Shown one piece after another: positions 1 through 64,000 of a stretch of DNA of 64,000 nt. Position 1 is the first letter of the stretch; each line of letters starts with the position of its first letter. The position numbers and the translations under genes are program-made. The notes below the pieces were generated by a model that saw only the letters and a program-made list of their open reading frames with translations, was not told the DNA's origin and did no database searches. The stretch comes from an uncultured Bacteroidales bacterium (GTDB lineage Bacteria > Bacteroidota > Bacteroidia > Bacteroidales > Paludibacteraceae). The stretch spans positions 1-64,000 of the forward strand of contig CAMHSB010000005.1 in NCBI GenBank assembly GCA_946187695.1. The letters run 5' to 3'.

Positions 1-1958
1 AGACCGAGCAGGTAGAGTACGGTGCAACTCCTGCCTATACTGGCGAGACTCCGACTAAGACCGCTACGGCTCAGTACACGTACACGTTCAATAATACGTG
101 GTCACCTGCACTTGCGCCTGTTGAAAGTGCGCAAACCTATACCGCTCAATTCGGTAGCACGGTGAACAAGTACACGATTACATGGATTGTTAAACTGAAT
201 GGCGAAACGATTGATGAGAAATCGGAGCAAGTAGAGTACGGACAGACTCCTTCATATGGGGATGGTCCTACGTATGGTCCAACAGTAAGTCATGTATTCT
301 CATTCAGCGGATGGACTCCGACAATAAGTGAAGTAAAAGGTGATAAGACCTACTACGGTTCGTTCAACGCAGCACCGCGTCCGTACACTATCACGTTTGT
401 TAATGATGATAATACAACGGTATTAAAATCCGGCGAAGTGAACTATGGTGCTATGCCGACATACGAAGGCACACCTGTAAGTAAACAGAATCCTTCCTAT
501 GAGTTTGTCGGATGGACTCCGACTTTAGCCGAGGTTTCAGGCATAACTACTTATACGGCTACTTATCGGCAAGTCATTGCGGATATTGAAGTGAATGCTA
601 ATCAGAATGAAACCGTTGCTATTTCAGCCTCTACGAACGTGACAACCGTACATGTAACCGGTTCGCTAAGTGTGGCAGAAGGTAAGACGCTCAAGACGAC
701 AACGCTCGTCTTGGAGGCTTCACCGGATGGATCTGGTCAGATAACCGGTGATATTGATGCCGAAGTGGCGTTCTTAGACTATGCTATTGGCAATTCACAA
801 GCTGTTTGGTATGACGTGGCTGTGCCTTGGGAGGTCGATGCAACGGATGGTGTATATATCGATGGCGTTAAGAAACAGTTGAATAGAGATTTCTATCTCA
901 TCTATTACAACGGTGCGTTACGTGCAGAACAGAATCGCCACACGGATGAATGTTGGCAGTTTGTAAATAAAGAGAGCACTCCGGATAAATATATGCATCC
1001 GGGTAGATTGTACATGATCTATATGCCGAAGACCGGCGTCAATAAACTGCGCTTCAAGCGGCATGGTAATGGCCCGATTGTGACGCCGGAGATTCATGTA
1101 TATCAATATGATGCAGAGAATGTAGTCAATGCCGGTTGGAACGGTATCGCTAACCCGACAATCTATAAAGCATACCTCAACGCCGGAGCTAATACGGTAG
1201 AAGTGGGTGGTTCAACAGCCCGAACACTTAACTACGGACAGAAATACGATCCGATACATGATAGATATGATGCATTTACAATGAATGATACTAAGTTGAA
1301 TGTGTCGCAGCCGGTATTCGTACAAGTCGAAGTAAACGGAAATGGTACCGGTCGTTCTGTAGTCGTGAATGCTTCTGTATTCCCGAACTTGGCTCCTGTA
1401 CGTAAGGCCTTGGTAAACAATGCTGCTTATGAGGTACAGATTTCTGACGGAACCAACTATACGGATCGTCTCTATCTGCAGTCTGTAGAAGGTAAGGAAG
1501 ATAGTTATCGTATCGGCCTTGACTTATCGAAGGCGGGTACCAGCAGCAAGGTGGCACAGATGTGGATAAATCGTTATAACACTAAACTGTGCGTGAATAC
1601 CACTGCTCCTGTAGGTACAACCGCTACTTATCCGCTCGGTATCTCTGTTCCATCGGACGGCACGTATGAGATCACTTCGGCCACCGAGATGCAGGATGGT
1701 CAGGAGATGTACGTAACCTATAACGGTCGTGCTATTTGGAACCTTGCGTATGGTCCGTATGCAGTAACGCTGAACAAGGGTACGTATAACGAGTATGGCC
1801 TGAAACTCGTTCAGAAAGCTCCGACAATCACAACGGGCGTTGAGAATGGTGAAGTGGTCAAGGGTGCAAATGGCGTACGCAAAGTGCTCATTGACGATCA
1901 AATTTATATCATCCGCGACGGTGCGGTTTATACGATCAATGGTCAACAAGTAAAATAA
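1..1958 (+). CDS. InlB-repeat exported protein, 5' end outside the window
   Basis: The reading frame is open from the first bases (codon phase from base 3), so the true start lies upstream; the GTG at 162 sits inside a repeat and is not the start. The visible part opens with about two and a half InlB/Listeria-Bacteroides-type repeats of roughly 70 residues (motifs VEYGxTPxY, FxGWTPTxxEV, TYTATY), to about base 570. A beta-rich region of no recognised family follows. The C-terminus carries the motif IDDQIYIIRDGAVYTING, shared with four other exported proteins here. InlB repeats occur in surface adhesin-like proteins of gut Bacteroidetes; T9SS export is inferred. No signal peptide can be judged because the start is missing. 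Confidence 0.85.
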   Translation, partial: TEQVEYGATPAYTGETPTKTATAQYTYTFNNTWSPALAPVESAQTYTAQFGSTVNKYTITWIVKLNGETIDEKSEQVEYGQTPSYGDGPTYGPTVSHVFSFSGWTPTISEVKGDKTYYGSFNAAPRPYTITFVNDDNTTVLKSGEVNYGAMPTYEGTPVSKQNPSYEFVGWTPTLAEVSGITTYTATYRQVIADIEVNANQNETVAISASTNVTTVHVTGSLSVAEGKTLKTTTLVLEASPDGSGQITGDIDAEVAFLDYAIGNSQAVWYDVAVPWEVDATDGVYIDGVKKQLNRDFYLIYYNGALRAEQNRHTDECWQFVNKESTPDKYMHPGRLYMIYMPKTGVNKLRFKRHGNGPIVTPEIHVYQYDAENVVNAGWNGIANPTIYKAYLNAGANTVEVGGSTARTLNYGQKYDPIHDRYDAFTMNDTKLNVSQPVFVQVEVNGNGTGRSVVVNASVFPNLAPVRKALVNNAAYEVQISDGTNYTDRLYLQSVEGKEDSYRIGLDLSKAGTSSKVAQMWINRYNTKLCVNTTAPVGTTATYPLGISVPSDGTYEITSATEMQDGQEMYVTYNGRAIWNLAYGPYAVTLNKGTYNEYGLKLVQKAPTITTGVENGEVVKGANGVRKVLIDDQIYIIRDGAVYTINGQQVK

Positions 1959-1968
1959 TAAACACAAT

Positions 1969-2100
1969 ATGAAAAAAGATTATGCAAGTCCTCTGATGGA
2001 GGTAACTCAAGTAGATTTGGGAATGGCAATTTTGCAAGATCCGTCCATGCCACTGCCTGTTCCTCCGGGAGCACCGGAGCGCAAAGATCCGGCATTCTAA
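1969..2100 (+). CDS. Small 43-aa peptide, KKxYxxPxxEV type
   Basis: ATG at 1969, 10 bases after the upstream stop, TAA at 2098. The peptide begins MKKDYASPLMEVTQVD and has a proline-rich tail (PLPVPPGAP). Short peptides starting MKKxYxxPxxxV are widespread and uncharacterised in Bacteroidales, which supports this as a real gene. It has no membrane segment or cysteine. It lies between two large exported-protein genes on the same strand and is probably co-transcribed. A modified-peptide precursor is conceivable, but no maturation enzyme is visible nearby. Confidence 0.6.
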   Translation: MKKDYASPLMEVTQVDLGMAILQDPSMPLPVPPGAPERKDPAF

Positions 2101-2114
2101 AAAAGGAATTAGCG

Positions 2115-3953
2115 ATGATGAAGCGATTCTTAAGTGCATTATGTGTGTGCGCGGGACTGATAATAGGCTCGTGCATGCACGTATGGGCAGCGGCGCCGGG
2201 TACGACCTGTGCGACTGCTATCCCCTTAGGGGACAACTACAGTACGAACGTTAGCGGACCGTATCCGAAATCGGTGTGGTACTCGGCATGGACTTTTGAC
2301 CTGCCACTGACCGTCTATTTCGCTCCGGAACATGAGACCGATCCGGCTCCGGAAGTGGAGATGGACTTCAAATGCCCGTCCGGCGTGTATGAGGATAGTA
2401 TCCTCTGTAGTTTGTTCTGTCCAAATGCTAGTGGCGGTGTGCAATTCGATATGCCGCACCATCCGTCTTTGAATACGGACTATTTGGAGGACGGAACCTT
2501 TGTGTATTACCTGTCGTTGGGTAAAAGATACCGCGACCTGTTGCTCCAGATGGGTATCAGTTATAACCTGGAGGTGTATGTGAAGGTGACCTACAAGGGG
2601 AATGGTACGATGAGTATGGCCCCGGATGATATGTTCACCAACTGTATGGATGGACCGAAATTCATGCATTTGGGTGATACGGTCAGAGTAGTGGCGAATG
2701 ATAAGGACCGCCATGTCATTGTGCCGTATGTACAGTGGCAAGACGACTCCATTCGCTATGTATGGGACGGCACCCAACCGGTAGAGGTTGCGGTCGGAAA
2801 TACCTGCGATTATGACCCTACGGACGGCACCAACGAGCATCGTGTCGATTACTTTGTGCTGCAACCGCAGGATACGCTCAAGATGACCAGCGCGGATGTA
2901 AAATATTACATCCAGAGCGATGATGTGTCCAGCGAGGCAGGTATGTTCTTCGCTAAATTCTATACGTCCGGTACGGGTGTGATGAAGATTGAGCGGGTGC
3001 CGCAAGCACCGCCCGAGGGAGGCGCTACGCTGCTCAAATACGACAAGGTAACCCCTGTTCCGTCAGACCCCGATGCCTTGTTCGCGATCCCGTTTACATG
3101 GGATACAGCGGTCGTATTTACTACTCCGACAGACCATGTGTTTACCATGTATGTCGGTACAACGTATAATTTTACGCCGGAAACGGCTATAGCGACCTAT
3201 CATTTCCATGCGAACGAAGATGGACATTGGTGGGGAGTGACGACAGAACAGATGCGTGCATTATGGGCGCAAACGACTGCGCAGTATCTCTATATTCGCT
3301 TTGAATGTACGACAAAGACCACCATCAAACCGTCGATTTGGGAAATACCAACCTGCCAAAAGGGGACGACTGAAATTCTGCGCCCGAGCACCACTTTGTC
3401 GGTGCAAAAAGGTACTTACGGCGCGGTCTATTATCGGTTCTATTATCGCGAATGGAAGGGGGGCAATATAAAGTTCTCCTGGTCTAACAGCAACGGTAGC
3501 TGTCCGACGTTTATCGGCGATAACTGTTCCTTCCCGACCTCCGGCAGTAATCAACATGTAATCACCAATAAAGCAATTGCTAAAAACGGTTCATGGACCG
3601 TGCCGGAGGCGGATGTCGATGAGTGGGAAGAATATGTGGATGCAGACGGTTTTCTCTATATTCGTTTTAACCCCGCTTATGCCGGAACGATGAAGATTAC
3701 CACTACCGCACCGGAGGAGCAAGACCCGGCGCCGATTGTCTATCCGGCATCGACGATACATGTCATCTGCAACGGTGAACCGACCTCTGCGGGGCAGGAA
3801 TTTGTCATCTTTGTATCAACTGCGCAAACCTTGCATATCGACAACGGAACACCCTGGAATCAGAGTCCGGAAGAGTCGCATACGGTTACGCTCCAGAGTG
3901 GTATTCATACGCTGTATGGAGCTACAGAAACGGTACAAATTGACGTAAAATAG
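2115..3953 (+). CDS. Exported beta-rich protein, 612 aa
   Basis: Starts MMKRFLSAL (ATG at 2115 or 2118) with a clear signal peptide ending near residue 25 (HVWAAAPG). Just after it is a CATAIPLG...WYSAW stretch like the repeat unit of the 2,104-residue protein at 7591. Similar segments recur (ALFAIPFTWDTAVVF near residue 320, ITNKAIAKNGSW near 490), so it appears made of divergent repeats. Unlike its neighbours it has no short DGxLYIxR tail and ends in QIDVK. I assign no catalytic function; it is a probable surface or secreted structural protein in the same gene run. Confidence 0.8.
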   Translation: MMKRFLSALCVCAGLIIGSCMHVWAAAPGTTCATAIPLGDNYSTNVSGPYPKSVWYSAWTFDLPLTVYFAPEHETDPAPEVEMDFKCPSGVYEDSILCSLFCPNASGGVQFDMPHHPSLNTDYLEDGTFVYYLSLGKRYRDLLLQMGISYNLEVYVKVTYKGNGTMSMAPDDMFTNCMDGPKFMHLGDTVRVVANDKDRHVIVPYVQWQDDSIRYVWDGTQPVEVAVGNTCDYDPTDGTNEHRVDYFVLQPQDTLKMTSADVKYYIQSDDVSSEAGMFFAKFYTSGTGVMKIERVPQAPPEGGATLLKYDKVTPVPSDPDALFAIPFTWDTAVVFTTPTDHVFTMYVGTTYNFTPETAIATYHFHANEDGHWWGVTTEQMRALWAQTTAQYLYIRFECTTKTTIKPSIWEIPTCQKGTTEILRPSTTLSVQKGTYGAVYYRFYYREWKGGNIKFSWSNSNGSCPTFIGDNCSFPTSGSNQHVITNKAIAKNGSWTVPEADVDEWEEYVDADGFLYIRFNPAYAGTMKITTTAPEEQDPAPIVYPASTIHVICNGEPTSAGQEFVIFVSTAQTLHIDNGTPWNQSPEESHTVTLQSGIHTLYGATETVQIDVK

Positions 3954-3992
3954 CGAATTTTTGTATATTTTTATAGAAAAAACTTAAAAATA

Positions 3993-4024
3993 TTTGTGTA
4001 TATCGAAAAAAATGTGTACCTTTG
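3993..4024 (+). promoter_or_regulatory. Bacteroidetes-type promoter for the gene at 4056
   Basis: TTTG at 3993-3996, 20 bases, then TACCTTTG at 4017-4024, matching the -33/-7 consensus of the Bacteroidetes primary sigma factor. It falls inside the longest open frame (GTG at 3996), so translation must start downstream. It shows that the exported-protein run is not a single transcript. Confidence 0.8.
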
Positions 4025-4055
4025 CGCGACTTTGGAATATACGCACGCGAGAACA

Positions 4056-5933
4056 GTGACGAGAAGTAATTATATAGGATATGTATGCATGGTGTTAGCC
4101 ATGTGCTTTTTCGTGCCTGTTTTTTCGCTCGCGCAGGCGCAATATATCACGCTCGGTACGAACGTAAGCAATGCGCCCGCGGTGACCGACACGGTTAGTG
4201 CGACGGTGACGGACGGCGTGGAGAATTATTTCAAGATCGAGGCGGCTCATCTGCCGGCAACGGTCTATTACGTATCCGATAGCGTGTTTGGTCCGATTCC
4301 GACCTTAATTAGCGTAATAGGCGACGATACGTTGCCTGCTACGATGTTGGTGAAGGAATGTCTTATGGGCTGGAAATGGGAGTTGGCTGCTGCCGGCGAA
4401 GAAGAGACCGTGCGCTATTTCTATTTCTCGAGTCATGAGGATGAGGCGACGACGTTTATTCTGCCCTATGTATGCCAACCGACTTACAGCGAGACCACCG
4501 AAGAGGCATGCGATTCGCTGGAATGGAACGGCGTATGGTATTCTCAATCTGGTAATTATACCTTTGAGACGACCAATGCGGCGGGTTGCGACAGTACGGC
4601 TATGCTCCATCTGACCATTCATCCTTCGTACCATGATACCCTTCAACCGGTAGTGGCATGCGACAACTATTTGTGGGGCGATACGCTGATTGAAGATTCC
4701 GGTACGTATACTCGTTCTTTCAAGTCGATTCACGATTGCGACAGTATCGTTACGTTGACGGTGGATATCCGTTACACATCGGCCGATACATGGGAGTATA
4801 TCACGGCGTATGACCGCTATACATGGATCAACGGTCAGACGTATACCCGCTCAATGCATGGCGGTCCGTCGTGGGAAGAGACCAATATCGCGGGTTGCGA
4901 CTCGATTATCAATCTGGATTTGACGATTCGTCATATGGCTGTGAACGATACGATCCGCGAGACTGTATGTCTGGCAGCGGGCGAGAGCTATACCTGGAAA
5001 GGAAAAACCTACTCGGCGAGCGGTATCTATTCGACCGATACGTTGCTCGGTCCGGAGATTAACGGGATATGCCAGGATAGTCTGCATACACTGGATTTGA
5101 CGGTGAATCGCAGCTACGCGACGGATACGACCGTGGAGGTTTGCGCGAACGAATATACCTGGCGTGGCACGACCTATACGCAGAGCGGTAACTATCCGTT
5201 CAACGGCAAGACCAAAGCGCTGTGCGATTCGATTGTGACGCTCCATCTGACGCTCAAACAGGCGACTGCCGGAGAAGAAACCGTAACCGCCTATGAATCC
5301 TATGTCTGGAACGGCACAACCTATACCAAGAGCGGCAATTATACCTTCGAAACAACCAATGCGGCGGGCTGCGACTCGGTAGCTACGCTTCATCTGACGA
5401 TTTTGCCGAAACCGGTACCGGTGGACTATGATACGATTGTTGAGTATTTCTGCCCGAAGAGTGGTATTGTGGAGCATGTGGATACGACCGCTAATCCGCG
5501 TATCAGCTTCTTGGCTTATAAGTACGAGAAACCGCGTGCAGAGATGTATATGGACGGCGTGGTAAGCGGAGAGACAAGCGCAGGTGCCAACGTCGATTTC
5601 GGCCGTGTGGCCGCTAATCTGGATGCATATTATATCATCCCGCTGACACCGGTAGAGCAGATCAACTGGCGTTACATGCCGCAGGGCGGTCAGTACGAGC
5701 CGATCGAGGTGGGCGCAGAAACAAAATGGATGAATGCCGGCACGATCTCGATGGATGTGGTCTTCCGTTGCGGTTACCGCTATTACGGTGCGTTCACGGT
5801 AGGGCGAATGACCGAAAGCGTGGAGGCTGCGAGCGTAGCAGAGCAACCGATTAAGCGGATCGAGAACGGACAGGTGGTCATCATCCGCGGCGGTATGAAA
5901 TATTCGATTTTTGGTTTGAAGATAGAAGATTGA
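4056..5933 (+). CDS. Exported CDS-repeat adhesin-like protein
   Basis: The frame is open from 3996, but the promoter at 3993-4024 excludes that start. GTG at 4056 gives TRSNYIGYVCMVLAMCFF...LAQA, a good signal peptide with a positive n-region; ATG at 4089 is the alternative. The body has about six repeats of 60-75 residues of the form WNGxxYxxSGxYxxxxxxxxGCDSxxxLxLTI. Two copies (bases about 4525-4620 and 5305-5400) share GNYTFETTNAAGCDS, pointing to recent internal duplication. The C-terminus has ENGQVVIIRGGMKYSIFG, the tail motif shared with four other proteins. Repeats of this type are common in T9SS-exported proteins of Bacteroidetes; binding partner unknown. Confidence 0.82.
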   Translation: MTRSNYIGYVCMVLAMCFFVPVFSLAQAQYITLGTNVSNAPAVTDTVSATVTDGVENYFKIEAAHLPATVYYVSDSVFGPIPTLISVIGDDTLPATMLVKECLMGWKWELAAAGEEETVRYFYFSSHEDEATTFILPYVCQPTYSETTEEACDSLEWNGVWYSQSGNYTFETTNAAGCDSTAMLHLTIHPSYHDTLQPVVACDNYLWGDTLIEDSGTYTRSFKSIHDCDSIVTLTVDIRYTSADTWEYITAYDRYTWINGQTYTRSMHGGPSWEETNIAGCDSIINLDLTIRHMAVNDTIRETVCLAAGESYTWKGKTYSASGIYSTDTLLGPEINGICQDSLHTLDLTVNRSYATDTTVEVCANEYTWRGTTYTQSGNYPFNGKTKALCDSIVTLHLTLKQATAGEETVTAYESYVWNGTTYTKSGNYTFETTNAAGCDSVATLHLTILPKPVPVDYDTIVEYFCPKSGIVEHVDTTANPRISFLAYKYEKPRAEMYMDGVVSGETSAGANVDFGRVAANLDAYYIIPLTPVEQINWRYMPQGGQYEPIEVGAETKWMNAGTISMDVVFRCGYRYYGAFTVGRMTESVEAASVAEQPIKRIENGQVVIIRGGMKYSIFGLKIED

Positions 5934-5937
5934 AACA

Positions 5938-7539
5938 ATGAAGAAGTTATTCAACATATTATTTTTATTGACAGCGGTTTGTGCATCAGCCCAGCAGCAA
6001 ATGCCGCAACAGATTGAGGCGAACTGTGCGGGTTGGAATCCGTATATGCCGGCGCACTACTGCGAATGCCGCAATACCTCTTCGCCGTTCGCATTCCCGA
6101 TGGATATGGATATCTCGGATACGATATGGCTCTCTTCGTCGGTGGAGGATCTGAAACAGGGCTTATCGGCTTACTGGTTCTCCAATTGCTCGGTGACGTT
6201 TGAGGTATATGCGTTCTGCAGTTCCTATACCCCGGCTTTCCGTATGACGGTCAGCGCCGATCAGATGCGCGAGATGGATGCGGTTGCCATTAAAAATAAA
6301 CTGGATGCGATGGGCGAAGAGGCACAGGCTCTCAGCCAGACGCTCATTCCTCGTATCCGCGTTTATGCGAACGGTTGTACGGGACATGTATATTGCTATC
6401 CGTATGACCAGGGACCCCTCTCGACCTGCGAAGTTGCTCTGCCGTTCATTCCGCGGATGACCTATGTCTGCGACCAGCCGGAAGAGGTGTATGAACTGCA
6501 TCCGGAGAAGATTGCTTCAAACGGCAAGGGCTTTATCCGCTGGAAGCAGAAGAATAACGAGGAAGCAACGGTTTGGTTGACCACCGACTCATGTGCAGGA
6601 CCGGAGATCGGTCGTGCCGTGCTGAGCGACTCGATGCGCGTTTATATGCTGAATCCGGATACGATGTTGGCAGTAAAGCAAGCCGGCAAGAGCGTATTTG
6701 TGCATGTGACGCACGACTCGGCTTATGTAGGACGGATCATGTACCATAATACCATCAAATGGGATGTGCAGACGATTGATACGACCTTCTGCCAGGGTAA
6801 GAGCCTGCAGTTGGCGGATACCATTCTGCGCGAAACGACGACCTACTCGAACGATACCCTTTGGAAGGCCGGCGATACCTTGGCGCTGACGAATTATGTG
6901 GTGACGGTTACCCCGCCAGAAGCGCGGTACGACACCTTGCGTTATAAGGCTGCTCAACTGCCGACGCTCTATCGCAATCAATATATTCCGAAAGACGGTT
7001 GGGGTGACTACGACTTTACCATCAGCAGAGCCGGTCAGTGCGATGATCGTGTATTGGTGCATGTGATTCACGATACGGTACATACGACGATGGTGATCAA
7101 CGATACGACGTGTATGGGTAAGATCGTGACGTACGGCGATGTGGATTATACGACAGATACTGCTTTCCACGACTCTGCATGGGTGGATGCCGACACGTGG
7201 GCAATCCGCGACATCACCATTCATTTTACCGAGCCGGAACCTGAATACGATACCGTGACCGTGGCACCGAGTCAGATGACTGCCCGGGGGTACGTGTATA
7301 ATAACGACGGCGTGTTCGCTTTGCTGCAATACGGTGACACGATGATTGTCAAAACGAAGAACAATACCTGCACCCGCTGGATCTATATCACGGTGTTGGA
7401 AGGGGAGGATTTTGTGACAGAAGTAGAGCACTTAACTTCAGGTAAAAAGACCTATAAGTATATACGTAACGGAATGTTGTATATCCGTAGAGAAGGAAAA
7501 GACTACGACCTTTTAGGTCGTCCGATAAATAGAAAATAA
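5938..7539 (+). CDS. Exported repeat protein, 533 aa
   Basis: ATG at 5938, four bases after the previous stop, so likely translated from the same mRNA. Signal peptide MKKLFNILFLLTAVCASAQ. The mature part has two copies of a DTTFCQGK / DTTCMGKIV cysteine-containing unit followed by YDTLR or YDTVTV segments, related to the CDS repeats of its neighbours. The C-terminus carries RNGMLYIRREGKDYDLLG, the shared tail motif. No enzymatic domain is recognised. Inferred cell-surface or secreted cargo of the type IX system. Confidence 0.8.
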   Translation: MKKLFNILFLLTAVCASAQQQMPQQIEANCAGWNPYMPAHYCECRNTSSPFAFPMDMDISDTIWLSSSVEDLKQGLSAYWFSNCSVTFEVYAFCSSYTPAFRMTVSADQMREMDAVAIKNKLDAMGEEAQALSQTLIPRIRVYANGCTGHVYCYPYDQGPLSTCEVALPFIPRMTYVCDQPEEVYELHPEKIASNGKGFIRWKQKNNEEATVWLTTDSCAGPEIGRAVLSDSMRVYMLNPDTMLAVKQAGKSVFVHVTHDSAYVGRIMYHNTIKWDVQTIDTTFCQGKSLQLADTILRETTTYSNDTLWKAGDTLALTNYVVTVTPPEARYDTLRYKAAQLPTLYRNQYIPKDGWGDYDFTISRAGQCDDRVLVHVIHDTVHTTMVINDTTCMGKIVTYGDVDYTTDTAFHDSAWVDADTWAIRDITIHFTEPEPEYDTVTVAPSQMTARGYVYNNDGVFALLQYGDTMIVKTKNNTCTRWIYITVLEGEDFVTEVEHLTSGKKTYKYIRNGMLYIRREGKDYDLLGRPINRK

Positions 7540-7590
7540 CAAAAAAAATCAAAATTAATTAACTAAATTTATTAACAAAAAATCAACTCT

Positions 7591-10500
7591 ATGAAGAAAT
7601 TTCTTACATTGGTTGTAGCATTGGTAATGGTCATCCCGATGATGGCTATCGGCCGTAATGACGGTTCTACCAAAGCTAATGCTATCGACTTTAGTTGGGA
7701 TTCCGTGATGACGCACCCCAGCGGTACGAAATGGTACCACGTAGATTTGGCTCCGCTCTACGAAGAGGAGACCCCTGCGTTGAACCTGTTTCTTGCCAAC
7801 AAAGATGCGTTCAGCGACGCCCACACGAGTTTGAAAGCTACCGTAGCAGGACAGACGGACGAGAAATCGTTCACGATCCATCCGAAACAGCAACGCGTAT
7901 GGTCTGCTAACGCTACGATGCTTATCCGTCTGAAGCAGAAAGAGATTTATCTTACCCTGACTTCGGATCGTGAGGTGAAGATGAGTGCGCGTGTGTTTGA
8001 AGCACAAGATCTCGATGAGACCTGTACGGATGCACTGTACTTCAACTGGGGAACCGGTATCACGAAACCTGCCGGTGTACCGGTTTGGTACAAAGTGAAC
8101 ATTACCGAAGCGCGTAAAAAGGATTCACTTGACGTGTGCGTTGTTGTAAAGAACGACGGTGCAAGTAAGTTAACCCTCCATGCAGGTCAGTCACTTGACT
8201 GTCCGTCCAGTGGTGTAACCAGACGTACGATTGAGCTGGAAGCAGGTGCTACCTTGCGTGACACCATTCCTAACTCGGCGTTGAGCGGTATGGCATACGA
8301 CGAATTGTTCGTAAGCCTGGAGAACAACCAGCCGATTACGGTGACTACTGAGTATGCGAAACGTCCCAAAGTACCGGTTATGCCTTCTGAGGCAGCTCAG
8401 ACGTATGTGGAGAAGATCATCCCCGATACTTCTTTGCATAAGAACGACACTACGCTTTTGACGGCCGGTACGACGTACTATTTCAAGTACGATGTGAAAA
8501 AGATGAACGCGCTCAAGAAATATGAGCCGGAGTTCACGTTCCGTAACAAGGGCGCGGTTAACGGTTCGATTGAGCGTAAGATGGCTTTCGACGTTCCGGC
8601 TTATGTAGCACAAGGTAATACGCTTGAACTGGCACCTGAGGAGGAGTCCGTTGAGGTTCTGACGAAGAACACCTTGATCGGTTTGGAGACGGATTACATC
8701 TATGTAAAGATGACTCCTAACCAGGACATGTTGTTGGTAAGCCGTTTCAAACACGTTCGTGAAGGTAAGGCTTGTAAGACCAACATCGACTTCAACTGGA
8801 AAGAAGGTCACCGTCAGGATGCACTTACGACTCAGTGGTATGCCATCGATTTGAAAGATGCAAAAGCAAGCATGAAAGACCTGCAGGTCTATGTAGAGAA
8901 CCAAGGTGCCGGCAAGGCTAACCTCAAGGCTTCGCTCGCATTCTCTTGTCCGTATATCGACGTACAGGAGGTTACCCGTTCGGTCGCAGTAGGTGACACC
9001 GCTCATACGCGTCTGGCTTATTCGACCTACGCAATGATGAGCGATACCATTTACATTGGTTTGGAGACCAACCAGGAGGTTAAGTTCTGGGTAGAGCTCA
9101 CGGATGCCAAGAAGCAAGCTGTTGCAGATTCGATCTGTTTGCAGGCTGAGGACTTCGACTGGGAAAACGGTGAGCTGCTTGACGCAGATACGACCGTTTG
9201 GTATGCTATCGACATGACCAAGGTTCGTAATCTCGCTGCTAAATTCCCGACAATCTTCGTTCAGAACTTAAGCTCCACGGTTGCTGCTAAGATCACAGCA
9301 GAGCTCTCGCTCGAGTGTCCGGATAGCATTGAGAACCAGAAACGCTCGCTGACTATTGAAGCGAACGGTTCGTACAGCAAGACGCTGTCGAGTAACATGT
9401 TCTCGAATATCAAGAAGGATACCGTTTACCTCAAGGTTTATTCAACCCAACAGATCAAGATTCAGATTCGTCTGACTGAAGAGGCTGAGGGTGCAAGCTG
9501 TTCGTCGGCTATTCCGTTCAACTGGACTTCCGGTAACACGCAGAACGCCAATGAGAACGTATGGTACTCGGTAGATCTGCGCGATGTAATGAAGAACGGC
9601 AATAACATTGAACTGCATATTAAGAACAGAGATAATGCCCAATGTCAGGGCGTGGCACAATTGATTTATGAGTGCCCGAGCGAATCCGCTCCTTCTGTTC
9701 AGAATTTCAAACTGGCAGCTCTTGCCGAAAAAACCATCCATGTTCAGAATAGTGCTTTTGAGACAGTAAACGATAGTATTGTTTATGTGAACCTGCAAGG
9801 TACTACAGGTCTCCGTTTCTGGGTAGTAGAGAAAGCGGCTAAGCCGTTTGATACGATCGAAGTTTCGAGTATCGCGCATTTTGATACGCTCTACTGGGAT
9901 AGCCTTTATACACAGACTGCAGATACCGTATGGTACATCATTCCGACTTCGGAGATTCTGCGCATAAAGAATATGGACGAGAAAGTAAAACCGGTTGCTC
10001 ACATTTGGAACAACGGTACAAGCGAGGCAAGCTATAAGGCTGAAGCTGCGTTTGCTTTCCCGATCGTTAAAGCGATGATGTCCAAGACGCAGAAACTGAA
10101 GGCTGGTAAGCATTTTGCAGATACGATTCCTTCCGGTACGTTTGATCAACTCTTGAAAAAAGCCCTTAGAGACCAGTCAGATTCGGTTGTTTATATTCGT
10201 ATGACCCGTACGAAAGGCTCTGGTACCTTCCAGTTCAAATCCGAGTTGGTAAAGGCCTTCAGCGGTAACTCGCGTACGGACGCGCTTCCTATTCGTTTGG
10301 GCGAGCGCTACACGCAAGGCGTTAATACCGAGATGTGGTATAAACTCAAGACAGCCGATATCAAGAAGGATAAGACGTTGTATAACAAGCAGTTGTTCGT
10401 TAACGGCAGGAATGCCGGTAAGGGTGACGCTAAGGTACATGTCGAGGTTTACGAAGGCCTGTTGTCTGAAGAAGACCTTCTGGAGGCTTACGGTTTGAAT

Positions 10501-13500
10501 GAATATCGTGAGCGTACGATTAAGAAGGGTCAGGGTAAGAGCCATAACGTACCTGCTCAGGCCGTTTATGCGGTAGCTGATGTAGAGCTCTATATCAAGA
10601 TTCGTACGACCGACTCGCTCGTATTCGAGACCAAGTTCGTAGGCGAATACAAACCGCAAACTCCGGATCCGAAGCAGCAAGAGGCTAAACTCGTTGTTCC
10701 GAACGTAGATTACGTGATTCCGGGCGACAATCAAGAGCACTGGTATATGGTCTGCGTACCGTATATCAACGCGAATGACTCCAAAGACGGTAAGATCAAA
10801 CGTAACTACAAGTATGTAGAGGAAAGCTACTTGCATTATGAGTTGAGCGGCAAGGCTACGATTGAAGCTACGGCTACCTTCCAGGATACGATGAACTGCG
10901 CAATGCCGGTTCGTAAACGTACTATCAACAAGAGCAATAAGAACTATGTAGGCGACAAACCGCTCCGTGAGCTGATTGAGCGCGGTCTGAAGAAAGCCGG
11001 ACATCCGTTTGACTTCTCCGGTACGGCTCCTGAGTTCATGGATAGTCTGTTGCACCGCTTCATTACCCAAGACTCGATCACGGGTTATGTACGTGTTAAA
11101 TCCGATAAGGAAATCAAGGTACGTCTGAACACCCCGCAGATCACCGGTGACCGTTGCGACAACGCAATGATGTTCGACTGGGAGCACGGTAATGTAAATG
11201 CGAAGGATTCGGATACTTGGTATCAGGTTATCCTGATCAATCCGGACTCGACCCTCCGCATCCCGGATACGTGCGATATCCGTATCCACGTAGATAACTG
11301 GAGTGATTCTGACAACACCATCGATGCCGGTCTGTTCTTTGATTGCAACGAGACTGCTACGGTAACGAAGCATTATGTAATGCCGGCCGGCGGTAAGGAC
11401 TCGATTGATGTCGATCGTGACCGTCTGGAGTTGCTGAAAGCGAACATGTTAATCAATTTCGTCTCGACCGGTGCTGCGCATATCTGGGCAGAGCTCATTG
11501 ATACCCTCCCGCGTCAGATCCTCCGCGATACGGTTGATACGTTTGTCTGCTACGGCGAAACGTTTATCGATACCGTTCGTATGAACTACAAGGAGATCAT
11601 TGTCGAGAAAGATACATCATGGATTGATACGTTGACTATTGCGGATGGTGTAAAGATGGTTGACTCGTTGACCTACTTCTATCTCCATCCGATCACTACG
11701 CCGACCATCATCAAGCAAGATTCGTTGAAGAAACTGAATGCAGCTCCGCTGCTCGTTCAGGGTATGCAACTCTTTGTGGATTCGTCGAACGTTGCGATGA
11801 TGAAATACTATCAGGCACTGGGTGCTGCTGATTCGCTCATAGACGTCGATACTGTTTACTGGGCTAAACCGGTTTATAAAGCTAACGGCGATCTGGATAC
11901 CAAGAAAGAGGCAGCCCTCGATCTGACGAAGTATTATACGAAGACGGATCTCGTAGATACCCTCTTGCTTGTCATGAAGGGTAGCTGTGAAACGGTATAC
12001 CGCGATACAGTTGTCTTCACGATTGATCCGTACAAATATGTATCGACAGACAGTACTATCTGTCCGCCTCTTCCGACCAAGAACCCTGATACAATCACGT
12101 ATGCAATGCATCAACATCTGGTTGCGGATACGCTCGGTCGTATGCGCCAGATCGATACGATTGTTAACTTCTATGCGTTAGCAAAACCGGCACTCTATGC
12201 ACAGGCTCAGATCCTGTTGTTGCCGGTGGCTACTCCGAGAGGACCGGTGGATACAACTTATACATTGACCTCACTCAAACAGCAGTTTGAGGATGATGCG
12301 ACACCGCTGACGATGCAGGTAACGGATGCAAAATGGCAGGTACAGAAGAGCACCGGCTGGTCCGATGACTTCGCTTCGTACACCGTTCCGGCTAAGGCTA
12401 CCAGCGTAACGTTGCGTTATATCATTGACACCGAGTGCGGTGTGAAAGATACCAGCGAGAACGTGATTATCAACGTTCCGTGCGAGAACGATACGATCTT
12501 CGATCCGCTCTATCCGACGGGTAAGACTACCGAATGCGACAGTTTGTATTGGGCACTGAAAGATACGATGATTTACACCACCGGTGTTTATTACTTCGTT
12601 GGTAGTGCACTGCCCGCTCCGAAGGCTGCTTGCAACGAGGTATACGTTTTGGATGTAACGATCAACCACTCAACGGATTCGGTACTGAAGGCTGTGGAGG
12701 CTTGCGAAAGCTATACCTTCCAATGGGTAGCAGGTGTAGATACCACGATCACTACTCCGGGTACGCACACGTACAAGCATACGTACACGAACGCTGCCCT
12801 TTGTGACTCGGTTGTTTCGATCGACGTAACGATCTACAATGGTACTACCTTTGCAGATGATACGACGGTTTGTGACGAATTCCGCTGGCAAGATGCAGCG
12901 CAAGGCTTCGATACGCTTATCATTACTCCGGGTACGCATGCTTACACGCATACGTTCCAGACGATTCACGGTTGTGACTCGGTTGTAACGATGACCGTTA
13001 CGGTTAACCAATCCGCTCCGACGACCGTTCTGGCACCGGTAGAGGCTTGCTTGAGCTACACGCATCAGTGGGTACCGGGTGTTGATACCGTTATTAACAC
13101 GGTTGGTAAACACACGTACACGCACATGTACAATACTATTCATGGTTGCGACTCGCTCGTTTCGATTGACGTAACGATCTACAAGACCGATTCGACGTAC
13201 GAGAAGATCAAGAAAGAGTACTGTAACCTCTACGAGTGGACTGCTGCGGATACGATCATTACCGAAACTGGTAAGTTCTATCATACCTTCACCAATATTC
13301 ACGGATGTGACTCTGTGGCATGTGTGGATGTAGTGGTTAACGGTATTCCGTATTACGACTCTATTGAGGTGAAAGCATACTACGGCTATCGTATCATCAT
13401 GATTAACCGTACGCAGGTTAACGATGTCTTTGGTTGGACACTTGACTCGCTCGATACCGAGCATAAGAAATATGTGACCTGGCACCAGATTGACTTGAAC

Positions 13501-13905
13501 GGTAAGGAAACGATCCTCCCGAACGGTTACTACTACACCTTGCCGAGTGGTGATCCGCTGCCGGCAGGATATCAGTACTATGCTACGATCGACGTACCGG
13601 CATCGGTTAACGCTAAGTGTGGTGTTCAAGGTAAATCTCAGATCATCACCGTCGGCGCAACCTCTGCCGCTCCGGCACTCATTCCGTCGCTCGCTAAGCC
13701 GGGTGAGGATATCCAAGTTGTCAACCTCGATCCGACCGTAGAGACACAGATCCGTATCTTCACGGCAGAAGGCTTGCTGCAGAAGACCTACAAATCGTCC
13801 GGCGAGACAAGCTTCACGATCAAGGCTGCATCTGACCTCGGATTCTATCTGGTAGAGTTGTCTGCTGACAGTATGAAATCAACATTACGTTACATCGTTA
13901 AATAA
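7591..13905 (+). CDS. Giant T9SS-exported repeat protein, 2,104 aa
   Basis: ATG at 7591 with signal peptide MKKFLTLVVALVMVIPMMA. Residues about 25-1310 hold eight or more units of some 130-150 residues, each with a DFxW...TxWYxIDL start and a SxxCP...DTIYxxLxTNQ end. Residues about 1310-1980 switch to CDS-type repeats (CESYTFQW, GTHTYTHTF, HGCDSVVT). The last 75 residues look like a type A T9SS sorting domain (IRIFTAEGLLQKTY ... GFYLVELSADSMKSTLRYIVK-like end), the clearest sorting domain in the window. A secreted, surface-attached adhesin or scaffold is inferred. It is followed after 14 bases by an outer membrane protein gene. Confidence 0.88.
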   Translation: MKKFLTLVVALVMVIPMMAIGRNDGSTKANAIDFSWDSVMTHPSGTKWYHVDLAPLYEEETPALNLFLANKDAFSDAHTSLKATVAGQTDEKSFTIHPKQQRVWSANATMLIRLKQKEIYLTLTSDREVKMSARVFEAQDLDETCTDALYFNWGTGITKPAGVPVWYKVNITEARKKDSLDVCVVVKNDGASKLTLHAGQSLDCPSSGVTRRTIELEAGATLRDTIPNSALSGMAYDELFVSLENNQPITVTTEYAKRPKVPVMPSEAAQTYVEKIIPDTSLHKNDTTLLTAGTTYYFKYDVKKMNALKKYEPEFTFRNKGAVNGSIERKMAFDVPAYVAQGNTLELAPEEESVEVLTKNTLIGLETDYIYVKMTPNQDMLLVSRFKHVREGKACKTNIDFNWKEGHRQDALTTQWYAIDLKDAKASMKDLQVYVENQGAGKANLKASLAFSCPYIDVQEVTRSVAVGDTAHTRLAYSTYAMMSDTIYIGLETNQEVKFWVELTDAKKQAVADSICLQAEDFDWENGELLDADTTVWYAIDMTKVRNLAAKFPTIFVQNLSSTVAAKITAELSLECPDSIENQKRSLTIEANGSYSKTLSSNMFSNIKKDTVYLKVYSTQQIKIQIRLTEEAEGASCSSAIPFNWTSGNTQNANENVWYSVDLRDVMKNGNNIELHIKNRDNAQCQGVAQLIYECPSESAPSVQNFKLAALAEKTIHVQNSAFETVNDSIVYVNLQGTTGLRFWVVEKAAKPFDTIEVSSIAHFDTLYWDSLYTQTADTVWYIIPTSEILRIKNMDEKVKPVAHIWNNGTSEASYKAEAAFAFPIVKAMMSKTQKLKAGKHFADTIPSGTFDQLLKKALRDQSDSVVYIRMTRTKGSGTFQFKSELVKAFSGNSRTDALPIRLGERYTQGVNTEMWYKLKTADIKKDKTLYNKQLFVNGRNAGKGDAKVHVEVYEGLLSEEDLLEAYGLNEYRERTIKKGQGKSHNVPAQAVYAVADVELYIKIRTTDSLVFETKFVGEYKPQTPDPKQQEAKLVVPNVDYVIPGDNQEHWYMVCVPYINANDSKDGKIKRNYKYVEESYLHYELSGKATIEATATFQDTMNCAMPVRKRTINKSNKNYVGDKPLRELIERGLKKAGHPFDFSGTAPEFMDSLLHRFITQDSITGYVRVKSDKEIKVRLNTPQITGDRCDNAMMFDWEHGNVNAKDSDTWYQVILINPDSTLRIPDTCDIRIHVDNWSDSDNTIDAGLFFDCNETATVTKHYVMPAGGKDSIDVDRDRLELLKANMLINFVSTGAAHIWAELIDTLPRQILRDTVDTFVCYGETFIDTVRMNYKEIIVEKDTSWIDTLTIADGVKMVDSLTYFYLHPITTPTIIKQDSLKKLNAAPLLVQGMQLFVDSSNVAMMKYYQALGAADSLIDVDTVYWAKPVYKANGDLDTKKEAALDLTKYYTKTDLVDTLLLVMKGSCETVYRDTVVFTIDPYKYVSTDSTICPPLPTKNPDTITYAMHQHLVADTLGRMRQIDTIVNFYALAKPALYAQAQILLLPVATPRGPVDTTYTLTSLKQQFEDDATPLTMQVTDAKWQVQKSTGWSDDFASYTVPAKATSVTLRYIIDTECGVKDTSENVIINVPCENDTIFDPLYPTGKTTECDSLYWALKDTMIYTTGVYYFVGSALPAPKAACNEVYVLDVTINHSTDSVLKAVEACESYTFQWVAGVDTTITTPGTHTYKHTYTNAALCDSVVSIDVTIYNGTTFADDTTVCDEFRWQDAAQGFDTLIITPGTHAYTHTFQTIHGCDSVVTMTVTVNQSAPTTVLAPVEACLSYTHQWVPGVDTVINTVGKHTYTHMYNTIHGCDSLVSIDVTIYKTDSTYEKIKKEYCNLYEWTAADTIITETGKFYHTFTNIHGCDSVACVDVVVNGIPYYDSIEVKAYYGYRIIMINRTQVNDVFGWTLDSLDTEHKKYVTWHQIDLNGKETILPNGYYYTLPSGDPLPAGYQYYATIDVPASVNAKCGVQGKSQIITVGATSAAPALIPSLAKPGEDIQVVNLDPTVETQIRIFTAEGLLQKTYKSSGETSFTIKAASDLGFYLVELSADSMKSTLRYIVK

Positions 13906-13906
13906 T

Positions 13907-13913
13907 AGGAGGT
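13907..13913 (+). promoter_or_regulatory. Strong Shine-Dalgarno site
   Basis: AGGAGGT lies six bases before the ATG at 13920. Genes of Bacteroidetes rarely carry such a site, and most starts in this window lack one. It may allow strong or independent initiation after the 6.3 kb upstream gene. Confidence 0.6.
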
Positions 13914-13919
13914 AGCACT

Positions 13920-15317
13920 ATGAAGACTTTAAAATCTATTCTAATTGCAGCCACCTTGATTAGTGCATCTGTTGTGTCGACTCTGTCGGCACAGCAGGAG
14001 GCACAACCCGCTAAACACGAGTTCAAAGTGGCTATCGGCGACTCCGTTATGATCAAACGCGAGTGCCAAAAGTACCTCACGGGTGAGAAACCTTCTGTTT
14101 GGGTATGGGATAAAGTACACACCGTACGTCAGTTGGGATCCAAGCGGTTCCCGGACGGCGTGCTGTTGATGAATATCTACTCCTGGATGTGTGAGGAGTG
14201 CTTGATTCCGGTTAACGGTCGTGCACAAGAGGTTTCCGATGCAGATGCAGCACAAGCTGCTGAGAAACCTGCTCACGAGAAAGCCATCAAAGAAGGCAAG
14301 ACTCCGCAAGAGGCAGCTCAGGCTGCCGCTGAAGCTGTCGCTGCTGCTGAAACCGCAGCAGCCGCAGAAGAAGCTGCTCCTGCAGAACCCGTTGCGGAAG
14401 AGGCTGCCCCCGCAGAGGCGGTAGCTGCAGAGCAAGCGGCTCCGGTGGAGAAAGCAGAAGCAACGAAGGAAGATACGGTTAAATCCGTTCAGAACTTCAA
14501 GCACCAGTATGACCGCTTCACCATTGGTGTGCGCGGCGGTGCTTCGGCGCTGATGCATCATGCGGACCAGGCTAATTGGACCTGCGGTGGTGACGTTGTT
14601 CTGGATCTCCAGTATGCACACTATTGGGCAAACGATGCTCGTCCGGTGGATCTCGGTATCATCACTGGCCTCGGTATCGGTTACCAACAGAGTGGTCTGA
14701 AAGCGGACGATTTGTCTAAGTTCACCAAGGACAATGTGGATTATACCGTGCTGGCAAAGGACATCAAGGAAACGGATCACCAACTCCAGTTGGAGGTACC
14801 GTTGATGTTCTCCTTGATTCATGACAACGGTCTGTTCTTCAACATCGGTCCGAAATTCATGATTCCGGTTTATACACCGTACAAGCAATCGGTGAACACG
14901 CTGGATACGAAAATCTCTGCGTACTTCCCGGAGACCGGCGTCACGGTGGAGAATAACCCCGTTACCGGTGTTTACACCGGACAACAGCCGACGGAGAAGA
15001 ACGGTATCCAGTTCAATATCAACATCATGCTGACCGCTGAGATCGGTTACGAGTGGATCCTCAAATCCGGTAATTCGCTCGGTCTGGGTGCTTATGCGAA
15101 CTACAGCGTCTTCAATACCTACAAGAACGCCACCAATGCGGAAGGTCTGTTCAAGTTGACAGCTCCGTCCGATACGGATAAAGCGCATCTGGACGTATTG
15201 TCCGCTACGCATGCATTCGCAGACAAAGTCGGTTACTTCGATGCAGGTATCAAACTGGCTTACCACTTCAACTTCCCCAAGAAAGTGAAGAAGGATTACG
15301 AAGCTAATAAATTGTAA
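13920..15317 (+). CDS. SH3-like / Ala-rich linker / outer membrane beta-barrel protein
   Basis: Signal peptide MKTLKSILIAATLISASVVS...LSA. Residues about 33-100 resemble a bacterial SH3-like module (AIGDSVMIK, YLTGEKPSVWVWDK, HTVRQLGSKRFPDGVLL), a type often tied to cell wall binding. Residues about 105-185 are a low-complexity Ala/Glu/Pro linker. From about 200 on there are alternating beta-strands (FTIGVRGGASAL, LGIITGLGIGY, SLGLGAYANYSVF) ending YHFNFPKK, typical of an eight-strand porin-like barrel. A link between peptidoglycan and outer membrane is inferred. It directly follows the giant exported protein and may serve it. Confidence 0.78.
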   Translation: MKTLKSILIAATLISASVVSTLSAQQEAQPAKHEFKVAIGDSVMIKRECQKYLTGEKPSVWVWDKVHTVRQLGSKRFPDGVLLMNIYSWMCEECLIPVNGRAQEVSDADAAQAAEKPAHEKAIKEGKTPQEAAQAAAEAVAAAETAAAAEEAAPAEPVAEEAAPAEAVAAEQAAPVEKAEATKEDTVKSVQNFKHQYDRFTIGVRGGASALMHHADQANWTCGGDVVLDLQYAHYWANDARPVDLGIITGLGIGYQQSGLKADDLSKFTKDNVDYTVLAKDIKETDHQLQLEVPLMFSLIHDNGLFFNIGPKFMIPVYTPYKQSVNTLDTKISAYFPETGVTVENNPVTGVYTGQQPTEKNGIQFNINIMLTAEIGYEWILKSGNSLGLGAYANYSVFNTYKNATNAEGLFKLTAPSDTDKAHLDVLSATHAFADKVGYFDAGIKLAYHFNFPKKVKKDYEANKL

Positions 15318-15323
15318 TAACGC

Positions 15324-15995
15324 ATGACGATACTATGTATCGAAACTAGTACATCGGTTTGTTCGGCCGCCATCTGCAAGGATGGCGCGCCGATCAAACA
15401 GTGTATTTGCCTGGAGGGTAGCAACCATGCGCGGTTGCTACCTCGCTATATAGAAGAACTGCTCTCGTTTGCGCGGGAGCAAGGCTTCTCTATAGAGGCG
15501 GTTGCGTTGTCTGAAGGTCCCGGCAGTTATACAGGACTCCGTATCGGTGCCAGCACGGCCAAAGGCTTGTGCTACGGTCTGAATGTACCGCTCATCCCCG
15601 TACCGACACTCGAAGTACTCAAACTTGCATCCGGCGTCAAAGAAGGCATATTGATACCTATGATAGATGCCCGCAGAATGGAAATCTATACGATGGTTGA
15701 GGGAGAAACAAAAGCCGTCGTAGTGGAGAACGAAGAGAGTCTCTATGCAGGAAAGGAAGATGTTTTCTACTTCGGGGACGGAGCCGCAAAATGTGCCCAG
15801 ATCTTTACCCAACCCAACTGGCACTATGTACCCGATATTGTACCAGAAGCGAAATATGTCGGGGCGTTAGCTGAACAAATCACCAATCATAAATCACAAA
15901 TCACAAATGCCAAATCCATCGATTTGGCCTACTATGAACCCTTCTATTTGAAGGAATTTATTGCCGCACAGAGTCATGTCAAAGGTCTTAAATAA
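15324..15995 (+). CDS. tsaB: tRNA threonylcarbamoyladenosine biosynthesis protein TsaB
   Basis: TsaB is the actin-like partner that, with TsaD and TsaE, transfers threonylcarbamoyl to A37 of ANN-decoding tRNAs. The N-terminal motif ETSTSVCSAAI and the LSEGPGSYTGLRIG segment near residue 63 are diagnostic. At 223 residues the length is normal. An odd patch near the C-terminus, QITNHKSQITNAKS, is encoded by short AATCAC-type repeats (15876-15912) resembling the intergenic repeat at 29313. The gene overlaps the start of porW by 20 bases. Confidence 0.93.
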   Translation: MTILCIETSTSVCSAAICKDGAPIKQCICLEGSNHARLLPRYIEELLSFAREQGFSIEAVALSEGPGSYTGLRIGASTAKGLCYGLNVPLIPVPTLEVLKLASGVKEGILIPMIDARRMEIYTMVEGETKAVVVENEESLYAGKEDVFYFGDGAAKCAQIFTQPNWHYVPDIVPEAKYVGALAEQITNHKSQITNAKSIDLAYYEPFYLKEFIAAQSHVKGLK

Positions 15996-18582
15996 TAGTG
16001 TCCTGTTCTTGCTCGCGGTAATGCTACTTACGGGCTGCTCCACGCAAAAAAACACGTGGGCCACTCGTTCGTTCCATCAAACGAAAGTTAAATACAACAT
16101 CCTTTATAACGGAAACATCGCATACGACGAGGGTTTGAAAGCCATCCGCGATGCGAATACCGACGACTACAGTCGTATCCTGAACCTTTACCCTGTCTCC
16201 AATCATACGGCTGCGGAGGCCAGTGCTACCCAGATGGATAAGACCATCGAAAAATGCCGTAAGTGCATCAAGTTGCATTCTATCAAAGCCAAACCGAAAC
16301 GTAACCCTAAAAAGGCGAACGATCCCGAATATAAACTGTGGCTTCAATCGGAGGAATTCAATAAGAATATGAATCTGGCATGGCTGCGACTCGGCCAGGC
16401 GGAGTTCCATAAAGGCGATTTCCTCGGGGCTGTCAGTACCTTCAATTATGTCATCAACCACTACCAGAACGATCCCGACATGATCGCGCAATGTCAGTTA
16501 TGGACCGCGCGGGCGTACGCCGAGATGGGCTGGCAGTACGAAGCCGAAGATATGTTACAACGCGTGCAGATCGATGCGCTCAGCCGTAAGCACGCCAAGC
16601 TCTATTCGGCCGTCAAGGCAGATGTGCTGTTGCATGGTGAGCATTATCATGACGCCCTGCCGTTCGTCAAGATTGCCCTGCCGAACGAGAAACGCAAGAT
16701 CTACCGTCCGCGTTTTGCGTATGTGCTTGGTCAACTCTATGAGCGGGAGAACAAAACCGACGAGGCCATTCAGGCCTATAAGAGTGTAGTGCGGATGGCA
16801 CCGCCCAATGAGATGGATTTCAATGCCCGCATCCGCATGGCGGAACTCGGGGGCAAGAGCAGTCTGCGTAAACTGCGCACGATGACCAAGCAGTCGAAAT
16901 ACAAAGACCGTCTGGATCAGATCTACGGTACGATGGGAAATATCTACTGGGCGGCGCATGATACCGCCAAGGCGCTGGAGATGTACGAAACGGCGATAGC
17001 CGAATCGACGCAGGGCGGAACAGCCAAAGCAGCCATCCTCGTACGCGCAGGCGATATCTATTTTGAGATGCGCGACTATGTGCCGGCACAGCCGTGCTAC
17101 CGCGAGGCGGTGACCATCCTCACGGCGGAGAACCCCGAGTATGAGCGGATACAGAAACGCTCGGAGGTGCTGGACGAACTGATTGTGGCCTATACGCAGG
17201 CCCAGCTGCAGGACTCGCTCCAACGACTCGGACATATGCCCGAAGAAAAGCAGCGCGCGATTGTCGATAAGATCATTGCCGACCTCATCGAAGCGGAGAA
17301 ACAAGACTCGATCAAGGCCGCGCAGGAAGCCCGTGAGTTGGAACGCGGCGACAATGAACTGATCAGCGTCAACACCACGAATATGTTAGGCGGAGCCGGC
17401 ACCCAGAAGGGCGAGTGGTATTTCTATAACCCACAACTGATTAAACAGGGACAGCAGGAATGGCGCCGCCGGTGGGGCAACCGACCGCTGGAGGATAACT
17501 GGCGCAGAAAGAACAAACAGGTGACGGTAGATCCGATGAGCAGTTCGTACGAGGAGGACTTGGAAGGCTTAGACTCTCTTTCGATGGACTCGTTGGCGAA
17601 AGACTCGCTCGCCATGATCCCCAAACAGGAGACGGATATCCATAAGCCTGAGTATTACCTGCAGCAGATTCCGAAGACCGAGGAGGACTACGCCATCAGC
17701 GACAGCCTGTGGCGCGAAGCGATGATTGCGCTCTATTATATCTACCTCGATAAACTGCAGGACGAAGACCTGGCGGAAGAGACCTTGCGCGAACTCGTGG
17801 AGCGTTTCACCGGACATCCGAGTCTGGAAGAGATCTTCGAAGAGAAGCGACTGAGAGCCTTGCGGAATGACACCGCTTATATCGCGCGTATGCTTAAGAT
17901 GCTTGCCGAGCAGGACTCGCTTTATGCTGCGACCTATGCTGCTTACACCAAAGGCGAATATGCTACCGTCAAAGCTAACAAACAATATGCTAAGACCGAG
18001 TATCCTCAGAGCCGGCTCATGCCGCGTTTCCTGTTCCTCAACGCCGTGGCGGTAGCGCGCACTGAAGGGCAGAACGCGTTTATTGAGCAACTCAGAGAGT
18101 TGGTGGCTGACTACGGATCAACCGAGTTAGGCACAATGGCCAAAGACATGCTCGCGATGATGGGGCAGGGTATGGAGAGCCAGAAAGGCGGCGCGACCGG
18201 TGACCTGTCCGACCTGCGCGGAAAGACCTCCGACAGCACAGACGATACGGACGATAGTGGTACCACGCAGGAGTGGTCCGAAGACCGCAAACAGCCGTCT
18301 GTGGTGATGCTCATCATGCCGACGGCGGACGAAGATGCGCTTAATAACCTGCTGTACGAAGTGGCGCTGTTTAACTTCAGCCAGTTCTTGATTCGTGACT
18401 TTGACCTGCAGAAGATGCCGGTATGGGGCGAAGGTTGTGCCCTCCGTGTCAGTGGCTTTGCCGATATGGACGAAGCCGAGTGGTGGATCGGTTTGATCAC
18501 GAAGAACGCTGACATTCAGCAGGTACTGACAGGAATACAAATAAAGGCAGTCACCGAGATGAACCTGCCTTTGCTCAAATAA
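15976..18582 (+). CDS. porW: Type IX secretion lipoprotein PorW/SprE
   Basis: The frame is open from 15961, but ATG at 15976 gives MSKVLNNSVLFLLAVMLLTGC, a lipoprotein signal with lipobox LTGC. The start of the mature protein (CSTQKN ... KVKYNILYNGNIAYDEGL) matches PorW/SprE, an outer-membrane-associated TPR lipoprotein required for type IX secretion and gliding in Bacteroidetes. TPR-like helices are visible (LAWLRLGQAEFHKGD, RFAYVLGQLYERENKTDEA). An acidic, Ser/Asp-rich stretch near residues 740-770 precedes a C-terminal alpha/beta domain. About 868 residues, usual for the family. It sits beside likely T9SS cargo genes and ends at a hairpin terminator. Confidence 0.88.
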   Translation: MSKVLNNSVLFLLAVMLLTGCSTQKNTWATRSFHQTKVKYNILYNGNIAYDEGLKAIRDANTDDYSRILNLYPVSNHTAAEASATQMDKTIEKCRKCIKLHSIKAKPKRNPKKANDPEYKLWLQSEEFNKNMNLAWLRLGQAEFHKGDFLGAVSTFNYVINHYQNDPDMIAQCQLWTARAYAEMGWQYEAEDMLQRVQIDALSRKHAKLYSAVKADVLLHGEHYHDALPFVKIALPNEKRKIYRPRFAYVLGQLYERENKTDEAIQAYKSVVRMAPPNEMDFNARIRMAELGGKSSLRKLRTMTKQSKYKDRLDQIYGTMGNIYWAAHDTAKALEMYETAIAESTQGGTAKAAILVRAGDIYFEMRDYVPAQPCYREAVTILTAENPEYERIQKRSEVLDELIVAYTQAQLQDSLQRLGHMPEEKQRAIVDKIIADLIEAEKQDSIKAAQEARELERGDNELISVNTTNMLGGAGTQKGEWYFYNPQLIKQGQQEWRRRWGNRPLEDNWRRKNKQVTVDPMSSSYEEDLEGLDSLSMDSLAKDSLAMIPKQETDIHKPEYYLQQIPKTEEDYAISDSLWREAMIALYYIYLDKLQDEDLAEETLRELVERFTGHPSLEEIFEEKRLRALRNDTAYIARMLKMLAEQDSLYAATYAAYTKGEYATVKANKQYAKTEYPQSRLMPRFLFLNAVAVARTEGQNAFIEQLRELVADYGSTELGTMAKDMLAMMGQGMESQKGGATGDLSDLRGKTSDSTDDTDDSGTTQEWSEDRKQPSVVMLIMPTADEDALNNLLYEVALFNFSQFLIRDFDLQKMPVWGEGCALRVSGFADMDEAEWWIGLITKNADIQQVLTGIQIKAVTEMNLPLLK

Positions 18583-18604
18583 AAAAACAGCCGAAGCTGT
18601 TTTT
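18582..18604 (+). terminator. Terminator after porW
   Basis: AACAGC, loop CGAA, GCTGTT, then T residues, directly after the porW stop. The inverted sequence with its A-run would also act on the minus strand, downstream of the tRNA remnant at 18601. Confidence 0.75.
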
Positions 18605-18625
18605 GTCGGGAAGACGTGATTCGAA
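18601..18625 (-). repeat. Duplicate of the tRNA-Pro 3' end
   Basis: Twenty-five bases identical to 18729-18753, which spans the 3' acceptor strand, half of the T-arm and the start of the downstream terminator region of tRNA-Pro. The rest of the tRNA is absent; a hairpin (TTGCGAA / TTCGCAA) at about 18628-18650 follows instead. This is either a decayed tandem tRNA copy or an attachment-site scar from an integrated element. Confidence 0.75.
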
Positions 18626-18702
18626 AATTGCGAATAGCCGTTTTTCGCAATAATCGTTCGAACGAAGAGAGATAAGAACACGCGGGTTGGAATCTGTCAT
18701 CC

Positions 18703-18732
18703 AAAAAAGGATGGCTACAAACCATCCTTTTT
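18703..18732 (-). terminator. Terminator of tRNA-Pro
   Basis: AAAAAAGGATGG, seven-base loop, CCATCCTTTTTT. A near-perfect stem with A/T flanks lying just downstream of the tRNA on the minus strand. Confidence 0.8.
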
Positions 18733-18733
18733 G

Positions 18734-18807
18734 TCGGGAAGACGTGATTCGAACACGCGACCTCCGGTCCCCCAGACCGTTGCGCTACCGGGCTGCGCCA
18801 CTTCCCG
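18734..18807 (-). tRNA. tRNA-Pro (anticodon GGG)
   Basis: On the minus strand the acceptor CGGGAAG pairs with CTTCCCG. The D-arm contains GCAGCCCGGTAGCGC, the anticodon loop is CTGGGGG giving anticodon GGG, and the T-arm is GCGTG TTCGAAT CACGT. The base pair at the top of the anticodon stem is an A-G mismatch. CCA is not encoded. It has its own promoter at 18833-18864 and a terminator at 18703-18732. Confidence 0.9.
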
Positions 18808-18832
18808 TCTTTCGATTTCTCGAAAGCGGCTG

Positions 18833-18864
18833 CAAAGGTACTACTTTTTTTTGAATTGTGCAAA
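18833..18864 (-). promoter_or_regulatory. Promoter of tRNA-Pro
   Basis: On the minus strand TTTG (18861-18864), 20 bases, then TACCTTTG (18833-18840), about 25 bases before the mature tRNA 5' end. Exact Bacteroidetes spacing. Confidence 0.75.
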
Positions 18865-18880
18865 TTTTAGAGCAAAAATA

Positions 18881-20179
18881 ATGAAAAAATTCTATATTGA
18901 GACATACGGATGCCAAATGAACGTCGCGGACAGCGAGGTCGTTGCAGCTATTTTGGAGACCACGGATGCGCAGTTGACCGAGACGATCGACGAGGCTGAC
19001 ATCATCCTGCTCAACACGTGCTCTATTCGCGATAACGCCGAGCAGAAAGTGATCCATCGGCTGCAGGCGCTCAAGACCAAAGCGATTGTTGGTGTGATCG
19101 GTTGCATGGCGGAGCGTATGGGTCAAGAGCTGATCGACGAATACGGCGTGGATTTTGTGGCAGGCCCCGATGCCTATCTCGATATCCCGAACCTGCTGGC
19201 GCAATGCGAACAGGGACACAAAGCGATGAACGTGGAACTCAGTACGACGGAGACTTATCGTCAGATTATCCCGGCGCGTATCGGGCGCTCGATCTCCGGT
19301 TTTGTGTCCATCATGCGCGGTTGTAATAATTTCTGCTCTTACTGCGTCGTTCCTTATACCCGCGGTCGCGAACGGAGTAGGGATGTGGAGTCCATTCTCA
19401 ATGAGGTAAGAGACCTGCAAGCCAAGGGCTATAAAGAAGTGACGCTGCTCGGTCAGAACGTCAACTCCTATAAGTTCGTGCGCGAAGATGGTACGGTGGT
19501 TGATTTCGCCGACCTGCTGGAGATCGTTGCAGATTCCGTACCCGACATGCGGATACGTTTCACGACCTCGCATCCCAAGGACATGAGCGACAAGACCCTC
19601 GAAGCAATCAGTCGCCATAAGAACCTCTGTAAGTTCATTCACTTGGCTGTCCAATCGGGCTCGAACCATATCCTCAAACTGATGAACCGCAAATACACGC
19701 GGGAGTGGTATCTGGACCGTATCGCAGCGATCCGTCGCATCCTGCCGACAGCGGCCATCAGCACTGATATCTTCTGCGGTTTCCATGACGAGACGCTCGA
19801 AGACCACGCCCAGACGCTGAGCCTTATGCGCGAGGTGGGCTTTGACTCCGCCTTCATGTTTAAGTATTCGGAACGCCCGGGCACGTACGCGCATAAGCAC
19901 TTGCCGGACAATATCCCCGAAGAAGAGAAGATTCGACGACTCAATGAAATCATTGCGCTGCAAACCCAACTGTCCCTTGAGTCCAACCAACGCGAGATCG
20001 GTAAGACGGTTGAAGTGCTGGTAGAAGGCTTCTCCAAGCGCAGCCGCGCCGATATGTTCGGTCGTACGGAGCAATATAAGACTGTCGTCTTTCCGCGCAC
20101 GGACCAGAAGATCGGCGATCTGGTGAACGTACGTGTTCTGGAGGCAACGGCCGCCACTTTGAAGGGTGAAATCGTATGA
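18881..20179 (+). CDS. miaB: tRNA-2-methylthio-N6-dimethylallyladenosine synthase MiaB
   Basis: MiaB is a radical SAM methylthiotransferase modifying i6A37 of tRNAs reading UNN codons. The open frame runs from 18731 across the tRNA gene, but ATG at 18881 gives the family N-terminus MKKFYIETYGCQMN. The three auxiliary-cluster cysteines lie in YGCQMN, NTCSIRDNA and GVIGCMAER. The radical SAM CxxxCxxC is CNNFCSYC near residue 147, and a TRAM domain closes the protein. 432 residues is normal. It is divergent from tRNA-Pro. Confidence 0.95.
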   Translation: MKKFYIETYGCQMNVADSEVVAAILETTDAQLTETIDEADIILLNTCSIRDNAEQKVIHRLQALKTKAIVGVIGCMAERMGQELIDEYGVDFVAGPDAYLDIPNLLAQCEQGHKAMNVELSTTETYRQIIPARIGRSISGFVSIMRGCNNFCSYCVVPYTRGRERSRDVESILNEVRDLQAKGYKEVTLLGQNVNSYKFVREDGTVVDFADLLEIVADSVPDMRIRFTTSHPKDMSDKTLEAISRHKNLCKFIHLAVQSGSNHILKLMNRKYTREWYLDRIAAIRRILPTAAISTDIFCGFHDETLEDHAQTLSLMREVGFDSAFMFKYSERPGTYAHKHLPDNIPEEEKIRRLNEIIALQTQLSLESNQREIGKTVEVLVEGFSKRSRADMFGRTEQYKTVVFPRTDQKIGDLVNVRVLEATAATLKGEIV

Positions 20180-20223
20180 TTTAGCGTAAAAACGAAGAAA
20201 AATTACACTTTTTTGCTAAATTA

Positions 20224-20255
20224 TTTGGATATATCATAAAAAAGCAGTACCTTTG
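20224..20255 (+). promoter_or_regulatory. Promoter upstream of the greA leader
   Basis: TTTG at 20224-20227, 20 bases, TACCTTTG at 20248-20255. It is some 230 bases before greA, leaving a leader with two hairpins and a 34-codon ORF. Confidence 0.8.
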
Positions 20256-20297
20256 CACTGAAAATAAAAATTTTCATAGTTAAGGTTTAGGTTTAAT

Positions 20298-20362
20298 GGC
20301 GAAAGGAGGCTGTGAAGTTTCCTTTCGTTTTTAAACAAAAAGAAGGCGTACGCCTTATTTTT
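20298..20362 (+). terminator. Two tandem hairpins in the greA leader (candidate attenuator or small RNA end)
   Basis: CGAAAGGA ... TCCTTTCG followed by TTTTT, then the palindrome AAGGCGTACGCCTT followed by ATTTTTT. Both lie between the promoter at 20248 and the ORF at 20366. A 12-codon frame starting at ATG 20296 (MAKGGCEVSFRF) ends within the first hairpin. Termination here would yield a roughly 70-100 base RNA; readthrough would feed greA. Function is inferred. Confidence 0.5.
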
Positions 20363-20365
20363 TAT

Positions 20366-20470
20366 ATGGCTGACGAAACGAAAAATACCTCCCTCATTCC
20401 TGATTTGACGGATGCTGAGGAGATGCGCAAAGCGATTATCGCAAGCGAGATTTTGAATCGAAAATATTAA
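20366..20470 (+). CDS. Small 34-aa protein upstream of greA
   Basis: ATG at 20366, TAA at 20468, 14 bases before greA. The peptide starts MADETKNTSLIPDLTDAEE and ends in KAIIASEILNRKY. A helical C-terminus with an A-x-I-x-x-x-E-I-x-N-R-K-Y pattern looks protein-like and uses normal codons. No known function; it shares the promoter at 20248 with greA. Confidence 0.5.
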   Translation: MADETKNTSLIPDLTDAEEMRKAIIASEILNRKY

Positions 20471-20484
20471 ATACAAGATAAGAA

Positions 20485-20952
20485 ATGGCAGTAACGTACA
20501 TGACCGAAGAAGGTCTAAAGAAATTAAAAGAGGAGATTCAGCAGTTAGAGACTGTTGAGCGCCCGCGTATCATTGCCGCGATCGCTGAAGCGCGCGAGAA
20601 AGGCGATCTGAGTGAAAACGCGGAGTATGACGCCGCCAAAGAGGCTCAAGGCGTTCTGGAAACCAAGATCGCGTTGATGAAAGCGCGTCTGGCAGAAGCC
20701 CGTGTGCTCGATGTGGCAGATATCAAAACGGACGAGGTGCAGATCCTTACCAAAGTGCGCGTGCGCATGGCGAACGGCATGGAGAAGACGTTCCATCTCG
20801 TAACCGAAGGCGAGGCGAATCTGGCAGAGGGAAAGATCTCCGTTACAACCCCGATCGCAAAAGGTCTGATGGGTAAGAAAGTGGGTGAGATCGCTGAGAT
20901 CCAAGTGCCCGCAGGTGTTATGAAACTCGAAGTATTGGAGATCTCGATATGA
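20485..20952 (+). CDS. greA: Transcription elongation factor GreA
   Basis: GreA binds the RNA polymerase secondary channel and stimulates cleavage of backtracked RNA. The N-terminal coiled coil is clear (LKKLKEEIQQLETVERP ... GDLSENAEYDAAKEAQG), with the acidic tip DLSENAEYD, followed by the FKBP-like globular domain (KISVTTPIAKGLMGKKVGE). 155 residues, full length. The TGA overlaps the ATG of the next gene by four bases (ATGA). Confidence 0.95.
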   Translation: MAVTYMTEEGLKKLKEEIQQLETVERPRIIAAIAEAREKGDLSENAEYDAAKEAQGVLETKIALMKARLAEARVLDVADIKTDEVQILTKVRVRMANGMEKTFHLVTEGEANLAEGKISVTTPIAKGLMGKKVGEIAEIQVPAGVMKLEVLEISI

Positions 20953-21356
20953 CACTCTTTACCCGCATCATCAAAGGTGAGATCCCGAGCTACAAAGTAG
21001 CGGAGGATGACAAGCACTACGCGTTTCTGGACATCAACCCGCTCGTAAAGGGCCACACGTTGGTGATCCCGAAACTGGCGGAACCGGAAGCCGATTATAT
21101 CTTCGACCTCTCGGACGAACAGCTGCAGGGGCTGATGGTTTTCGCAGCCAAAGTGGCACGCGGTATCAAAGCCGCAACCGGTTGCAAACGGGTCGGTGTA
21201 GCCGTATTGGGAATGGAAGTGAACCATGTGCATATCCACCTCGTGCCGATGAACCACGAGAAAGATATGCTCTTCACGAATCCCAAACTCTCGCTTCCGG
21301 CTGAAGAGATGGCGATCATCGCCAATTCGATAGCTGAGGCGATTGAGAAACTCTAA
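20949..21356 (+). CDS. HIT family nucleotide-binding hydrolase
   Basis: Small histidine-triad protein of the HinT type, likely hydrolysing purine nucleoside phosphoramidates or AMP-lysine-like adducts. The triad is HVHIHLVP near residue 97, and the N-terminal FTRIIKGEIPSYKV is typical. 135 residues. It is translationally coupled to greA (ATGA overlap), a common Bacteroidetes arrangement, and ends at a bidirectional terminator. Confidence 0.92.
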   Translation: MTLFTRIIKGEIPSYKVAEDDKHYAFLDINPLVKGHTLVIPKLAEPEADYIFDLSDEQLQGLMVFAAKVARGIKAATGCKRVGVAVLGMEVNHVHIHLVPMNHEKDMLFTNPKLSLPAEEMAIIANSIAEAIEKL

Positions 21357-21394
21357 AAAAAGAAAGTCCGCGAATTGCGGACTTTTCTTTTTCC
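21354..21394. terminator. Bidirectional terminator between the HIT gene and pepO
   Basis: AAAGTCCGC, loop GAATT, GCGGACTTT, with A-run before and T-run after. It separates two convergent genes. Confidence 0.85.
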
Positions 21395-21397
21395 CTC

Positions 21398-23413
21398 TTA
21401 CCAAATGCTTACCCGATCTTCGGGGGCTACGTATAACGGACTATCTTCCGTCACGTTCCAGGCATCGTACCAGGCGTTGATCTGCGGTAACGCACCGTTC
21501 ACACGCCAGCGACCGAGCGAGTGAGGATCACTCTTCGTGCGGTTGAGAATCTCCTCCGGACGGATGTTACCTGCCCATACATTGGCGTACGCCAGGAAGA
21601 AACGTTGTGCGGGTGTGAAACCGTCGCGTGTCTGCAGACGCTCTTTCGCCGGCTTGGCCTCTTCGTTCAAAGTAAATGCCAGATAGCTTACTTGCAGACC
21701 TCCGTGGTCAGCGATGTTCTCGCCGAGGGTGAACGCACCGTTGGCATGTACGCCCGGCGCTACCTCGATCTTATTGAACGCCTCTTCCATCACTTTCGTG
21801 CGGGCATCAAAAGCAGCCTTGTCTTCCTCGGTCCACCAGTTAACCATATTTCCGTCCTTGTCGAACTGGCAACCCTGGTCATCGAAGCCGTGGGTCATCT
21901 CATGACCGATCACCACACCGATCGCACCGTAGTTGAACGCATCGTCCGCACTCATGTCGAAGAACGGATATTGCAGAATACCTGCGGGGAAGCAGATCTC
22001 GTTGCTCGACGGGTTATAGTACGCGTTCACCGTCTGCGGCGTCATGTACCATTTCTTCTTGTCCACCGGCTTGCCGAGGTAGCTGAGGCTGTATTCCTGC
22101 TCAAACTTAGCAGCGCGCTCGAGGTTCGCATAATAGGTGTCCTCGGCGTTGATATCCAGCTTACTGTAGTCGCGCCACTCGTCCGGATAACCGATCTTGA
22201 TGGTCATCGCGTTCAGTTTCTCAAGCGCTTTGTCCTTGGTCTCGCGACTCATCCAACTCAGGTTCTCGATGCGGATACCGAGTGCTTTCTGCAGGTTCTT
22301 CACCAGTGCCAGCATACGTTCTTTGTTCTCTTCGGGGAAGTACTTCTGTACATACATCTGACCTACTGCTTCGCCTAAGGTCCCGTTCACGACACCGACG
22401 GCGCGTTTCCACAGCGGACTCGGCTCTTCGCGACCAGACAATACCCGGCCGTAGAAATCAAAACTCGTGTTGTAGATCTCCGTCGTCAGGTAGGACGAAG
22501 CGCCCTCGATCGTCTGCCAAGCAAACAAGGTCTTCAGGTCCTCCAGCGGCTCGTCTTCCAACATTTTACCGGCTTCCTGCAGGTGCGGAATCTGACCGAC
22601 AGAGAGGCTGTCCAACTCAACACCTAAGGCGGCGAAATAGACTTTCCAATCGATCTGCGGAACGAGCTGTTGCAGCTCTTCGATACTCATCTTGTTGTAG
22701 TTGCGTTGCGGGTCGCGCAGCTCCACATTGTTATAGGCGGCCTTCGCCAAACGGGTCTCCATACGCAAGATTGTCTGTGCCTTCTCCGCCGCGTTCTCGA
22801 AACCGAAGAGATCGAACATCTTCTCTACATACGCAACGTATGCCTCACGAATCGAACGCGTATGCTCATCGTCATCGATATAATACTCTTTCTCACCTAG
22901 TGAGAAACCGGCTTGGCACTCATTGAGAATGTTCATCGCACTGTTCATCGCATCGGCATCGACATACATCGCCCAGAGTTGGAAGTCCATCGATGCACCG
23001 AGGATCTGACTCAACTGGCTGCGGTCGTTGATGGCTGCAATCTCATCCAGCGTCTTCTGCACAGGTGCGATACCTTCCTGATCACGGCGCGCGGTGTCCA
23101 TCGACAGATTATAGATGTCACCGATCTTCTGCGCGATCGATCCCTGCTCGTGCTTCTCGGCTGCGATCTCTTGGATCAGTCCGTTCACCTGCTCCAGGTT
23201 CTGCAAACCGAGTTTGTCGAACGAACCGAAACGGCTGTATTCGGGGGTCAACGGGTTATTGGCCATCCAACCGCCACAGGCGTATTGATAGAAGTCATTT
23301 TGGGGCACCGCGGTCGTGTCGAGATTCTCGAGATAGATGCCCGTCGTTTGTTGTTTAGTACATGCTGTTGTCATAAGCGTAATGGCTGTCAGCGTAAAAA
23401 GAATTTTTTTCAT
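21398..23413 (-). CDS. pepO: M13 (neprilysin/PepO) family zinc metallopeptidase, lipoprotein
   Basis: Zinc endopeptidase of oligopeptides, probably periplasmic or on the outer membrane. The signal MKKILFTLTAITLMTTAC has a lipobox cysteine at 18. The zinc site VIGHEMTHGFDD (HExxH) is near residue 504, and the third ligand with its following Asp is in ENIADHGG near 565. The substrate motif NAYYNP is also present. 671 residues is normal for M13. The protein ends ...VSIW rather than the more usual CxxW. Single-gene unit with its own promoter. Confidence 0.95.
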   Translation of the reverse strand: MKKILFTLTAITLMTTACTKQQTTGIYLENLDTTAVPQNDFYQYACGGWMANNPLTPEYSRFGSFDKLGLQNLEQVNGLIQEIAAEKHEQGSIAQKIGDIYNLSMDTARRDQEGIAPVQKTLDEIAAINDRSQLSQILGASMDFQLWAMYVDADAMNSAMNILNECQAGFSLGEKEYYIDDDEHTRSIREAYVAYVEKMFDLFGFENAAEKAQTILRMETRLAKAAYNNVELRDPQRNYNKMSIEELQQLVPQIDWKVYFAALGVELDSLSVGQIPHLQEAGKMLEDEPLEDLKTLFAWQTIEGASSYLTTEIYNTSFDFYGRVLSGREEPSPLWKRAVGVVNGTLGEAVGQMYVQKYFPEENKERMLALVKNLQKALGIRIENLSWMSRETKDKALEKLNAMTIKIGYPDEWRDYSKLDINAEDTYYANLERAAKFEQEYSLSYLGKPVDKKKWYMTPQTVNAYYNPSSNEICFPAGILQYPFFDMSADDAFNYGAIGVVIGHEMTHGFDDQGCQFDKDGNMVNWWTEEDKAAFDARTKVMEEAFNKIEVAPGVHANGAFTLGENIADHGGLQVSYLAFTLNEEAKPAKERLQTRDGFTPAQRFFLAYANVWAGNIRPEEILNRTKSDPHSLGRWRVNGALPQINAWYDAWNVTEDSPLYVAPEDRVSIW

Positions 23414-23437
23414 AATAAATTTTTTCTAAATCGACTG

Positions 23438-23469
23438 CAAAATTACAAAAAATCTTGCATATATGCAAA
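23438..23469 (-). promoter_or_regulatory. Promoter of pepO
   Basis: Minus-strand TTTG (23466-23469), 20 bases, TAATTTTG (23438-23445). It overlaps head to head with the plus-strand promoter at 23455-23485, so the two genes may influence each other. Confidence 0.7.
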
Positions 23470-23485
23470 TTTTTTCGTATCTTTG
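23455..23485 (+). promoter_or_regulatory. Promoter of the yhcH-glgB run
   Basis: TTG at 23455-23457, 20 bases, TATCTTTG at 23478-23485. The leader to the ATG at 23529 is about 35 bases. Confidence 0.75.
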
Positions 23486-23528
23486 CGCCCAAAATTGTTA
23501 AACTGTTCAATAGTAAAACATTAATAGT

Positions 23529-23984
23529 ATGATTCTCGACAAATTAGAGAACGCCGATTGGTACTATGACAGCGTACCCGGGCTCAAAGAATTCATGAAG
23601 TTCTATAACGACAATGACCTGGAGGAGATGCCGGCATGCAAGATCTTCCTGGACGGCAAGGACCTCTTCGTTAACATTCTCGACTTCAAAGGCAAGGAGG
23701 AATCCAAATGCCGCATGGAGGCGCACAAGGACTACCTTGATATCCAGATTCCGCTGGGGGATGATGAGGTCATGGGTTGGAAAGCACAGGTGGATTGCCA
23801 AGAGGTGACGCAGGAGTACGATGAGGGCAAAGACGTGGAGTTCTACGGCGATGAAGCGACTGCTAAATTCACCGTTCCTGCGGGCCATTTTGCTGTCTTC
23901 TTCCCCTCGGATGCCCATCAGCCTGGTATCGCGCCGGGTAAGGAGTACCGTAAGCTGATTGTCAAAGCACGCGTTAACCAGTAA
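23529..23984 (+). CDS. YhcH/YjgK/YiaL family protein
   Basis: Cupin-like beta-sandwich protein of 151 residues (family DUF386), linked in other bacteria to sugar and sialic acid or glycan metabolism. Typical segments are MEAHKDYLDIQIPLGDDE, the acidic EYDEGKDVEFYGD and FAVFFPSDAHQPGIA, where conserved His, Asp and Glu would bind metal. It stands 13 bases before glgB, suggesting a carbohydrate operon with glgB and nagB. The exact reaction is unknown. Confidence 0.9.
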   Translation: MILDKLENADWYYDSVPGLKEFMKFYNDNDLEEMPACKIFLDGKDLFVNILDFKGKEESKCRMEAHKDYLDIQIPLGDDEVMGWKAQVDCQEVTQEYDEGKDVEFYGDEATAKFTVPAGHFAVFFPSDAHQPGIAPGKEYRKLIVKARVNQ

Positions 23985-23997
23985 AATCTAAAATACT

Positions 23998-26055
23998 ATG
24001 GCTACCAAGAAAGAAAAACACTTAAAGATCGTAGCGCGCGATCCGTATCTGCAACCGTACGAGGGTGCCCTTCAGGCACGCGCGGACTATGCCCGCAATA
24101 AAGAAGCGGAGTTGACCGGCGGACAGCCGCTCAGCGAGTGGGCGTCCGGCTACCTCTATTTCGGTCTGCACCATACCGATAAAGGTTGGGTGCTCCGCGA
24201 GTGGGCTCCGAATGCCACCGCCATCTATATCAAGGGCGATTTTAATAACTGGTCTAAGGACGAGGCCTATCGGCTCCAACCGGTCGGCAACGGCGTATGG
24301 GAAGCTATCCTGCCGGAGAAAGCCATGCAGCACGGTCAGATGTACAAACTGCTCGTAGAATGGAACGGCGGTTACGGAGAGCGTATCCCATCGTACGTGC
24401 GTCGCGTAGTGCAAGACGAGCAGACAAAGATCTTCTCCGCACAAGTGTGGGACGAACCGGAATATCAGTGGAAGAACCGCGGAAAGAAACTCAAAGAGAA
24501 AGGCGCTCTCTATATTTACGAATGCCATATCGGTATGTCGTCCGAGCAGGAGAAAGTGAACTCCTACGAAGAGTTCCGTCGCGACGTGCTGCCGCGTATT
24601 GACAAACTGGGTTATAACTGTATCCAGATCATGGCCATCCAGGAGCACCCCTATTACGGCTCTTTTGGTTACCATGTGTCGAATTTCTTCGCGGCCTCCA
24701 GTCGTTTCGGTACGCCGAACGAGCTCAAGGCACTCATCGATGATGCCCACGGTCGCGGCATGCATGTGATCATGGATCTCGTTCACTCGCACGCAGTAAA
24801 GAACGAGTTGGAGGGACTCGGTAACTTCGACGGTACGCCGTATCAGTATTTCCACGACGGCGCACGCCGTGAGCACCCGGCTTGGGACTCCCTCTGCTTC
24901 AACTACGGCAAAAACGAAGTGCTGCATTTCTTGCTTTCTAACTGTAAGTTCTGGCTCGATGAGTACGATTTTGACGGCTTCCGTTTCGACGGCGTGACTT
25001 CGATGATCTACCGCAGTCATGGGCTGGGCGAAGATTTCAATGGTTATCCCTCCTATTTCAATGGCAACGAAGACGGCGATGCACTCATGTACCTCACGCT
25101 GGCCAACAAGCTGATCCATGAGGTGAAGCCGAATGCTATCACCATCGCGGAAGAGATGTCGGGAATGCCCGGATTAGCTGCGGCAATCGAAGATGGGGGC
25201 GTGGGCTTCGATTACCGTCTGGCAATGGGTATTCCTGATTTCTGGATCAAATATATCAAAGAAGTAAAAGATGAAGACTGGAAAGCCGGACATATCCTCT
25301 TTGAGATGACCAACCGCCGTGAGGACGAGAAGACCATCTCCTATGCCGAGTCGCACGATCAGGCTCTCGTGGGCGACAAGACCATCATCTTCCGCCTCGT
25401 GGACTCCGATATGTATTGGCATTTCGAGCACGGTCATTCGACCTACATGGCAGACCGCGGTATCGCGCTGCATAAGATGATCCGCCTCGTAACCGCATCC
25501 ACCATTAATGGTGGCTACCTCAACTTCATGGGCAATGAGTTCGGTCATCCGGAGTGGATTGATTTCCCGCGTGAGGGCAACGGATGGAGCTATAAGTACG
25601 CGCGTCGTCAATGGAGCCTTGTGGATAATCCCAACTATTTCTTCGCCGACCTCAACCGTTTCGATGCCGAGATGATTCACTTGCTGCGCAAGCACATTCT
25701 CATCCAGAACCCGACGGCCGAAGAGAAGAAATACAATGTCGGCAAACACCTGCCGTGGGTCATGAAATGGTGGGACAACGAGGGTGACCAGGTTGTCGCT
25801 TATTCGCGCAACGACCTGCTGTTCATCTTCAACTGGAACGGCCAGAAATCCTTCACAGACTATGGCATGCTCGTGCCCGAAGGCAAGTACAAAGTGGTAC
25901 TCAATACCGATGACAAGAAGTTCGCCGGCTTCGGCCTGAGCGATGACTCTGTGGAGCACTTCACGGAGCATGACGAGCTCTACGCCAAGGACGGTAAGGG
26001 CTGGCTCAAGATGTATCTGCCTGCCCGTAGCGCAGTCGTTTTAAAAAGATGCTAA
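23998..26055 (+). CDS. glgB: 1,4-alpha-glucan branching enzyme
   Basis: Forms alpha-1,6 branches in glycogen. An N-terminal CBM48-like domain (LREWAPNATAIYIKGDFNNW) is followed by the GH13 barrel: MDLVHSHAV (region I), DGFRFDGVTSM with the nucleophile Asp near residue 330 (II), AEEMSG with the acid/base Glu near 384 (III), ESHDQA with the third Asp near 453 (IV). The short 685-residue form with a YESHIG-like YECHIGMSS motif resembles the eukaryote-type GH13_8 subfamily found in Bacteroidetes. Sits between yhcH and nagB in a sugar operon. Confidence 0.95.
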   Translation: MATKKEKHLKIVARDPYLQPYEGALQARADYARNKEAELTGGQPLSEWASGYLYFGLHHTDKGWVLREWAPNATAIYIKGDFNNWSKDEAYRLQPVGNGVWEAILPEKAMQHGQMYKLLVEWNGGYGERIPSYVRRVVQDEQTKIFSAQVWDEPEYQWKNRGKKLKEKGALYIYECHIGMSSEQEKVNSYEEFRRDVLPRIDKLGYNCIQIMAIQEHPYYGSFGYHVSNFFAASSRFGTPNELKALIDDAHGRGMHVIMDLVHSHAVKNELEGLGNFDGTPYQYFHDGARREHPAWDSLCFNYGKNEVLHFLLSNCKFWLDEYDFDGFRFDGVTSMIYRSHGLGEDFNGYPSYFNGNEDGDALMYLTLANKLIHEVKPNAITIAEEMSGMPGLAAAIEDGGVGFDYRLAMGIPDFWIKYIKEVKDEDWKAGHILFEMTNRREDEKTISYAESHDQALVGDKTIIFRLVDSDMYWHFEHGHSTYMADRGIALHKMIRLVTASTINGGYLNFMGNEFGHPEWIDFPREGNGWSYKYARRQWSLVDNPNYFFADLNRFDAEMIHLLRKHILIQNPTAEEKKYNVGKHLPWVMKWWDNEGDQVVAYSRNDLLFIFNWNGQKSFTDYGMLVPEGKYKVVLNTDDKKFAGFGLSDDSVEHFTEHDELYAKDGKGWLKMYLPARSAVVLKRC

Positions 26056-26080
26056 AAATAAATCATAAATTTGAAATACA

Positions 26081-26890
26081 ATGCGAGTAATTATTGAACC
26101 TTCGTATGACCTGCTCAGTCAGTGGGCTGCGAATTATGTAGCAAAACGTATCAATGAGTTTGATCCCAAGGAGAGCAAACCCTTCGTATTAGGACTCCCG
26201 ACCGGTTCGTCGCCGCTGGGTATGTACAAAGCCCTGATCGAACTCAACAAAGCCGGAAAAGTATCTTTCCGCAATGTAGTCACCTTCAACATGGATGAGT
26301 ACGTCAATTTGGCGGAAGATCATCCGGAGAGCTACCATTCCTTCATGTGGAATAATTTCTTCAGTCATATCGATATCCGCAAGGAGAACGTCAATATTCT
26401 CAACGGTAACGCTCCCGACCTCGTAGCCGAGTGCGCACGTTACGAAGAGAAGATCAAGAACATCGGCGGTATCCACCTCTTCCTCGGTGGTATCGGTCCC
26501 GATGGACATATCGCTTTCAACGAACCGGGCTCGTCGCTCACCAGCCGCACCCGTAAGAAAGAGCTCACTACGGACACCATCATCGCCAACAGCCGTTTCT
26601 TCGACAATGATGTCAATAAAGTGCCCAAGACGGCTCTCACCGTAGGTGTAGGTACCGTGATGGACGCGAAAGAGGTGCTTATCATGGTGAACGGTCACAA
26701 CAAAGCCCGTGCCCTCCAGCACGCGATCGAGGAGCCCGTCAGCCATATGTGGACCGTCTCGATGCTGCAGATGCACCAGCACGGAATCATCGTTTGCGAT
26801 GAGGCCGCTTGTGACGAACTCAAAGTAGCTACCTTCAACTATTTCAAGGATATCGAACGCAATAACTTAGATCCGAAAACATTGTTATAA
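26081..26890 (+). CDS. nagB: Glucosamine-6-phosphate deaminase
   Basis: Converts glucosamine-6-phosphate to fructose-6-phosphate and ammonia, feeding amino sugars into glycolysis. The family motifs [22 protein letters not shown] (catalytic Asp), [17 protein letters not shown] and [11 protein letters not shown] are intact, and 269 residues is standard. It is 25 bases after glgB, and its stop overlaps the ATG of cysS by one base (TAATG). Operon placement next to glgB suggests control with storage polysaccharide metabolism. Confidence 0.96.
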
Positions 26891-28437
26891 TGCTGGAGAT
26901 TTATAATTCGCTAACACGATTTAAAGAAACGTTCAAACCGTTGCACGAAGGGCACGTAGGCATGTATGTCTGCGGCCCTACCGTGTATGGGGATGCCCAT
27001 CTGGGACACGCTCGTCCGGCCATCACTTTTGACCTGCTCTACCGCTATCTGCAGTACCTCGGCTATAAGGTGCGTTACGTGCGTAATATCACCGACGTAG
27101 GGCACCTCGAGCACGATGCCGATGAGGGCGAAGATAAAATTGCCAAGAAAGCACGACTCGAGCAACTCGAGCCGATGGAGGTGGTGCAGTTCTATACCAA
27201 CCGCTACCACCGCGATATGGCAGCTTTGAACGTCTTACCTCCGTCCATCGAGCCCCACGCATCCGGACACATTATCGAGCAGATCGCTTTCGTGCAGAAA
27301 ATCCTGGATAAAGGCTATGCGTATGTGTCTAATGGCTCGGTGTATATGGACGTAGAGAAATACGCTAAGGATTATCATTATGGCAAGCTCTCCGGTCGTA
27401 ACCTCAACGACATCGTGACCGACACGCGTGAGTTAGACGGACAGAGCGAAAAGAAGCACAGTTATGATTTTGCCCTGTGGAAGAAAGCGAGTCCGGAGCA
27501 TATCATGAAATGGAAAGCAGTATTCCATTACTACGAGAATGTTCCTTCTGATAATAATTCTACAGATTTAAACAAACCTTCCAAACAGAGGAAACGTCAT
27601 CAAATAACCTCGGAAGGCTTCCCCGGATGGCATATGGAATGTTCTACGATGGGCACCAAATACCTGGGCGAACGATTCGACATCCACGGCGGCGGACTTG
27701 ACCTCATCTTCCCGCACCACGAGGCGGAGATAGCGCAGTCCTGTGCCGCGCTCGGACATGAGACCGTCCATTATTGGATGCATAACAACATGATCACGAT
27801 CGCCGGCAAGAAGATGGGTAAGAGTTATAATAACTTCATCACCCTCGAGCAGTTCTTCAAGGGTGAACACCCGCTGCTCTCCAAGCCCTTCGGACCGATG
27901 GTCATCCGTTTCTTCATCCTCCAGGCCCATTACCGTTCTACCGTGGACTTCTCTTCCGAAGCCCTCGAGGCAGCAGAAAAGGGACTGCAACGGATGCAGG
28001 AAGCCTACGCCCGTCTGCAGAAACTGCAAGCAGGTAAGGAAACGACTGTCGAAGTAGCCGGCTTGCGTCAGCGTTGTCAGGAATCGATGGACGATGATCT
28101 CAATACACCCTTTGTCATTGCTGCGCTGTTCGACAGCACGCGTGCGATCAACACCGTCTTTGACGGGAAGGGAACGATCTCCGAATCCGACCTCAAGGAA
28201 CTCCGTGAGGTATGGAAGACCTTCGCCATCGATATCCTTGGTCTGCGTCTGGAAGAGCAGGGCAGCGGGGACGAGAAAATGAAGGCTTTCCACGGAGCGA
28301 TAGACTTGTTGTTGGGTATTCGTCTGCAAGCCAAGCAGAACAAAGACTGGCCGACGTCGGATAAAATCCGTAACGAACTGACCGCACTCGGATTCCAAAT
28401 CAAAGATACCAAGGATGGCTTTGAGTGGTCTATCTAA
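26890..28437 (+). CDS. cysS: Cysteinyl-tRNA synthetase with a local insertion
   Basis: Class I synthetase charging tRNA-Cys. The zinc-binding and HIGH motifs ([18 protein letters not shown]) and the KMSKS equivalent (KKMGKSYNN) are present. At residues about 210-238, between HIMKWK and [12 protein letters not shown], where the family usually has only a few residues, there are some 30 extra polar ones ([20 protein letters not shown]). Bases 27541-27600 encoding it are 33 percent GC against about half in the flanks. The C-terminal anticodon-binding part is intact. Otherwise a normal 515-residue enzyme. Confidence 0.95.
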
Positions 28438-29140
28438 CAGGCCGAAGGCCGGTCTAACAACGAAGTGGTCTTACAGGCTGCTGGCAGCCGGTCTTACAGT
28501 GTTAACGGTCTTCTTCCTCGGCTGCGGCTCTCCAACGCCGCAGGCGGAGGATGAAATAGTAGAAGACAGCCTTGTTTGGTATCCCGGACGGACGTTTGAC
28601 TACAAGCTTAAGTTCAATGACTTGCAACTCAAGCAACACAAGGTCGCTTCGGCGATCGGGCTGCCGCATCCGCCCAAAGACCGAGCCGAAGCCGCTTCGA
28701 TGCGCAAGCGTCTGGTGGAGATCAAGACCAACGAGAACTATATCGTCGATAGCCTGACGCACTCGGTGCCGTACCTCATCCCTTCTGCCAAGCGGGAGCT
28801 GGACGCGATCGGTGCCGAGTGGTCGGATATCCTGGCGCGCAACGGACTACCGCATTACCGCTTTTATGTCACCTCGGTGCTGCGCACGGAAGAAGACATC
28901 AAGTACCTCCAGCGGAGCGGAAACATCAACTCCGTCACGCAGTCCTGTCACTGCTACGGCACGACTTTCGATCTCGCGTACATGCGTTATGATAAGGTAA
29001 CGCGCACGCATATGTACATGCACGAGGACAATCTCAAACTGGTGCTGGGACAAGTGCTACTCAACCACCAGCGAGCAGGAAAAATTTACGTCAAATATGA
29101 GTGGAAACAGAGTTGTTTCCACATTACGGTTCGGCAGTAG
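28415..29140 (+). CDS. DUF5715/M15-like peptidase lipoprotein
   Basis: ATG at 28415 overlaps the end of cysS by 23 bases. The N-terminus has a membrane-targeting signal ending VFFLGCGSP, a lipobox. The C-terminal half has a D-Ala-D-Ala carboxypeptidase/M15-like arrangement: [10 protein letters not shown], then [17 protein letters not shown] (pattern SxxHxxGxxxD) near residues 175-190, and [10 protein letters not shown] at the end supplying the last His. In Bacteroidetes such proteins are grouped as DUF5715. A role in trimming periplasmic peptidoglycan is inferred, not shown. 241 residues. Confidence 0.82.
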
Positions 29141-29315
29141 ACTTGCTCGACTTGTCGCAGATTTCTAATAGGCTGCAATCGGTGCACGCTTGATTATCAG
29201 GACTGTCTTTAGGGCAGTCCTCTTTTTTGCGCTTTGCCTTGATACGCTCGTTGACCTCGATCAGCGCGAGTATCACGACCGCCATCCCTATGAATGCAAT
29301 GAGTGCTTTCATCAA
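29124..29315 (-). CDS. Small single-pass membrane protein with a cysteine cluster
   Basis: 63 residues: one N-terminal transmembrane helix (ALIAFIGMAVVILALIEV), a basic patch (RIKAKRKK), then four cysteines as CPKDSPDNQACTDCSLLEIC. The layout resembles FeoB-associated Cys-rich membrane proteins, but no feo genes are near. It converges with the preceding gene, overlapping it by 17 bases, and lies just downstream of parE on the same strand across the repeat at 29313. Start may be ATG at 29315 or 29312. Confidence 0.55.
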   Translation of the reverse strand: MMKALIAFIGMAVVILALIEVNERIKAKRKKEDCPKDSPDNQACTDCSLLEICDKSSKSTAEP

Positions 29316-29359
29316 TCACCAATTACCAATCACCAATTACCAATCACCAATTACCAATC
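29313..29359. repeat. Short tandem repeat, 14-base unit
   Basis: CAATCACCAATTAC repeated about three and a half times, with no variation except at the right edge, between the small membrane protein gene and the 3' end of parE. A related AATCAC-rich tract is inside tsaB (15876-15912). It has no spacers, so it is not a CRISPR array. Confidence 0.85.
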
Positions 29360-31276
29360 TCAAATGTCGACATCGTCGACCCTGTCTTCCTCAATCACCA
29401 GGTTGTCAATGATGAACTGCTGCCGTTCGGTCGTGTTTTTACCCATGTAATAGGCCAGCAACTCGTTCACCGCATCTTCTTTACGCAGCGTTACCTGATC
29501 CAGACGGATACCGGCACCGATGAAGCCCTTGAACTCGTCCGGCGAGATCTCTCCCAGACCTTTGAATCGCGTGATTTCTGGGTTCTTGATCTTGTTCAAA
29601 GCTTTCTGGCGCTCCTCTTCGGAGTAGCAGTAGATGATCTGGTTCTTGTCCTTCACACGGAAGAGCGGAGTCTGCAAGATATAGACGTGTCCTTTCTTCA
29701 CCAGATCCGGGAAGAACTGCAGGAAGAAAGTGAGCATCAGCAGTCGAATATGCATGCCATCCACATCGGCATCGGTAGCGATGATGACCTTGTTGTACCG
29801 CAACTCGTCCAGACCGTCCTCGATATTGAGCGCCGATTGCAGGCAGTTGAACTCTTCGTTCTCGTACACCACCGACTTACTCAGTCCGTAACAGTTGAGC
29901 GGTTTACCGCGCAGCGAGAACACGGCTTGCGTGCGGACGTCGCGACTCTTGGTGATCGAACCCGAGGCGGACAGACCCTCGGTGATGAAGATACAACTCT
30001 CCAGTCTCAGATCGTCGTCCGAGTCCTTCGAACTCTTGACGGGCTTGGTGTCGTTGAGGTGAATCTGGCAGTCACGCAGCTTCGGGTTATTGACGAGGTT
30101 CTTCTTCGCGCGCTCTTTGGCCGCTTTGGTTACACCCGCAATCGCCTTACGCTCTTTCTCGCTGTCCTGGATCTTCTGCAGCATGATCTCCACCGTCTGC
30201 GGGTTCTTGTGCAGGTAGTTATCCAGCTGCTGCTTCACGAAATCATTGACGAACTTATTGATACCCACACCGCCGGTAGGGCTCATGTCCTTCGAGCCGA
30301 GTTTTACCTTTGTCTGACTCTCGAACACCGGCTCCTCCACATTGATCGCGATTGCACCGACCACGCCGTTACGGATATCTGCCAGCTCCTGGTTCTTGTT
30401 GAAGAACTCCTTGATCGTACGACCGATCGCCTCTCGATACGCCGCTTGATGCGTACCGCCCTGGATTGTATGTTGTCCGTTCACGAACGAGAAATACTCA
30501 TCGCCGTTCTGGTCTGTGTGCGTGAGCGCAATCTCGATATCTTCGCCCTTCAAATGAATAATCGGGTAGAGTGCCGGTACGGTCATATTTTCCGAAAGCA
30601 GGTCCAAAAGACCGTTCTTGCTCACGAACTTTTTGCCGTTATAAACGAGCGTCAGCCCCGTGTTCAGATACGCGTAGTTGCGCAGAAGCTCCTCGATATA
30701 ATCATCGCGGAAATGGTAGTTTTCAAAAAGCCCTTTGCTGTCGTCTGGCACAAACTCGATGATCGTACCGCGTTTCTCCGGACCGTTATAATCTTGTATG
30801 TCCGTGTCCTTGGTCAGCTTGCCCTGTGCGAACTCTGCCCGACGCATTTTGCCCTCACGGTAGGACTCGACGGCAAAGAAAGACGACAGCGCGTTCACCG
30901 CTTTCGTACCCACACCGTTCAGACCGACGGACTTATGGAAAGCCTTGCTGTCGTACTTACCGCCGGTATTGAGCACACTCACTACCTCCACCAGCTTACC
31001 CAATGGAATACCGCGACCGTAGTCGCGCACGCGTACACGACCGTCCGCTACATCGACTTCGATCACCTTACCTTCGCCCATACGGAACTCATCGATCGAG
31101 TTGTCGATGCTCTCTTTGATGAGCACGTAGATACCGTCGTCCGAGTGACTACCGTCACCTAACTTACCGATATACATACCCGGACGACGCCGGATGTGCT
31201 CCATGTCGTCCAAGTGGATAATGTTCGCTTCGCCGTACTCTACAGGCGCTACATTTATTTCGTTTTCTTCTGCCAT
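29360..31276 (-). CDS. parE: DNA topoisomerase IV subunit B
   Basis: ATPase subunit of a type IIA topoisomerase that decatenates chromosomes. GHKL ATPase motifs: [33 protein letters not shown]. The transducer region follows, then a TOPRIM domain with [10 protein letters not shown], and [12 protein letters not shown]. The [20 protein letters not shown] start and 638-residue length fit the ParE branch of Bacteroidetes rather than GyrB. Its start overlaps the 3' end of cca by 22 bases, so both come from the promoter at 32680. No parC is in the window. Confidence 0.9.
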
Positions 31277-32661
31277 AATTCAATAACAAATGCTTTGGCG
31301 GCCTCGTACTCGTTCGGGATAACCCCGTCGAGGATCGCATCTTTGATTGCCGTCTTGAGTTCTCCTACCAGCGAGCAGGGTTCGAGATGGAACATCTCCA
31401 TGATCTCGTCACCTTTCACCGGCGGCTGGAAATTACGGATTCTATCCCGTTCTTCCAGCTCCACCATCTTCTGCCGAACCAACTGATAGTTTTGGTGGAA
31501 ACGCGCTTTCTTCTCTTCGTTCCGACTCGTGATATCCGCGTCGCAGAGCAGCATCAGGTCCTCGATATCGTCCCCTGCCTCGAAGAGCAGACGCCGTACC
31601 GCACTGTCCGTCACCGTGTCCTCGATCAGGTTGATCGGCCGCATGTGCAGATCCACCATCTTCTTCACGTACTCCATCTTCTCGTTGAGCGGCAGTTTCA
31701 TCTTCGCAAAGATACGCGGCACCATTTTCGCACCGATATAGTTGTGATTTCGAAACGTCCAACCGGCTTGCGGATCCCAGGCCTTGCTCTTCGGCTTTCC
31801 GATATCGTGCAGCAACGCCGCCCAGCGCAACCAGAGATTATCGGAGGTCTGTGCCACATTATCCAGCACCTTCAAAGTGTGGTAGAACACGTCCTTATGC
31901 CCGCGACCTTCCTTCACCTCGATACCCTTGAGTGCCGCCAGTTCCGGGAAAATGAGCGGCAGAAGTCCGGTCTTGTCCAGCAAGATAAACCCTTCCGAAG
32001 GCCGGCGACTGAGCATGATCTTGTTCAGTTCCTCCGCGATACGCTCCTTCGTGATGATACCGATACGTTCTTTATTACGCGCGATCGCATCAAAGGTCTC
32101 GCCGTCGAGGTTAAAACCTAATTGCGTCGCGAACCGTATCGCCCGCATCATACGCAGCGGATCGTCGCTGAATGTGATATCCGGATCGAGCGGGGTCTTG
32201 ATGATACAGCGTTCCAAATCTCCTATCCCGTCGAACGGATCCAGCAACTCGCCGTACCGCTCTTTATTCAGACAGATAGCCAGGGCATTGATCGTGAAAT
32301 CCCGCCGGTTCTGGTCCTCCTGCAAGGTGCCGTCCTCCACGATCGGATTGCGACTGTCCCGCGTGTAACTCTCACGCCGCGCACCCACGAACTCCAACTC
32401 CAACTCCCCGCGTTTCACCTGCGCGGTACCGTAGGTCTTAAACACACTCAGATGCGCTTTCTTTCCCAGCGCCTTCGCTACTTCCTCTGCTAAAGCAATG
32501 CCCGAACCGACCACGACGATGTCGATATCGTCGGAGGGGCGATGCAGGAACAAGTCCCTTACCCAACCGCCGATCACGTAGCACTCCAGCCCCATCCGGT
32601 CGGCGGTCTCGCCCACCAATCGCAATACGGGATTTTCTATTTTCGGATCGCTTACAAGCAT
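31255..32661 (-). CDS. cca: CCA tRNA nucleotidyltransferase/poly(A) polymerase family, HD domain
   Basis: Adds or repairs CCA at tRNA 3' ends; relevant because the tRNA genes here do not encode CCA. ATG at 32661 follows the promoter; the longer frame to 32817 crosses that promoter and is rejected. Head domain: [12 protein letters not shown] and the catalytic DDIDIVV, then [11 protein letters not shown] and [20 protein letters not shown]. The C-terminal HD domain carries [10 protein letters not shown]. 468 residues is normal. Co-transcribed with parE. Poly(A) polymerase activity cannot be excluded from sequence. Confidence 0.92.
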
Positions 32662-32679
32662 ATTTTGCAAAATCGACTG

Positions 32680-32711
32680 CAAAATTACAAAAAAAAAATG
32701 AAAATCGCAAG
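32680..32711 (-). promoter_or_regulatory. Promoter of cca-parE
   Basis: Minus-strand TTG near 32708-32711, 20 bases, TAATTTTG (32680-32687). Arranged head to head with the rpsP promoter, as with pepO/yhcH. Confidence 0.65.
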
Positions 32712-32716
32712 AAAAA

Positions 32717-32748
32717 TTTGCGTATTCCGAAAAATTGTCGTACCTTTG
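32717..32748 (+). promoter_or_regulatory. Promoter of rpsP
   Basis: TTTG at 32717-32720, 20 bases, TACCTTTG at 32741-32748. The leader to ATG 32808 is about 50 bases and AT-rich. Confidence 0.8.
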
Positions 32749-32807
32749 CACGCTTTTTCGTGAAAAAAGCACGTTAACATTAATTAACATTACAAATTTA
32801 AGTCTAA

Positions 32808-33386
32808 ATGGCAACAAAGATTCGTTTGGCTCGTCATGGTCACAAAGACTACGCTTTCTACCACATCGTAGTAGCAGACAGCCGCTCGCCGCGTGACGGC
32901 AAAATTATCGAACGTATCGGTTCGTTCAACCCGAACACCAACCCCGCTGCTGTGATCCTCAATTTCGATCGCGCTCTGTATTGGGTAGGCGTAGGTGCAC
33001 AACCGACAGACACCGTACGTACCATCCTCTCCAACGAGGGCGTGCTCCTCATGAAGCACCTCAATGGTGGTGTCGCTAAAGGCGCATTTAGCCAAGAAGA
33101 AGCGCAGAAGCGTTTCGATGCTTGGAAAGCAGAGAAAGATGCTAAGAATGGTAAAGTAAGCGCTGCTGAAGCAGACAAAAAGCGTGCTGCTGCGAAGGCT
33201 CTCCTCGCACAAGAGGTGGAGACCAACAAGGCAAAAGCCGCTAAGATCGCTGAGAAACGTGCCGCTGCTGCCGCTGAGTTGGCTGCTGCCGCGCAAGAGG
33301 CTGCTAAAGAAGCTGCTGCTGCAGAGGCAGAGGCTAAGGGCGAAGAGGCTCCCGCAGAGGAACCTGCTGCTGAGGCTGAAGCATAA
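32808..33386 (+). CDS. rpsP: 30S ribosomal protein S16 with long Ala-rich tail
   Basis: S16 helps fold the 16S 5' domain. Residues 1-80 are canonical ([35 protein letters not shown]). Bacterial S16 is usually 80-90 residues, but here about 110 more follow: a Lys/Glu/Ala helix-forming stretch, then a low-complexity Ala/Glu/Pro tail ([14 protein letters not shown]). Extended S16 tails are typical of Bacteroidetes. Monocistronic here, with a terminator at 33405. Confidence 0.95.
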
Positions 33387-33404
33387 ACCACTTCTTTTTA
33401 AGCA

Positions 33405-33446
33405 ACAAAGCCCCGAAACATCCGTTAGGGGCTTTCTGCTTTTTTA
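33405..33446 (+). terminator. Terminator of rpsP
   Basis: AAAGCCCC, 13-base loop, GGGGCTTT, then a T-rich stretch. Confidence 0.85.
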
Positions 33447-33468
33447 AACACCTATTTTTTTATTCCAT

Positions 33469-34905
33469 ATGCTCAACGTCACTTTTCTCGTACCTCCCGT
33501 CATCGTTGGCGAACATCCGGCTGAACGTAGCTCAGGATGTACACGCGTCGTCTATCCGACCCCCAATATCTACGAACTTCAAGTAGCTGCTTGCGTGGAA
33601 AAGAAACATCAGGTTGCCTATCTCGATTGCGTCAACCACGCTCTCTCGGTCGAGGCCCTGCTCAAACGTGTCGCGGAGCAACCCGCCGATATCTACTGCA
33701 TGTGGACCGTCAACCTGTCCGTGCAGAACGATATCGAGATGACGCGGCGTATCCATCAGACCGCCCCGGACGCATGGGTCATCCTCTTGGGACCCGGTGC
33801 CAGCTATTTCTACAAGGACTGCCATGTCGATGAGCGCACGATCGTCGTGCACGGCGAACCCGAGATCACCCTTATGAAACTGCTCGACAAGCTCGATCAG
33901 TCCGAACCCTGGCAGGACATCGACGGTATCTCCTATATCGCCGACGGACAGCATCATCGCAACGCGATGCGGACGCTGATGAAAGACCTCGACGGACTCC
34001 CCTTCCCGGCGCGCCATCTGGTCAGTGACATCACTTACCGTAACCCCAAACTCAAATGCACGCCTTACACCACGATGGTCACTTCCCGTAACTGTCCCTT
34101 CCGGTGTATCTACTGCGTGCCCAGTTCGCTCACTTTCGCGCGCGAGATAGAATATAAGGAATTTAACCACCGCAAACCGCCTATCTCTTTCCGTTCTACC
34201 GACAAAGTGGCGGAAGAGATACGTCATTTGGCATCCGAAGGCATCAAAGCCATCGGCTTCATGGATGATAACTTTATCTGGAACGAGCAACGCACGGCGG
34301 CCATCTGCGACGTGCTGCGCGAGACCGGTATCGTCTGGGGCTGTCAGGCACGCGTCGATGCCATCACCGAACCGATCGCACAGATGCTTGGTTCCTCCGG
34401 TTGTCAGTACGTGGACCTGGGCATCGAGTCCTTCAACGACGAGATCTTGGCGTACATCCACAAAGGCATCACCTCCGAACAGATCTATACCGCCATCCGG
34501 CTGCTCCAGCAATACAAGGTGCCTGTCAAACTCAATATTCTCATCGGTACCAGTCCGCTCGAGACCAAACAGACCATCCGCGATACCATCCGCAAAGCCA
34601 AAGCACTGCATGTCGATCAACTCATGATCAACATCGTCTCGCCTTTCCCCGGTACGCAGTTCTATAAGATGGCGCTGGACAATGGCTGGATCAAGGACGG
34701 TGTCTATACCCCGACCGACGTGCAACGCGAGTCCATACTCAACTACCCGCAGCTGTCCAACAAAGAGATGGAGAAGCTCCTCTTTGAGTCCAACATCAGC
34801 TATTTCCTCTCGCCGCGGTTCGTATGGAAACAGATGCGTAAGTTCCGTTCGTTCTCGGATTTTACCCACGCACTCAAGTCCCTGAAAATAAAACTGTTTG
34901 GATGA
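33469..34905 (+). CDS. B12-binding-type radical SAM protein
   Basis: The N-terminal 150 residues form a cobalamin-binding-like Rossmann domain (VTFLVPPVIVGEHP, VHGEPEITLMKLL). The radical SAM core follows with the 4Fe-4S motif CPFRCIYC near residue 209, GFMDDNF and DLGIESFNDEIL. Such BchE-like proteins carry out methylations or rearrangements on lipids, sugars or tetrapyrroles; the substrate here is unknown. Its last four bases overlap the start of a glycosyltransferase (ATGA), so a joint role in envelope glycan or lipid modification is inferred. 478 residues. Confidence 0.88.
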   Translation: MLNVTFLVPPVIVGEHPAERSSGCTRVVYPTPNIYELQVAACVEKKHQVAYLDCVNHALSVEALLKRVAEQPADIYCMWTVNLSVQNDIEMTRRIHQTAPDAWVILLGPGASYFYKDCHVDERTIVVHGEPEITLMKLLDKLDQSEPWQDIDGISYIADGQHHRNAMRTLMKDLDGLPFPARHLVSDITYRNPKLKCTPYTTMVTSRNCPFRCIYCVPSSLTFAREIEYKEFNHRKPPISFRSTDKVAEEIRHLASEGIKAIGFMDDNFIWNEQRTAAICDVLRETGIVWGCQARVDAITEPIAQMLGSSGCQYVDLGIESFNDEILAYIHKGITSEQIYTAIRLLQQYKVPVKLNILIGTSPLETKQTIRDTIRKAKALHVDQLMINIVSPFPGTQFYKMALDNGWIKDGVYTPTDVQRESILNYPQLSNKEMEKLLFESNISYFLSPRFVWKQMRKFRSFSDFTHALKSLKIKLFG

Positions 34906-35663
34906 GTTCCGTCAAGATATCCTATATCATCATCACTTGGAACGGGCTTGCTTACCTGCAACGCTTGCTCGCCTCCATGGCCCGCCAGCTGCAACGCCCC
35001 GACGTAGAGGTCGTGCTCTGCGATAACGGCTCGACGGACGGTACGGCGGAGTTCATCCGTACGTCCTATCCCGCAATCCGCTATATTCCCCTGCCCGAGA
35101 ACAAAGGGGTGGCGTATGCCCGCAACCGCGCGCTGGAGCAAGCGAAAGGGCAGTACTTCTTTATCGTCGATAATGATCTGGAACTGACCGATGAGGCCGT
35201 CGAGACCCTGGAGCAATACATGGACACCCATCCCCAAACGGGACTGGTGGCACCCTCGCTCGTCTTCCCCGACCGGACCCTGCAGGGCAGTGCCAAGCAT
35301 TATCCGGGGCTCCTGCGCAAACTACGCAATGTCCTCTTCCCGCATCGCCGCACGATGGACTACGCCGCGCAGCTGCAAGCCGCTACTCCTTTCGAACCCG
35401 AGTACGTCATCGGTGCCTGCCAACTTGTGCGCGCCGAAGCGCTCCAGACAGTCGGACTGCTGGATGAGCATATTTTCTATGGTCCTGAAGATGCGGATTT
35501 CTGCCTGCGGCTCCGTGCCGCCGGATGGCAGGTTGTCTGCTTACCTACCGTGCACGTCATGCACCATTGTCAGCGCATGACTACCCACCGGCCGCTCTCA
35601 CCCATCGGACGGGCGCATATCAAGGCTTTGCTGTATTTCTACCGCAAACACCGCCGTCTATAA
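34902..35663 (+). CDS. Family 2 glycosyltransferase
   Basis: GT-A fold enzyme of 253 residues. Nucleotide-binding motif CDNGSTDGTAEFIR near residue 45, the acidic metal site FIVDNDLEL near 90, and the acceptor-side YGPEDADFCLRLRAAGW near 195, all typical of rhamnosyl- and other polysaccharide-building GT2 enzymes. Translationally coupled to the radical SAM gene and convergent with the C10 peptidase, overlapping it by six bases. The sugar is not predictable. Confidence 0.9.
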   Translation: MSSVKISYIIITWNGLAYLQRLLASMARQLQRPDVEVVLCDNGSTDGTAEFIRTSYPAIRYIPLPENKGVAYARNRALEQAKGQYFFIVDNDLELTDEAVETLEQYMDTHPQTGLVAPSLVFPDRTLQGSAKHYPGLLRKLRNVLFPHRRTMDYAAQLQAATPFEPEYVIGACQLVRAEALQTVGLLDEHIFYGPEDADFCLRLRAAGWQVVCLPTVHVMHHCQRMTTHRPLSPIGRAHIKALLYFYRKHRRL

Positions 35664-37265
35664 GATCGTATATTCTTTCCCGTTGCGGCGGATATAAAGA
35701 ATACCGTCGCGCAGGATCTTCTCTACCTGAGGCATCTCCTCTCGTACCTGCTCGAACGACTCCGTCGGTTCGGGTTCCGGTTCCGGCATAGTCGCCGTCG
35801 GCTCGACGATATAGATCGAGTCCGCGGTGATCGTCATCTGACATTTCCACCGGCCGATGTTCTTGCAGTACAGCGGAGCGGCTTTGCTCTCCCCAACACG
35901 CACCGCCACCTCTACCTCATACGTGCCTTCCGGATAATCCTCGCGGTTGGTAAAGTAGGGGGCAAAAGACATCCGTTGGCGATAATATCCGGCTCTTAAG
36001 GGGGTGTGGTCTTTACTCGTACGCGCCTTATACTGGGCACCGTCCTTGTAGATGAATATACCCAAACCACCCGTCCATTCGGTGAAACCGCCGTTATAGA
36101 ACGTGTCCACTACGAAGCGCACCGCCGAGTCGCGGTGATAAACCGGCAGCTGGGGATGGATATTTTCGCAGGAGAAAGAGGAGTAATAATCGCCGTTGGC
36201 GTTCGGACGGATGCGCGTGAACAGCCGGATATCCTGCGTGTACGCTTTATTGCTCGCCGATCCGCCTGTGCCCTGCTGCTGCGGCGCAAAAGCTGAGAGA
36301 CGGTAATAACCGTCGCTCTTGCCGCCCCAACCCCAGTTGATATGCAGCAGACCGTTCGCGTCCATACCGTCGCACACAAACGCATGACCGCTGCCTTCTT
36401 CCGTCTTTGCACTCACATAGATCGGCCGACCGTTTTGCAGGTTAGACGCAATCTCCGGCATGATCAGCGAATCCGGTTGGTAGTTTTTGCGATACGTCCG
36501 GATACGCTTGTCGTACCCGAAGTGATCGATCAGATTCATCACCATGTGGTGCGCGTTGCCGCCGGTCGAACGACCGTAATTGAGCTCGTCTGATACACCG
36601 CAGTGGTACACCAAGGTCGCTACGGCATTCTTCTGTACGTCCGTGGCGGTGTTGTCGTACTGGTCAAGCATGCTACTCCAGGCATAGGTCGTGTTCGCAA
36701 AATCCGCACTCAACTCGATCGAGTCGCCGTTCTCGTTCGCCCACATATAGCTGTGACTCCCAATACCTTGGGTGGGGTAGTTATGCTTCTTCATGATCTG
36801 TGCCGCCGCAAGCGCTACGCATCCGGTCGCACTGTGTTTGTTTTGCCACATCGGACACAGGTCGTTATACGGACTCTTCTGACTCCATTGAGTCGTGCAG
36901 AGCGGTGCTACCGGCGTGTAGGTCGACTCCTCTGCTTGCGCCAACCCTTCCGTAAGCTTACCCTGCAACTCGTCTTGAAGCATCTCCAGCCATGCCTGCG
37001 CATTGGCCGGGATATCGTTTGCGTCCCAATGCCCTTGGTCGGTATAGCCGAGTACCGTGTACGCACGATCGTCGGCCGAGATGAGCATATAACCGCCTTC
37101 GTTCGGACGGTCAAACACATACATCACCGGCTCTCCGTGTACCTTCATCGTATGTACGTGGCGCATGCCCGGCGCGGCCATGCGAGCCTGTTGAAGACTG
37201 CGGGGCGAAGCCCATAACACTGCGCTCATCAGCGCACCCATTGTGAGTAAGAATAGTTTTTTCAT
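35658..37265 (-). CDS. C10 family (streptopain-like) cysteine peptidase, exported
   Basis: Signal peptide MKKLFLLTMGALMSAVLWAS. Residues about 25-120 match the Spi-type prodomain (GGYMLISADDRAYTVLGYTD). The peptidase C10 core has the active Cys in SATGCVALAAAQIM near residue 146, the His in GSGHAFVCDG near 297 and HINWGWGG. A beta-sandwich follows, then the tail RDGILYIRRNGKEYTI, shared with other exported proteins here. Probably a secreted zymogen protease. The ATG overlaps the stop of the antiporter gene by four bases, making ychF, antiporter and protease one minus-strand unit. Confidence 0.92.
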   Translation of the reverse strand: MKKLFLLTMGALMSAVLWASPRSLQQARMAAPGMRHVHTMKVHGEPVMYVFDRPNEGGYMLISADDRAYTVLGYTDQGHWDANDIPANAQAWLEMLQDELQGKLTEGLAQAEESTYTPVAPLCTTQWSQKSPYNDLCPMWQNKHSATGCVALAAAQIMKKHNYPTQGIGSHSYMWANENGDSIELSADFANTTYAWSSMLDQYDNTATDVQKNAVATLVYHCGVSDELNYGRSTGGNAHHMVMNLIDHFGYDKRIRTYRKNYQPDSLIMPEIASNLQNGRPIYVSAKTEEGSGHAFVCDGMDANGLLHINWGWGGKSDGYYRLSAFAPQQQGTGGSASNKAYTQDIRLFTRIRPNANGDYYSSFSCENIHPQLPVYHRDSAVRFVVDTFYNGGFTEWTGGLGIFIYKDGAQYKARTSKDHTPLRAGYYRQRMSFAPYFTNREDYPEGTYEVEVAVRVGESKAAPLYCKNIGRWKCQMTITADSIYIVEPTATMPEPEPEPTESFEQVREEMPQVEKILRDGILYIRRNGKEYTIL

Positions 37266-38257
37266 ATGGTTATTAATCGATAAGTCAAATAAACTCCGTA
37301 CACGAGCAACAGCAATGCACCTGCCCAGCGCTGGATCTTGCGTTCGTGGTTCGTCTTCACCGCCAGCCAGACGATGATACTGCCCAAAGCCGCCATCAAC
37401 GCGTCCAATTCGATCCCGTCGTACGCCGGCAACGGACGCACCATCGCACTCGTCGCCAGCACAAAGAACACATTGAAGATATTGCTGCCGAACACATTAC
37501 CCAACGCAATATCGCTGTTATGTTTCGCAGCCGCTATCACCGATGTTGCGAGCTCCGGCAATGAGGTTCCCAAAGCCACGATCGTCAGACCGATGATCGC
37601 CTCACTCACTCCGCAACGCACCGCGATATCCACCGCACTCTTCACGATTAGCTCTCCGCCGACGACCAGTCCGACAAAACCTCCGAGCATCAGCATAATC
37701 GCCCGGCGTACCGTTAATTCCTTCACTCCTTCATTCGTTAATTCGTTATCCTCCGGATGCTCCTTCGCGTGCCGGAACGTGTTGTAAAGGAAATAGCAGA
37801 ATAGTAGCAGCAGCACGATACCGCCCATACGGCCGATCCCCTTTCCGCTCTCGCCGAACGGCAACTCGACCGCCACGAAAGCCAGCACTAAGATACCGGC
37901 GATGATGGACAGCGGGATATCGAAATCGCGACTGCGTTTCTGCGAAACGATCGGATAGACCAGCGCCGTCAGACCCAAGATAACAAACGTGTTGATGATG
38001 TTCGAACCTAAGATATTGGTGATCGCCAAGTCGGTCGAGCCTTCCGCTACCGACACCATGTTCACCACGAACTCCGGCATCGATGTACCGAACGCTACCA
38101 CCGTCAGACCGATCACCAAGTCGCTGATCCCGAACCGTTTGGCAATCGCCGATGCACCGTCCACCAGCCAGTCCGCACCCTTCACTAAAGCCACGAAACC
38201 GACCACGATGCACACCGCACCGACCCACCATCCATATGCTAATAACTGTTCGATCAT
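37262..38257 (-). CDS. Calcium/sodium (CaCA) antiporter, YrbG type
   Basis: Inner membrane cation exchanger with about ten transmembrane helices in two inverted halves. The alpha repeats are visible as VVAFGTSMPEFVVN (first half) and IVALGTSLPELATS (second half), with ILGSNIINT and VFGSNIFNV partners, each carrying the conserved acidic residue. 331 residues, normal length. Four-base overlaps link it to ychF upstream and to the C10 peptidase downstream. Confidence 0.93.
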   Translation of the reverse strand: MIEQLLAYGWWVGAVCIVVGFVALVKGADWLVDGASAIAKRFGISDLVIGLTVVAFGTSMPEFVVNMVSVAEGSTDLAITNILGSNIINTFVILGLTALVYPIVSQKRSRDFDIPLSIIAGILVLAFVAVELPFGESGKGIGRMGGIVLLLLFCYFLYNTFRHAKEHPEDNELTNEGVKELTVRRAIMLMLGGFVGLVVGGELIVKSAVDIAVRCGVSEAIIGLTIVALGTSLPELATSVIAAAKHNSDIALGNVFGSNIFNVFFVLATSAMVRPLPAYDGIELDALMAALGSIIVWLAVKTNHERKIQRWAGALLLLVYGVYLTYRLITI

Positions 38258-39393
38258 ACGTTAAAAAGAAAATGCATGATATCGCCGTCTTGGACCACAT
38301 AGTCCTTGCCCTCGATACCCAGTTTACCCGCCGCACGGCATTGTGCTTCGCCGCCCAGCGCAATATAATCCTCGTACTTGATTACCTCCGCGCGGATGAA
38401 CCCGCGCTCGAAATCCGTATGGATAACGCCCGCGCATTGCGGCGCTTTAGCACCGGCTTTGAACGTCCATGCACGCACCTCGTCCGAGCCCGCCGTCAAG
38501 AACGTCCGCAGGTTAAGCAGCGCATAGGCCGCTTTAATCAACCGGTTCACACCCGACTCCTGCAAGCCTATCTCCTCGAGGAACAACTGCCGCTCCTCGT
38601 AGCTCTCCAACTCCGCAATCTCACTCTCTATCTTCGCCGCCAGTACCAGCACCTGTGGTTCCTGCATAGTTTGTCCGTCTGCGGAGACTCTCCGCTCGTC
38701 CTTAACCGCTTCGCGCACCTGCTCCACGTATGCGTTGCCCTTCACAGCCGAGGCCTCATCTACGTTGCATACGTACATCACCGGTTTGTTCGTCAGCAGG
38801 AACAGATCCCGCGCAGCAGCTTCCTGATCTTTGTTATCCAACTCCACCGTCCGGGCGTTCTTGCCCTGCGACAACGCCTCGCGATATTTCACCAGCACCT
38901 CCAACTGCAACTTCGCCTGCTTGTCTCCACCGGCTTTCGCCGCTTTCTCGCATTTCTGAATACGACTCTCCACCGTCTCTAAATCCTTCAACTGCAACTC
39001 CGCGTCGATGATCTCTTTGTCGCGCACCGGGTTCACCGAACCGTCCACATGCACCACGTTCTCGTCATCGAAACAGCGCAGCACATGGATGATCGCATCC
39101 GTCTCACGGATGTTCGCCAGGAACTTGTTTCCTAAACCCTCACCCTTACTTGCACCCTTCACCAGACCCGCTATGTCCACGATCTCTACCGTCGTCGGGA
39201 TCACACCGCGCTCGGGCTTGCACAACTCACCCAGCTTGATCAACCGCTCGTCCGGTACCGTGATCACTCCCACGTTCGGCTCGATCGTGCAGAACGGAAA
39301 GTTCGCACTCTGCGCCTTCGCATTACTCAAACAGTTAAATAACGTACTCTTGCCTACATTCGGTAGGCCCACTATCCCACATTGTAAACTCAT
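38254..39393 (-). CDS. ychF: Redox-regulated ribosome-binding ATPase YchF
   Basis: OBG-family P-loop protein that prefers ATP. Start chosen at ATG 39393 (MSLQCGIVGLPNVGKST); the longer frame to 39423 runs into the promoter. Motifs: G1 GLPNVGKST, G3 DIAGLVKGASKGEGLGN, the NVDE-type G4 CNVDE, and the C-terminal TGS-like domain (AWTFKAGAKAPQCAGVIHTDF). First gene of the ychF-antiporter-C10 peptidase unit. About 379 residues, slightly longer than the usual 363. Confidence 0.95.
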   Translation of the reverse strand: MSLQCGIVGLPNVGKSTLFNCLSNAKAQSANFPFCTIEPNVGVITVPDERLIKLGELCKPERGVIPTTVEIVDIAGLVKGASKGEGLGNKFLANIRETDAIIHVLRCFDDENVVHVDGSVNPVRDKEIIDAELQLKDLETVESRIQKCEKAAKAGGDKQAKLQLEVLVKYREALSQGKNARTVELDNKDQEAAARDLFLLTNKPVMYVCNVDEASAVKGNAYVEQVREAVKDERRVSADGQTMQEPQVLVLAAKIESEIAELESYEERQLFLEEIGLQESGVNRLIKAAYALLNLRTFLTAGSDEVRAWTFKAGAKAPQCAGVIHTDFERGFIRAEVIKYEDYIALGGEAQCRAAGKLGIEGKDYVVQDGDIMHFLFNV

Positions 39394-39420
39394 AATTCTT
39401 TCATTTCGCCTTTGCGCCTG

Positions 39421-39452
39421 CAAAGGTACTACAAAAAAATGACATACGCAAG
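39421..39452 (-). promoter_or_regulatory. Promoter of ychF
   Basis: Minus-strand TTG (39449-39451), 20 bases, TACCTTTG (39421-39428). Part of it lies in the left end of the 126-base repeat copy A. Confidence 0.7.
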
Positions 39453-39552
39453 ATTTTTTGCAAAATGCTGAAAAAATGCACTAAAAATCACATTTTTCTT
39501 GCGTAATCCAAAATTTTTCCGTAACTTTGCAGCCGAAAGTTGCAAAGGTAAC
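39427..39552. repeat. 126-base direct repeat, copy A (promoter module)
   Basis: Matches 40464-40589 with three mismatches in 126 positions by my reading. It contains TTG (39499-39501), 20 bases and TAACTTTG (39522-39529), a plus-strand promoter for the DUF4160 gene. The repeat starts within the ychF promoter region and ends about 27 bases before the DUF4160 ATG. Confidence 0.92.
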
Positions 39553-39578
39553 TAGAAACACTATTAAAACTCAATATT

Positions 39579-39836
39579 ATGCCGCAGATTAGTACTTTTT
39601 ACGGAATCATCATTTTTATGAACTTTCAGGATCATGCTCCTGCCCATTTTCATGCGTGGTATGGCGATTACAAGATCATGGTCAGCATTAAAGACGGTGT
39701 AGTGAAAGGCGAGATGCCCGGACGTGCCTTGCGCATGGTACTTGAGTGGTTGGATTTGCACCGTGACGAGTTGTTGGAAAACTGGGATCGTGCACAGAAC
39801 GGAGACATGGTAAAGCATATAGTTCCTTTAAAATAA
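39579..39836 (+). CDS. DUF4160 protein (toxin-antitoxin-like pair, first gene)
   Basis: 85 residues with the family pattern MPQISTFYGIIIFMNFQDH followed by PAHFHAWYGDYKIMVSI and a C-terminal EWLDLHRDELLENWDRA helix. DUF4160 genes are usually followed by a DUF2442 gene and the pair is commonly annotated as a candidate type II toxin-antitoxin module; which partner is toxic is not established. It lies seven bases before the DUF2442 gene and uses the promoter in repeat copy A. Confidence 0.9.
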   Translation: MPQISTFYGIIIFMNFQDHAPAHFHAWYGDYKIMVSIKDGVVKGEMPGRALRMVLEWLDLHRDELLENWDRAQNGDMVKHIVPLK

Positions 39837-39843
39837 TACGATT

Positions 39844-40071
39844 ATGGATTTTCTGGAGATTACAAAAGCACAGTATGTTGGAGACCATAAGATTCATTTG
39901 TGGTTCAACAACAATGTGGACAAGGTGGTCGATTTCAGCGACAAGTTGAAAGGTGCTGCCTTTGAGCCGTTGCGCGATTTGGCGTTCTTTAAGAACTTCC
40001 ACATTGCGTACAATACGATTGAGTGGGCGAACGGTGCTGATTTTGCACCTGAGTATTTGCTCAACTGTTAA
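39844..40071 (+). CDS. DUF2442 protein (toxin-antitoxin-like pair, second gene)
   Basis: 75 residues with the typical start MDFLEITKAQYVGDHKIHLW, the central VVDFSDKLKGAAFEPLRDL and the end IEWANGADFAPEYLL. Family members have a small alpha/beta fold and accompany DUF4160. No DNA-binding helix-turn-helix is evident. Two alternative hairpins follow the stop (40079-40108 and 40136-40153). Confidence 0.9.
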   Translation: MDFLEITKAQYVGDHKIHLWFNNNVDKVVDFSDKLKGAAFEPLRDLAFFKNFHIAYNTIEWANGADFAPEYLLNC

Positions 40072-40135
40072 TAATATCGTCTCTGCTCCGAGACGTAAAA
40101 AACGGAGCGTCGTGCGGACGTAAAACGCAAAGACA

Positions 40136-40153
40136 GGCGCAAGGTGTTGCGCC
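40136..40153 (+). terminator. Hairpin after the DUF4160/DUF2442 pair
   Basis: GGCGCAA, loop GGTG, TTGCGCC: a perfect seven-pair stem. It is followed by an AT-rich but not T-only tract, so it may be a weak terminator or a 3' end stabiliser. Just upstream, CGTCTC/GAGACG and GCTCCG/CGGAGC (40079-40108) are mutually exclusive stems. Confidence 0.5.
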
Positions 40154-40187
40154 ACATATATAAAATAGCGTAATAAGCCCGACTTGA

Positions 40188-40352
40188 TGATTTGAAACCC
40201 TAGACAAGTTTACAAAATCATTAACTATTCAAGCACGGTTTATGCACGCTCACGTATAAGCGTGGGTTTTCTGTGCGTAGATTTGAATAGTTAAGGTAAG
40301 TCTAGGACCTCAACAAATCAAATGAAGCAGCGAAAGCGCACGCTTTTTTTTT
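40188..40352 (+). ncRNA. Candidate structured element E1 with terminator-like end
   Basis: Five nested helices in order: TGATTTG/CAAATCA, CCTAGAC/GTCTAGG, the 12-pair TTAACTATTCAA/TTGAATAGTTAA, GCAC/GTGC and the apical CACGCT/AGCGTG (40188-40320). A stem AAAGC-GCAC-GCTTT with nine T residues follows to 40352. There is no protein-coding frame. It could be a small RNA, a long-inverted-repeat mini-element or a recombination site. The 13-base repeat downstream (40382) may belong to its control or to the next promoter. Confidence 0.55.
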
Positions 40353-40381
40353 GAAACATGCAAATAAATCGTGTAAAAAAT

Positions 40382-40426
40382 CACTCATTGAGGGATGTTT
40401 TGTGAAAATCTAGCACTCATTGAGGG
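40382..40426. repeat. 13-base direct repeat, possible operator
   Basis: CACTCATTGAGGG at 40382-40394 and again at 40414-40426, 32 bases apart (about three helical turns). It lies 38 bases before the second promoter copy. Spacing on one DNA face suits a dimeric regulator, but this is inference. Confidence 0.55.
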
Positions 40427-40463
40427 CAAAACGGCAGAATAGTGATCCAATAGATGTATAATA

Positions 40464-40589
40464 TACTACAAAAAAATGACATACGCAAGATTTTTTGCAA
40501 AATGCTGAAAAAATGCACTTAAAATCACATTTTTCTTGCATAATCCAAAATTTTTCCGTAACTTTGCAGCCGGAAGTTGCAAAGGTAAC
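40464..40589. repeat. 126-base direct repeat, copy B (promoter module)
   Basis: Near-identical to 39427-39552. It contains TTG (40536-40538), 20 bases and TAACTTTG (40559-40566), giving the MNT gene a leader of only about 20 bases. The frame that runs through it from 40495 is an artefact of the duplication. Confidence 0.92.
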
Positions 40590-40593
40590 AAAT

Positions 40594-40902
40594 ATGAACC
40601 CGATTGTATCTAAAATCAAGACATTAGGAAAGCAGGTTGTCCCTCAAGACAGCCGTCTTGTGTTGTTTGGTTCAAGGGCACGCGGAGACTACCATCCCGG
40701 CTCCGATTGGGACTTGTTAATTCTCCTGAATAAAGACAGGATTGCAACAAGCGATTATGATACCATCTCGTATCCGTTTGCGGAATTAGGATGGGAAGTC
40801 GGGGAAATGATTCATCCGATTCTTTATACCCAAAGCGATTGGGAGAGAAAACGCTTCTCGCCTTTTTATAAGAACGTAATGAAAGAAGGAATTGTACTAT
40901 GA
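40594..40902 (+). CDS. MNT-type nucleotidyltransferase (antitoxin of an MNT/HEPN pair)
   Basis: Start ATG 40594 (MNPIVSKIKTLG); the longer frame from 40495 reads through the promoter. 102 residues of the minimal nucleotidyltransferase fold with GSRARGDYHPGSDWD, fitting GSx10DxD for metal and nucleotide binding. In studied MNT/HEPN modules the nucleotidyltransferase silences the HEPN ribonuclease by adding AMP; that role is inferred here. The ATGA overlap with the next gene gives coupled synthesis. Confidence 0.9.
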   Translation: MNPIVSKIKTLGKQVVPQDSRLVLFGSRARGDYHPGSDWDLLILLNKDRIATSDYDTISYPFAELGWEVGEMIHPILYTQSDWERKRFSPFYKNVMKEGIVL

Positions 40903-41318
40903 GTCTGACTTTTGACGAGCGCAAAGCCGTTGTTGATTTCCGTATAGAAAAAGCGCGTAGGGCTTTTGAGCAAGCGCAGGGTGTGGTTGAACTGCAATAC
41001 TGGGAGACTATTGCCAACCGTTTGTATTATGCAGCATACAACGCGGTATCGGCTATGCTGATTGCGTATGGTTATATGGCTCATTCTCATGATGGCGTGA
41101 TTCATCTCTTTGGTCAGCATTTCGTAAAACCGGGTATTGTAGATGTCAAGGATGGCAAGTTGTACCATCAATTATTTACTATGCGGCTTACCGGCGACTA
41201 CGATGATACGTACGGGCTGACAAGCGAAGACGTGTTGCCGTTGATAGAGCCTGCATCAGAACTCATTGAAAAAGCAATAAGCATTGCTACAAAGAAGATA
41301 AACGAGTCACAAGCATAA
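40899..41318 (+). CDS. HEPN domain protein (UPF0332 type; toxin-like partner)
   Basis: 139 helical residues with the family core ANRLYYAAYNAVSAMLIA, HDGVIHLFGQHFVKPG and the R-x-x-x-DY patch MRLTGDYDDTYG, then a C-terminal helix PASELIEKAISIA. The canonical RNase signature Rx4-6H is not present at this patch, as in the UPF0332 branch, so ribonuclease activity is uncertain. Coupled to the MNT gene by four overlapping bases. It is followed by the long hairpin E2. Confidence 0.88.
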   Translation: MSLTFDERKAVVDFRIEKARRAFEQAQGVVELQYWETIANRLYYAAYNAVSAMLIAYGYMAHSHDGVIHLFGQHFVKPGIVDVKDGKLYHQLFTMRLTGDYDDTYGLTSEDVLPLIEPASELIEKAISIATKKINESQA

Positions 41319-41434
41319 GATAACTCTCATCGTCTTCTCCATAGACGTTAAACGGGAGGGGAATCTATCTACGCCGAGACAATCTGCCCGGTGGGGCACA
41401 AAAGATTGTGGGTGAGAGGTTTCTTTACATATTG

Positions 41435-41670
41435 AAAGGCGTTTATTGACGCTTTGTTATTGACAAACAAAAAGCTTCGAACACTTTTTTACAATTCCAG
41501 TCAGAAACAAAGTAACAATAGATGCCTACGGGTATGACATTCATACATGCCCTGCCGTTCTTGGCAGGTGTGTCGTCATATCGGCGTAGGTTTCTTTATT
41601 GTTTATTTGACTGGATGGGTTAGTTCGAAGGCCCTTGTTTGTAGATGAGCAATAGCGGAGTCTACGCTTT
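41435..41670 (+). ncRNA. Candidate structured element E2 (236-base nested hairpin)
   Basis: Helices seen from outside in: AAAGGCGT/ACGCTTT, CGCT/AGCG, ATTG/CAAT, CAAACAA/TTGTTTG, CTTCGAAC/GTTCGAAG, CCAGTCA/TGACTGG, AACAATA/TATTGTT, CCTACG/CGTAGG, TATGAC/GTCATA and apical CCTGCC/GGCAGG. Such an ordered rod is not expected by chance. It fills the gap between the HEPN gene and the leucine-rich-repeat gene. Options are a structured 5' leader, an independent small RNA or a non-autonomous inverted-repeat element. The rest of 41319-41802 shows no gene and no clear promoter. Confidence 0.6.
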
Positions 41671-41802
41671 TTGTGCGTGCATAGGTATGGCATCCCTACT
41701 AATCTCTGCTTAAACATGTATAGAGAAAATAAACAACAAACTAACATAACAAACAATCTTTAAAACCGACGGGGCGATGGGATATAACAGCCAACAAGGA
41801 AT

Positions 41803-44800
41803 ATGAAAAATAAATTACAAAAGTTTTTATCGTTATTGTTAGTACTATGTGCTGCAATAACAATTAGTGCCGGTAACATAGCCTCGGGCACATTTAAGAA
41901 AGGAGGCTCTTGGAAAATAAGCAGTAATGGCGAACTATACATTGATGTTAAGAATGTTCCTGATTATAGAAACAAAGATGTTTATATGGAAGGATACCGT
42001 CCGAGTATTGCTGTAGGCAACCGACTGATGTTTGTATGGGCGAAAAACTCGGCTCCTTGGGGGAAATATATAGAAAAAATTGTTTCAATCAAATTTTCTT
42101 CCAAAGTAGAATATATCGGTGTAGATGCATTTAGCGGTCTTTATGCTTTACGCTCAGTTTCTTTCGAGCAGCGAAATACCAATAATGTTGTTATAGCAGA
42201 GAGTGCTTTTTATGATTGCGTTCTCCTTTCTCAATTTGACTTTTCCTACGTTAAAGAAATAGGTCATTTAGCTTTCAAAAAAGCCAACTTTAGTGATGTG
42301 ACACTGCCGGTTATCACCAAATTATCCGTTTCTGCATTCGAAGACTGCTACAACATGTTCGGAAAAGCAGATAACATGACACAGGGTATTCACATTACCT
42401 CGACTACTGTACCTTTTGATTTTAGTGATCCGGAGTTATTGGATATTTGGTATGTAACAGAATCAAAAACATATCTGCAAGATAATAACGATGGAACTTT
42501 TACCAAGAAAACGGAACGGTATGTACAAACCGGAGAGTCGATGAAGATTATCGTTCCGCCTTCTATGTATAGCCAATATACAAAGAAAGAATTTGAGAAC
42601 CGGACTTTTAAATATGACCATGCTCTTTATGTTGTGCCTGGTGGTGAAAATTGGAACTTAAGTGGTGGTTCATTGATTCATTATGGTGGAATTGCTGATT
42701 ATGCCCAAGCAAGTGATGCTCCATGGTATAGTGTGCGCAATGACATTAAAAGAGTTGTCATAACCTATGCAAGTGTCGGCTCAAGTATCGGTAATAATGC
42801 GTTTACGGGTTGTGTCAATCTTGAATCAGTACAGGGAGGCGGAGCGCGACAAATTTACCAGATTGGAGAAAATGCCTTTAAGAATTGTACTAAATTAACC
42901 AGTGTGTCCAATTTGAGCTATGTGAAATACATAGAAAAGAATGCGTTTGCAGGATGCACGAACCTCAAGCTTGTTGATTTGTCTCATGTCTATACCATTG
43001 GGGACAATGCGTTTGACGGAGCCACATTGTCTGCATCAAATGTCGCCTTGGGTTCTACTCTCGAAAGTATCGGACAGTATGCTTTCCGTGGCTCTTTCAC
43101 AAACGGCGGACATATTTATATCTCTGCTACAGTACCGACCACTCATAGCACCGCATTTTCCGGTGCAGATGCTACACGAGTAACATTACATGTACCCGGA
43201 AGCGTAGTAGCCGGATATATGACAACCGCGCCGTGGAGTTCTTTCCAATTGGATCAATCTATGGCTTTCCCAGTTAGTGGTACATACGGTAGCGGTTTCG
43301 GTCAGTGGGAGTTATCAGAAGATGGAACACTTACGCTTGACACAAAGTATGAGTATGATCATAATATACCTGATTACGCTAATATTACTAATCAACCTTG
43401 GTATCTCTATCGTGTTTTTATTCGCAAAGTGGTATTATCTGAGAATATTAAGGGGGTCGGTAAAAATGCCTTTGCATTTGCAGAAACGGGCAAATCATCT
43501 ATTCATAGTGTCGAGGCTCCGGCTGTTACTACAATCGGAGATAATGCCTTTAAGAACAACGATGCTCTTATTTCTTTCAATGGTGAGTATGTAAAGACTA
43601 TCGGTAACGAAGCATTTGCAGGTTGTGCAGCATTGAAGGACGTAAACTTCGGAGACAAACTGGTCTCTCTTGGTAGCCGCGTATTCGATGGTTGTCCTGT
43701 AGTTGCCAATTTCGCCGTAGATGCTATCACTCCTCCGTCAGTGAACTCACAGACCTTTGTGGGAATGGGCGCGGGTGCATCGAATGCTCCGGGTCGCGGA
43801 GCAAAAGCATCGGGTTCCGGTCAGCAGAGTGTGACGCTGAGTGTGCCGGAAGAGGCAACGGTGAACTACCTCGCAGCTCCGTATTGGAACTTGTTCTCAA
43901 TGGAGTTCATCGAAGGTCACGGCTCCATCGTCAAGAGCGGTGCTTATTACGACGGTGCATGGGTGCTTTATTCGGACGGTACGCTGATTGCTTCGTCGCA
44001 GACCACCAACGGCTCTATCGACGTGGCAACCGTCTATAACGATGCCACGGTGACACGTGTCGAGTTCCTCGGCGGTGCCAACGAAGTCAAGAGCACGTTC
44101 TTCTCCAACCTGCCGAACCTCAAAACGGTTGTGCTCAATGCTGCTGTCAATAAAGTAGGTTACCGCACTTTCCAGAACTGTGCGAAGTTGGAGAGCATCA
44201 ACTTGGAGAACGTGGACACCATCGAGAGCGAGGCTTTTAAAGGCTGTTCCAAACTGGCATCGGTCAAATTATCCGCTATCCAATATATCAACACGAATGC
44301 GTTTGAGGGTTGTACCCAACTGGCAAGCGTGCAGTTAGCCGGTGGTTGCCGTATCCGCAGCCGTGCGTTCAATGGTTGTACGTCACTCACAAGCATTGAC
44401 CTGAAAAGCGCAACCATTGACGGCTATGTATTTGAGGGCTGTACGGCACTGAGCAGTATCTCCAACGGCGGTCTGCAAATCACGACCAATGCGTTTAACG
44501 GCTGCTCTGCCCTCCAGAAATTCGACCTCGGTTCGGGCTGTTGGACCGTCTATAGCAATGCGTTTGCCAACACGAACATGCAGACAATCTACTGCTCTCG
44601 TCCGGAGCCGACAAAACTCTATGCAGATGCTTTCGGTAGCCTCACTCTCTCTAATATTACCGCGTACGTACCGGCGGATTACATCCGTATGTACCAGAAA
44701 GCCGATGTGTGGAAAGAGATGACGCTGATGATAGATACGACCTTCGAATCCATGCTGCCTACCGGCGGTGCATTTGGCGACAAGGGAACATGGCAATTAG

Positions 44801-47397
44801 ACGACAAGGGTACGCTGACGCTTACAGGTGCAGGTTCCATGCCGGTTTTGACCGATGACAACCGTTACCATTGGAACCATGTGTTTGATGAATGGGCGAT
44901 GTTCACCGAGGATGTCATCATCTCCGACGGTTGGACAGGTATCAATACAGTCATCGCCGATAAGAACGCTACTGCAAATAAGTACAAAAATATCAAGACC
45001 TTGGAATTGGGCGCAGACATCAAACTGATACGTGATAGTTCGCTTCGTTATCCGAACTTGACGGATGTCTATTGCTATATCCCTGATCCGGTGAACATCC
45101 AGACGAGCGACAAATATTGTCCGTTCGACAAAGCAGCACTCATCGCCAACAACGCGACGCTGCACGTGATCAACTTCACCGGCACCAAAGCCAAATACCA
45201 GAACAGCAGCGCATGGAACTGGTTCCCGAACATCGTTGATGACCTCGTTACCCGTAAGGAAGGTATCATCTACGTGACGAACGTCCATATGGACAAGAAT
45301 TACAATATGTTGGGAGTAAGTGCTTCGGAATTAGGCACAAAGACCTACCAACTGACGGCAGGAGTGCAACCGGCGAACGCAACCACTTCGGCTCTTGCAT
45401 GGAGTTCAAGCGACCCGACAATCGCAACTGTTGATCAGAACGGACTTGTGACCATATTGAGCAATAGCAACGCCGGTGCGTTTGCCGAAGTGACCATCAC
45501 AGCCAAAGCAACCGACGGTTCGGGCAAGAAAGACGAGTGCCGTCTTGTTATCTATGATGCGGACGAGATAATTGATGATACGTACGTGGAATCGCTGCAT
45601 GCAGACAAATACGCTATCACCATGAGCAAGTCGCAAATCCAGTACCCGGAGATCTCGCTGCTGGTTGAGCCGTATAACGGTCGTCGTCAGTTTACGGTTG
45701 ATTTCTCAAACGCAGGTACGGATGTAGTACAGGTATTTGAAGTGCGTGACGACTATAGCAACTGCATCGGATACCAGTTCATGCCGCAAGGTGTAGGTAC
45801 GGCTACCGTGACTTTCACCGCCAACTACTACGACACACAGGCACACGCTTCCGCTCCGTCCGTAACCGTTACCGTCAATGTGACCGAAGACATCATCTTC
45901 ACAGAAGAGAGCAAAGAAGGTATTCCTGTTAAATACATCGTAGAAGATGCAGCCAAGATGACCTGCAAGGTATATGGCGCATTTGAGCAGGAGATCAGCG
46001 TTGATCCGAATACAGGTGCTATCATTCCGGGGGCGTCCGTATATCGCACGGCTGTTGATCCTTCGGCAACAGGTGTACTTACTATCCCGACCACCGTACG
46101 CGGCTATGCCGTAACCGGTGTGTGCGATTATGCATTCCGTAATTGCGCAAGTCTCACCGAGGTGAATTTCTGCGCAGGTGTGGAGCGTATTGGCGAAGGT
46201 GCTTTCCAAGGCTGTAATGCCCTGACGACACTCCGTCTGCCGTACACTTTCAAAGGCTTGGGTCAGAACATGGCTTCGATGCTGCCGAACCTCAAAGATG
46301 TACACTTGATGGCTACCGCGATTCCTACATCGTTCGATTGGGCAGGTCTGGAACCGGGTGACGATGCACTCGGCACAGGTGCTTTCGACGGTCTGCGTGA
46401 AGAGCAACAAGACGCTACGTTGCATGTGGCTACCGGCTGCGCTACGCTCTATGAGAACGCTGGATGGGATGTTTGGTTCCCGATTATCGTTGAAGACGGC
46501 GAGGAAGTGGACAATAATATCGCTTCTTACGTCTGCGACTTCACGAGCAAGGTATCCAAACACAGTGCATACAACGACGCTTGGACCTACGACACTGAAT
46601 GGACTGTATATGGCGGTGCAAACAACAACGCCGGTTGGGATTATGTCAAGATGGGCGGTAAGAGCGGAACCCTCGCTAACGCTAACCCCGTTTATGTGAT
46701 GAACAAGAACCGCATGGGACGTAATATCACCGCTATTCGCGTTACCTATCCGTCCGGCTCGTTCCCCAAGAACAACCAGATGGATTGCAGCGAATGGGGT
46801 GTTAAGGTGTATAGTGACCTTGCATGCACGAACCTTCTCTACACCGTGACATCCTCCGTGGCTATCACCGGTGCAGCACAGGTCGTTACACTCAAACCGG
46901 TTCCCGGACAACCGTGGAAAGCAGGATACGGCATTCAAGTTTATTGGAACCTCTCCAACACCGGCTCTACTAACGGTATCATCTGGGTAAGCAAGATCGA
47001 GTACCTCACCGATGCCGACGATGCCGCTACTCTCTGGCCGATGTATAACATCAGCTTCGTCAATTGGGACGGCTTTGTGCTCCAGAACTTCCCCGTTCGC
47101 GAGAACACCATGCCTGTCTTCGAGGGCGTAACACCGGTACGTGCAGCAGATGCCGAATACACCTACGAATTCAGCGGCTGGAGCCCTGAAATAGTTGCAG
47201 CAACCGCTGACGCAGTCTATACGGCGCAGTACACCGCAACTCCGAAACCTGTCATCCCCGATGATCCGGGTCCGGGTACAGGAGTGGACAACGTACAGAG
47301 CAATGAAGTGAAATGCACCAAGATCCTGTACAATGGTCAGTTGTACATCATCCGTGGCGACATGATTTTCAACGCCTCCGGTATGCGCATTAAGTAA
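41803..47397 (+). CDS. BspA-like leucine-rich-repeat surface protein, 1,864 aa
   Basis: Signal peptide MKNKLQKFLSLLLVLCAAITISA. Residues about 90-1010 and 1430-1500 hold LRR_5/BspA-type repeats (IGENAFKNCTKLTSV, IGDNAFDGATL, AFAGCAALKDV). A Big_2-like Ig domain is near 1185-1260 (LTAGVQPANATTSALAWSSSDPTIATVD), and an InlB-like repeat is near 1745-1805 (ISFVNWDGFVLQNF, YEFSGWSPE). The tail YNGQLYIIRGDMIFNASG matches the shared C-terminal motif. Such proteins bind host or matrix proteins in related bacteria; T9SS export is inferred. Base composition shifts inside the gene near 43,700 (sampled lines 33 versus 60 percent GC), suggesting a mosaic. Confidence 0.9.
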   Translation: MKNKLQKFLSLLLVLCAAITISAGNIASGTFKKGGSWKISSNGELYIDVKNVPDYRNKDVYMEGYRPSIAVGNRLMFVWAKNSAPWGKYIEKIVSIKFSSKVEYIGVDAFSGLYALRSVSFEQRNTNNVVIAESAFYDCVLLSQFDFSYVKEIGHLAFKKANFSDVTLPVITKLSVSAFEDCYNMFGKADNMTQGIHITSTTVPFDFSDPELLDIWYVTESKTYLQDNNDGTFTKKTERYVQTGESMKIIVPPSMYSQYTKKEFENRTFKYDHALYVVPGGENWNLSGGSLIHYGGIADYAQASDAPWYSVRNDIKRVVITYASVGSSIGNNAFTGCVNLESVQGGGARQIYQIGENAFKNCTKLTSVSNLSYVKYIEKNAFAGCTNLKLVDLSHVYTIGDNAFDGATLSASNVALGSTLESIGQYAFRGSFTNGGHIYISATVPTTHSTAFSGADATRVTLHVPGSVVAGYMTTAPWSSFQLDQSMAFPVSGTYGSGFGQWELSEDGTLTLDTKYEYDHNIPDYANITNQPWYLYRVFIRKVVLSENIKGVGKNAFAFAETGKSSIHSVEAPAVTTIGDNAFKNNDALISFNGEYVKTIGNEAFAGCAALKDVNFGDKLVSLGSRVFDGCPVVANFAVDAITPPSVNSQTFVGMGAGASNAPGRGAKASGSGQQSVTLSVPEEATVNYLAAPYWNLFSMEFIEGHGSIVKSGAYYDGAWVLYSDGTLIASSQTTNGSIDVATVYNDATVTRVEFLGGANEVKSTFFSNLPNLKTVVLNAAVNKVGYRTFQNCAKLESINLENVDTIESEAFKGCSKLASVKLSAIQYINTNAFEGCTQLASVQLAGGCRIRSRAFNGCTSLTSIDLKSATIDGYVFEGCTALSSISNGGLQITTNAFNGCSALQKFDLGSGCWTVYSNAFANTNMQTIYCSRPEPTKLYADAFGSLTLSNITAYVPADYIRMYQKADVWKEMTLMIDTTFESMLPTGGAFGDKGTWQLDDKGTLTLTGAGSMPVLTDDNRYHWNHVFDEWAMFTEDVIISDGWTGINTVIADKNATANKYKNIKTLELGADIKLIRDSSLRYPNLTDVYCYIPDPVNIQTSDKYCPFDKAALIANNATLHVINFTGTKAKYQNSSAWNWFPNIVDDLVTRKEGIIYVTNVHMDKNYNMLGVSASELGTKTYQLTAGVQPANATTSALAWSSSDPTIATVDQNGLVTILSNSNAGAFAEVTITAKATDGSGKKDECRLVIYDADEIIDDTYVESLHADKYAITMSKSQIQYPEISLLVEPYNGRRQFTVDFSNAGTDVVQVFEVRDDYSNCIGYQFMPQGVGTATVTFTANYYDTQAHASAPSVTVTVNVTEDIIFTEESKEGIPVKYIVEDAAKMTCKVYGAFEQEISVDPNTGAIIPGASVYRTAVDPSATGVLTIPTTVRGYAVTGVCDYAFRNCASLTEVNFCAGVERIGEGAFQGCNALTTLRLPYTFKGLGQNMASMLPNLKDVHLMATAIPTSFDWAGLEPGDDALGTGAFDGLREEQQDATLHVATGCATLYENAGWDVWFPIIVEDGEEVDNNIASYVCDFTSKVSKHSAYNDAWTYDTEWTVYGGANNNAGWDYVKMGGKSGTLANANPVYVMNKNRMGRNITAIRVTYPSGSFPKNNQMDCSEWGVKVYSDLACTNLLYTVTSSVAITGAAQVVTLKPVPGQPWKAGYGIQVYWNLSNTGSTNGIIWVSKIEYLTDADDAATLWPMYNISFVNWDGFVLQNFPVRENTMPVFEGVTPVRAADAEYTYEFSGWSPEIVAATADAVYTAQYTATPKPVIPDDPGPGTGVDNVQSNEVKCTKILYNGQLYIIRGDMIFNASGMRIK

Positions 47398-47452
47398 TAT
47401 CTTGTCTAATCCATGAAAAACACACATTAGGTAAACACAAAAGTTAGTTGCC

Positions 47453-47486
47453 GAAGCCCTCACATCCCGTGGGGGCTTCTTTTTTG
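47453..47486 (+). terminator. Terminator of the leucine-rich-repeat gene
   Basis: GAAGCCC, 13-base loop, GGGCTTC, then TTTTTT. Confidence 0.85.
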
Positions 47487-47505
47487 AAGAATGTCTTGGC
47501 ACTTT

Positions 47506-47591
47506 TTGACGAGGTTCCTGTTCGTTTAGTACTGTTAGCCCCCTATAGGGGGGGAACGTACGTACTAAAGAACGATAGAGGAACCTGTCAA
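47506..47591 (+). ncRNA. Candidate structured element E3
   Basis: Nested stems TTGAC/GTCAA, GGTTCCT/AGGAACC, TTTAGTAC/GTACTAAA and apical CCCCC-TATA-GGGGG. It has the same layered layout as E1 and E2 but no obvious sequence identity. It sits just after the terminator of the leucine-rich-repeat gene. Confidence 0.5.
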
Positions 47592-48060
47592 GGGCACCGG
47601 ATGGCATCCGGAATAACAGACGACGTAAAACCGGAAAAGGACCGGACTATGACGTCCGTAATGCAAACGAGATGCGTTCGAGAGTACCCACAAAAACAGA
47701 ACTGAATGAAAGGAAAAAGGCATGAAAAGGACTTTCTCGGGTTTTCCTTAGGTCGTTCTCGGGACGTGGTCCCGTGATGGTCGCGTTATTGACCCGTTAT
47801 TGACCCGACATAACCAGGCAAGAAGAAGGCGAAGCCTACGATCTGGGGCTCTTTTTTGTATTTGTAGTAACTTCGGCACGCCCCTTCCCCTACGGGGTGG
47901 GTTCCCTCCGAAGGTACGTTCGCACTTCTCTCGGTTGGCATAGTCTCCCCGACCGCCTTCCCTTTTCGAAGCCAAAAGTCAATTGGCTTCTCCATGTGCA
48001 AACTACAAGCTTTAACCGCAAAAACACAAATTATGCGAGCATTTTTGATTTTTTTTGCGG
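47592..48060. other. Gene-free stretch rich in hairpins and short repeats
   Basis: No convincing gene on either strand. Visible elements: CCGGATG-G-CATCCGG just after E3; GGAC...GTCC around 47650; CGGGAC-GTG-GTCCCG around 47760; a doubled CGTTATTGACCC unit around 47784-47810; CCCCTACGGGG around 47890; and GAAGCCA...TGGCTTC around 47970-47992. The density suggests a structured RNA or remnants of an element. Short frames on both strands here are byproducts of these palindromes. Confidence 0.45.
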
Positions 48061-48067
48061 CTAAATC

Positions 48068-48098
48068 TTGCAAATTTGAAAAATTTGTTGTACCTTTG
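48068..48098 (+). promoter_or_regulatory. Promoter of the lipoprotein/TonB receptor/DUF4249 operon
   Basis: TTG at 48068-48070, 20 bases, TACCTTTG at 48091-48098. The leader to ATG 48142 is about 37 bases. Confidence 0.8.
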
Positions 48099-48141
48099 CG
48101 GCCGAAATGGAATATATTACTCATTTTAAATACCTATTTGT

Positions 48142-49485
48142 ATGAAAAAACAATTCTTTTTGATCGCTGCCATGGCAGCTGTGCTGGTAGGTTTTACCGG
48201 CTGTAAAGACGATGCAAACAGTAACGGCCCCAGCGGTTAGGATACCCCGTCGGGTAAGGTGCTGACACCGGAAGAAACCAAGCAGGAGATGATGAACATC
48301 GCCTCCGGTCTGATCGGTAAGTTCCATACGGAAGACCAGAAAGCAGCGGTTAAGTTGGCGGACGATATGTACGACAAATACAAGGAATACGATTTCGAAG
48401 GGATCGGCAATTATTTCGACACTCGCTACGATGAGCTGTTCCGTCTGCCGCAGTATGTCTGTGCAGTAGCGGAGGGCGGCAACCCCGTTCCGGCGATGAA
48501 CCATGCGTACACCTTCAGCTTCGCCGGCGAAAGCGTGATCTGGGAAGCCGACGAAGTGAACCGCACCTGGGTGAACAAAGGTAAGGCTTCGGACAACAGT
48601 ATCATCATGCGTGCCAAGGATAAGAACGGCACGATGTGCGAGGCGAAGTTCTGGGGCGAGGGTACGGAGAAGACCTACTCCTATACCTGGACCGAGGGCG
48701 GCGAGAGTCACACCGCCACCGGTGTACTGCCGGCAATCCTGCATTTCACGCTCAAGCAGGGCAGCACCGTCATCATGAGTGCCGATCTCCAGCAAGACCT
48801 GCAGAAGAACAACCACGCGACCTTCAACCTCGCCGCTTCGGTAGCGAACCTCCGTTGGACGACGGACATCAATATCCGTTCGACCAATGCGTCGCTCGGC
48901 TTCGCGTTCTACTATGGTAGCGAGAGCCTCCTTAGCGCGCTGATCAACCTCCCGTCCTATAAGTTGATCGATAAGCAGGACAGCCAGTCCTACGAAGACT
49001 GGATCGAGCAATACGAGGAGCGTTATGAGGAGCTGATCCGCCAGATCGGCGGTGCTGACGCCGTGATCGATATCAACGGTAAGGCGCAGATCAAAGCCGT
49101 TGTCAGCAATGCCGGACAGGCTTACAACAGCATCATGAGCATGCAGAATCAGGGTGTGGATCCGGAGTCGCAGCAGGGTGCACAGCAGTACTGCAACATC
49201 ATCAATAATGCGCAGTCGAACGGTGTCTATATCGGTAATGCCAAGCAGGCAGAGGTTCGCGTGATCGCGATGTCGGAGACCGACTCGTACTACGGCGAGA
49301 GTTACTACTGGCCGGAGCCCGTGCTCTATTTCTCGGCAGACGGTACGACCTATGCCTTCGAGCAGTATTTCGAGCAAAACCGCCAACCGTTTACGGACCT
49401 CAAAAACAGTGCAGAGAATCTGGTGAACGCTTATATTCACCTGTCCTCCTGGCTGTCGCAAGAAGTAGGTGAGGTTCATTTCTAA
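48142..49485 (+). pseudogene. Lipoprotein gene interrupted by an in-frame TAG
   Basis: ATG at 48142 starts a perfect lipoprotein signal (MKKQFFLIAAMAAVLVGFTGCKDD), then TAG at 48238-48240 stops it after 32 codons. The same frame continues without further stops for 408 codons from GTG 48259, with normal codon use, to TAA at 49483-49485. The body is an all-helical, Asp/Glu-rich protein (EETKQEMMNIASGLIGKFHTEDQ, YDKYKEYDFEGIGNYFDTRYDELF) of no family I recognise. Signal and body clearly belong together. A recent nonsense mutation, a sequencing error or readthrough are the options. The stop overlaps the receptor ATG by one base. Confidence 0.8.
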
Positions 49486-51527
49486 TGCGTAAGGCTTCGG
49501 TAGGCATACTACTTATCCTATGCAGCAGTCTGTCCGTTCTCGGGCAGACTGTTGCTGATAGTAGTATCACTATCGTCAAGCAGTTGGACGATATCGAGGT
49601 GGTGCAGGACCGCGCGGTGTCGTTCGTCGAGCAGCAACCCGAACGGCTCGTGGTGGAGATGCAGCATATACAGTGCATGCCTAAGTTCCTCGGTACCTCC
49701 GACCCGATACGCTACCTGCAGAGCCTGCCCGGTGTGCAGACCAACAACGAGACCTCGACCGGTCTGCATATACACGGCTGCGATGACCATCAAACGCTGG
49801 TCTCCATCAACGGTGCACCGGTCTATTATCCCAACCACCTGATGGGCCTCTACTCGACCTTCATCGGCTCGCATTTTGCGTCTATCCTCATGGAGACCAC
49901 CGAGCACACCGGTACGATGGACAACCGTATCGGCGGATGGGTGGATTTTCGTACGCAGGATAAGCAACCCAAACGCTTCGGACTCACCGGCAACGTGGGC
50001 CTCATCAACTCCGATCTCACGCTTACTATCCCCATGGGCGCCAAGCATGCGCTCTGGATATCCGGTCGCTCGTCCTATATCAACGGCTTGTACAGCAAGC
50101 TACTCAAGATAGACAGCTACTCCATGCGGTACCATTTTATGGACTTCAACTTGACCTATCTCGGTCAACTCTCCGACCGCGACCGACTGCTCATCACAGG
50201 TTTCTACAGCCGCGATAAGATGCGCCTGTACTCGGATAACAGCATCGTCAATCTGCAATTTCCCTGGCAGAATATCGTCGGTTCTTTGAACTGGACGCAT
50301 ACGCTCGACAAAGGTTCCTGGCGCACCACCGCCTATTACTCCTCCTTCGATAATGCCCTGAACGCTTCCCTCGATTCGGCGCAGGTGAAGACCAACGAGT
50401 GGTTCGCCTCAACGGGACTGAAGAACGAACTGAAATACAACATTTCCGATGCACTGCTGCTGACCGCTTCGCTCGACTATTCCCATTATCTCAACCGCCC
50501 GCTCTCCTATGCATTGACGGGTATATCGATGTTTGCTAACCAAGAGACGCACTATGCTACCGAGCATGCGGACGAGTTGTCTGCGGGTGTCGATTTGCGA
50601 CATGAGGTCACACCGTGGTTTGCTTATAATGCAGGCTTGCATCTGAGCGGTTACAAGCACGGCAAGACCCTCTTCGGCGGCATCGATCCGCGGGTGAGTT
50701 TGCATTTCACCCCGGCACCCGATCATGCCATCTCGGCGCACTATGGCATGTACCATCAGTATTTCCATAAAGCAGGTCTGACAGGTGGCGGTCTGCCGGC
50801 GGATTTCTTCTTTCTGGCTTCGGACGCTTTCCCTGCCGAGTGGTGCCATGCGACGAGCATCAAATACGTCTATTCGTTCTTGCACAAGCAGTACAGCCTC
50901 TCGGCGGAACTCTATTTCAAGCAGATTTACAACATTGCCGAATCGACCGGCAATGTGCTGCAGGTGCTCAACAAACGATTCACGTTTGAGGACTATATTG
51001 TGACGGGCAACGGACGCAACTATGGTCTGAACCTGATGTTCCAGCGTTCGCGGGGTGTCGTGACAGGCTACGTGAGCTACACATTGGGTTGGGCGCGGCG
51101 CAGTCTGCCGGCCTTGGAGGGTTATACCGACTATCGCTATGCGGCTTCGAGTGAACGCGTGCATGACCTCAAACTGGTGCTCAACTCACGTTTCGCCAAG
51201 CGCTGGAACATCAGCGCGATGTTCGTGCTCGCCACCGGTCTGCCTTTTACCCTGGCGGAGGAGGCATACGTGCTGAACGGTCAGATGATCTGCCGGTACT
51301 CCACCTATAACGGTGCCCACATGCCGCTCTATCACCGTCTGGACCTGAGCTGCTCCTGCGATATCATCAAGACCAAGGAGCATGAGTTCGGTATCAACCT
51401 CTCGCTCTACAACACTTACGCGCACAAGAACGCGCAGTTTGTCGTCTATCGGGAGAACCTCAAGCCCATCCTCGGAACGGGTCTGTCCACCATTATACCA
51501 TCCATCAGTTTTTACGGCACTTTCTAA
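49485..51527 (+). CDS. TonB-dependent receptor, short form
   Basis: Outer membrane transporter: signal peptide MRKASVGILLILCSSLSVLGQ, plug domain from about residue 40 (PIRYLQSLPGVQTNNETSTGLHIHG, TLVSINGAPVYYPNHLMG), then a beta-barrel with alternating strands ending in GTGLSTIIPSISFYGTF with a C-terminal aromatic. At 680 residues it lacks the N-terminal carboxypeptidase-like domain of SusC proteins. Its partner is the DUF4249 lipoprotein directly downstream (TAATGA overlap), a known Bacteroidetes pairing; the ligand is unknown. Confidence 0.9.
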   Translation: MRKASVGILLILCSSLSVLGQTVADSSITIVKQLDDIEVVQDRAVSFVEQQPERLVVEMQHIQCMPKFLGTSDPIRYLQSLPGVQTNNETSTGLHIHGCDDHQTLVSINGAPVYYPNHLMGLYSTFIGSHFASILMETTEHTGTMDNRIGGWVDFRTQDKQPKRFGLTGNVGLINSDLTLTIPMGAKHALWISGRSSYINGLYSKLLKIDSYSMRYHFMDFNLTYLGQLSDRDRLLITGFYSRDKMRLYSDNSIVNLQFPWQNIVGSLNWTHTLDKGSWRTTAYYSSFDNALNASLDSAQVKTNEWFASTGLKNELKYNISDALLLTASLDYSHYLNRPLSYALTGISMFANQETHYATEHADELSAGVDLRHEVTPWFAYNAGLHLSGYKHGKTLFGGIDPRVSLHFTPAPDHAISAHYGMYHQYFHKAGLTGGGLPADFFFLASDAFPAEWCHATSIKYVYSFLHKQYSLSAELYFKQIYNIAESTGNVLQVLNKRFTFEDYIVTGNGRNYGLNLMFQRSRGVVTGYVSYTLGWARRSLPALEGYTDYRYAASSERVHDLKLVLNSRFAKRWNISAMFVLATGLPFTLAEEAYVLNGQMICRYSTYNGAHMPLYHRLDLSCSCDIIKTKEHEFGINLSLYNTYAHKNAQFVVYRENLKPILGTGLSTIIPSISFYGTF

Positions 51528-52405
51528 TGAAAAAACTCCTATACATAGTACTCGCGGCCTTGGTGTTGGTGGGCTGTAAGCAGGACGACCCGCAGCCGCC
51601 TTCGCTCATCATGGAGGGTTGGATCGACGCGAACGGTCATCCGGTGGTGATGATCCACCAGACCTATGTCCTCAGTTTCGGCAATGACAGCTCGCGGACG
51701 ATCGAAGAGACGGTGGAGGACCTGCTCATCCCCTTCGGTAAGGTGACGGTCTCGGACGGTGAACAGGAGGTGATCTTGACCGGACGTCTCGACACGGCTT
51801 ACCTGCCGCCGTACACCTACAGCTCGACTTATATCCGCGGACAGGTCGGCAAAAAATACACCTTCACCGCCAAGTACAATGATTTCTATGCTACCGCCAC
51901 GACCACCATTCCGCCGGTGGCGAGTCTCGATTCGCTGAAGGTACGCGAGATGGAGGATAAACTCGATGTGCGGGCTTACATGCACGTTGCGCCGGAGGGT
52001 TACTATGCTTTCTTTGTACGCAAACCCGGCGGTAAGCAATTTGAACTCTGTCCGTTCGATGTGTTTGAGGGCCGCGATGCGGTGGACGGCCGCATGGAGG
52101 TGAAGGTCTATCGTCCCTTTACGGAGACGGAGGACGGTTTGATCGGTGTGGATTTTCAATTCCGCAACGACCCCAAGAAGGACGATAAGGAAAAGACCTA
52201 CCGGCTCAAAGTGGTGCGGCTGGACGAACAAGCCTATCGCTTCTGGAAAGCCTACAACGAGTTGGCCATCACCAAAGGTATCCTCTTCGTGCCGGTCTAT
52301 AAAAACATTCCTAGTAACGTCGTCGGCGGGTACGGCAACGTCTCCGGCATGGGCGCTTCGTTCTACGACATCCTCGCTGCCCGCGATACGACCTATCGCT
52401 TTTAG
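51527..52405 (+). CDS. DUF4249 family lipoprotein
   Basis: Lipoprotein signal MKKLLYIVLAALVLVGC followed by KQDD. The mature part has the DUF4249 features: LIMEGWIDANGHPVVMIHQT, GKVTVSDGEQEVILTG and YTFTAKYNDFYATATTTIPPV, then a region ending near NVVGGYGNVSGMGA. These proteins accompany TonB-dependent receptors on the outer leaflet and are thought to help substrate capture. 292 residues, normal. Last gene of the operon. Confidence 0.9.
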   Translation: MKKLLYIVLAALVLVGCKQDDPQPPSLIMEGWIDANGHPVVMIHQTYVLSFGNDSSRTIEETVEDLLIPFGKVTVSDGEQEVILTGRLDTAYLPPYTYSSTYIRGQVGKKYTFTAKYNDFYATATTTIPPVASLDSLKVREMEDKLDVRAYMHVAPEGYYAFFVRKPGGKQFELCPFDVFEGRDAVDGRMEVKVYRPFTETEDGLIGVDFQFRNDPKKDDKEKTYRLKVVRLDEQAYRFWKAYNELAITKGILFVPVYKNIPSNVVGGYGNVSGMGASFYDILAARDTTYRF

Positions 52406-52456
52406 GCTAAAAATTAGCGAAAAAGGTAGAAAAAATGAAAAAAGGATGGCATATGC

Positions 52457-52487
52457 TTGCATATGTCATTTTTTATTCGTAATTTTG
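52457..52487 (+). promoter_or_regulatory. Promoter of uxaB-uxaA
   Basis: TTG at 52457-52459, 20 bases, TAATTTTG at 52480-52487. A palindrome CATATGCTTGCATATG (52449-52464) covers the -33 element and could be an operator. Confidence 0.7.
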
Positions 52488-52538
52488 CAGTCGCATTATG
52501 TGGCGAACAAATTTAACATCATTTAATACTTAAACATT

Positions 52539-54074
52539 ATGGCAAAAAAAGCATTGAACAAGTGGACCGCGCCGAAGAGCGTTGCTCCCGAGAGAATCAT
52601 TCAGTTTGGTGAAGGTAACTTCCTCCGCGCTTTCGTGGACTGGATCGTATGGAACATGAACGCCAAGACGAACTTCAACGGCTCGGTAGTAGTCGTTCAG
52701 CCGATCGAAAAGGGTATGGTAGAGTGGCTCAACGGGCAGGATTGCTTGTATCACGTCAATCTGCAGGGTCGTCTCAAAGGTGAGGCAGTGAACTCGCTCG
52801 AGCGTATCGACGTCATCTCGCGCGCCCTCAACCCGTACACCCAGAACTGGGCCTACATGGCGCTGGCAGAGCAGCCGGAGATCCGTTTCGTCATCTCCAA
52901 CACCACCGAGGCAGGTATCACCTTCGATCCCGCTTGTAAGTTCACCGACGCACCCGCTTCTTCCTATCCGGGCAAGCTCGTGCAACTGCTCTTCCGTCGT
53001 TACAAGACTTTCAACGGCGATCCGACCAAGGGCCTGATCTTCATGCCCTGTGAGCTGATCTTCTTGAACGGTCACCACCTCAAAGACTGCATCCGCAAGT
53101 ACATCGAGTTGTGGAAAGACGATTTCGGAGCAGACTACAAGGGCTTCAAGGACTGGTTCGAGAAATACAACTATGTCTGCGCTACCCTCGTGGATCGTAT
53201 TGTACCGGGCTTCCCGCGCAAGGACATCGCAGCAATTCAGGAGAAAGTGGGCTACAACGACAACCTCGTCGTGCAAGCCGAGATCTTCCACCTCTGGGTG
53301 ATCGAGAAACCGGAGAACATGTCGATCGAAGAACTCGAGGCAGAATTCCCGGCCAACAAAGCCGGTCTGAACGTGCTCATCGCCGAGTCCGAGAAACCGT
53401 ACCACGAGCGTAAGGTGACGCTGCTCAACGGCCCGCACACTGTCCTCAGTCCGGTGACCTACCTCAGCGGTGTCAACATCGTTCGCGATGCCTGCAACCA
53501 CGACGTGCTCGGTAAGTACATCCACCTCGTGATGTTCGATGAGTTGCTCGAGACCCTCAACCTGCCGAAGGATGAACTCAAGGCGTACGGCGAATCCGTG
53601 CTGGAGCGTTTCAACAACCCGTATGTAGATCATGCCGTTACATCAATCATGCTCAACTCCTTCCCGAAATTTGAGACACGCGACCTGCCGGGCCTCAAGA
53701 TCTACTTGGAGCGCAAAGGTCAACTGCCGAAAGGCCTCGTGCTCGGTCTCGCTGCTATCATTGAGTACTACAAGGGCGGTACCCGTGCCGACGGTGCACC
53801 GATCGAGCCGAACGATGCACAGGAGATCATGGACCTGCTCAAGCAACTCTGGGCTACCGGCGACACCCGCAAGGTGGCAGAAGGTGTGCTCGGCGCTACC
53901 GACATCATCTGGAAAGAGTCCAAAGAGGACCTCAACAAGATCCCGGGTCTGACCGATATGGTAGAGCTCTACCTCAACAGCATCGAGAAGATCGGTATGC
54001 TCGAGACCGTTCAACTGATGCTCGCTGCGGACAAAGTAGAAGGCCTTGTTTCGAAAATCAAAAGCTTATTCTGA
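52539..54074 (+). CDS. uxaB: Tagaturonate reductase (altronate oxidoreductase)
   Basis: NAD-dependent reduction of tagaturonate to altronate in galacturonate use. The N-terminal nucleotide-binding motif is IIQFGEGNFLRAFVDW; the mannitol-dehydrogenase-like core shows FMPCELIFLNGHHLKD, VDRIVPGFPR and KVTLLNGPHTVLSPVTYLSG with the catalytic Lys and His. 511 residues, typical of the Bacteroidetes form. One base separates its stop from uxaA, so they form an operon. uxaC is not in the window. Confidence 0.94.
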   Translation: MAKKALNKWTAPKSVAPERIIQFGEGNFLRAFVDWIVWNMNAKTNFNGSVVVVQPIEKGMVEWLNGQDCLYHVNLQGRLKGEAVNSLERIDVISRALNPYTQNWAYMALAEQPEIRFVISNTTEAGITFDPACKFTDAPASSYPGKLVQLLFRRYKTFNGDPTKGLIFMPCELIFLNGHHLKDCIRKYIELWKDDFGADYKGFKDWFEKYNYVCATLVDRIVPGFPRKDIAAIQEKVGYNDNLVVQAEIFHLWVIEKPENMSIEELEAEFPANKAGLNVLIAESEKPYHERKVTLLNGPHTVLSPVTYLSGVNIVRDACNHDVLGKYIHLVMFDELLETLNLPKDELKAYGESVLERFNNPYVDHAVTSIMLNSFPKFETRDLPGLKIYLERKGQLPKGLVLGLAAIIEYYKGGTRADGAPIEPNDAQEIMDLLKQLWATGDTRKVAEGVLGATDIIWKESKEDLNKIPGLTDMVELYLNSIEKIGMLETVQLMLAADKVEGLVSKIKSLF

Positions 54075-54075
54075 C

Positions 54076-55557
54076 ATGACGAATATCCTGAAAATCAACC
54101 CTGCCGACAATGTGGTGGTAGCTATCCAGCCGCAGTCGGCAGGCGCGGTTATTGAGGTGGACGGCAAGCAGATCACCGTTTTAGAGGACGTGCCTGCCGG
54201 CCATAAGATAGCCATCCAAGATCTCGCTGAGGGCGAGAACGTCATCAAGTATGGTTTCCCCATCGGTCATGCACGCGAAGCCAAGAAAGCCGGCTCGTGG
54301 ATGAACGAGAACAATATCAAGACCAACCTCGCCGGACTGCTCGAGTACGAGTATCATCCAAAGGATGTGGTGCTCAATATACCCGACGAGAAACGCACCT
54401 TCATGGGCTACCGCCGCAAGGACGGTCAAGTAGGTATCCGCAACGAAGTATGGATCATCCCGACCGTAGGTTGCGTCAACGGTATCATCCAGAAATGTGC
54501 CGAGCGCCTGCGTCAGGAGACCGGTGCGGACAATATCTTCGCTTTCCCCCATAACTACGGTTGCTCGCAGTTGGGTGACGATCACGAGAACACGAAGAAG
54601 ATCCTGCGCGACATGCTTCATCATCCGAACGCAGGTGCTATCTTGGTAGTCAGCCTCGGCTGCGAGAACAACCAACCGGATGTCTTCAAACAGTTCTGCG
54701 GCGAAATCGATGAGGACCGTATCAAGTTTGTGACTACCCAGAAGATCGAAGGCGACGAGGTGGAGTACTGCATGACTATTCTGCGGGAACTCTACACTAA
54801 GACGCAGCACGACAAACGCGTAGCAGTACCTCTGAGCGAATTGCGCGTGGGTCTCAAGTGCGGTGGTTCGGACGGCTTCAGCGGTATCACCGCCAACCCG
54901 CTGCTCGGTTGCTTGAGCGATTGGTTGGTAGCCCAAGGCGGAACGACCGTCCTCACCGAAGTGCCGGAGATGTTCGGTGCCGAGACCATCCTCATGGACC
55001 GTTGTGCCAACCGGCACCTCTTCGACCAGACGGTGCACCTCATTAATGACTTCAAGGATTATTTCCTCAGTCACGGTGAACCGGTAGGCGAGAACCCGAG
55101 TCCGGGTAACAAAGCCGGCGGTATATCGACCCTCGAGGACAAAGCCCTCGGTTGTACGCAGAAATGCGGTAAGTCTCTCGTACGCGGTGTGATGCCTTAC
55201 GGTGAGCGCCTGCAAGTGAAGGGACTCAACCTGCTCTCTGCACCGGGTAACGACCTCGTGGCATCGACGGCACTCGCTTCCTGCGGTTGCCATATGGTGC
55301 TCTTTACTACCGGTCGCGGTACGCCGTTCGGAACCTATGTCCCGACGATGAAGATCTCCACCAACTCGAACTTGGCGAAGAACAAACCGAACTGGATCGA
55401 TTTCAATGCCGGTGTGATCGCCGAAGGCGAACCGATGGACGAGGTAGCAAAACGTTTTGCGGACTTCGTGATCGAGGTAGCCAACGGTGCCAAGACCAAC
55501 AACGAGAAGAATGGTTATCACGAGATAGCGATCTTCAAGAACGGTGTCACTCTTTGA
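54076..55557 (+). CDS. uxaA: Altronate dehydratase
   Basis: Converts altronate to 2-keto-3-deoxygluconate. ATG at 54076, right after the uxaB stop, gives MTNILKINPADNV; the longer frame to 54046 is not needed. The N-terminal SAF domain (residues 1-95) is followed by the large catalytic part with VGIRNEVWIIPTVGCVN, FPHNYGCSQLGDDHENTK, GLKCGGSDGFSGITANP and FTTGRGTPFGTYVPTMKIS, all family signatures including conserved cysteines. 493 residues. Confidence 0.95.
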   Translation: MTNILKINPADNVVVAIQPQSAGAVIEVDGKQITVLEDVPAGHKIAIQDLAEGENVIKYGFPIGHAREAKKAGSWMNENNIKTNLAGLLEYEYHPKDVVLNIPDEKRTFMGYRRKDGQVGIRNEVWIIPTVGCVNGIIQKCAERLRQETGADNIFAFPHNYGCSQLGDDHENTKKILRDMLHHPNAGAILVVSLGCENNQPDVFKQFCGEIDEDRIKFVTTQKIEGDEVEYCMTILRELYTKTQHDKRVAVPLSELRVGLKCGGSDGFSGITANPLLGCLSDWLVAQGGTTVLTEVPEMFGAETILMDRCANRHLFDQTVHLINDFKDYFLSHGEPVGENPSPGNKAGGISTLEDKALGCTQKCGKSLVRGVMPYGERLQVKGLNLLSAPGNDLVASTALASCGCHMVLFTTGRGTPFGTYVPTMKISTNSNLAKNKPNWIDFNAGVIAEGEPMDEVAKRFADFVIEVANGAKTNNEKNGYHEIAIFKNGVTL

Positions 55558-56254
55558 TATCCTGTATCCCCGTACCTGTCCTTTCTGCGGACGGTATATC
55601 AGTGACCGGCAGATCCGCGAGGAGCACATCGAATGGCTCTGCGTGGACTGCTGGAAACATTTGCCGCGTACCGAGCAGGACATCCTGCGGGATAACAGCA
55701 CCGAGGAGACACTGACCGACGGCCGTTCGGAGATCAAGCAAGCGATGCGGCTCGAAAAAGCGGCGGCGTATCTGTTCTTTGAGAAAGAGCATCCGATCCA
55801 GTGGGTCATCCACCGCATGAAATACCGCGACCAACCGATGCTGGGCTTCTGGCTCGCACGGCAGGCGCTGCTGGACTGGCGCAACGAGACCTTCTTCGAG
55901 GATCTGGACCTGATCGTTCCTATGCCGCTCCATCCCAAACGACTGCGGGAGAGAGGCTATAACCAGGCGGAGTACATCGCCTTGGGGATCAGCGAACTGA
56001 CCGGCATACCGGTGGATACGACCCATGTGCTGCGGGTGCGCAACACACCCAAGCAGGCCCGGCAGACCGGAGACGAACGCAAGACCAACGTAGCGAACGC
56101 GTTCGCGGTGGTTCACCCCGAAGAACTGAAGGACAAACATATACTCGTGGTGGATGACCTGATCACCACCGGAGAGACGATGCGCTCGTGCCTCAAGGCC
56201 ATGAAACGCATCAAAGGGGCACGATTCAGTGTCTTTGCCTTATGTAAAGCATAA
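55544..56254 (+). CDS. ComF family phosphoribosyltransferase-like protein
   Basis: 236 residues. An N-terminal zinc-finger-like CPFCGRYI...CVDCWKHL is followed by a PRT fold with VPMPLHPKRLRERGYNQAEYIA, TPKQARQTGDERKTNVANAF and the PRPP-binding loop ILVVDDLITTGETM. Homologues act in DNA uptake, but in gut Bacteroidetes a link to competence is not established. It overlaps the uxaA 3' end by 14 bases. Confidence 0.92.
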   Translation: MSLFDILYPRTCPFCGRYISDRQIREEHIEWLCVDCWKHLPRTEQDILRDNSTEETLTDGRSEIKQAMRLEKAAAYLFFEKEHPIQWVIHRMKYRDQPMLGFWLARQALLDWRNETFFEDLDLIVPMPLHPKRLRERGYNQAEYIALGISELTGIPVDTTHVLRVRNTPKQARQTGDERKTNVANAFAVVHPEELKDKHILVVDDLITTGETMRSCLKAMKRIKGARFSVFALCKA

Positions 56255-56259
56255 TAAAA

Positions 56260-57861
56260 ATGACAAAAAAATACGATTTTTTAATTATTGGCGGCGGTGT
56301 GGCCGGAATGAGTTTTGCATTACAGGTGGCGCGCTCGGGCAAATATAAGATTGCTCTGTGCTGCAAGACCACCCTCGAGGAAGCTAACACCGCCAAAGCA
56401 CAGGGAGGTATCGCCTCGGTGACGAACCTCTTGGTGGACGATTTTGAGAAACATATCCACGATACGATGGTCGCCGGTGACTGGTTAAGTGACCCTGCCG
56501 CCGTCGAACAGGTGGTACGCAACGCCCCCAAAGGCATCGAGGAACTGGTTCAATGGGGCGTGAACTTCGACCGCAAAGAGGACGGTCAGTTCGATCTGCA
56601 CCGCGAAGGCGGTCACTCTGAGTTCCGTATCCTGCACCATGCCGATGACACCGGTGCGGAGATCCAACGCGGACTGATGGCAGCGGTGCGCAGCAACCCG
56701 CATATCGAGGTGCTGGAGAACCATTTTGCCGTGGAGATCATCACGCAGCACCATCTGGGCGTACGTGTGACGCGTCGGACACCCGATATCGAGTGCTACG
56801 GTGCGTATATCCTCAACCCCAAGACCCAGAAGATAGATACCTATTTGAGCCGTATCACACTCATGGCAACCGGCGGAACGGGTGCCGTCTATGCGACCAC
56901 CACCAACCCCGAGATAGCCACCGGAGACGGCATCGCTATGGTCTATCGCGCCAAGGGACTGGTCAAGGACATGGAGTTTGTGCAGTTCCACCCCACGAGC
57001 CTCTTCAACCCCGCCGAGACTCATCCGGCCTACCTCATCACCGAAGCCATGCGTGGGTACGGAGGTATCCTGCGTCTGCCCAACGGCGAGGAGTTTATGC
57101 AGAAATACGATCCGCGTCTCAGTCTTGCGCCGCGTGACATCGTTGCTCGGGCGATCGACAACGAGATGAAGATCCATGCGATCGACCATGTCTGCCTCGA
57201 TGTGACCCAAAAAGATCCCGAGGAGACCAAGCATCACTTCCCCAATATCTACGCCAAGTGCCTGAGTATCGGTATCGATATCACAAAGGAGTACATCCCT
57301 GTCGCACCCTGTGCGCATTACATGTGCGGCGGTATCAAGGTCGATCTGGACGGTCAGTCGTCCATCAAGCGTCTTTACGCCGTGGGTGAGTGCTCGTGTA
57401 CAGGCCTGCATGGGGGTAACCGTTTGGCGTCCAACTCGCTCATCGAAGCCGTCGTATATGCCGAGGCAGCTGCCAAGCATAGTTTGTCCGTTATCGAGAA
57501 CTACGGCTTCAATGAACGTATCCCGGCTTGGAACGACGAGGGTACGCTCTCAAACGAGGAACGCGTGCTCATTGCCCAGGACGTCAAGGAGGTGGGACAG
57601 ATCATGTCCACCTACGTGGGCATCGTGCGCTCGGATCTGCGTCTGCGTCGTGCGTGGGAACGACTCGATCTGCTCTATGAGGAGACCGAAGACCTCTTCA
57701 AACGTGTCAAGGCCACCAAGGAGATCTGCGAACTACGAAATATGATTAATGTCGGATACCTCATTACCCGTCAGGCGATCGAGCGCAAGGAGAGTAGGGG
57801 ACTGCATTACTCCATCGACTATCCCAAAAAAGAATCCGACCATCCGCAGGAAGTATGGTAG
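56260..57861 (+). CDS. nadB: L-aspartate oxidase
   Basis: First step of de novo NAD synthesis, oxidising aspartate to iminoaspartate. FAD-binding FLIIGGGVAGMSFALQ at the N-terminus, then LEEANTAKAQGGIA, the active-site HREGGHSEFRILHHADDTG, FHPTSLF and CAHYMCGGIKVDLDG, as in NadB and fumarate reductase flavoproteins. 533 residues with the helical C-terminal domain (RVLIAQDVKEVGQIMS). It follows the ComF gene after five bases and overlaps the NlpC/P60 gene by seven. nadA and nadC are not in the window. Confidence 0.95.
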   Translation: MTKKYDFLIIGGGVAGMSFALQVARSGKYKIALCCKTTLEEANTAKAQGGIASVTNLLVDDFEKHIHDTMVAGDWLSDPAAVEQVVRNAPKGIEELVQWGVNFDRKEDGQFDLHREGGHSEFRILHHADDTGAEIQRGLMAAVRSNPHIEVLENHFAVEIITQHHLGVRVTRRTPDIECYGAYILNPKTQKIDTYLSRITLMATGGTGAVYATTTNPEIATGDGIAMVYRAKGLVKDMEFVQFHPTSLFNPAETHPAYLITEAMRGYGGILRLPNGEEFMQKYDPRLSLAPRDIVARAIDNEMKIHAIDHVCLDVTQKDPEETKHHFPNIYAKCLSIGIDITKEYIPVAPCAHYMCGGIKVDLDGQSSIKRLYAVGECSCTGLHGGNRLASNSLIEAVVYAEAAAKHSLSVIENYGFNERIPAWNDEGTLSNEERVLIAQDVKEVGQIMSTYVGIVRSDLRLRRAWERLDLLYEETEDLFKRVKATKEICELRNMINVGYLITRQAIERKESRGLHYSIDYPKKESDHPQEVW

Positions 57862-58637
57862 CCCTCTCCTTACATAGCGTCGTGCCTGTTCGTGCCGAGG
57901 CACGCGAGAGCGCCGAGCAGAACACCCAGATGCTCTTCGGTCAACTCTGTGAGGTCCTGGAGGAGCTGCCGCGTTGGTACCGTATCCGTTTGGAAGCGGA
58001 CGGACAGGAAGGCTGGGTGGACGCGAAGATGATCGCACCAATCGCCGGCAAGGATCTGACTGCCTATCGCAAGGCCCTGAAGACAGCCGCTGTGGTCGCT
58101 TTCCCGATGACCTATGCAATGAGCGAGAACAACGGTCAGACTATTCCCCTCACCGCCGGTACACGGCTCACGAACTACCAAGACGGACGCTTCGAGGTGC
58201 TCGGTGTCGGTTTCCGTATCGACCCCTCGATGGTCATCACCGAACCGCTCGAACTCACCCAAGACAACCTGCTCAAAGCTGTGCGGTTCTTTATCAACAC
58301 CCCTTATCTCTGGGGCGGCAAGAACGCACTGGGCATGGATTGCTCGGGCTTCACGCAGGTGGTGATGAGCCTCTTTGGCAAATCCCTCTTACGCAATGCC
58401 TCCGAGCAGGTGACACAGGGACGGACGGTCGCTGATCTCAGTAAGGCAAAGGCCGGTGACTTAGCGTTCTTCGACCACGAGGACGGGCGCATCTCGCATG
58501 TGGGGATCGTCATCGATGCCGAGCGCATCATCCACTGCTCCGGGCGAGTCAAAGTGGAGAAACTCGATGCTACCGGCATTTTTAATGCCGAAACGAACGC
58601 ATACTCCCATCACTTAGTCTCTATTCGTAGGGTGTAG
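57855..58637 (+). CDS. NlpC/P60 (C40) cell wall peptidase with SH3 region
   Basis: ATG at 57855 inside the end of nadB. Residues about 5-60 are SH3-like (QMLFGQLCEVLEELPRWYRIRL ... GWVDAKMIAP, first 20 shown in part). The C40 core starts near 140 with YLWGGKNALGMDCSGFTQVV (catalytic Cys), GDLAFFDHEDGRISHVGIVI (His) and IIHCSGRVKVEKL. Such enzymes cleave D-Glu-DAP bonds in stem peptides. No signal peptide is visible with this start, so export or a cytoplasmic recycling role is open. 260 residues. Confidence 0.88.
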   Translation: MVALSLHSVVPVRAEARESAEQNTQMLFGQLCEVLEELPRWYRIRLEADGQEGWVDAKMIAPIAGKDLTAYRKALKTAAVVAFPMTYAMSENNGQTIPLTAGTRLTNYQDGRFEVLGVGFRIDPSMVITEPLELTQDNLLKAVRFFINTPYLWGGKNALGMDCSGFTQVVMSLFGKSLLRNASEQVTQGRTVADLSKAKAGDLAFFDHEDGRISHVGIVIDAERIIHCSGRVKVEKLDATGIFNAETNAYSHHLVSIRRV

Positions 58638-58656
58638 TTCCTTTCGGATATATCGA

Positions 58657-58686
58657 AAAATGACGGCTCATGGAGTCGTCATTTTC
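58657..58686. terminator. Hairpin between the C40 gene and tRNA-Leu
   Basis: AAAATGAC, 14-base loop, GTCATTTT. It can serve both convergent units: the C40 gene on plus and the tRNA-Leu transcript on minus, ending about two bases from the tRNA 3' end. Confidence 0.7.
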
Positions 58687-58738
58687 GTACCGCGAGCCGG
58701 GGTCGAACCGGCACGCCCATCACTGGGCAAAAGATTTT

Positions 58739-59425
58739 CGTACATTCGCTGTTGATCACTCAGCGTCTGCTTGGACTATGTCATGACCGTGTCCCGGAGG
58801 ATGTAGGTCGTGGGTATATAGTCTCTACACATTTAGGTGTTGCCACCACTTAGCTCGGCGTTCTGAACATATAAAGGCTGTTCCATTCACCGAATTAGCC
58901 CACTTCTACTTCAAGCCTTTCGACTTGAGCACTCTTTACCTTTGTTCTTACCTCGATAATTCTCGGTCAGCGCGTGACAGTTTGGACATAATAGTTGAAG
59001 ATTCTCCAACCGTTGGTCATCCCGAATGGCATTGATATGATGTAACTCCAATGCAATGGGCTGCCCTAACCACTCTGTCAAGCCACAACATTCGCATTTA
59101 CGTTGCTTAATTCCTTCGCGCAACAAACGTTCGCGCAGGTGGTTCGCGTTTACGAATGTGGAATGTGTTACCAAAATTGTCTCTAGCGGTTGAGGCGCGC
59201 GGAGCGGCTTACGTCGTACTCCTTTGTTCCAGCCTTGTCTCGTCATATGAGACGTGTCGAGGTGTAACTCTTGAATTTTGCGTTTAACCGTATCGTAATT
59301 GCTACCCGCTATACACAAGTGTAATTTTTCAATTACTTGTGCGAATGAATAACTCGTACGAACCGCTTCTACAAAATCCTGATCAGTCCATTTTCGTTTA
59401 CTCATAAACAAAAAATGTTTCGTCA
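58739..59425 (-). ncRNA. Group I self-splicing intron in the tRNA-Leu(UAA) anticodon loop
   Basis: 687 bases between exon 1 ending in U and exon 2, closing with the expected terminal G (58739). P1: exon ACTT pairs with intron GAGT with the U-G wobble at the splice site. P3: GTGGG (about 58895) with CCCAC (about 58811). P6: GGTG-GCAA-CACC (GNRA loop). R-like segment GCCGAGCTAAG (58849-58859). P7: AGACTAT (58817-58826) with ATAGTCC (58773-58782). P8: GACC/GGTC. P9: CGCTG/CAGCG. The order is right for a group I core. The HNH gene fills the 5' part between P1 and P3. Confidence 0.92.
58911..59405 (-). CDS. HNH homing endonuclease encoded in the group I intron
   Basis: ATG at 59405 (MSKRKWTDQDF) lies in the P1 region; an in-frame TTG at 59426 would start in the exon and is unlikely. 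Residues about 1-70 form the helical DNA-binding part (FVEAVRTSYSFAQVIEKL, TVKRKIQELHLDTSHMTRQ, GWNKGVRR). The C-terminus has a zinc-stabilised HNH nuclease: CECCGLTEW, LELHHINAIRDDQRLENL and CPNCHALTENYR. About 164 residues, intact. It presumably nicks or cuts intronless tRNA-Leu genes to spread the intron. Confidence 0.9.
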   Translation of the reverse strand: MSKRKWTDQDFVEAVRTSYSFAQVIEKLHLCIAGSNYDTVKRKIQELHLDTSHMTRQGWNKGVRRKPLRAPQPLETILVTHSTFVNANHLRERLLREGIKQRKCECCGLTEWLGQPIALELHHINAIRDDQRLENLQLLCPNCHALTENYRGKNKGKECSSRKA

Positions 59426-59485
59426 AAGTCTTTCTTGTCTACCTATTCCAACATCGCGGCAGATGATTTTCGTCAAAATCGGCTG

Positions 59486-59517
59486 CAAAATTACTACAAA
59501 TTTTCGACATACGCAAA
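59486..59517 (-). promoter_or_regulatory. Promoter of the split tRNA-Leu gene
   Basis: Minus-strand TTTG (59514-59517), 20 bases, TAATTTTG (59486-59493), about 25 bases before the tRNA 5' end. Divergent from the HD-protein promoter. Confidence 0.75.
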
Positions 59518-59554
59518 TAAAATCGCAAAAAAATTGATTTTCTCGTACGCGCAC

Positions 59555-59585
59555 TTGCGTATATGGAATATTTTTCGTAACTTTG
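59555..59585 (+). promoter_or_regulatory. Promoter of the HD-lpxD-lpxC-lpxA run
   Basis: TTG at 59555-59557, 20 bases, TAACTTTG at 59578-59585. The ATG at 59599 leaves a leader of only a few bases. Confidence 0.75.
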
Positions 59586-59598
59586 CGCACTTTTTGTT

Positions 59599-60831
59599 AT
59601 GGCTAACAAACGTAAGATCATAAACGACCCCGTCTTTGGGTTCCTTTCGATCCCGAATGACCTGATATTTGACGTGTTGCAGCACCCCTACGTGCAGCGT
59701 CTGAACCGCATCCGTCAGTTGGGGCTGTCGTACCTCGTTTACCCCGGTGCGATGCACAGCCGTTTCGGTCACTCGCTCGGTGCGATGCACCTGATGCACG
59801 AGGCCATTACCTCGCTGCGGCTCAAGGGTGTGGAGATCACCGAGCAGGAAGAGACGAGCGCTATGATCGCCATCCTGCTGCACGATATCGGTCATGGACC
59901 TTTCTCGCATGTGCTCGAGCACACGATCGTGGATGGGGTGTCGCACGAAGACATCTCCCTGCTGATGATGGAGCGGATCAACCTCGATCTGCACGGTCAG
60001 CTGGATACGGCGATTGCCATCTTCAAGAACGAATATCCAAAACATTTCCTGCACCAACTGATCTCCAGTCAGCTGGACGTGGACCGCATGGATTACCTGT
60101 GCCGCGACTCGTTCTTCACCGGCGTGCAGGAGGGACGTGTTGCGAGTGAACGACTGCTCAAGATGCTCGATGTGCGCAATGATAAGTTAGTAGTGCAGAT
60201 CAAGGGTATCTACTCGGTGGAGAAATTCCTTGTTGCCCGTCGGCTGATGTACTGGCAGGTGTACCTGCACAAGACCTCGGTGGCGGCGGAGCAGCACCTG
60301 ATCAAGATCCTGAGTCGCGCTAAAGAGCTGGCGCGGAACGGCAAGGAGCTCTTCTGTGCCCCGGCCTTGCGGTATTTCCTTTACCAGCATGTGACCTTCG
60401 AGTTGTTCAGCCCTACGAGCGAAGCGCTGGAGCAGTATGCGCTGCTCGACGATAACGATGTGCTGTCGGCCATCAAAGCCTGGACGGCGAGTGATGACAA
60501 GGTGCTCAGTGTGCTCAGTGAGTCGTTCATCAACCGCCGCCTGTTCCGGGGCGAACTGCTGGACGCGCCGCTGACGGATGCACAGAAAAACGAACTAAAC
60601 CGTCAATTCGCAAAGGCTTTGGGCGTCTCGGAAAGCGATGCGGCCTACCTCTGGTCGGAACATGTGTCCACCTCTAATACTTACTCCGAGAAAGCGGACA
60701 CCATCGATATCCTCTATAACGACGGCACGGTGCGCGATATCGCCAAAGCCAGTGAGATACTCGACCTCGAGTCCCTCACCCGTAAACCGAAAAAATTGTA
60801 CCTCTTTAAATACAGAATAGATGAATTTTAG
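59599..60831 (+). CDS. HD domain phosphohydrolase, dGTPase/SAMHD1-like
   Basis: Metal-dependent phosphohydrolase, probably on nucleotides. The metal motif is spread over HSRFGHSLGAMH (His), LLHDIGHGPFSH (HD) and QLDVDRMDYLCRDS (Asp), as in YdhJ/SAMHD1-like proteins. 410 residues, start ATG 59599 (MANKRKIINDPVFGF) just after the promoter. The last 11 bases overlap lpxD. Its place before lpxD-lpxC-lpxA is common in Bacteroidetes; whether it regulates envelope synthesis is unknown. Confidence 0.9.
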   Translation: MANKRKIINDPVFGFLSIPNDLIFDVLQHPYVQRLNRIRQLGLSYLVYPGAMHSRFGHSLGAMHLMHEAITSLRLKGVEITEQEETSAMIAILLHDIGHGPFSHVLEHTIVDGVSHEDISLLMMERINLDLHGQLDTAIAIFKNEYPKHFLHQLISSQLDVDRMDYLCRDSFFTGVQEGRVASERLLKMLDVRNDKLVVQIKGIYSVEKFLVARRLMYWQVYLHKTSVAAEQHLIKILSRAKELARNGKELFCAPALRYFLYQHVTFELFSPTSEALEQYALLDDNDVLSAIKAWTASDDKVLSVLSESFINRRLFRGELLDAPLTDAQKNELNRQFAKALGVSESDAAYLWSEHVSTSNTYSEKADTIDILYNDGTVRDIAKASEILDLESLTRKPKKLYLFKYRIDEF

Positions 60832-61831
60832 TGCACAACAGATAGCAGCCGTTTTAGGCGGACAGCTCTATGGTAATGCCAGCGCGCAAGTGTGCGACGT
60901 AGCGCCGATCGAACAGGCGCAGGCCCACCACCTCTCTTTCATCACGGACGAGAAATACCTGCCGTGCCTGCAGGATACCAAAGCCGGTGTCGTGCTTGTC
61001 ACACGCAGTCTGGTTGAAGGAAAAACCACTTTTCCGGAAGGCGAAGGCAAAGCCGGTGGGGCAGTCATCCTCGTGGACAACGCCCGCGGTTCGATGGGAC
61101 AACTGCTGTCGATGGTGTCGAAAGCGATGTTCCCCGCCAAGAAAGGTATCGAGCAACCCTGTTACATCACCGAAGGAGTCGCCGTTCCAGAGGATGCCTA
61201 CGTGGGCGCGTTCGCCTATATCGGTCGCAACGTGCGTCTGGGTGCCGGCGTGCAGATATACCCCAACGCCTATATCGGCGATAATGTCACCGTCGGCGAG
61301 GGCACGATCCTCTATGCGGGCGTGAAGATATACGCCAACTGTCAGGTAGGTGCGCATTGTATCCTGCATGCCGGTGTGGTGATCGGTTCGGACGGCTTCG
61401 GCTTCGAACCCGATGCACAGGGTGTGAACCGGAAGATCCCGCAGATCGGCAACGTCATCATCGAAGACGATGTGGAGCTGGGTGCAAACACCACCGTGGA
61501 TCGCGCGATGATGGGCTCGACCATCGTACGCAAGAACGCCAAGGTGGATAACCTCGTGCAGATCGCCCATAACGTTGAGGTCGGTCAGTCCACTTTCCTC
61601 TGTGCACAGGTAGGTATTGCCGGCAGTACCAAGGTCGGAAAGCATTGTATCCTCTCCGGTCAAGTAGGTGCCGCAGGTCATATCGAGATCGCGGACAACT
61701 GCGTCTTCGGTGCGCAGTCGGGTATCCCAGGCAACGTACGCAAACCCGGTGTCTACATGGGTTATCCGGCAATCGATGCCGGCGTATGGCGTCGCGCCGT
61801 GGTACGCTTCAAACAATCAGGACAGAAATAA
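60821..61831 (+). CDS. lpxD: UDP-3-O-(3-hydroxyacyl)glucosamine N-acyltransferase
   Basis: Third step of lipid A synthesis, adding the N-linked hydroxyacyl chain. An N-terminal uridine-binding domain (FSAQQIAAVLGGQLYGNA) precedes a left-handed beta-helix of hexapeptide repeats (AYIGRNVRLGAGVQIYPNAYIG, shown in part) with the catalytic His in LVQIAHNVEVG and the GFGFEP motif, closing with a C-terminal helix. 336 residues, usual. Second gene of the run, nine bases before lpxC. Confidence 0.95.
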   Translation: MNFSAQQIAAVLGGQLYGNASAQVCDVAPIEQAQAHHLSFITDEKYLPCLQDTKAGVVLVTRSLVEGKTTFPEGEGKAGGAVILVDNARGSMGQLLSMVSKAMFPAKKGIEQPCYITEGVAVPEDAYVGAFAYIGRNVRLGAGVQIYPNAYIGDNVTVGEGTILYAGVKIYANCQVGAHCILHAGVVIGSDGFGFEPDAQGVNRKIPQIGNVIIEDDVELGANTTVDRAMMGSTIVRKNAKVDNLVQIAHNVEVGQSTFLCAQVGIAGSTKVGKHCILSGQVGAAGHIEIADNCVFGAQSGIPGNVRKPGVYMGYPAIDAGVWRRAVVRFKQSGQK

Positions 61832-61840
61832 CAACCCTAT

Positions 61841-62743
61841 ATGAAACAACACACGATTAAAGAGCCTTTTTCGCTCAATTCGGTCGGCTTACACACCGGC
61901 TTGCAGATTACGGCAACCTTCAACCCGGCGCCGGCCAACACCGGTATCTGCCTCCGTCGTATCGATCTGCCCAAACAGCCCTGCCATCAGGCGTTAGCGG
62001 ACTATGTATCGGGTACAGAGCGCGGTACGGTGCTCGAGAAAGGTAAATGGCGTATCTCTACTGTGGAGCATGCGCTCAGTGCGCTCTACGCGATGGGTGT
62101 GGACAACTGCATCATCGATGTGGACGCTCCCGAGATGCCGATCCTCGACGGTAGTGCCCGTTACTTCGTTAAGGAGATCCAACGCGTCGGTCTGGAGGAG
62201 CAGGATGCGGAGCAGAACATCTTTATTGTCACCGAACCGATCGAGTATGTCTCCGAGCACGGAAACATCATGCGTATAGAGCCCTGCGACCATTACGAGG
62301 TCGATGTGACGATCGCTTTCCCATCTCTCTTCCTGCGTGAGCAACACGCGACCCTCACGGATATATCCAAATACCCCAAAGAGGTGTCAGCGGCACGTAC
62401 ATTCTGCTTCGTGCGCGAGATCGAACCGCTGCTGCGCGTCGGTCTGATTAAGGGTGGGGACCTCAAGAACGCACTCGTCATCTACGAGACGGAGATGTCC
62501 CAGGACGGTATGGACTATTTCTGCGATAAGATGGGTCAGCCGCATATGGACGCCAAGAAACTCGGATACCTCTCGCCGCTCAACTACCAGAACGAGCCGG
62601 CGCGGCACAAGCTGCTGGATGTCATCGGTGACCTCTCCCTGCTCGGCATGCGTATCCAGGGGCGTGTGAAGTGTTACAAACCCGGACATACCTTCAATAC
62701 CCAGTGTGTCCGTCGATTAAGAAACCAAATAGTTAGCGAGTAA
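61841..62743 (+). CDS. lpxC: UDP-3-O-acyl-N-acetylglucosamine deacetylase, stand-alone
   Basis: Committed step of lipid A synthesis, a zinc deacetylase. Zinc ligands are in STVEHALSALYAMGV (His) and RHKLLDVIGDLSLLG (His and Asp). Other signatures are NSVGLHTG, ILDGSA and ARTFCFVRE. In many Bacteroidetes LpxC is fused to FabZ (about 460 residues); this protein ends after 300 residues with TFNTQCVRRLRNQIVSE, and lpxA follows after one base, so no FabZ is present here. Either an ancestral stand-alone form or a loss. Confidence 0.94.
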   Translation: MKQHTIKEPFSLNSVGLHTGLQITATFNPAPANTGICLRRIDLPKQPCHQALADYVSGTERGTVLEKGKWRISTVEHALSALYAMGVDNCIIDVDAPEMPILDGSARYFVKEIQRVGLEEQDAEQNIFIVTEPIEYVSEHGNIMRIEPCDHYEVDVTIAFPSLFLREQHATLTDISKYPKEVSAARTFCFVREIEPLLRVGLIKGGDLKNALVIYETEMSQDGMDYFCDKMGQPHMDAKKLGYLSPLNYQNEPARHKLLDVIGDLSLLGMRIQGRVKCYKPGHTFNTQCVRRLRNQIVSE

Positions 62744-62744
62744 T

Positions 62745-63515
62745 ATGATATCTCCTTTAGCTTCTATTCATCCCGAGGCCAAGATCGGACAGAACGTTGA
62801 GATCGGTCCGTTCGTCTTCATTGACCGCGACGTAGAGATCGGTGACGGTTGCATCATCGATGCCTCCGCGACCATCTGTCAGTACACCAAGCTCGGTAAG
62901 AACTGCCACGTCTTCCCTTCGGCAGTCATCGGTGCTATCCCGCAGGACCTCAAGTTCCACGGCGAAGAGACCTGGACCCTCATCGGCGACAACTGCGTGC
63001 TGCGTGAGTTCGTCACCGTGCACCGCGGTACCTTCAGTAAGGGTAAGACCGTCATCGGCAACAACAACCTCATCATGGCGTATTGCCATGTGGCGCATGA
63101 CTGCGTGCTGGGCAATAACATCATCATGTCCAACACCACGCAGCTGGCAGGCGAGGTGGTAGTGGATGACTTCGCCATCATCGGTGGCGGTACACTCGTG
63201 CACCAGTTCAGCCATATAGGCAGTCATGTCATGATCCAGGGCGGTTCGCGTATCAACAAGGATGTGCCGCCGTATATCATCGCAGCACGCGAACCGATCG
63301 CTTACTGCGGTGTCAACTCTGTCGGCCTCAACCGCCGCGGCTTTACCCCCGAGCAGATCCATACCATCCAAGAGGTTTACCGTCTGCTCTATCAGGGCGG
63401 CATGAACACCACCCAGGCTCTCGATCATATCGAGGCCACCGTGCCGGCATCGACCGAAAGGGATACTATTGTTAATTTTGTTAAAGCATCGACACGCGGT
63501 GTCGTAAGAGCATAA
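62745..63515 (+). CDS. lpxA: UDP-N-acetylglucosamine O-acyltransferase
   Basis: First acyltransferase of lipid A synthesis. Left-handed beta-helix hexapeptides from the start ([20 protein letters not shown]), the family motif GAIPQDLKF, the catalytic His in [12 protein letters not shown], and [11 protein letters not shown] before the helical C-terminus. 256 residues, normal. Follows lpxC after a single base. Confidence 0.96.
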
Positions 63516-63516
63516 T

Positions 63517-64000
63517 ATGGAAGAAGAAAAAAGTCTCAATTTTATTGAACAGATTGTAGAGAAAGACCTCGCGGAGGGAGTGAATAACGGACGTATTCAG
63601 ACCCGTTTCCCGCCGGAGCCGAACGGATACCTGCATATAGGACATGTCAAGGCCATCTGCATGGACTTCGGCATCGCGGAGAAATACAACGGCGTGTGCA
63701 ACCTCCGTTTTGACGATACCAACCCCGCCAAAGAGGACACAGAATATGTAGAGACCATCGAGCGCGATATCGCTTGGCTCGGATTCAAGTGGGGACAAAT
63801 ATACTATGCCTCCGACTATTTCCAGCAGCTCTACGACCTCGCCATCATGTTCATCAAGCAAGGCAAAGCCTATGTCGATGAGCAAACGGCCGAACAGATC
63901 GCCGAGCAGAAAGGAACGCCTACCGAACCCGGTGTGGCATCGCCTTACCGCGACCGTCCGATCGAGGAGAACTTGCGCCTCTTTGAGGCCATGCAGCGCG
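63517..64000 (+). CDS. glnS: Glutaminyl-tRNA synthetase, 3' part outside the window
   Basis: ATG at 63517, one base after lpxA, beginning [18 protein letters not shown]. The class I signature is seen in [19 protein letters not shown] (HIGH) and [16 protein letters not shown] follows, with residues typical of GlnRS rather than GluRS (DTNP). Only about 161 codons are visible, open to the window edge. Its coupling to the lpx genes suggests shared transcription. Confidence 0.93.

Follow-up and report, generated by a model that had tools for sequence, protein, structure and literature searches.

The window, a 64,000-nucleotide stretch from a contig of an uncultured Bacteroidales bacterium (family Paludibacteraceae), contains a tRNA-Leu(UAA) gene split by a group I intron, inside which lies a gene for an HNH endonuclease. 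From comparisons with relatives in bacteria and viral contigs, we consider it very probable that this group I intron is mobile and that its HNH protein is a homing endonuclease, that the HNH family is tied to tRNA-Leu(UAA), and that intron and enzyme are both carried by phages.

Joining of the two exons of the split gene (59460–58688, minus strand) produces a tRNA-Leu with anticodon UAA, the intron being situated between U34 and A35. A preliminary description of the window had proposed this arrangement, a group I intron with an HNH gene at that point, and it is borne out by the exon coordinates, by covariation in the intron core and by a match to the Pfam HNH family. The same description equated the insertion point with that in cyanobacterial and plastid tRNA-Leu(UAA), which the U34/A35 position supports. 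The U34·G pair at the 5′ splice site and the G with which the intron ends (58739) are features of group I introns. The positions of all elements are collected in Table 1.

Table 1. Positions of the split tRNA-Leu(UAA) gene, the HNH gene and the elements of the intron core in the window.
Feature	Positions	Strand	Basis or remarks
5′ exon of tRNA-Leu(UAA), tRNA positions 1–34, ending at U34	59426–59460	minus	no other match of the halves in the genome
Group I intron, 687 nt, final G at 58739	58739–59425	minus	Rfam RF00028, 25 bits; covariation; empty site in relatives
HNH endonuclease gene, 164 codons; ATG at 59405, TGA at 58913–58911	58911–59405	minus	Pfam HNH; phrog_10822
Internal guide sequence GAGU (P1, 3′ strand), paired with ACUU of the exon at 59429–59426	58931–58934	minus	conserved GAGTGC
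P2 hairpin UCAAGUC-GAAA-GGCUUGA, contains the HNH stop codon	58911–58928	minus	7 of 7 pairs change on both sides; rows selected around P2
P3, 5′ strand GUGGG	58899–58903	minus	both partners vary in all 5 pairs
P4, 5′ strand	58888–58894	minus	both partners vary in 4 of 7 pairs
P4, 3′ strand	58854–58860	minus	covariation
P7, 5′ strand GACUAU	58818–58823	minus	both partners vary in 1 pair, 4 are invariant; an end pair is retained in 17 of 31
P3, 3′ strand CCCAC	58810–58814	minus	covariation
P8 hairpin, GACC/GGUC base	58785–58809	minus	base 100% paired, 2 of 4 change on both sides; distal part 3 of 3, 91.3% paired
P7, 3′ strand AUAGUC	58774–58779	minus	covariation
P9 hairpin CGCUG...CAGCG	58747–58765	minus	by eye
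3′ exon of tRNA-Leu(UAA), A35 to discriminator A73	58688–58738	minus	sequence and genome search with the joined tRNA

The host genome (2.22 Mb in 52 contigs, 97% complete) has 38 tRNAs by Rfam. ARAGORN named 37 of these on other stretches, the 38th being a tRNA-Pro inside the window, and the other tRNA-Leu genes of the genome read UAG and CAA only. Apart from the two halves, a search of this 97%-complete genome with the joined tRNA gave one weak partial match of 28 bases, to tRNA-Leu(CAA), and no second tRNA-Leu(UAA). The split gene is apparently the sole UAA-reading tRNA gene of the genome, and hence needed; four neighbouring genes together have 140 leucine codons, 9 of which are UUA. In its D-stem a U10-A25 pair, in standard tRNA numbering, replaces the G10-C25 of relatives, a compensatory change, seen by eye, that is as expected for a working tRNA. 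ARAGORN in its default mode missed the gene and, run with the intron option, gave it the shifted anticodon TGA, making this a case of a tRNA finder calling an apparently essential tRNA missing. Missing tRNAs with group I introns are reported in PMC8450103.

Use of the Rfam group I models had been suggested as a check, and Intron_gpI (RF00028) does match the minus strand at 58968–58749, with 25.0 bits and an E-value of 4.8e-4 in a 961-base search, a score under the family gathering score of 50; in a search of the whole window at the gathering threshold, an Intron_gpI match is absent from the list. Because of this low score, the structure was tested on related introns. The set comprised 31 intron cores: 13 came from Bacteroidales loci together with a Clostridium MAG, one from a contig of G027, a genome with contamination, and 17 from viral contigs. 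Across the 25 pairs of P3, P4, P7 and P8 scored, which were written by hand, pairing holds in 96.6% of cells, and both partners vary in 15 of the pairs. None of 500 shuffles reaches the observed covariation on four of five measures; on the fifth, further pair types, the observed 30 against a shuffled mean of 30.2 represents no excess. Sliding the pair partners lowers pairing to 26–41%. The core of a group I intron, a P3/P7 pseudoknot with P4 and P8, is thus found in 31 sequences, covariation supporting P3, P4 and P8, and P7 being mostly invariant. With P2 added, 97.2% of cells are paired and 22 of 32 pairs change on both sides, but a motif around P2 had served to select the rows, with P2 pairing as a further requirement for the viral ones, so that P2 is no independent test and is supported mainly by the bacterial rows. 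P5 and P6 were left out of the scoring because the alignment shifts there, and no P10 pairing was seen by eye. Of the elements P1, P3, P6, P7, P8 and P9 that had been described as directly readable, P3 and P8 are therefore upheld by covariation, P7 is mostly invariant, and P1 is probably to be placed elsewhere.

The apparent P1 of the preliminary description involved a GAGT beside the ATG of the HNH gene. A better-supported guide sequence is the GAGU at 58934–58931. The motif GAGTGC stands directly before P2 in 23 of 23 introns found in the genus by a covariance model, 22 of these having come through a parser that requires GAGTGC and the 23rd having been added separately. It is also present in the 16 named-genome loci whose HNH gene is in the P1 loop, a set obtained by protein search with no use of the motif, and in an ORF-less relative (L073) it follows the 5′ splice site by 8 bases; in the viral loci L106, L152 and L155 the guide motif was not found. 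Of the 22 parsed genus introns, 11 have an upstream GAGT within their first 60 bases, and the other 11, that of G022 included, have none there; the copy beside the ATG, one of several such upstream GAGTs, is the less likely candidate. Upstream copies near the 5′ splice site, seen at 59400–59425 of the window and in L336, L337, L343, L344, L346, L348–L351 and L355, are either an alternative P1, which they may form in some copies, or chance occurrences.

By the better-supported guide sequence, the HNH gene, previously placed between P1 and P3, lies within the P1 loop; its last codons cover the guide sequence and P2, and it stops in the 3′ strand of that hairpin. The earlier placement apparently rested on the GAGT beside the ATG, a less likely P1. 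In relatives the HNH frame passes over the guide sequence either in frame 0, with a stop 21 bases downstream, or in frame 2, with a stop 22 or 37 bases downstream, and in the viral loci L105, L114 and L157 it continues further. That the RNA letters of the guide sequence are kept while the HNH frame differs points to a constraint acting on the RNA. Moreover, since the last HNH codons overlap the guide sequence and P2, translation and splicing should be mutually exclusive for any given RNA, and we predict that a molecule translated to the HNH stop would not be spliced. Our conclusions as to the identity and mobility of the intron are unchanged by these considerations, because neither rests on the guide sequence being exclusive or on P2 being independent. 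In L107 and L157, which have the HNH gene in the P1 loop, there is a further coding stretch after the core begins.

The HNH reading frame, which is open upstream to a TTG at 59426, was described beforehand as intact, and this is confirmed by its 164 codons, by a match to Pfam HNH (PF01844) at 26.3 bits, above the cut-off of 21.4, and by a match to phrog_10822 with an E-value of 5.7e-47. Residues H122, H123, N135 and H144, together with C104, C107, C140 and C143, are invariant across 34 HNH sequences and presumably play the roles that conserved His, Asn and Cys residues have in HNH domains. Comparison with the copy in G022 yields a dN/dS of about 0.05, which indicates that the gene is under purifying selection. 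Solved structures gave weak matches only, to McrA-type HNH proteins (E about 0.05).

The mechanism that we favour is as follows. The precursor tRNA-Leu(UAA) would fold into a group I ribozyme, with GAGU paired to the exon end ACUU, and this ribozyme would remove itself, joining U34 to A35. Unspliced RNA would be the template for the HNH protein, which would cut intronless tRNA-Leu(UAA) genes near the anticodon, and repair of the cut would copy the intron into them. From their association only, we infer that the insertion site is the endonuclease target. Members of the HNH family stand free beside tRNA-Leu(UAA) or lie captured in one of two intron loops, and both enzyme and intron are present in phages. 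In the best reading of the data, a homing intron and a tRNA-Leu(UAA)-linked endonuclease have repeatedly been joined, as in collaborative homing, and have been shared between phages and bacteria, presumably with transfer from phage to bacterium. It is possible, if rather doubtful, that the HNH family is an isotype-specific nuclease system directed against the tRNA-Leu(UAA) gene, with free-standing phage copies attacking that of rival phages or of the host and the intron masking the site. Since masking of the cut site would render a bacterium or phage with the intron immune to the nuclease with or without an HNH gene, the bacterial intron would then be a protective tRNA allele, which would explain why introns persist after HNH loss.

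The distribution of the intron bears on whether it moves. A covariance model built from 16 intron cores found it in 23 of 178 genomes of the genus, and in 13 of the 68 good ones; in an earlier sample, 88 of 101 genus genomes had matched the joined tRNA-Leu(UAA), mostly at full length and thus as unsplit genes. Twelve of the 22 parsed genus introns have an HNH open reading frame of at least 150 codons, in six it is broken or shortened and four are without a trace of it; the remaining intron, in G560, begins at the cut end of its stretch and was outside the HNH parse. The locus, in which the tRNA gene lies between an NlpC/P60 gene and an HD gene, has no intron in G003 and G115 and is occupied in G022. 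For the flanking HD gene, dS is 1.18 between G003 and G000 (the genome of the window), 0.41 between G115 and G022, and 2.19 between G000 and G022, so that among the four genomes compared the nearest relatives of the intron carriers have the same locus empty. The HNH genes of G000 and G022 differ by a dS of 1.09, below the 2.19 of their HD genes, a pattern that favours repeated gain of the intron over descent with loss, with dS here taken from one host gene and near saturation. Patchy presence, empty sites and decayed HNH copies are features of homing elements. We regard the intron as real, and as a mobile element that is probably active.

These observations make it unlikely that we are dealing with an old, vertically inherited tRNA-Leu intron that no longer moves and whose HNH protein is a passenger or a splicing helper (maturase). 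An ancient group I intron common to eubacteria and chloroplasts, that of tRNA-Leu(UAA), is the subject of a 1990 paper by Kuhsel, to judge from its title as cited in PMC11835236, some relatives elsewhere in Bacteroidota are too short for an HNH gene, and purifying selection on the HNH gene fits any function. An inherited intron would nevertheless have to be reconciled with its presence in so few genomes of the genus, with the empty locus in the nearest hosts compared, and with close kin that are found in viral contigs or stand free next to intact tRNAs. Moreover, the HNH gene is broken or absent in 10 of the 22 parsed copies, in which the introns persist, so the protein is probably not needed for splicing.

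Beyond the genus, the exact P2 motif was found in 3 of 393 genomes of the order, and among 395 genomes of the phylum a model search detected related introns in 16, that of the window being included in both counts. Eight of these 16 are in tRNA-Leu(UAA) and eight in tRNA-Arg(UCU), as determined by ARAGORN or by exon joining, and 14 are too short to hold an HNH gene. The view that such an intron is unusual for Bacteroidota is therefore partly right: related introns recur in the phylum, mostly in a form without room for the enzyme. An HNH relative does occur in a tRNA-Leu intron of another Bacteroidota family (G745), and this intron (L357) apparently lies one base earlier, between U33 and U34, as judged by eye. 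An intron of the same type at about position 1500 of L316 (G355) interrupts a gene resembling tRNA-Ile(GAU); again by eye, the insertion point seems to be between U33 and G34. Short group I-like introns are present in genes of other Bacteroidota named tRNA-Arg(UCU) by ARAGORN (L362, L364–L371). G117, with 5% contamination, has a split tRNA-Leu(UAA) gene and also an intact one whose exons resemble those of the gene in the window (L069 and L070). At several loci (L343, L344, L348, L353; L041, L044, L045, L053, L054, L058) the 3′ end of tRNA-Leu is partly repeated downstream of the gene. Homing scars were considered as an explanation and rejected, as the repeats are found with and without the intron, at 4 of 23 intron-bearing genus loci and at 6 of the 29 intronless ones parsed out of 30.

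Relatives of the HNH protein were located at 22 loci of named genomes, some of which are also in the genus set (L083 is G022). Seventeen are from MAGs named Bacteroidales or Paludibacteraceae, several of these from rumen or animal-gut samples to judge from isolate names, and there is one each from Clostridium, Prevotellaceae, Anaerolineales, Tenericutes and an entry named 'bacterium'. The HNH gene or its remains lie inside a split tRNA-Leu(UAA) at 18 loci, being broken in at least L087, L095, L096, L100 and L103; the others are two beside a split gene, one beside an intact gene and one unplaced. In the Anaerolineales and Tenericutes loci, the HNH gene is in the P6 region and not in the P1 loop, by eye. 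In the two beside-split loci (L093, L094), it stands just 3′ of a tRNA-Leu(UAA) gene whose intron is without HNH. A free-standing HNH gene close to the kind in the window faces a tRNA 3′ end that is cut at the contig edge (L088, by eye).

IMG/VR contains at least 500 relatives of the HNH protein, and the best 80 were all examined. Within these best 80 loci, tRNA-Leu(UAA) is nearest to the HNH gene or encloses it in 70: the gene is beside an intact tRNA-Leu(UAA) in 45, beside a split one without HNH in 14 and inside a split one in 11. Of the 10 nearest another tRNA, two also have tRNA-Leu(UAA) within 60 bp. Eleven of the viral splits were missed by the script, seven being recognised by eye (L148 from its 3′ half only) and four from twins of the same model score (L127, L154, L170, L171); 10 of the 14 beside-split assignments were read by eye or carried over from a twin. 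In L163 and L180, two of the 11 inside loci, the HNH gene is antisense to the split gene.

It is still less likely that the HNH protein is not aimed at tRNA-Leu(UAA) at all, HNH genes simply gathering in phage tRNA clusters and the intron having picked up a nearby one by accident. There are precedents for free-standing endonucleases in tRNA regions, SegB being without isotype preference (PMC13096335), and distant members of the family do adjoin other tRNAs. Among 208 records of deposited phages with an HNH match, nine were examined at the match; the neighbours are Leu(CAA) in S-CRM01, Glu/Gly in Dorin, Leu(UAG) in Atu_ph07, Gly and Leu(UAG) in Vibrio D69, Gln in LCK69, Asn in Enterococcus 113, Phe in phiSA12 and Leu(UAA) in LR745208, with no tRNA near the HNH gene of Dulem virus 42. 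The Leu(UAA) link therefore holds for the nearer part of the family. When the viral loci are merged at 90% identity, 51 clusters result, of which 44 are associated with Leu(UAA), and in merged loci with at least three tRNAs, Leu(UAA) is nearest in 24 of 28 against 6.2 expected, a figure reached in none of 20000 simulations (both for the best 80 of at least 500). The control here was the count of tRNA types within the same loci, a control with another phage HNH having given one locus and been dropped. The HNH gene lies 43–74 bp from tRNA-Leu(UAA) in 49 of the 59 beside loci from the same best 80 of at least 500, and in bacteria of several phyla it is found inside the Leu(UAA) intron in two different loops. 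The closest relatives of the HNH protein are thus evidently tied to the tRNA-Leu(UAA) gene. In an HNH tree of 76 rows, the window falls into a 15-row clade (100/99) with bacterial rows, the viral L104 and L105 and Dulem virus 42, and the tree needs at least 15 changes between the inside, beside-split and beside-intact states.

That the locus is dead or mis-assembled, through phage contamination or as a tRNA pseudogene, is most improbable, since, draft though the genome is at 52 contigs and 97% completeness, relatives that have the intron and relatives that lack it share this locus with its flanking NlpC/P60 and HD genes, the D-stem carries its compensatory change and the element is present in other assemblies.

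The element as we read it, a homing intron with its own HNH endonuclease, has several known counterparts. Group I introns of cyanobacterial and plastid tRNA-Leu(UAA) are usually small and have no open reading frame. The present intron shares with them the gene, the insertion point in the anticodon loop and the group I core, but has an HNH gene filling its P1 loop and a Bacteroidales host. I-Ssp6803I, encoded in the tRNA-fMet intron of Synechocystis, is likewise an endonuclease from within a bacterial tRNA group I intron; it has a PD-(D/E)XK fold, however, in place of HNH, and a different tRNA as its home. The cases of collaborative homing known to us are all in phage protein genes. In that process, as described for phages in PMC3984707 and PMC2988022, a free-standing endonuclease and an ORF-less intron meet at one site, a proposed step towards composite introns. 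The same two partners meet in L093, L094 and the 14 beside-split viral loci; in contrast to the known cases, the site here is a tRNA gene, all stages are present and the hosts include bacteria. In the accessible text of PMC4853749, interrupted tRNA-Leu-TAA and tRNA-Arg-TCT genes with a putative group I intron are described for Beggiatoa/Thiomargarita, a similar splitting of tRNA-Leu-TAA in a non-cyanobacterium, with no mention in that text of an HNH gene like the one found here. SegB of T4/T6 is, according to PMC13096335, also a free-standing homing endonuclease tied to phage tRNA genes, but of the GIY-YIG type, indifferent to isotype and without an intron, in contrast to the Leu(UAA)-linked HNH family with its intron.

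A single conserved tRNA site thus offers free enzymes, enzymes beside ORF-less introns and enzymes in two intron loops, and the family displays the steps by which a free endonuclease linked to tRNA-Leu(UAA) may become part of a composite homing intron. With all stages at one tRNA site in phages and bacteria, the joining steps become comparable and testable. The union of endonuclease and intron is called one of the most intriguing questions in a 2014 review (PMC3984707), which also has HNH enzymes as less frequent in introns of bacterial chromosomes than in those of phages.

According to that review, the phage introns observed to date were all in protein-coding genes, a statement to which a split phage tRNA-Leu(UAA) runs counter. 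The word 'tRNA' does not occur in the text of one paper on intron-rich gut phages (PMC12363816), tRNA introns are not mentioned in the accessible part of another (PMC7886860), and 'intron' does not occur in the text of PMC7162821, on huge phages. Literature titles and the starts of abstracts, with few subscription papers covered and hence as weak evidence, contained neither an HNH-bearing Bacteroidota tRNA-Leu(UAA) intron nor a split phage tRNA-Leu.

Split tRNA-Leu(UAA) genes do occur in viral contigs. The P2 motif was found in at least 119 stretches, 80 of which became loci. These and the 80 HNH loci supplied 88 motif instances, with some contigs counted twice; seven fail the P2 check, 20 have no tRNA and in 61 the joined tRNA is Leu(UAA) by ARAGORN. 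Among 51 distinct viral cores, 32 are in introns shorter than 300 nt, 13 have an insert of more than 400 nt before the guide sequence, five have an insert after it and one is of another length class. The viral status of these contigs is that given by IMG/VR, with a few PHROG matches as a check: a sigma factor on the L105 contig and an rIIA protein on the L198 contig were matched, and three L104 proteins and one L106 protein had no PHROG match. In seven split viral tRNAs with anticodon UAA (L177, L196, L198, L199, L207, L227, L234), the long variable arm of tRNA-Leu is lacking, by eye.

When deposited phages were searched with blastn, the cores of L104 and of the window gave no match, and an ORF-less viral core matched 22 records. 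Of the 10 examined, six have the match in or near protein genes, three in a split tRNA-Leu(UAA) and one in a tRNA-Arg. The isolated Agrobacterium phage Atu_ph07 has its tRNA-Leu(UAA) split by a 278-nt intron, at a place where the record annotates no tRNA, and the uncultured huge phages LR756501 (205-nt intron) and LR756511 (700 nt, with HNH) have split tRNA-Leu(UAA) genes that are likewise without annotation in their records. A Microcoleus phage has a tRNA-Arg(CCU) gene with a 213-nt group I-like intron (L311, 711–996).
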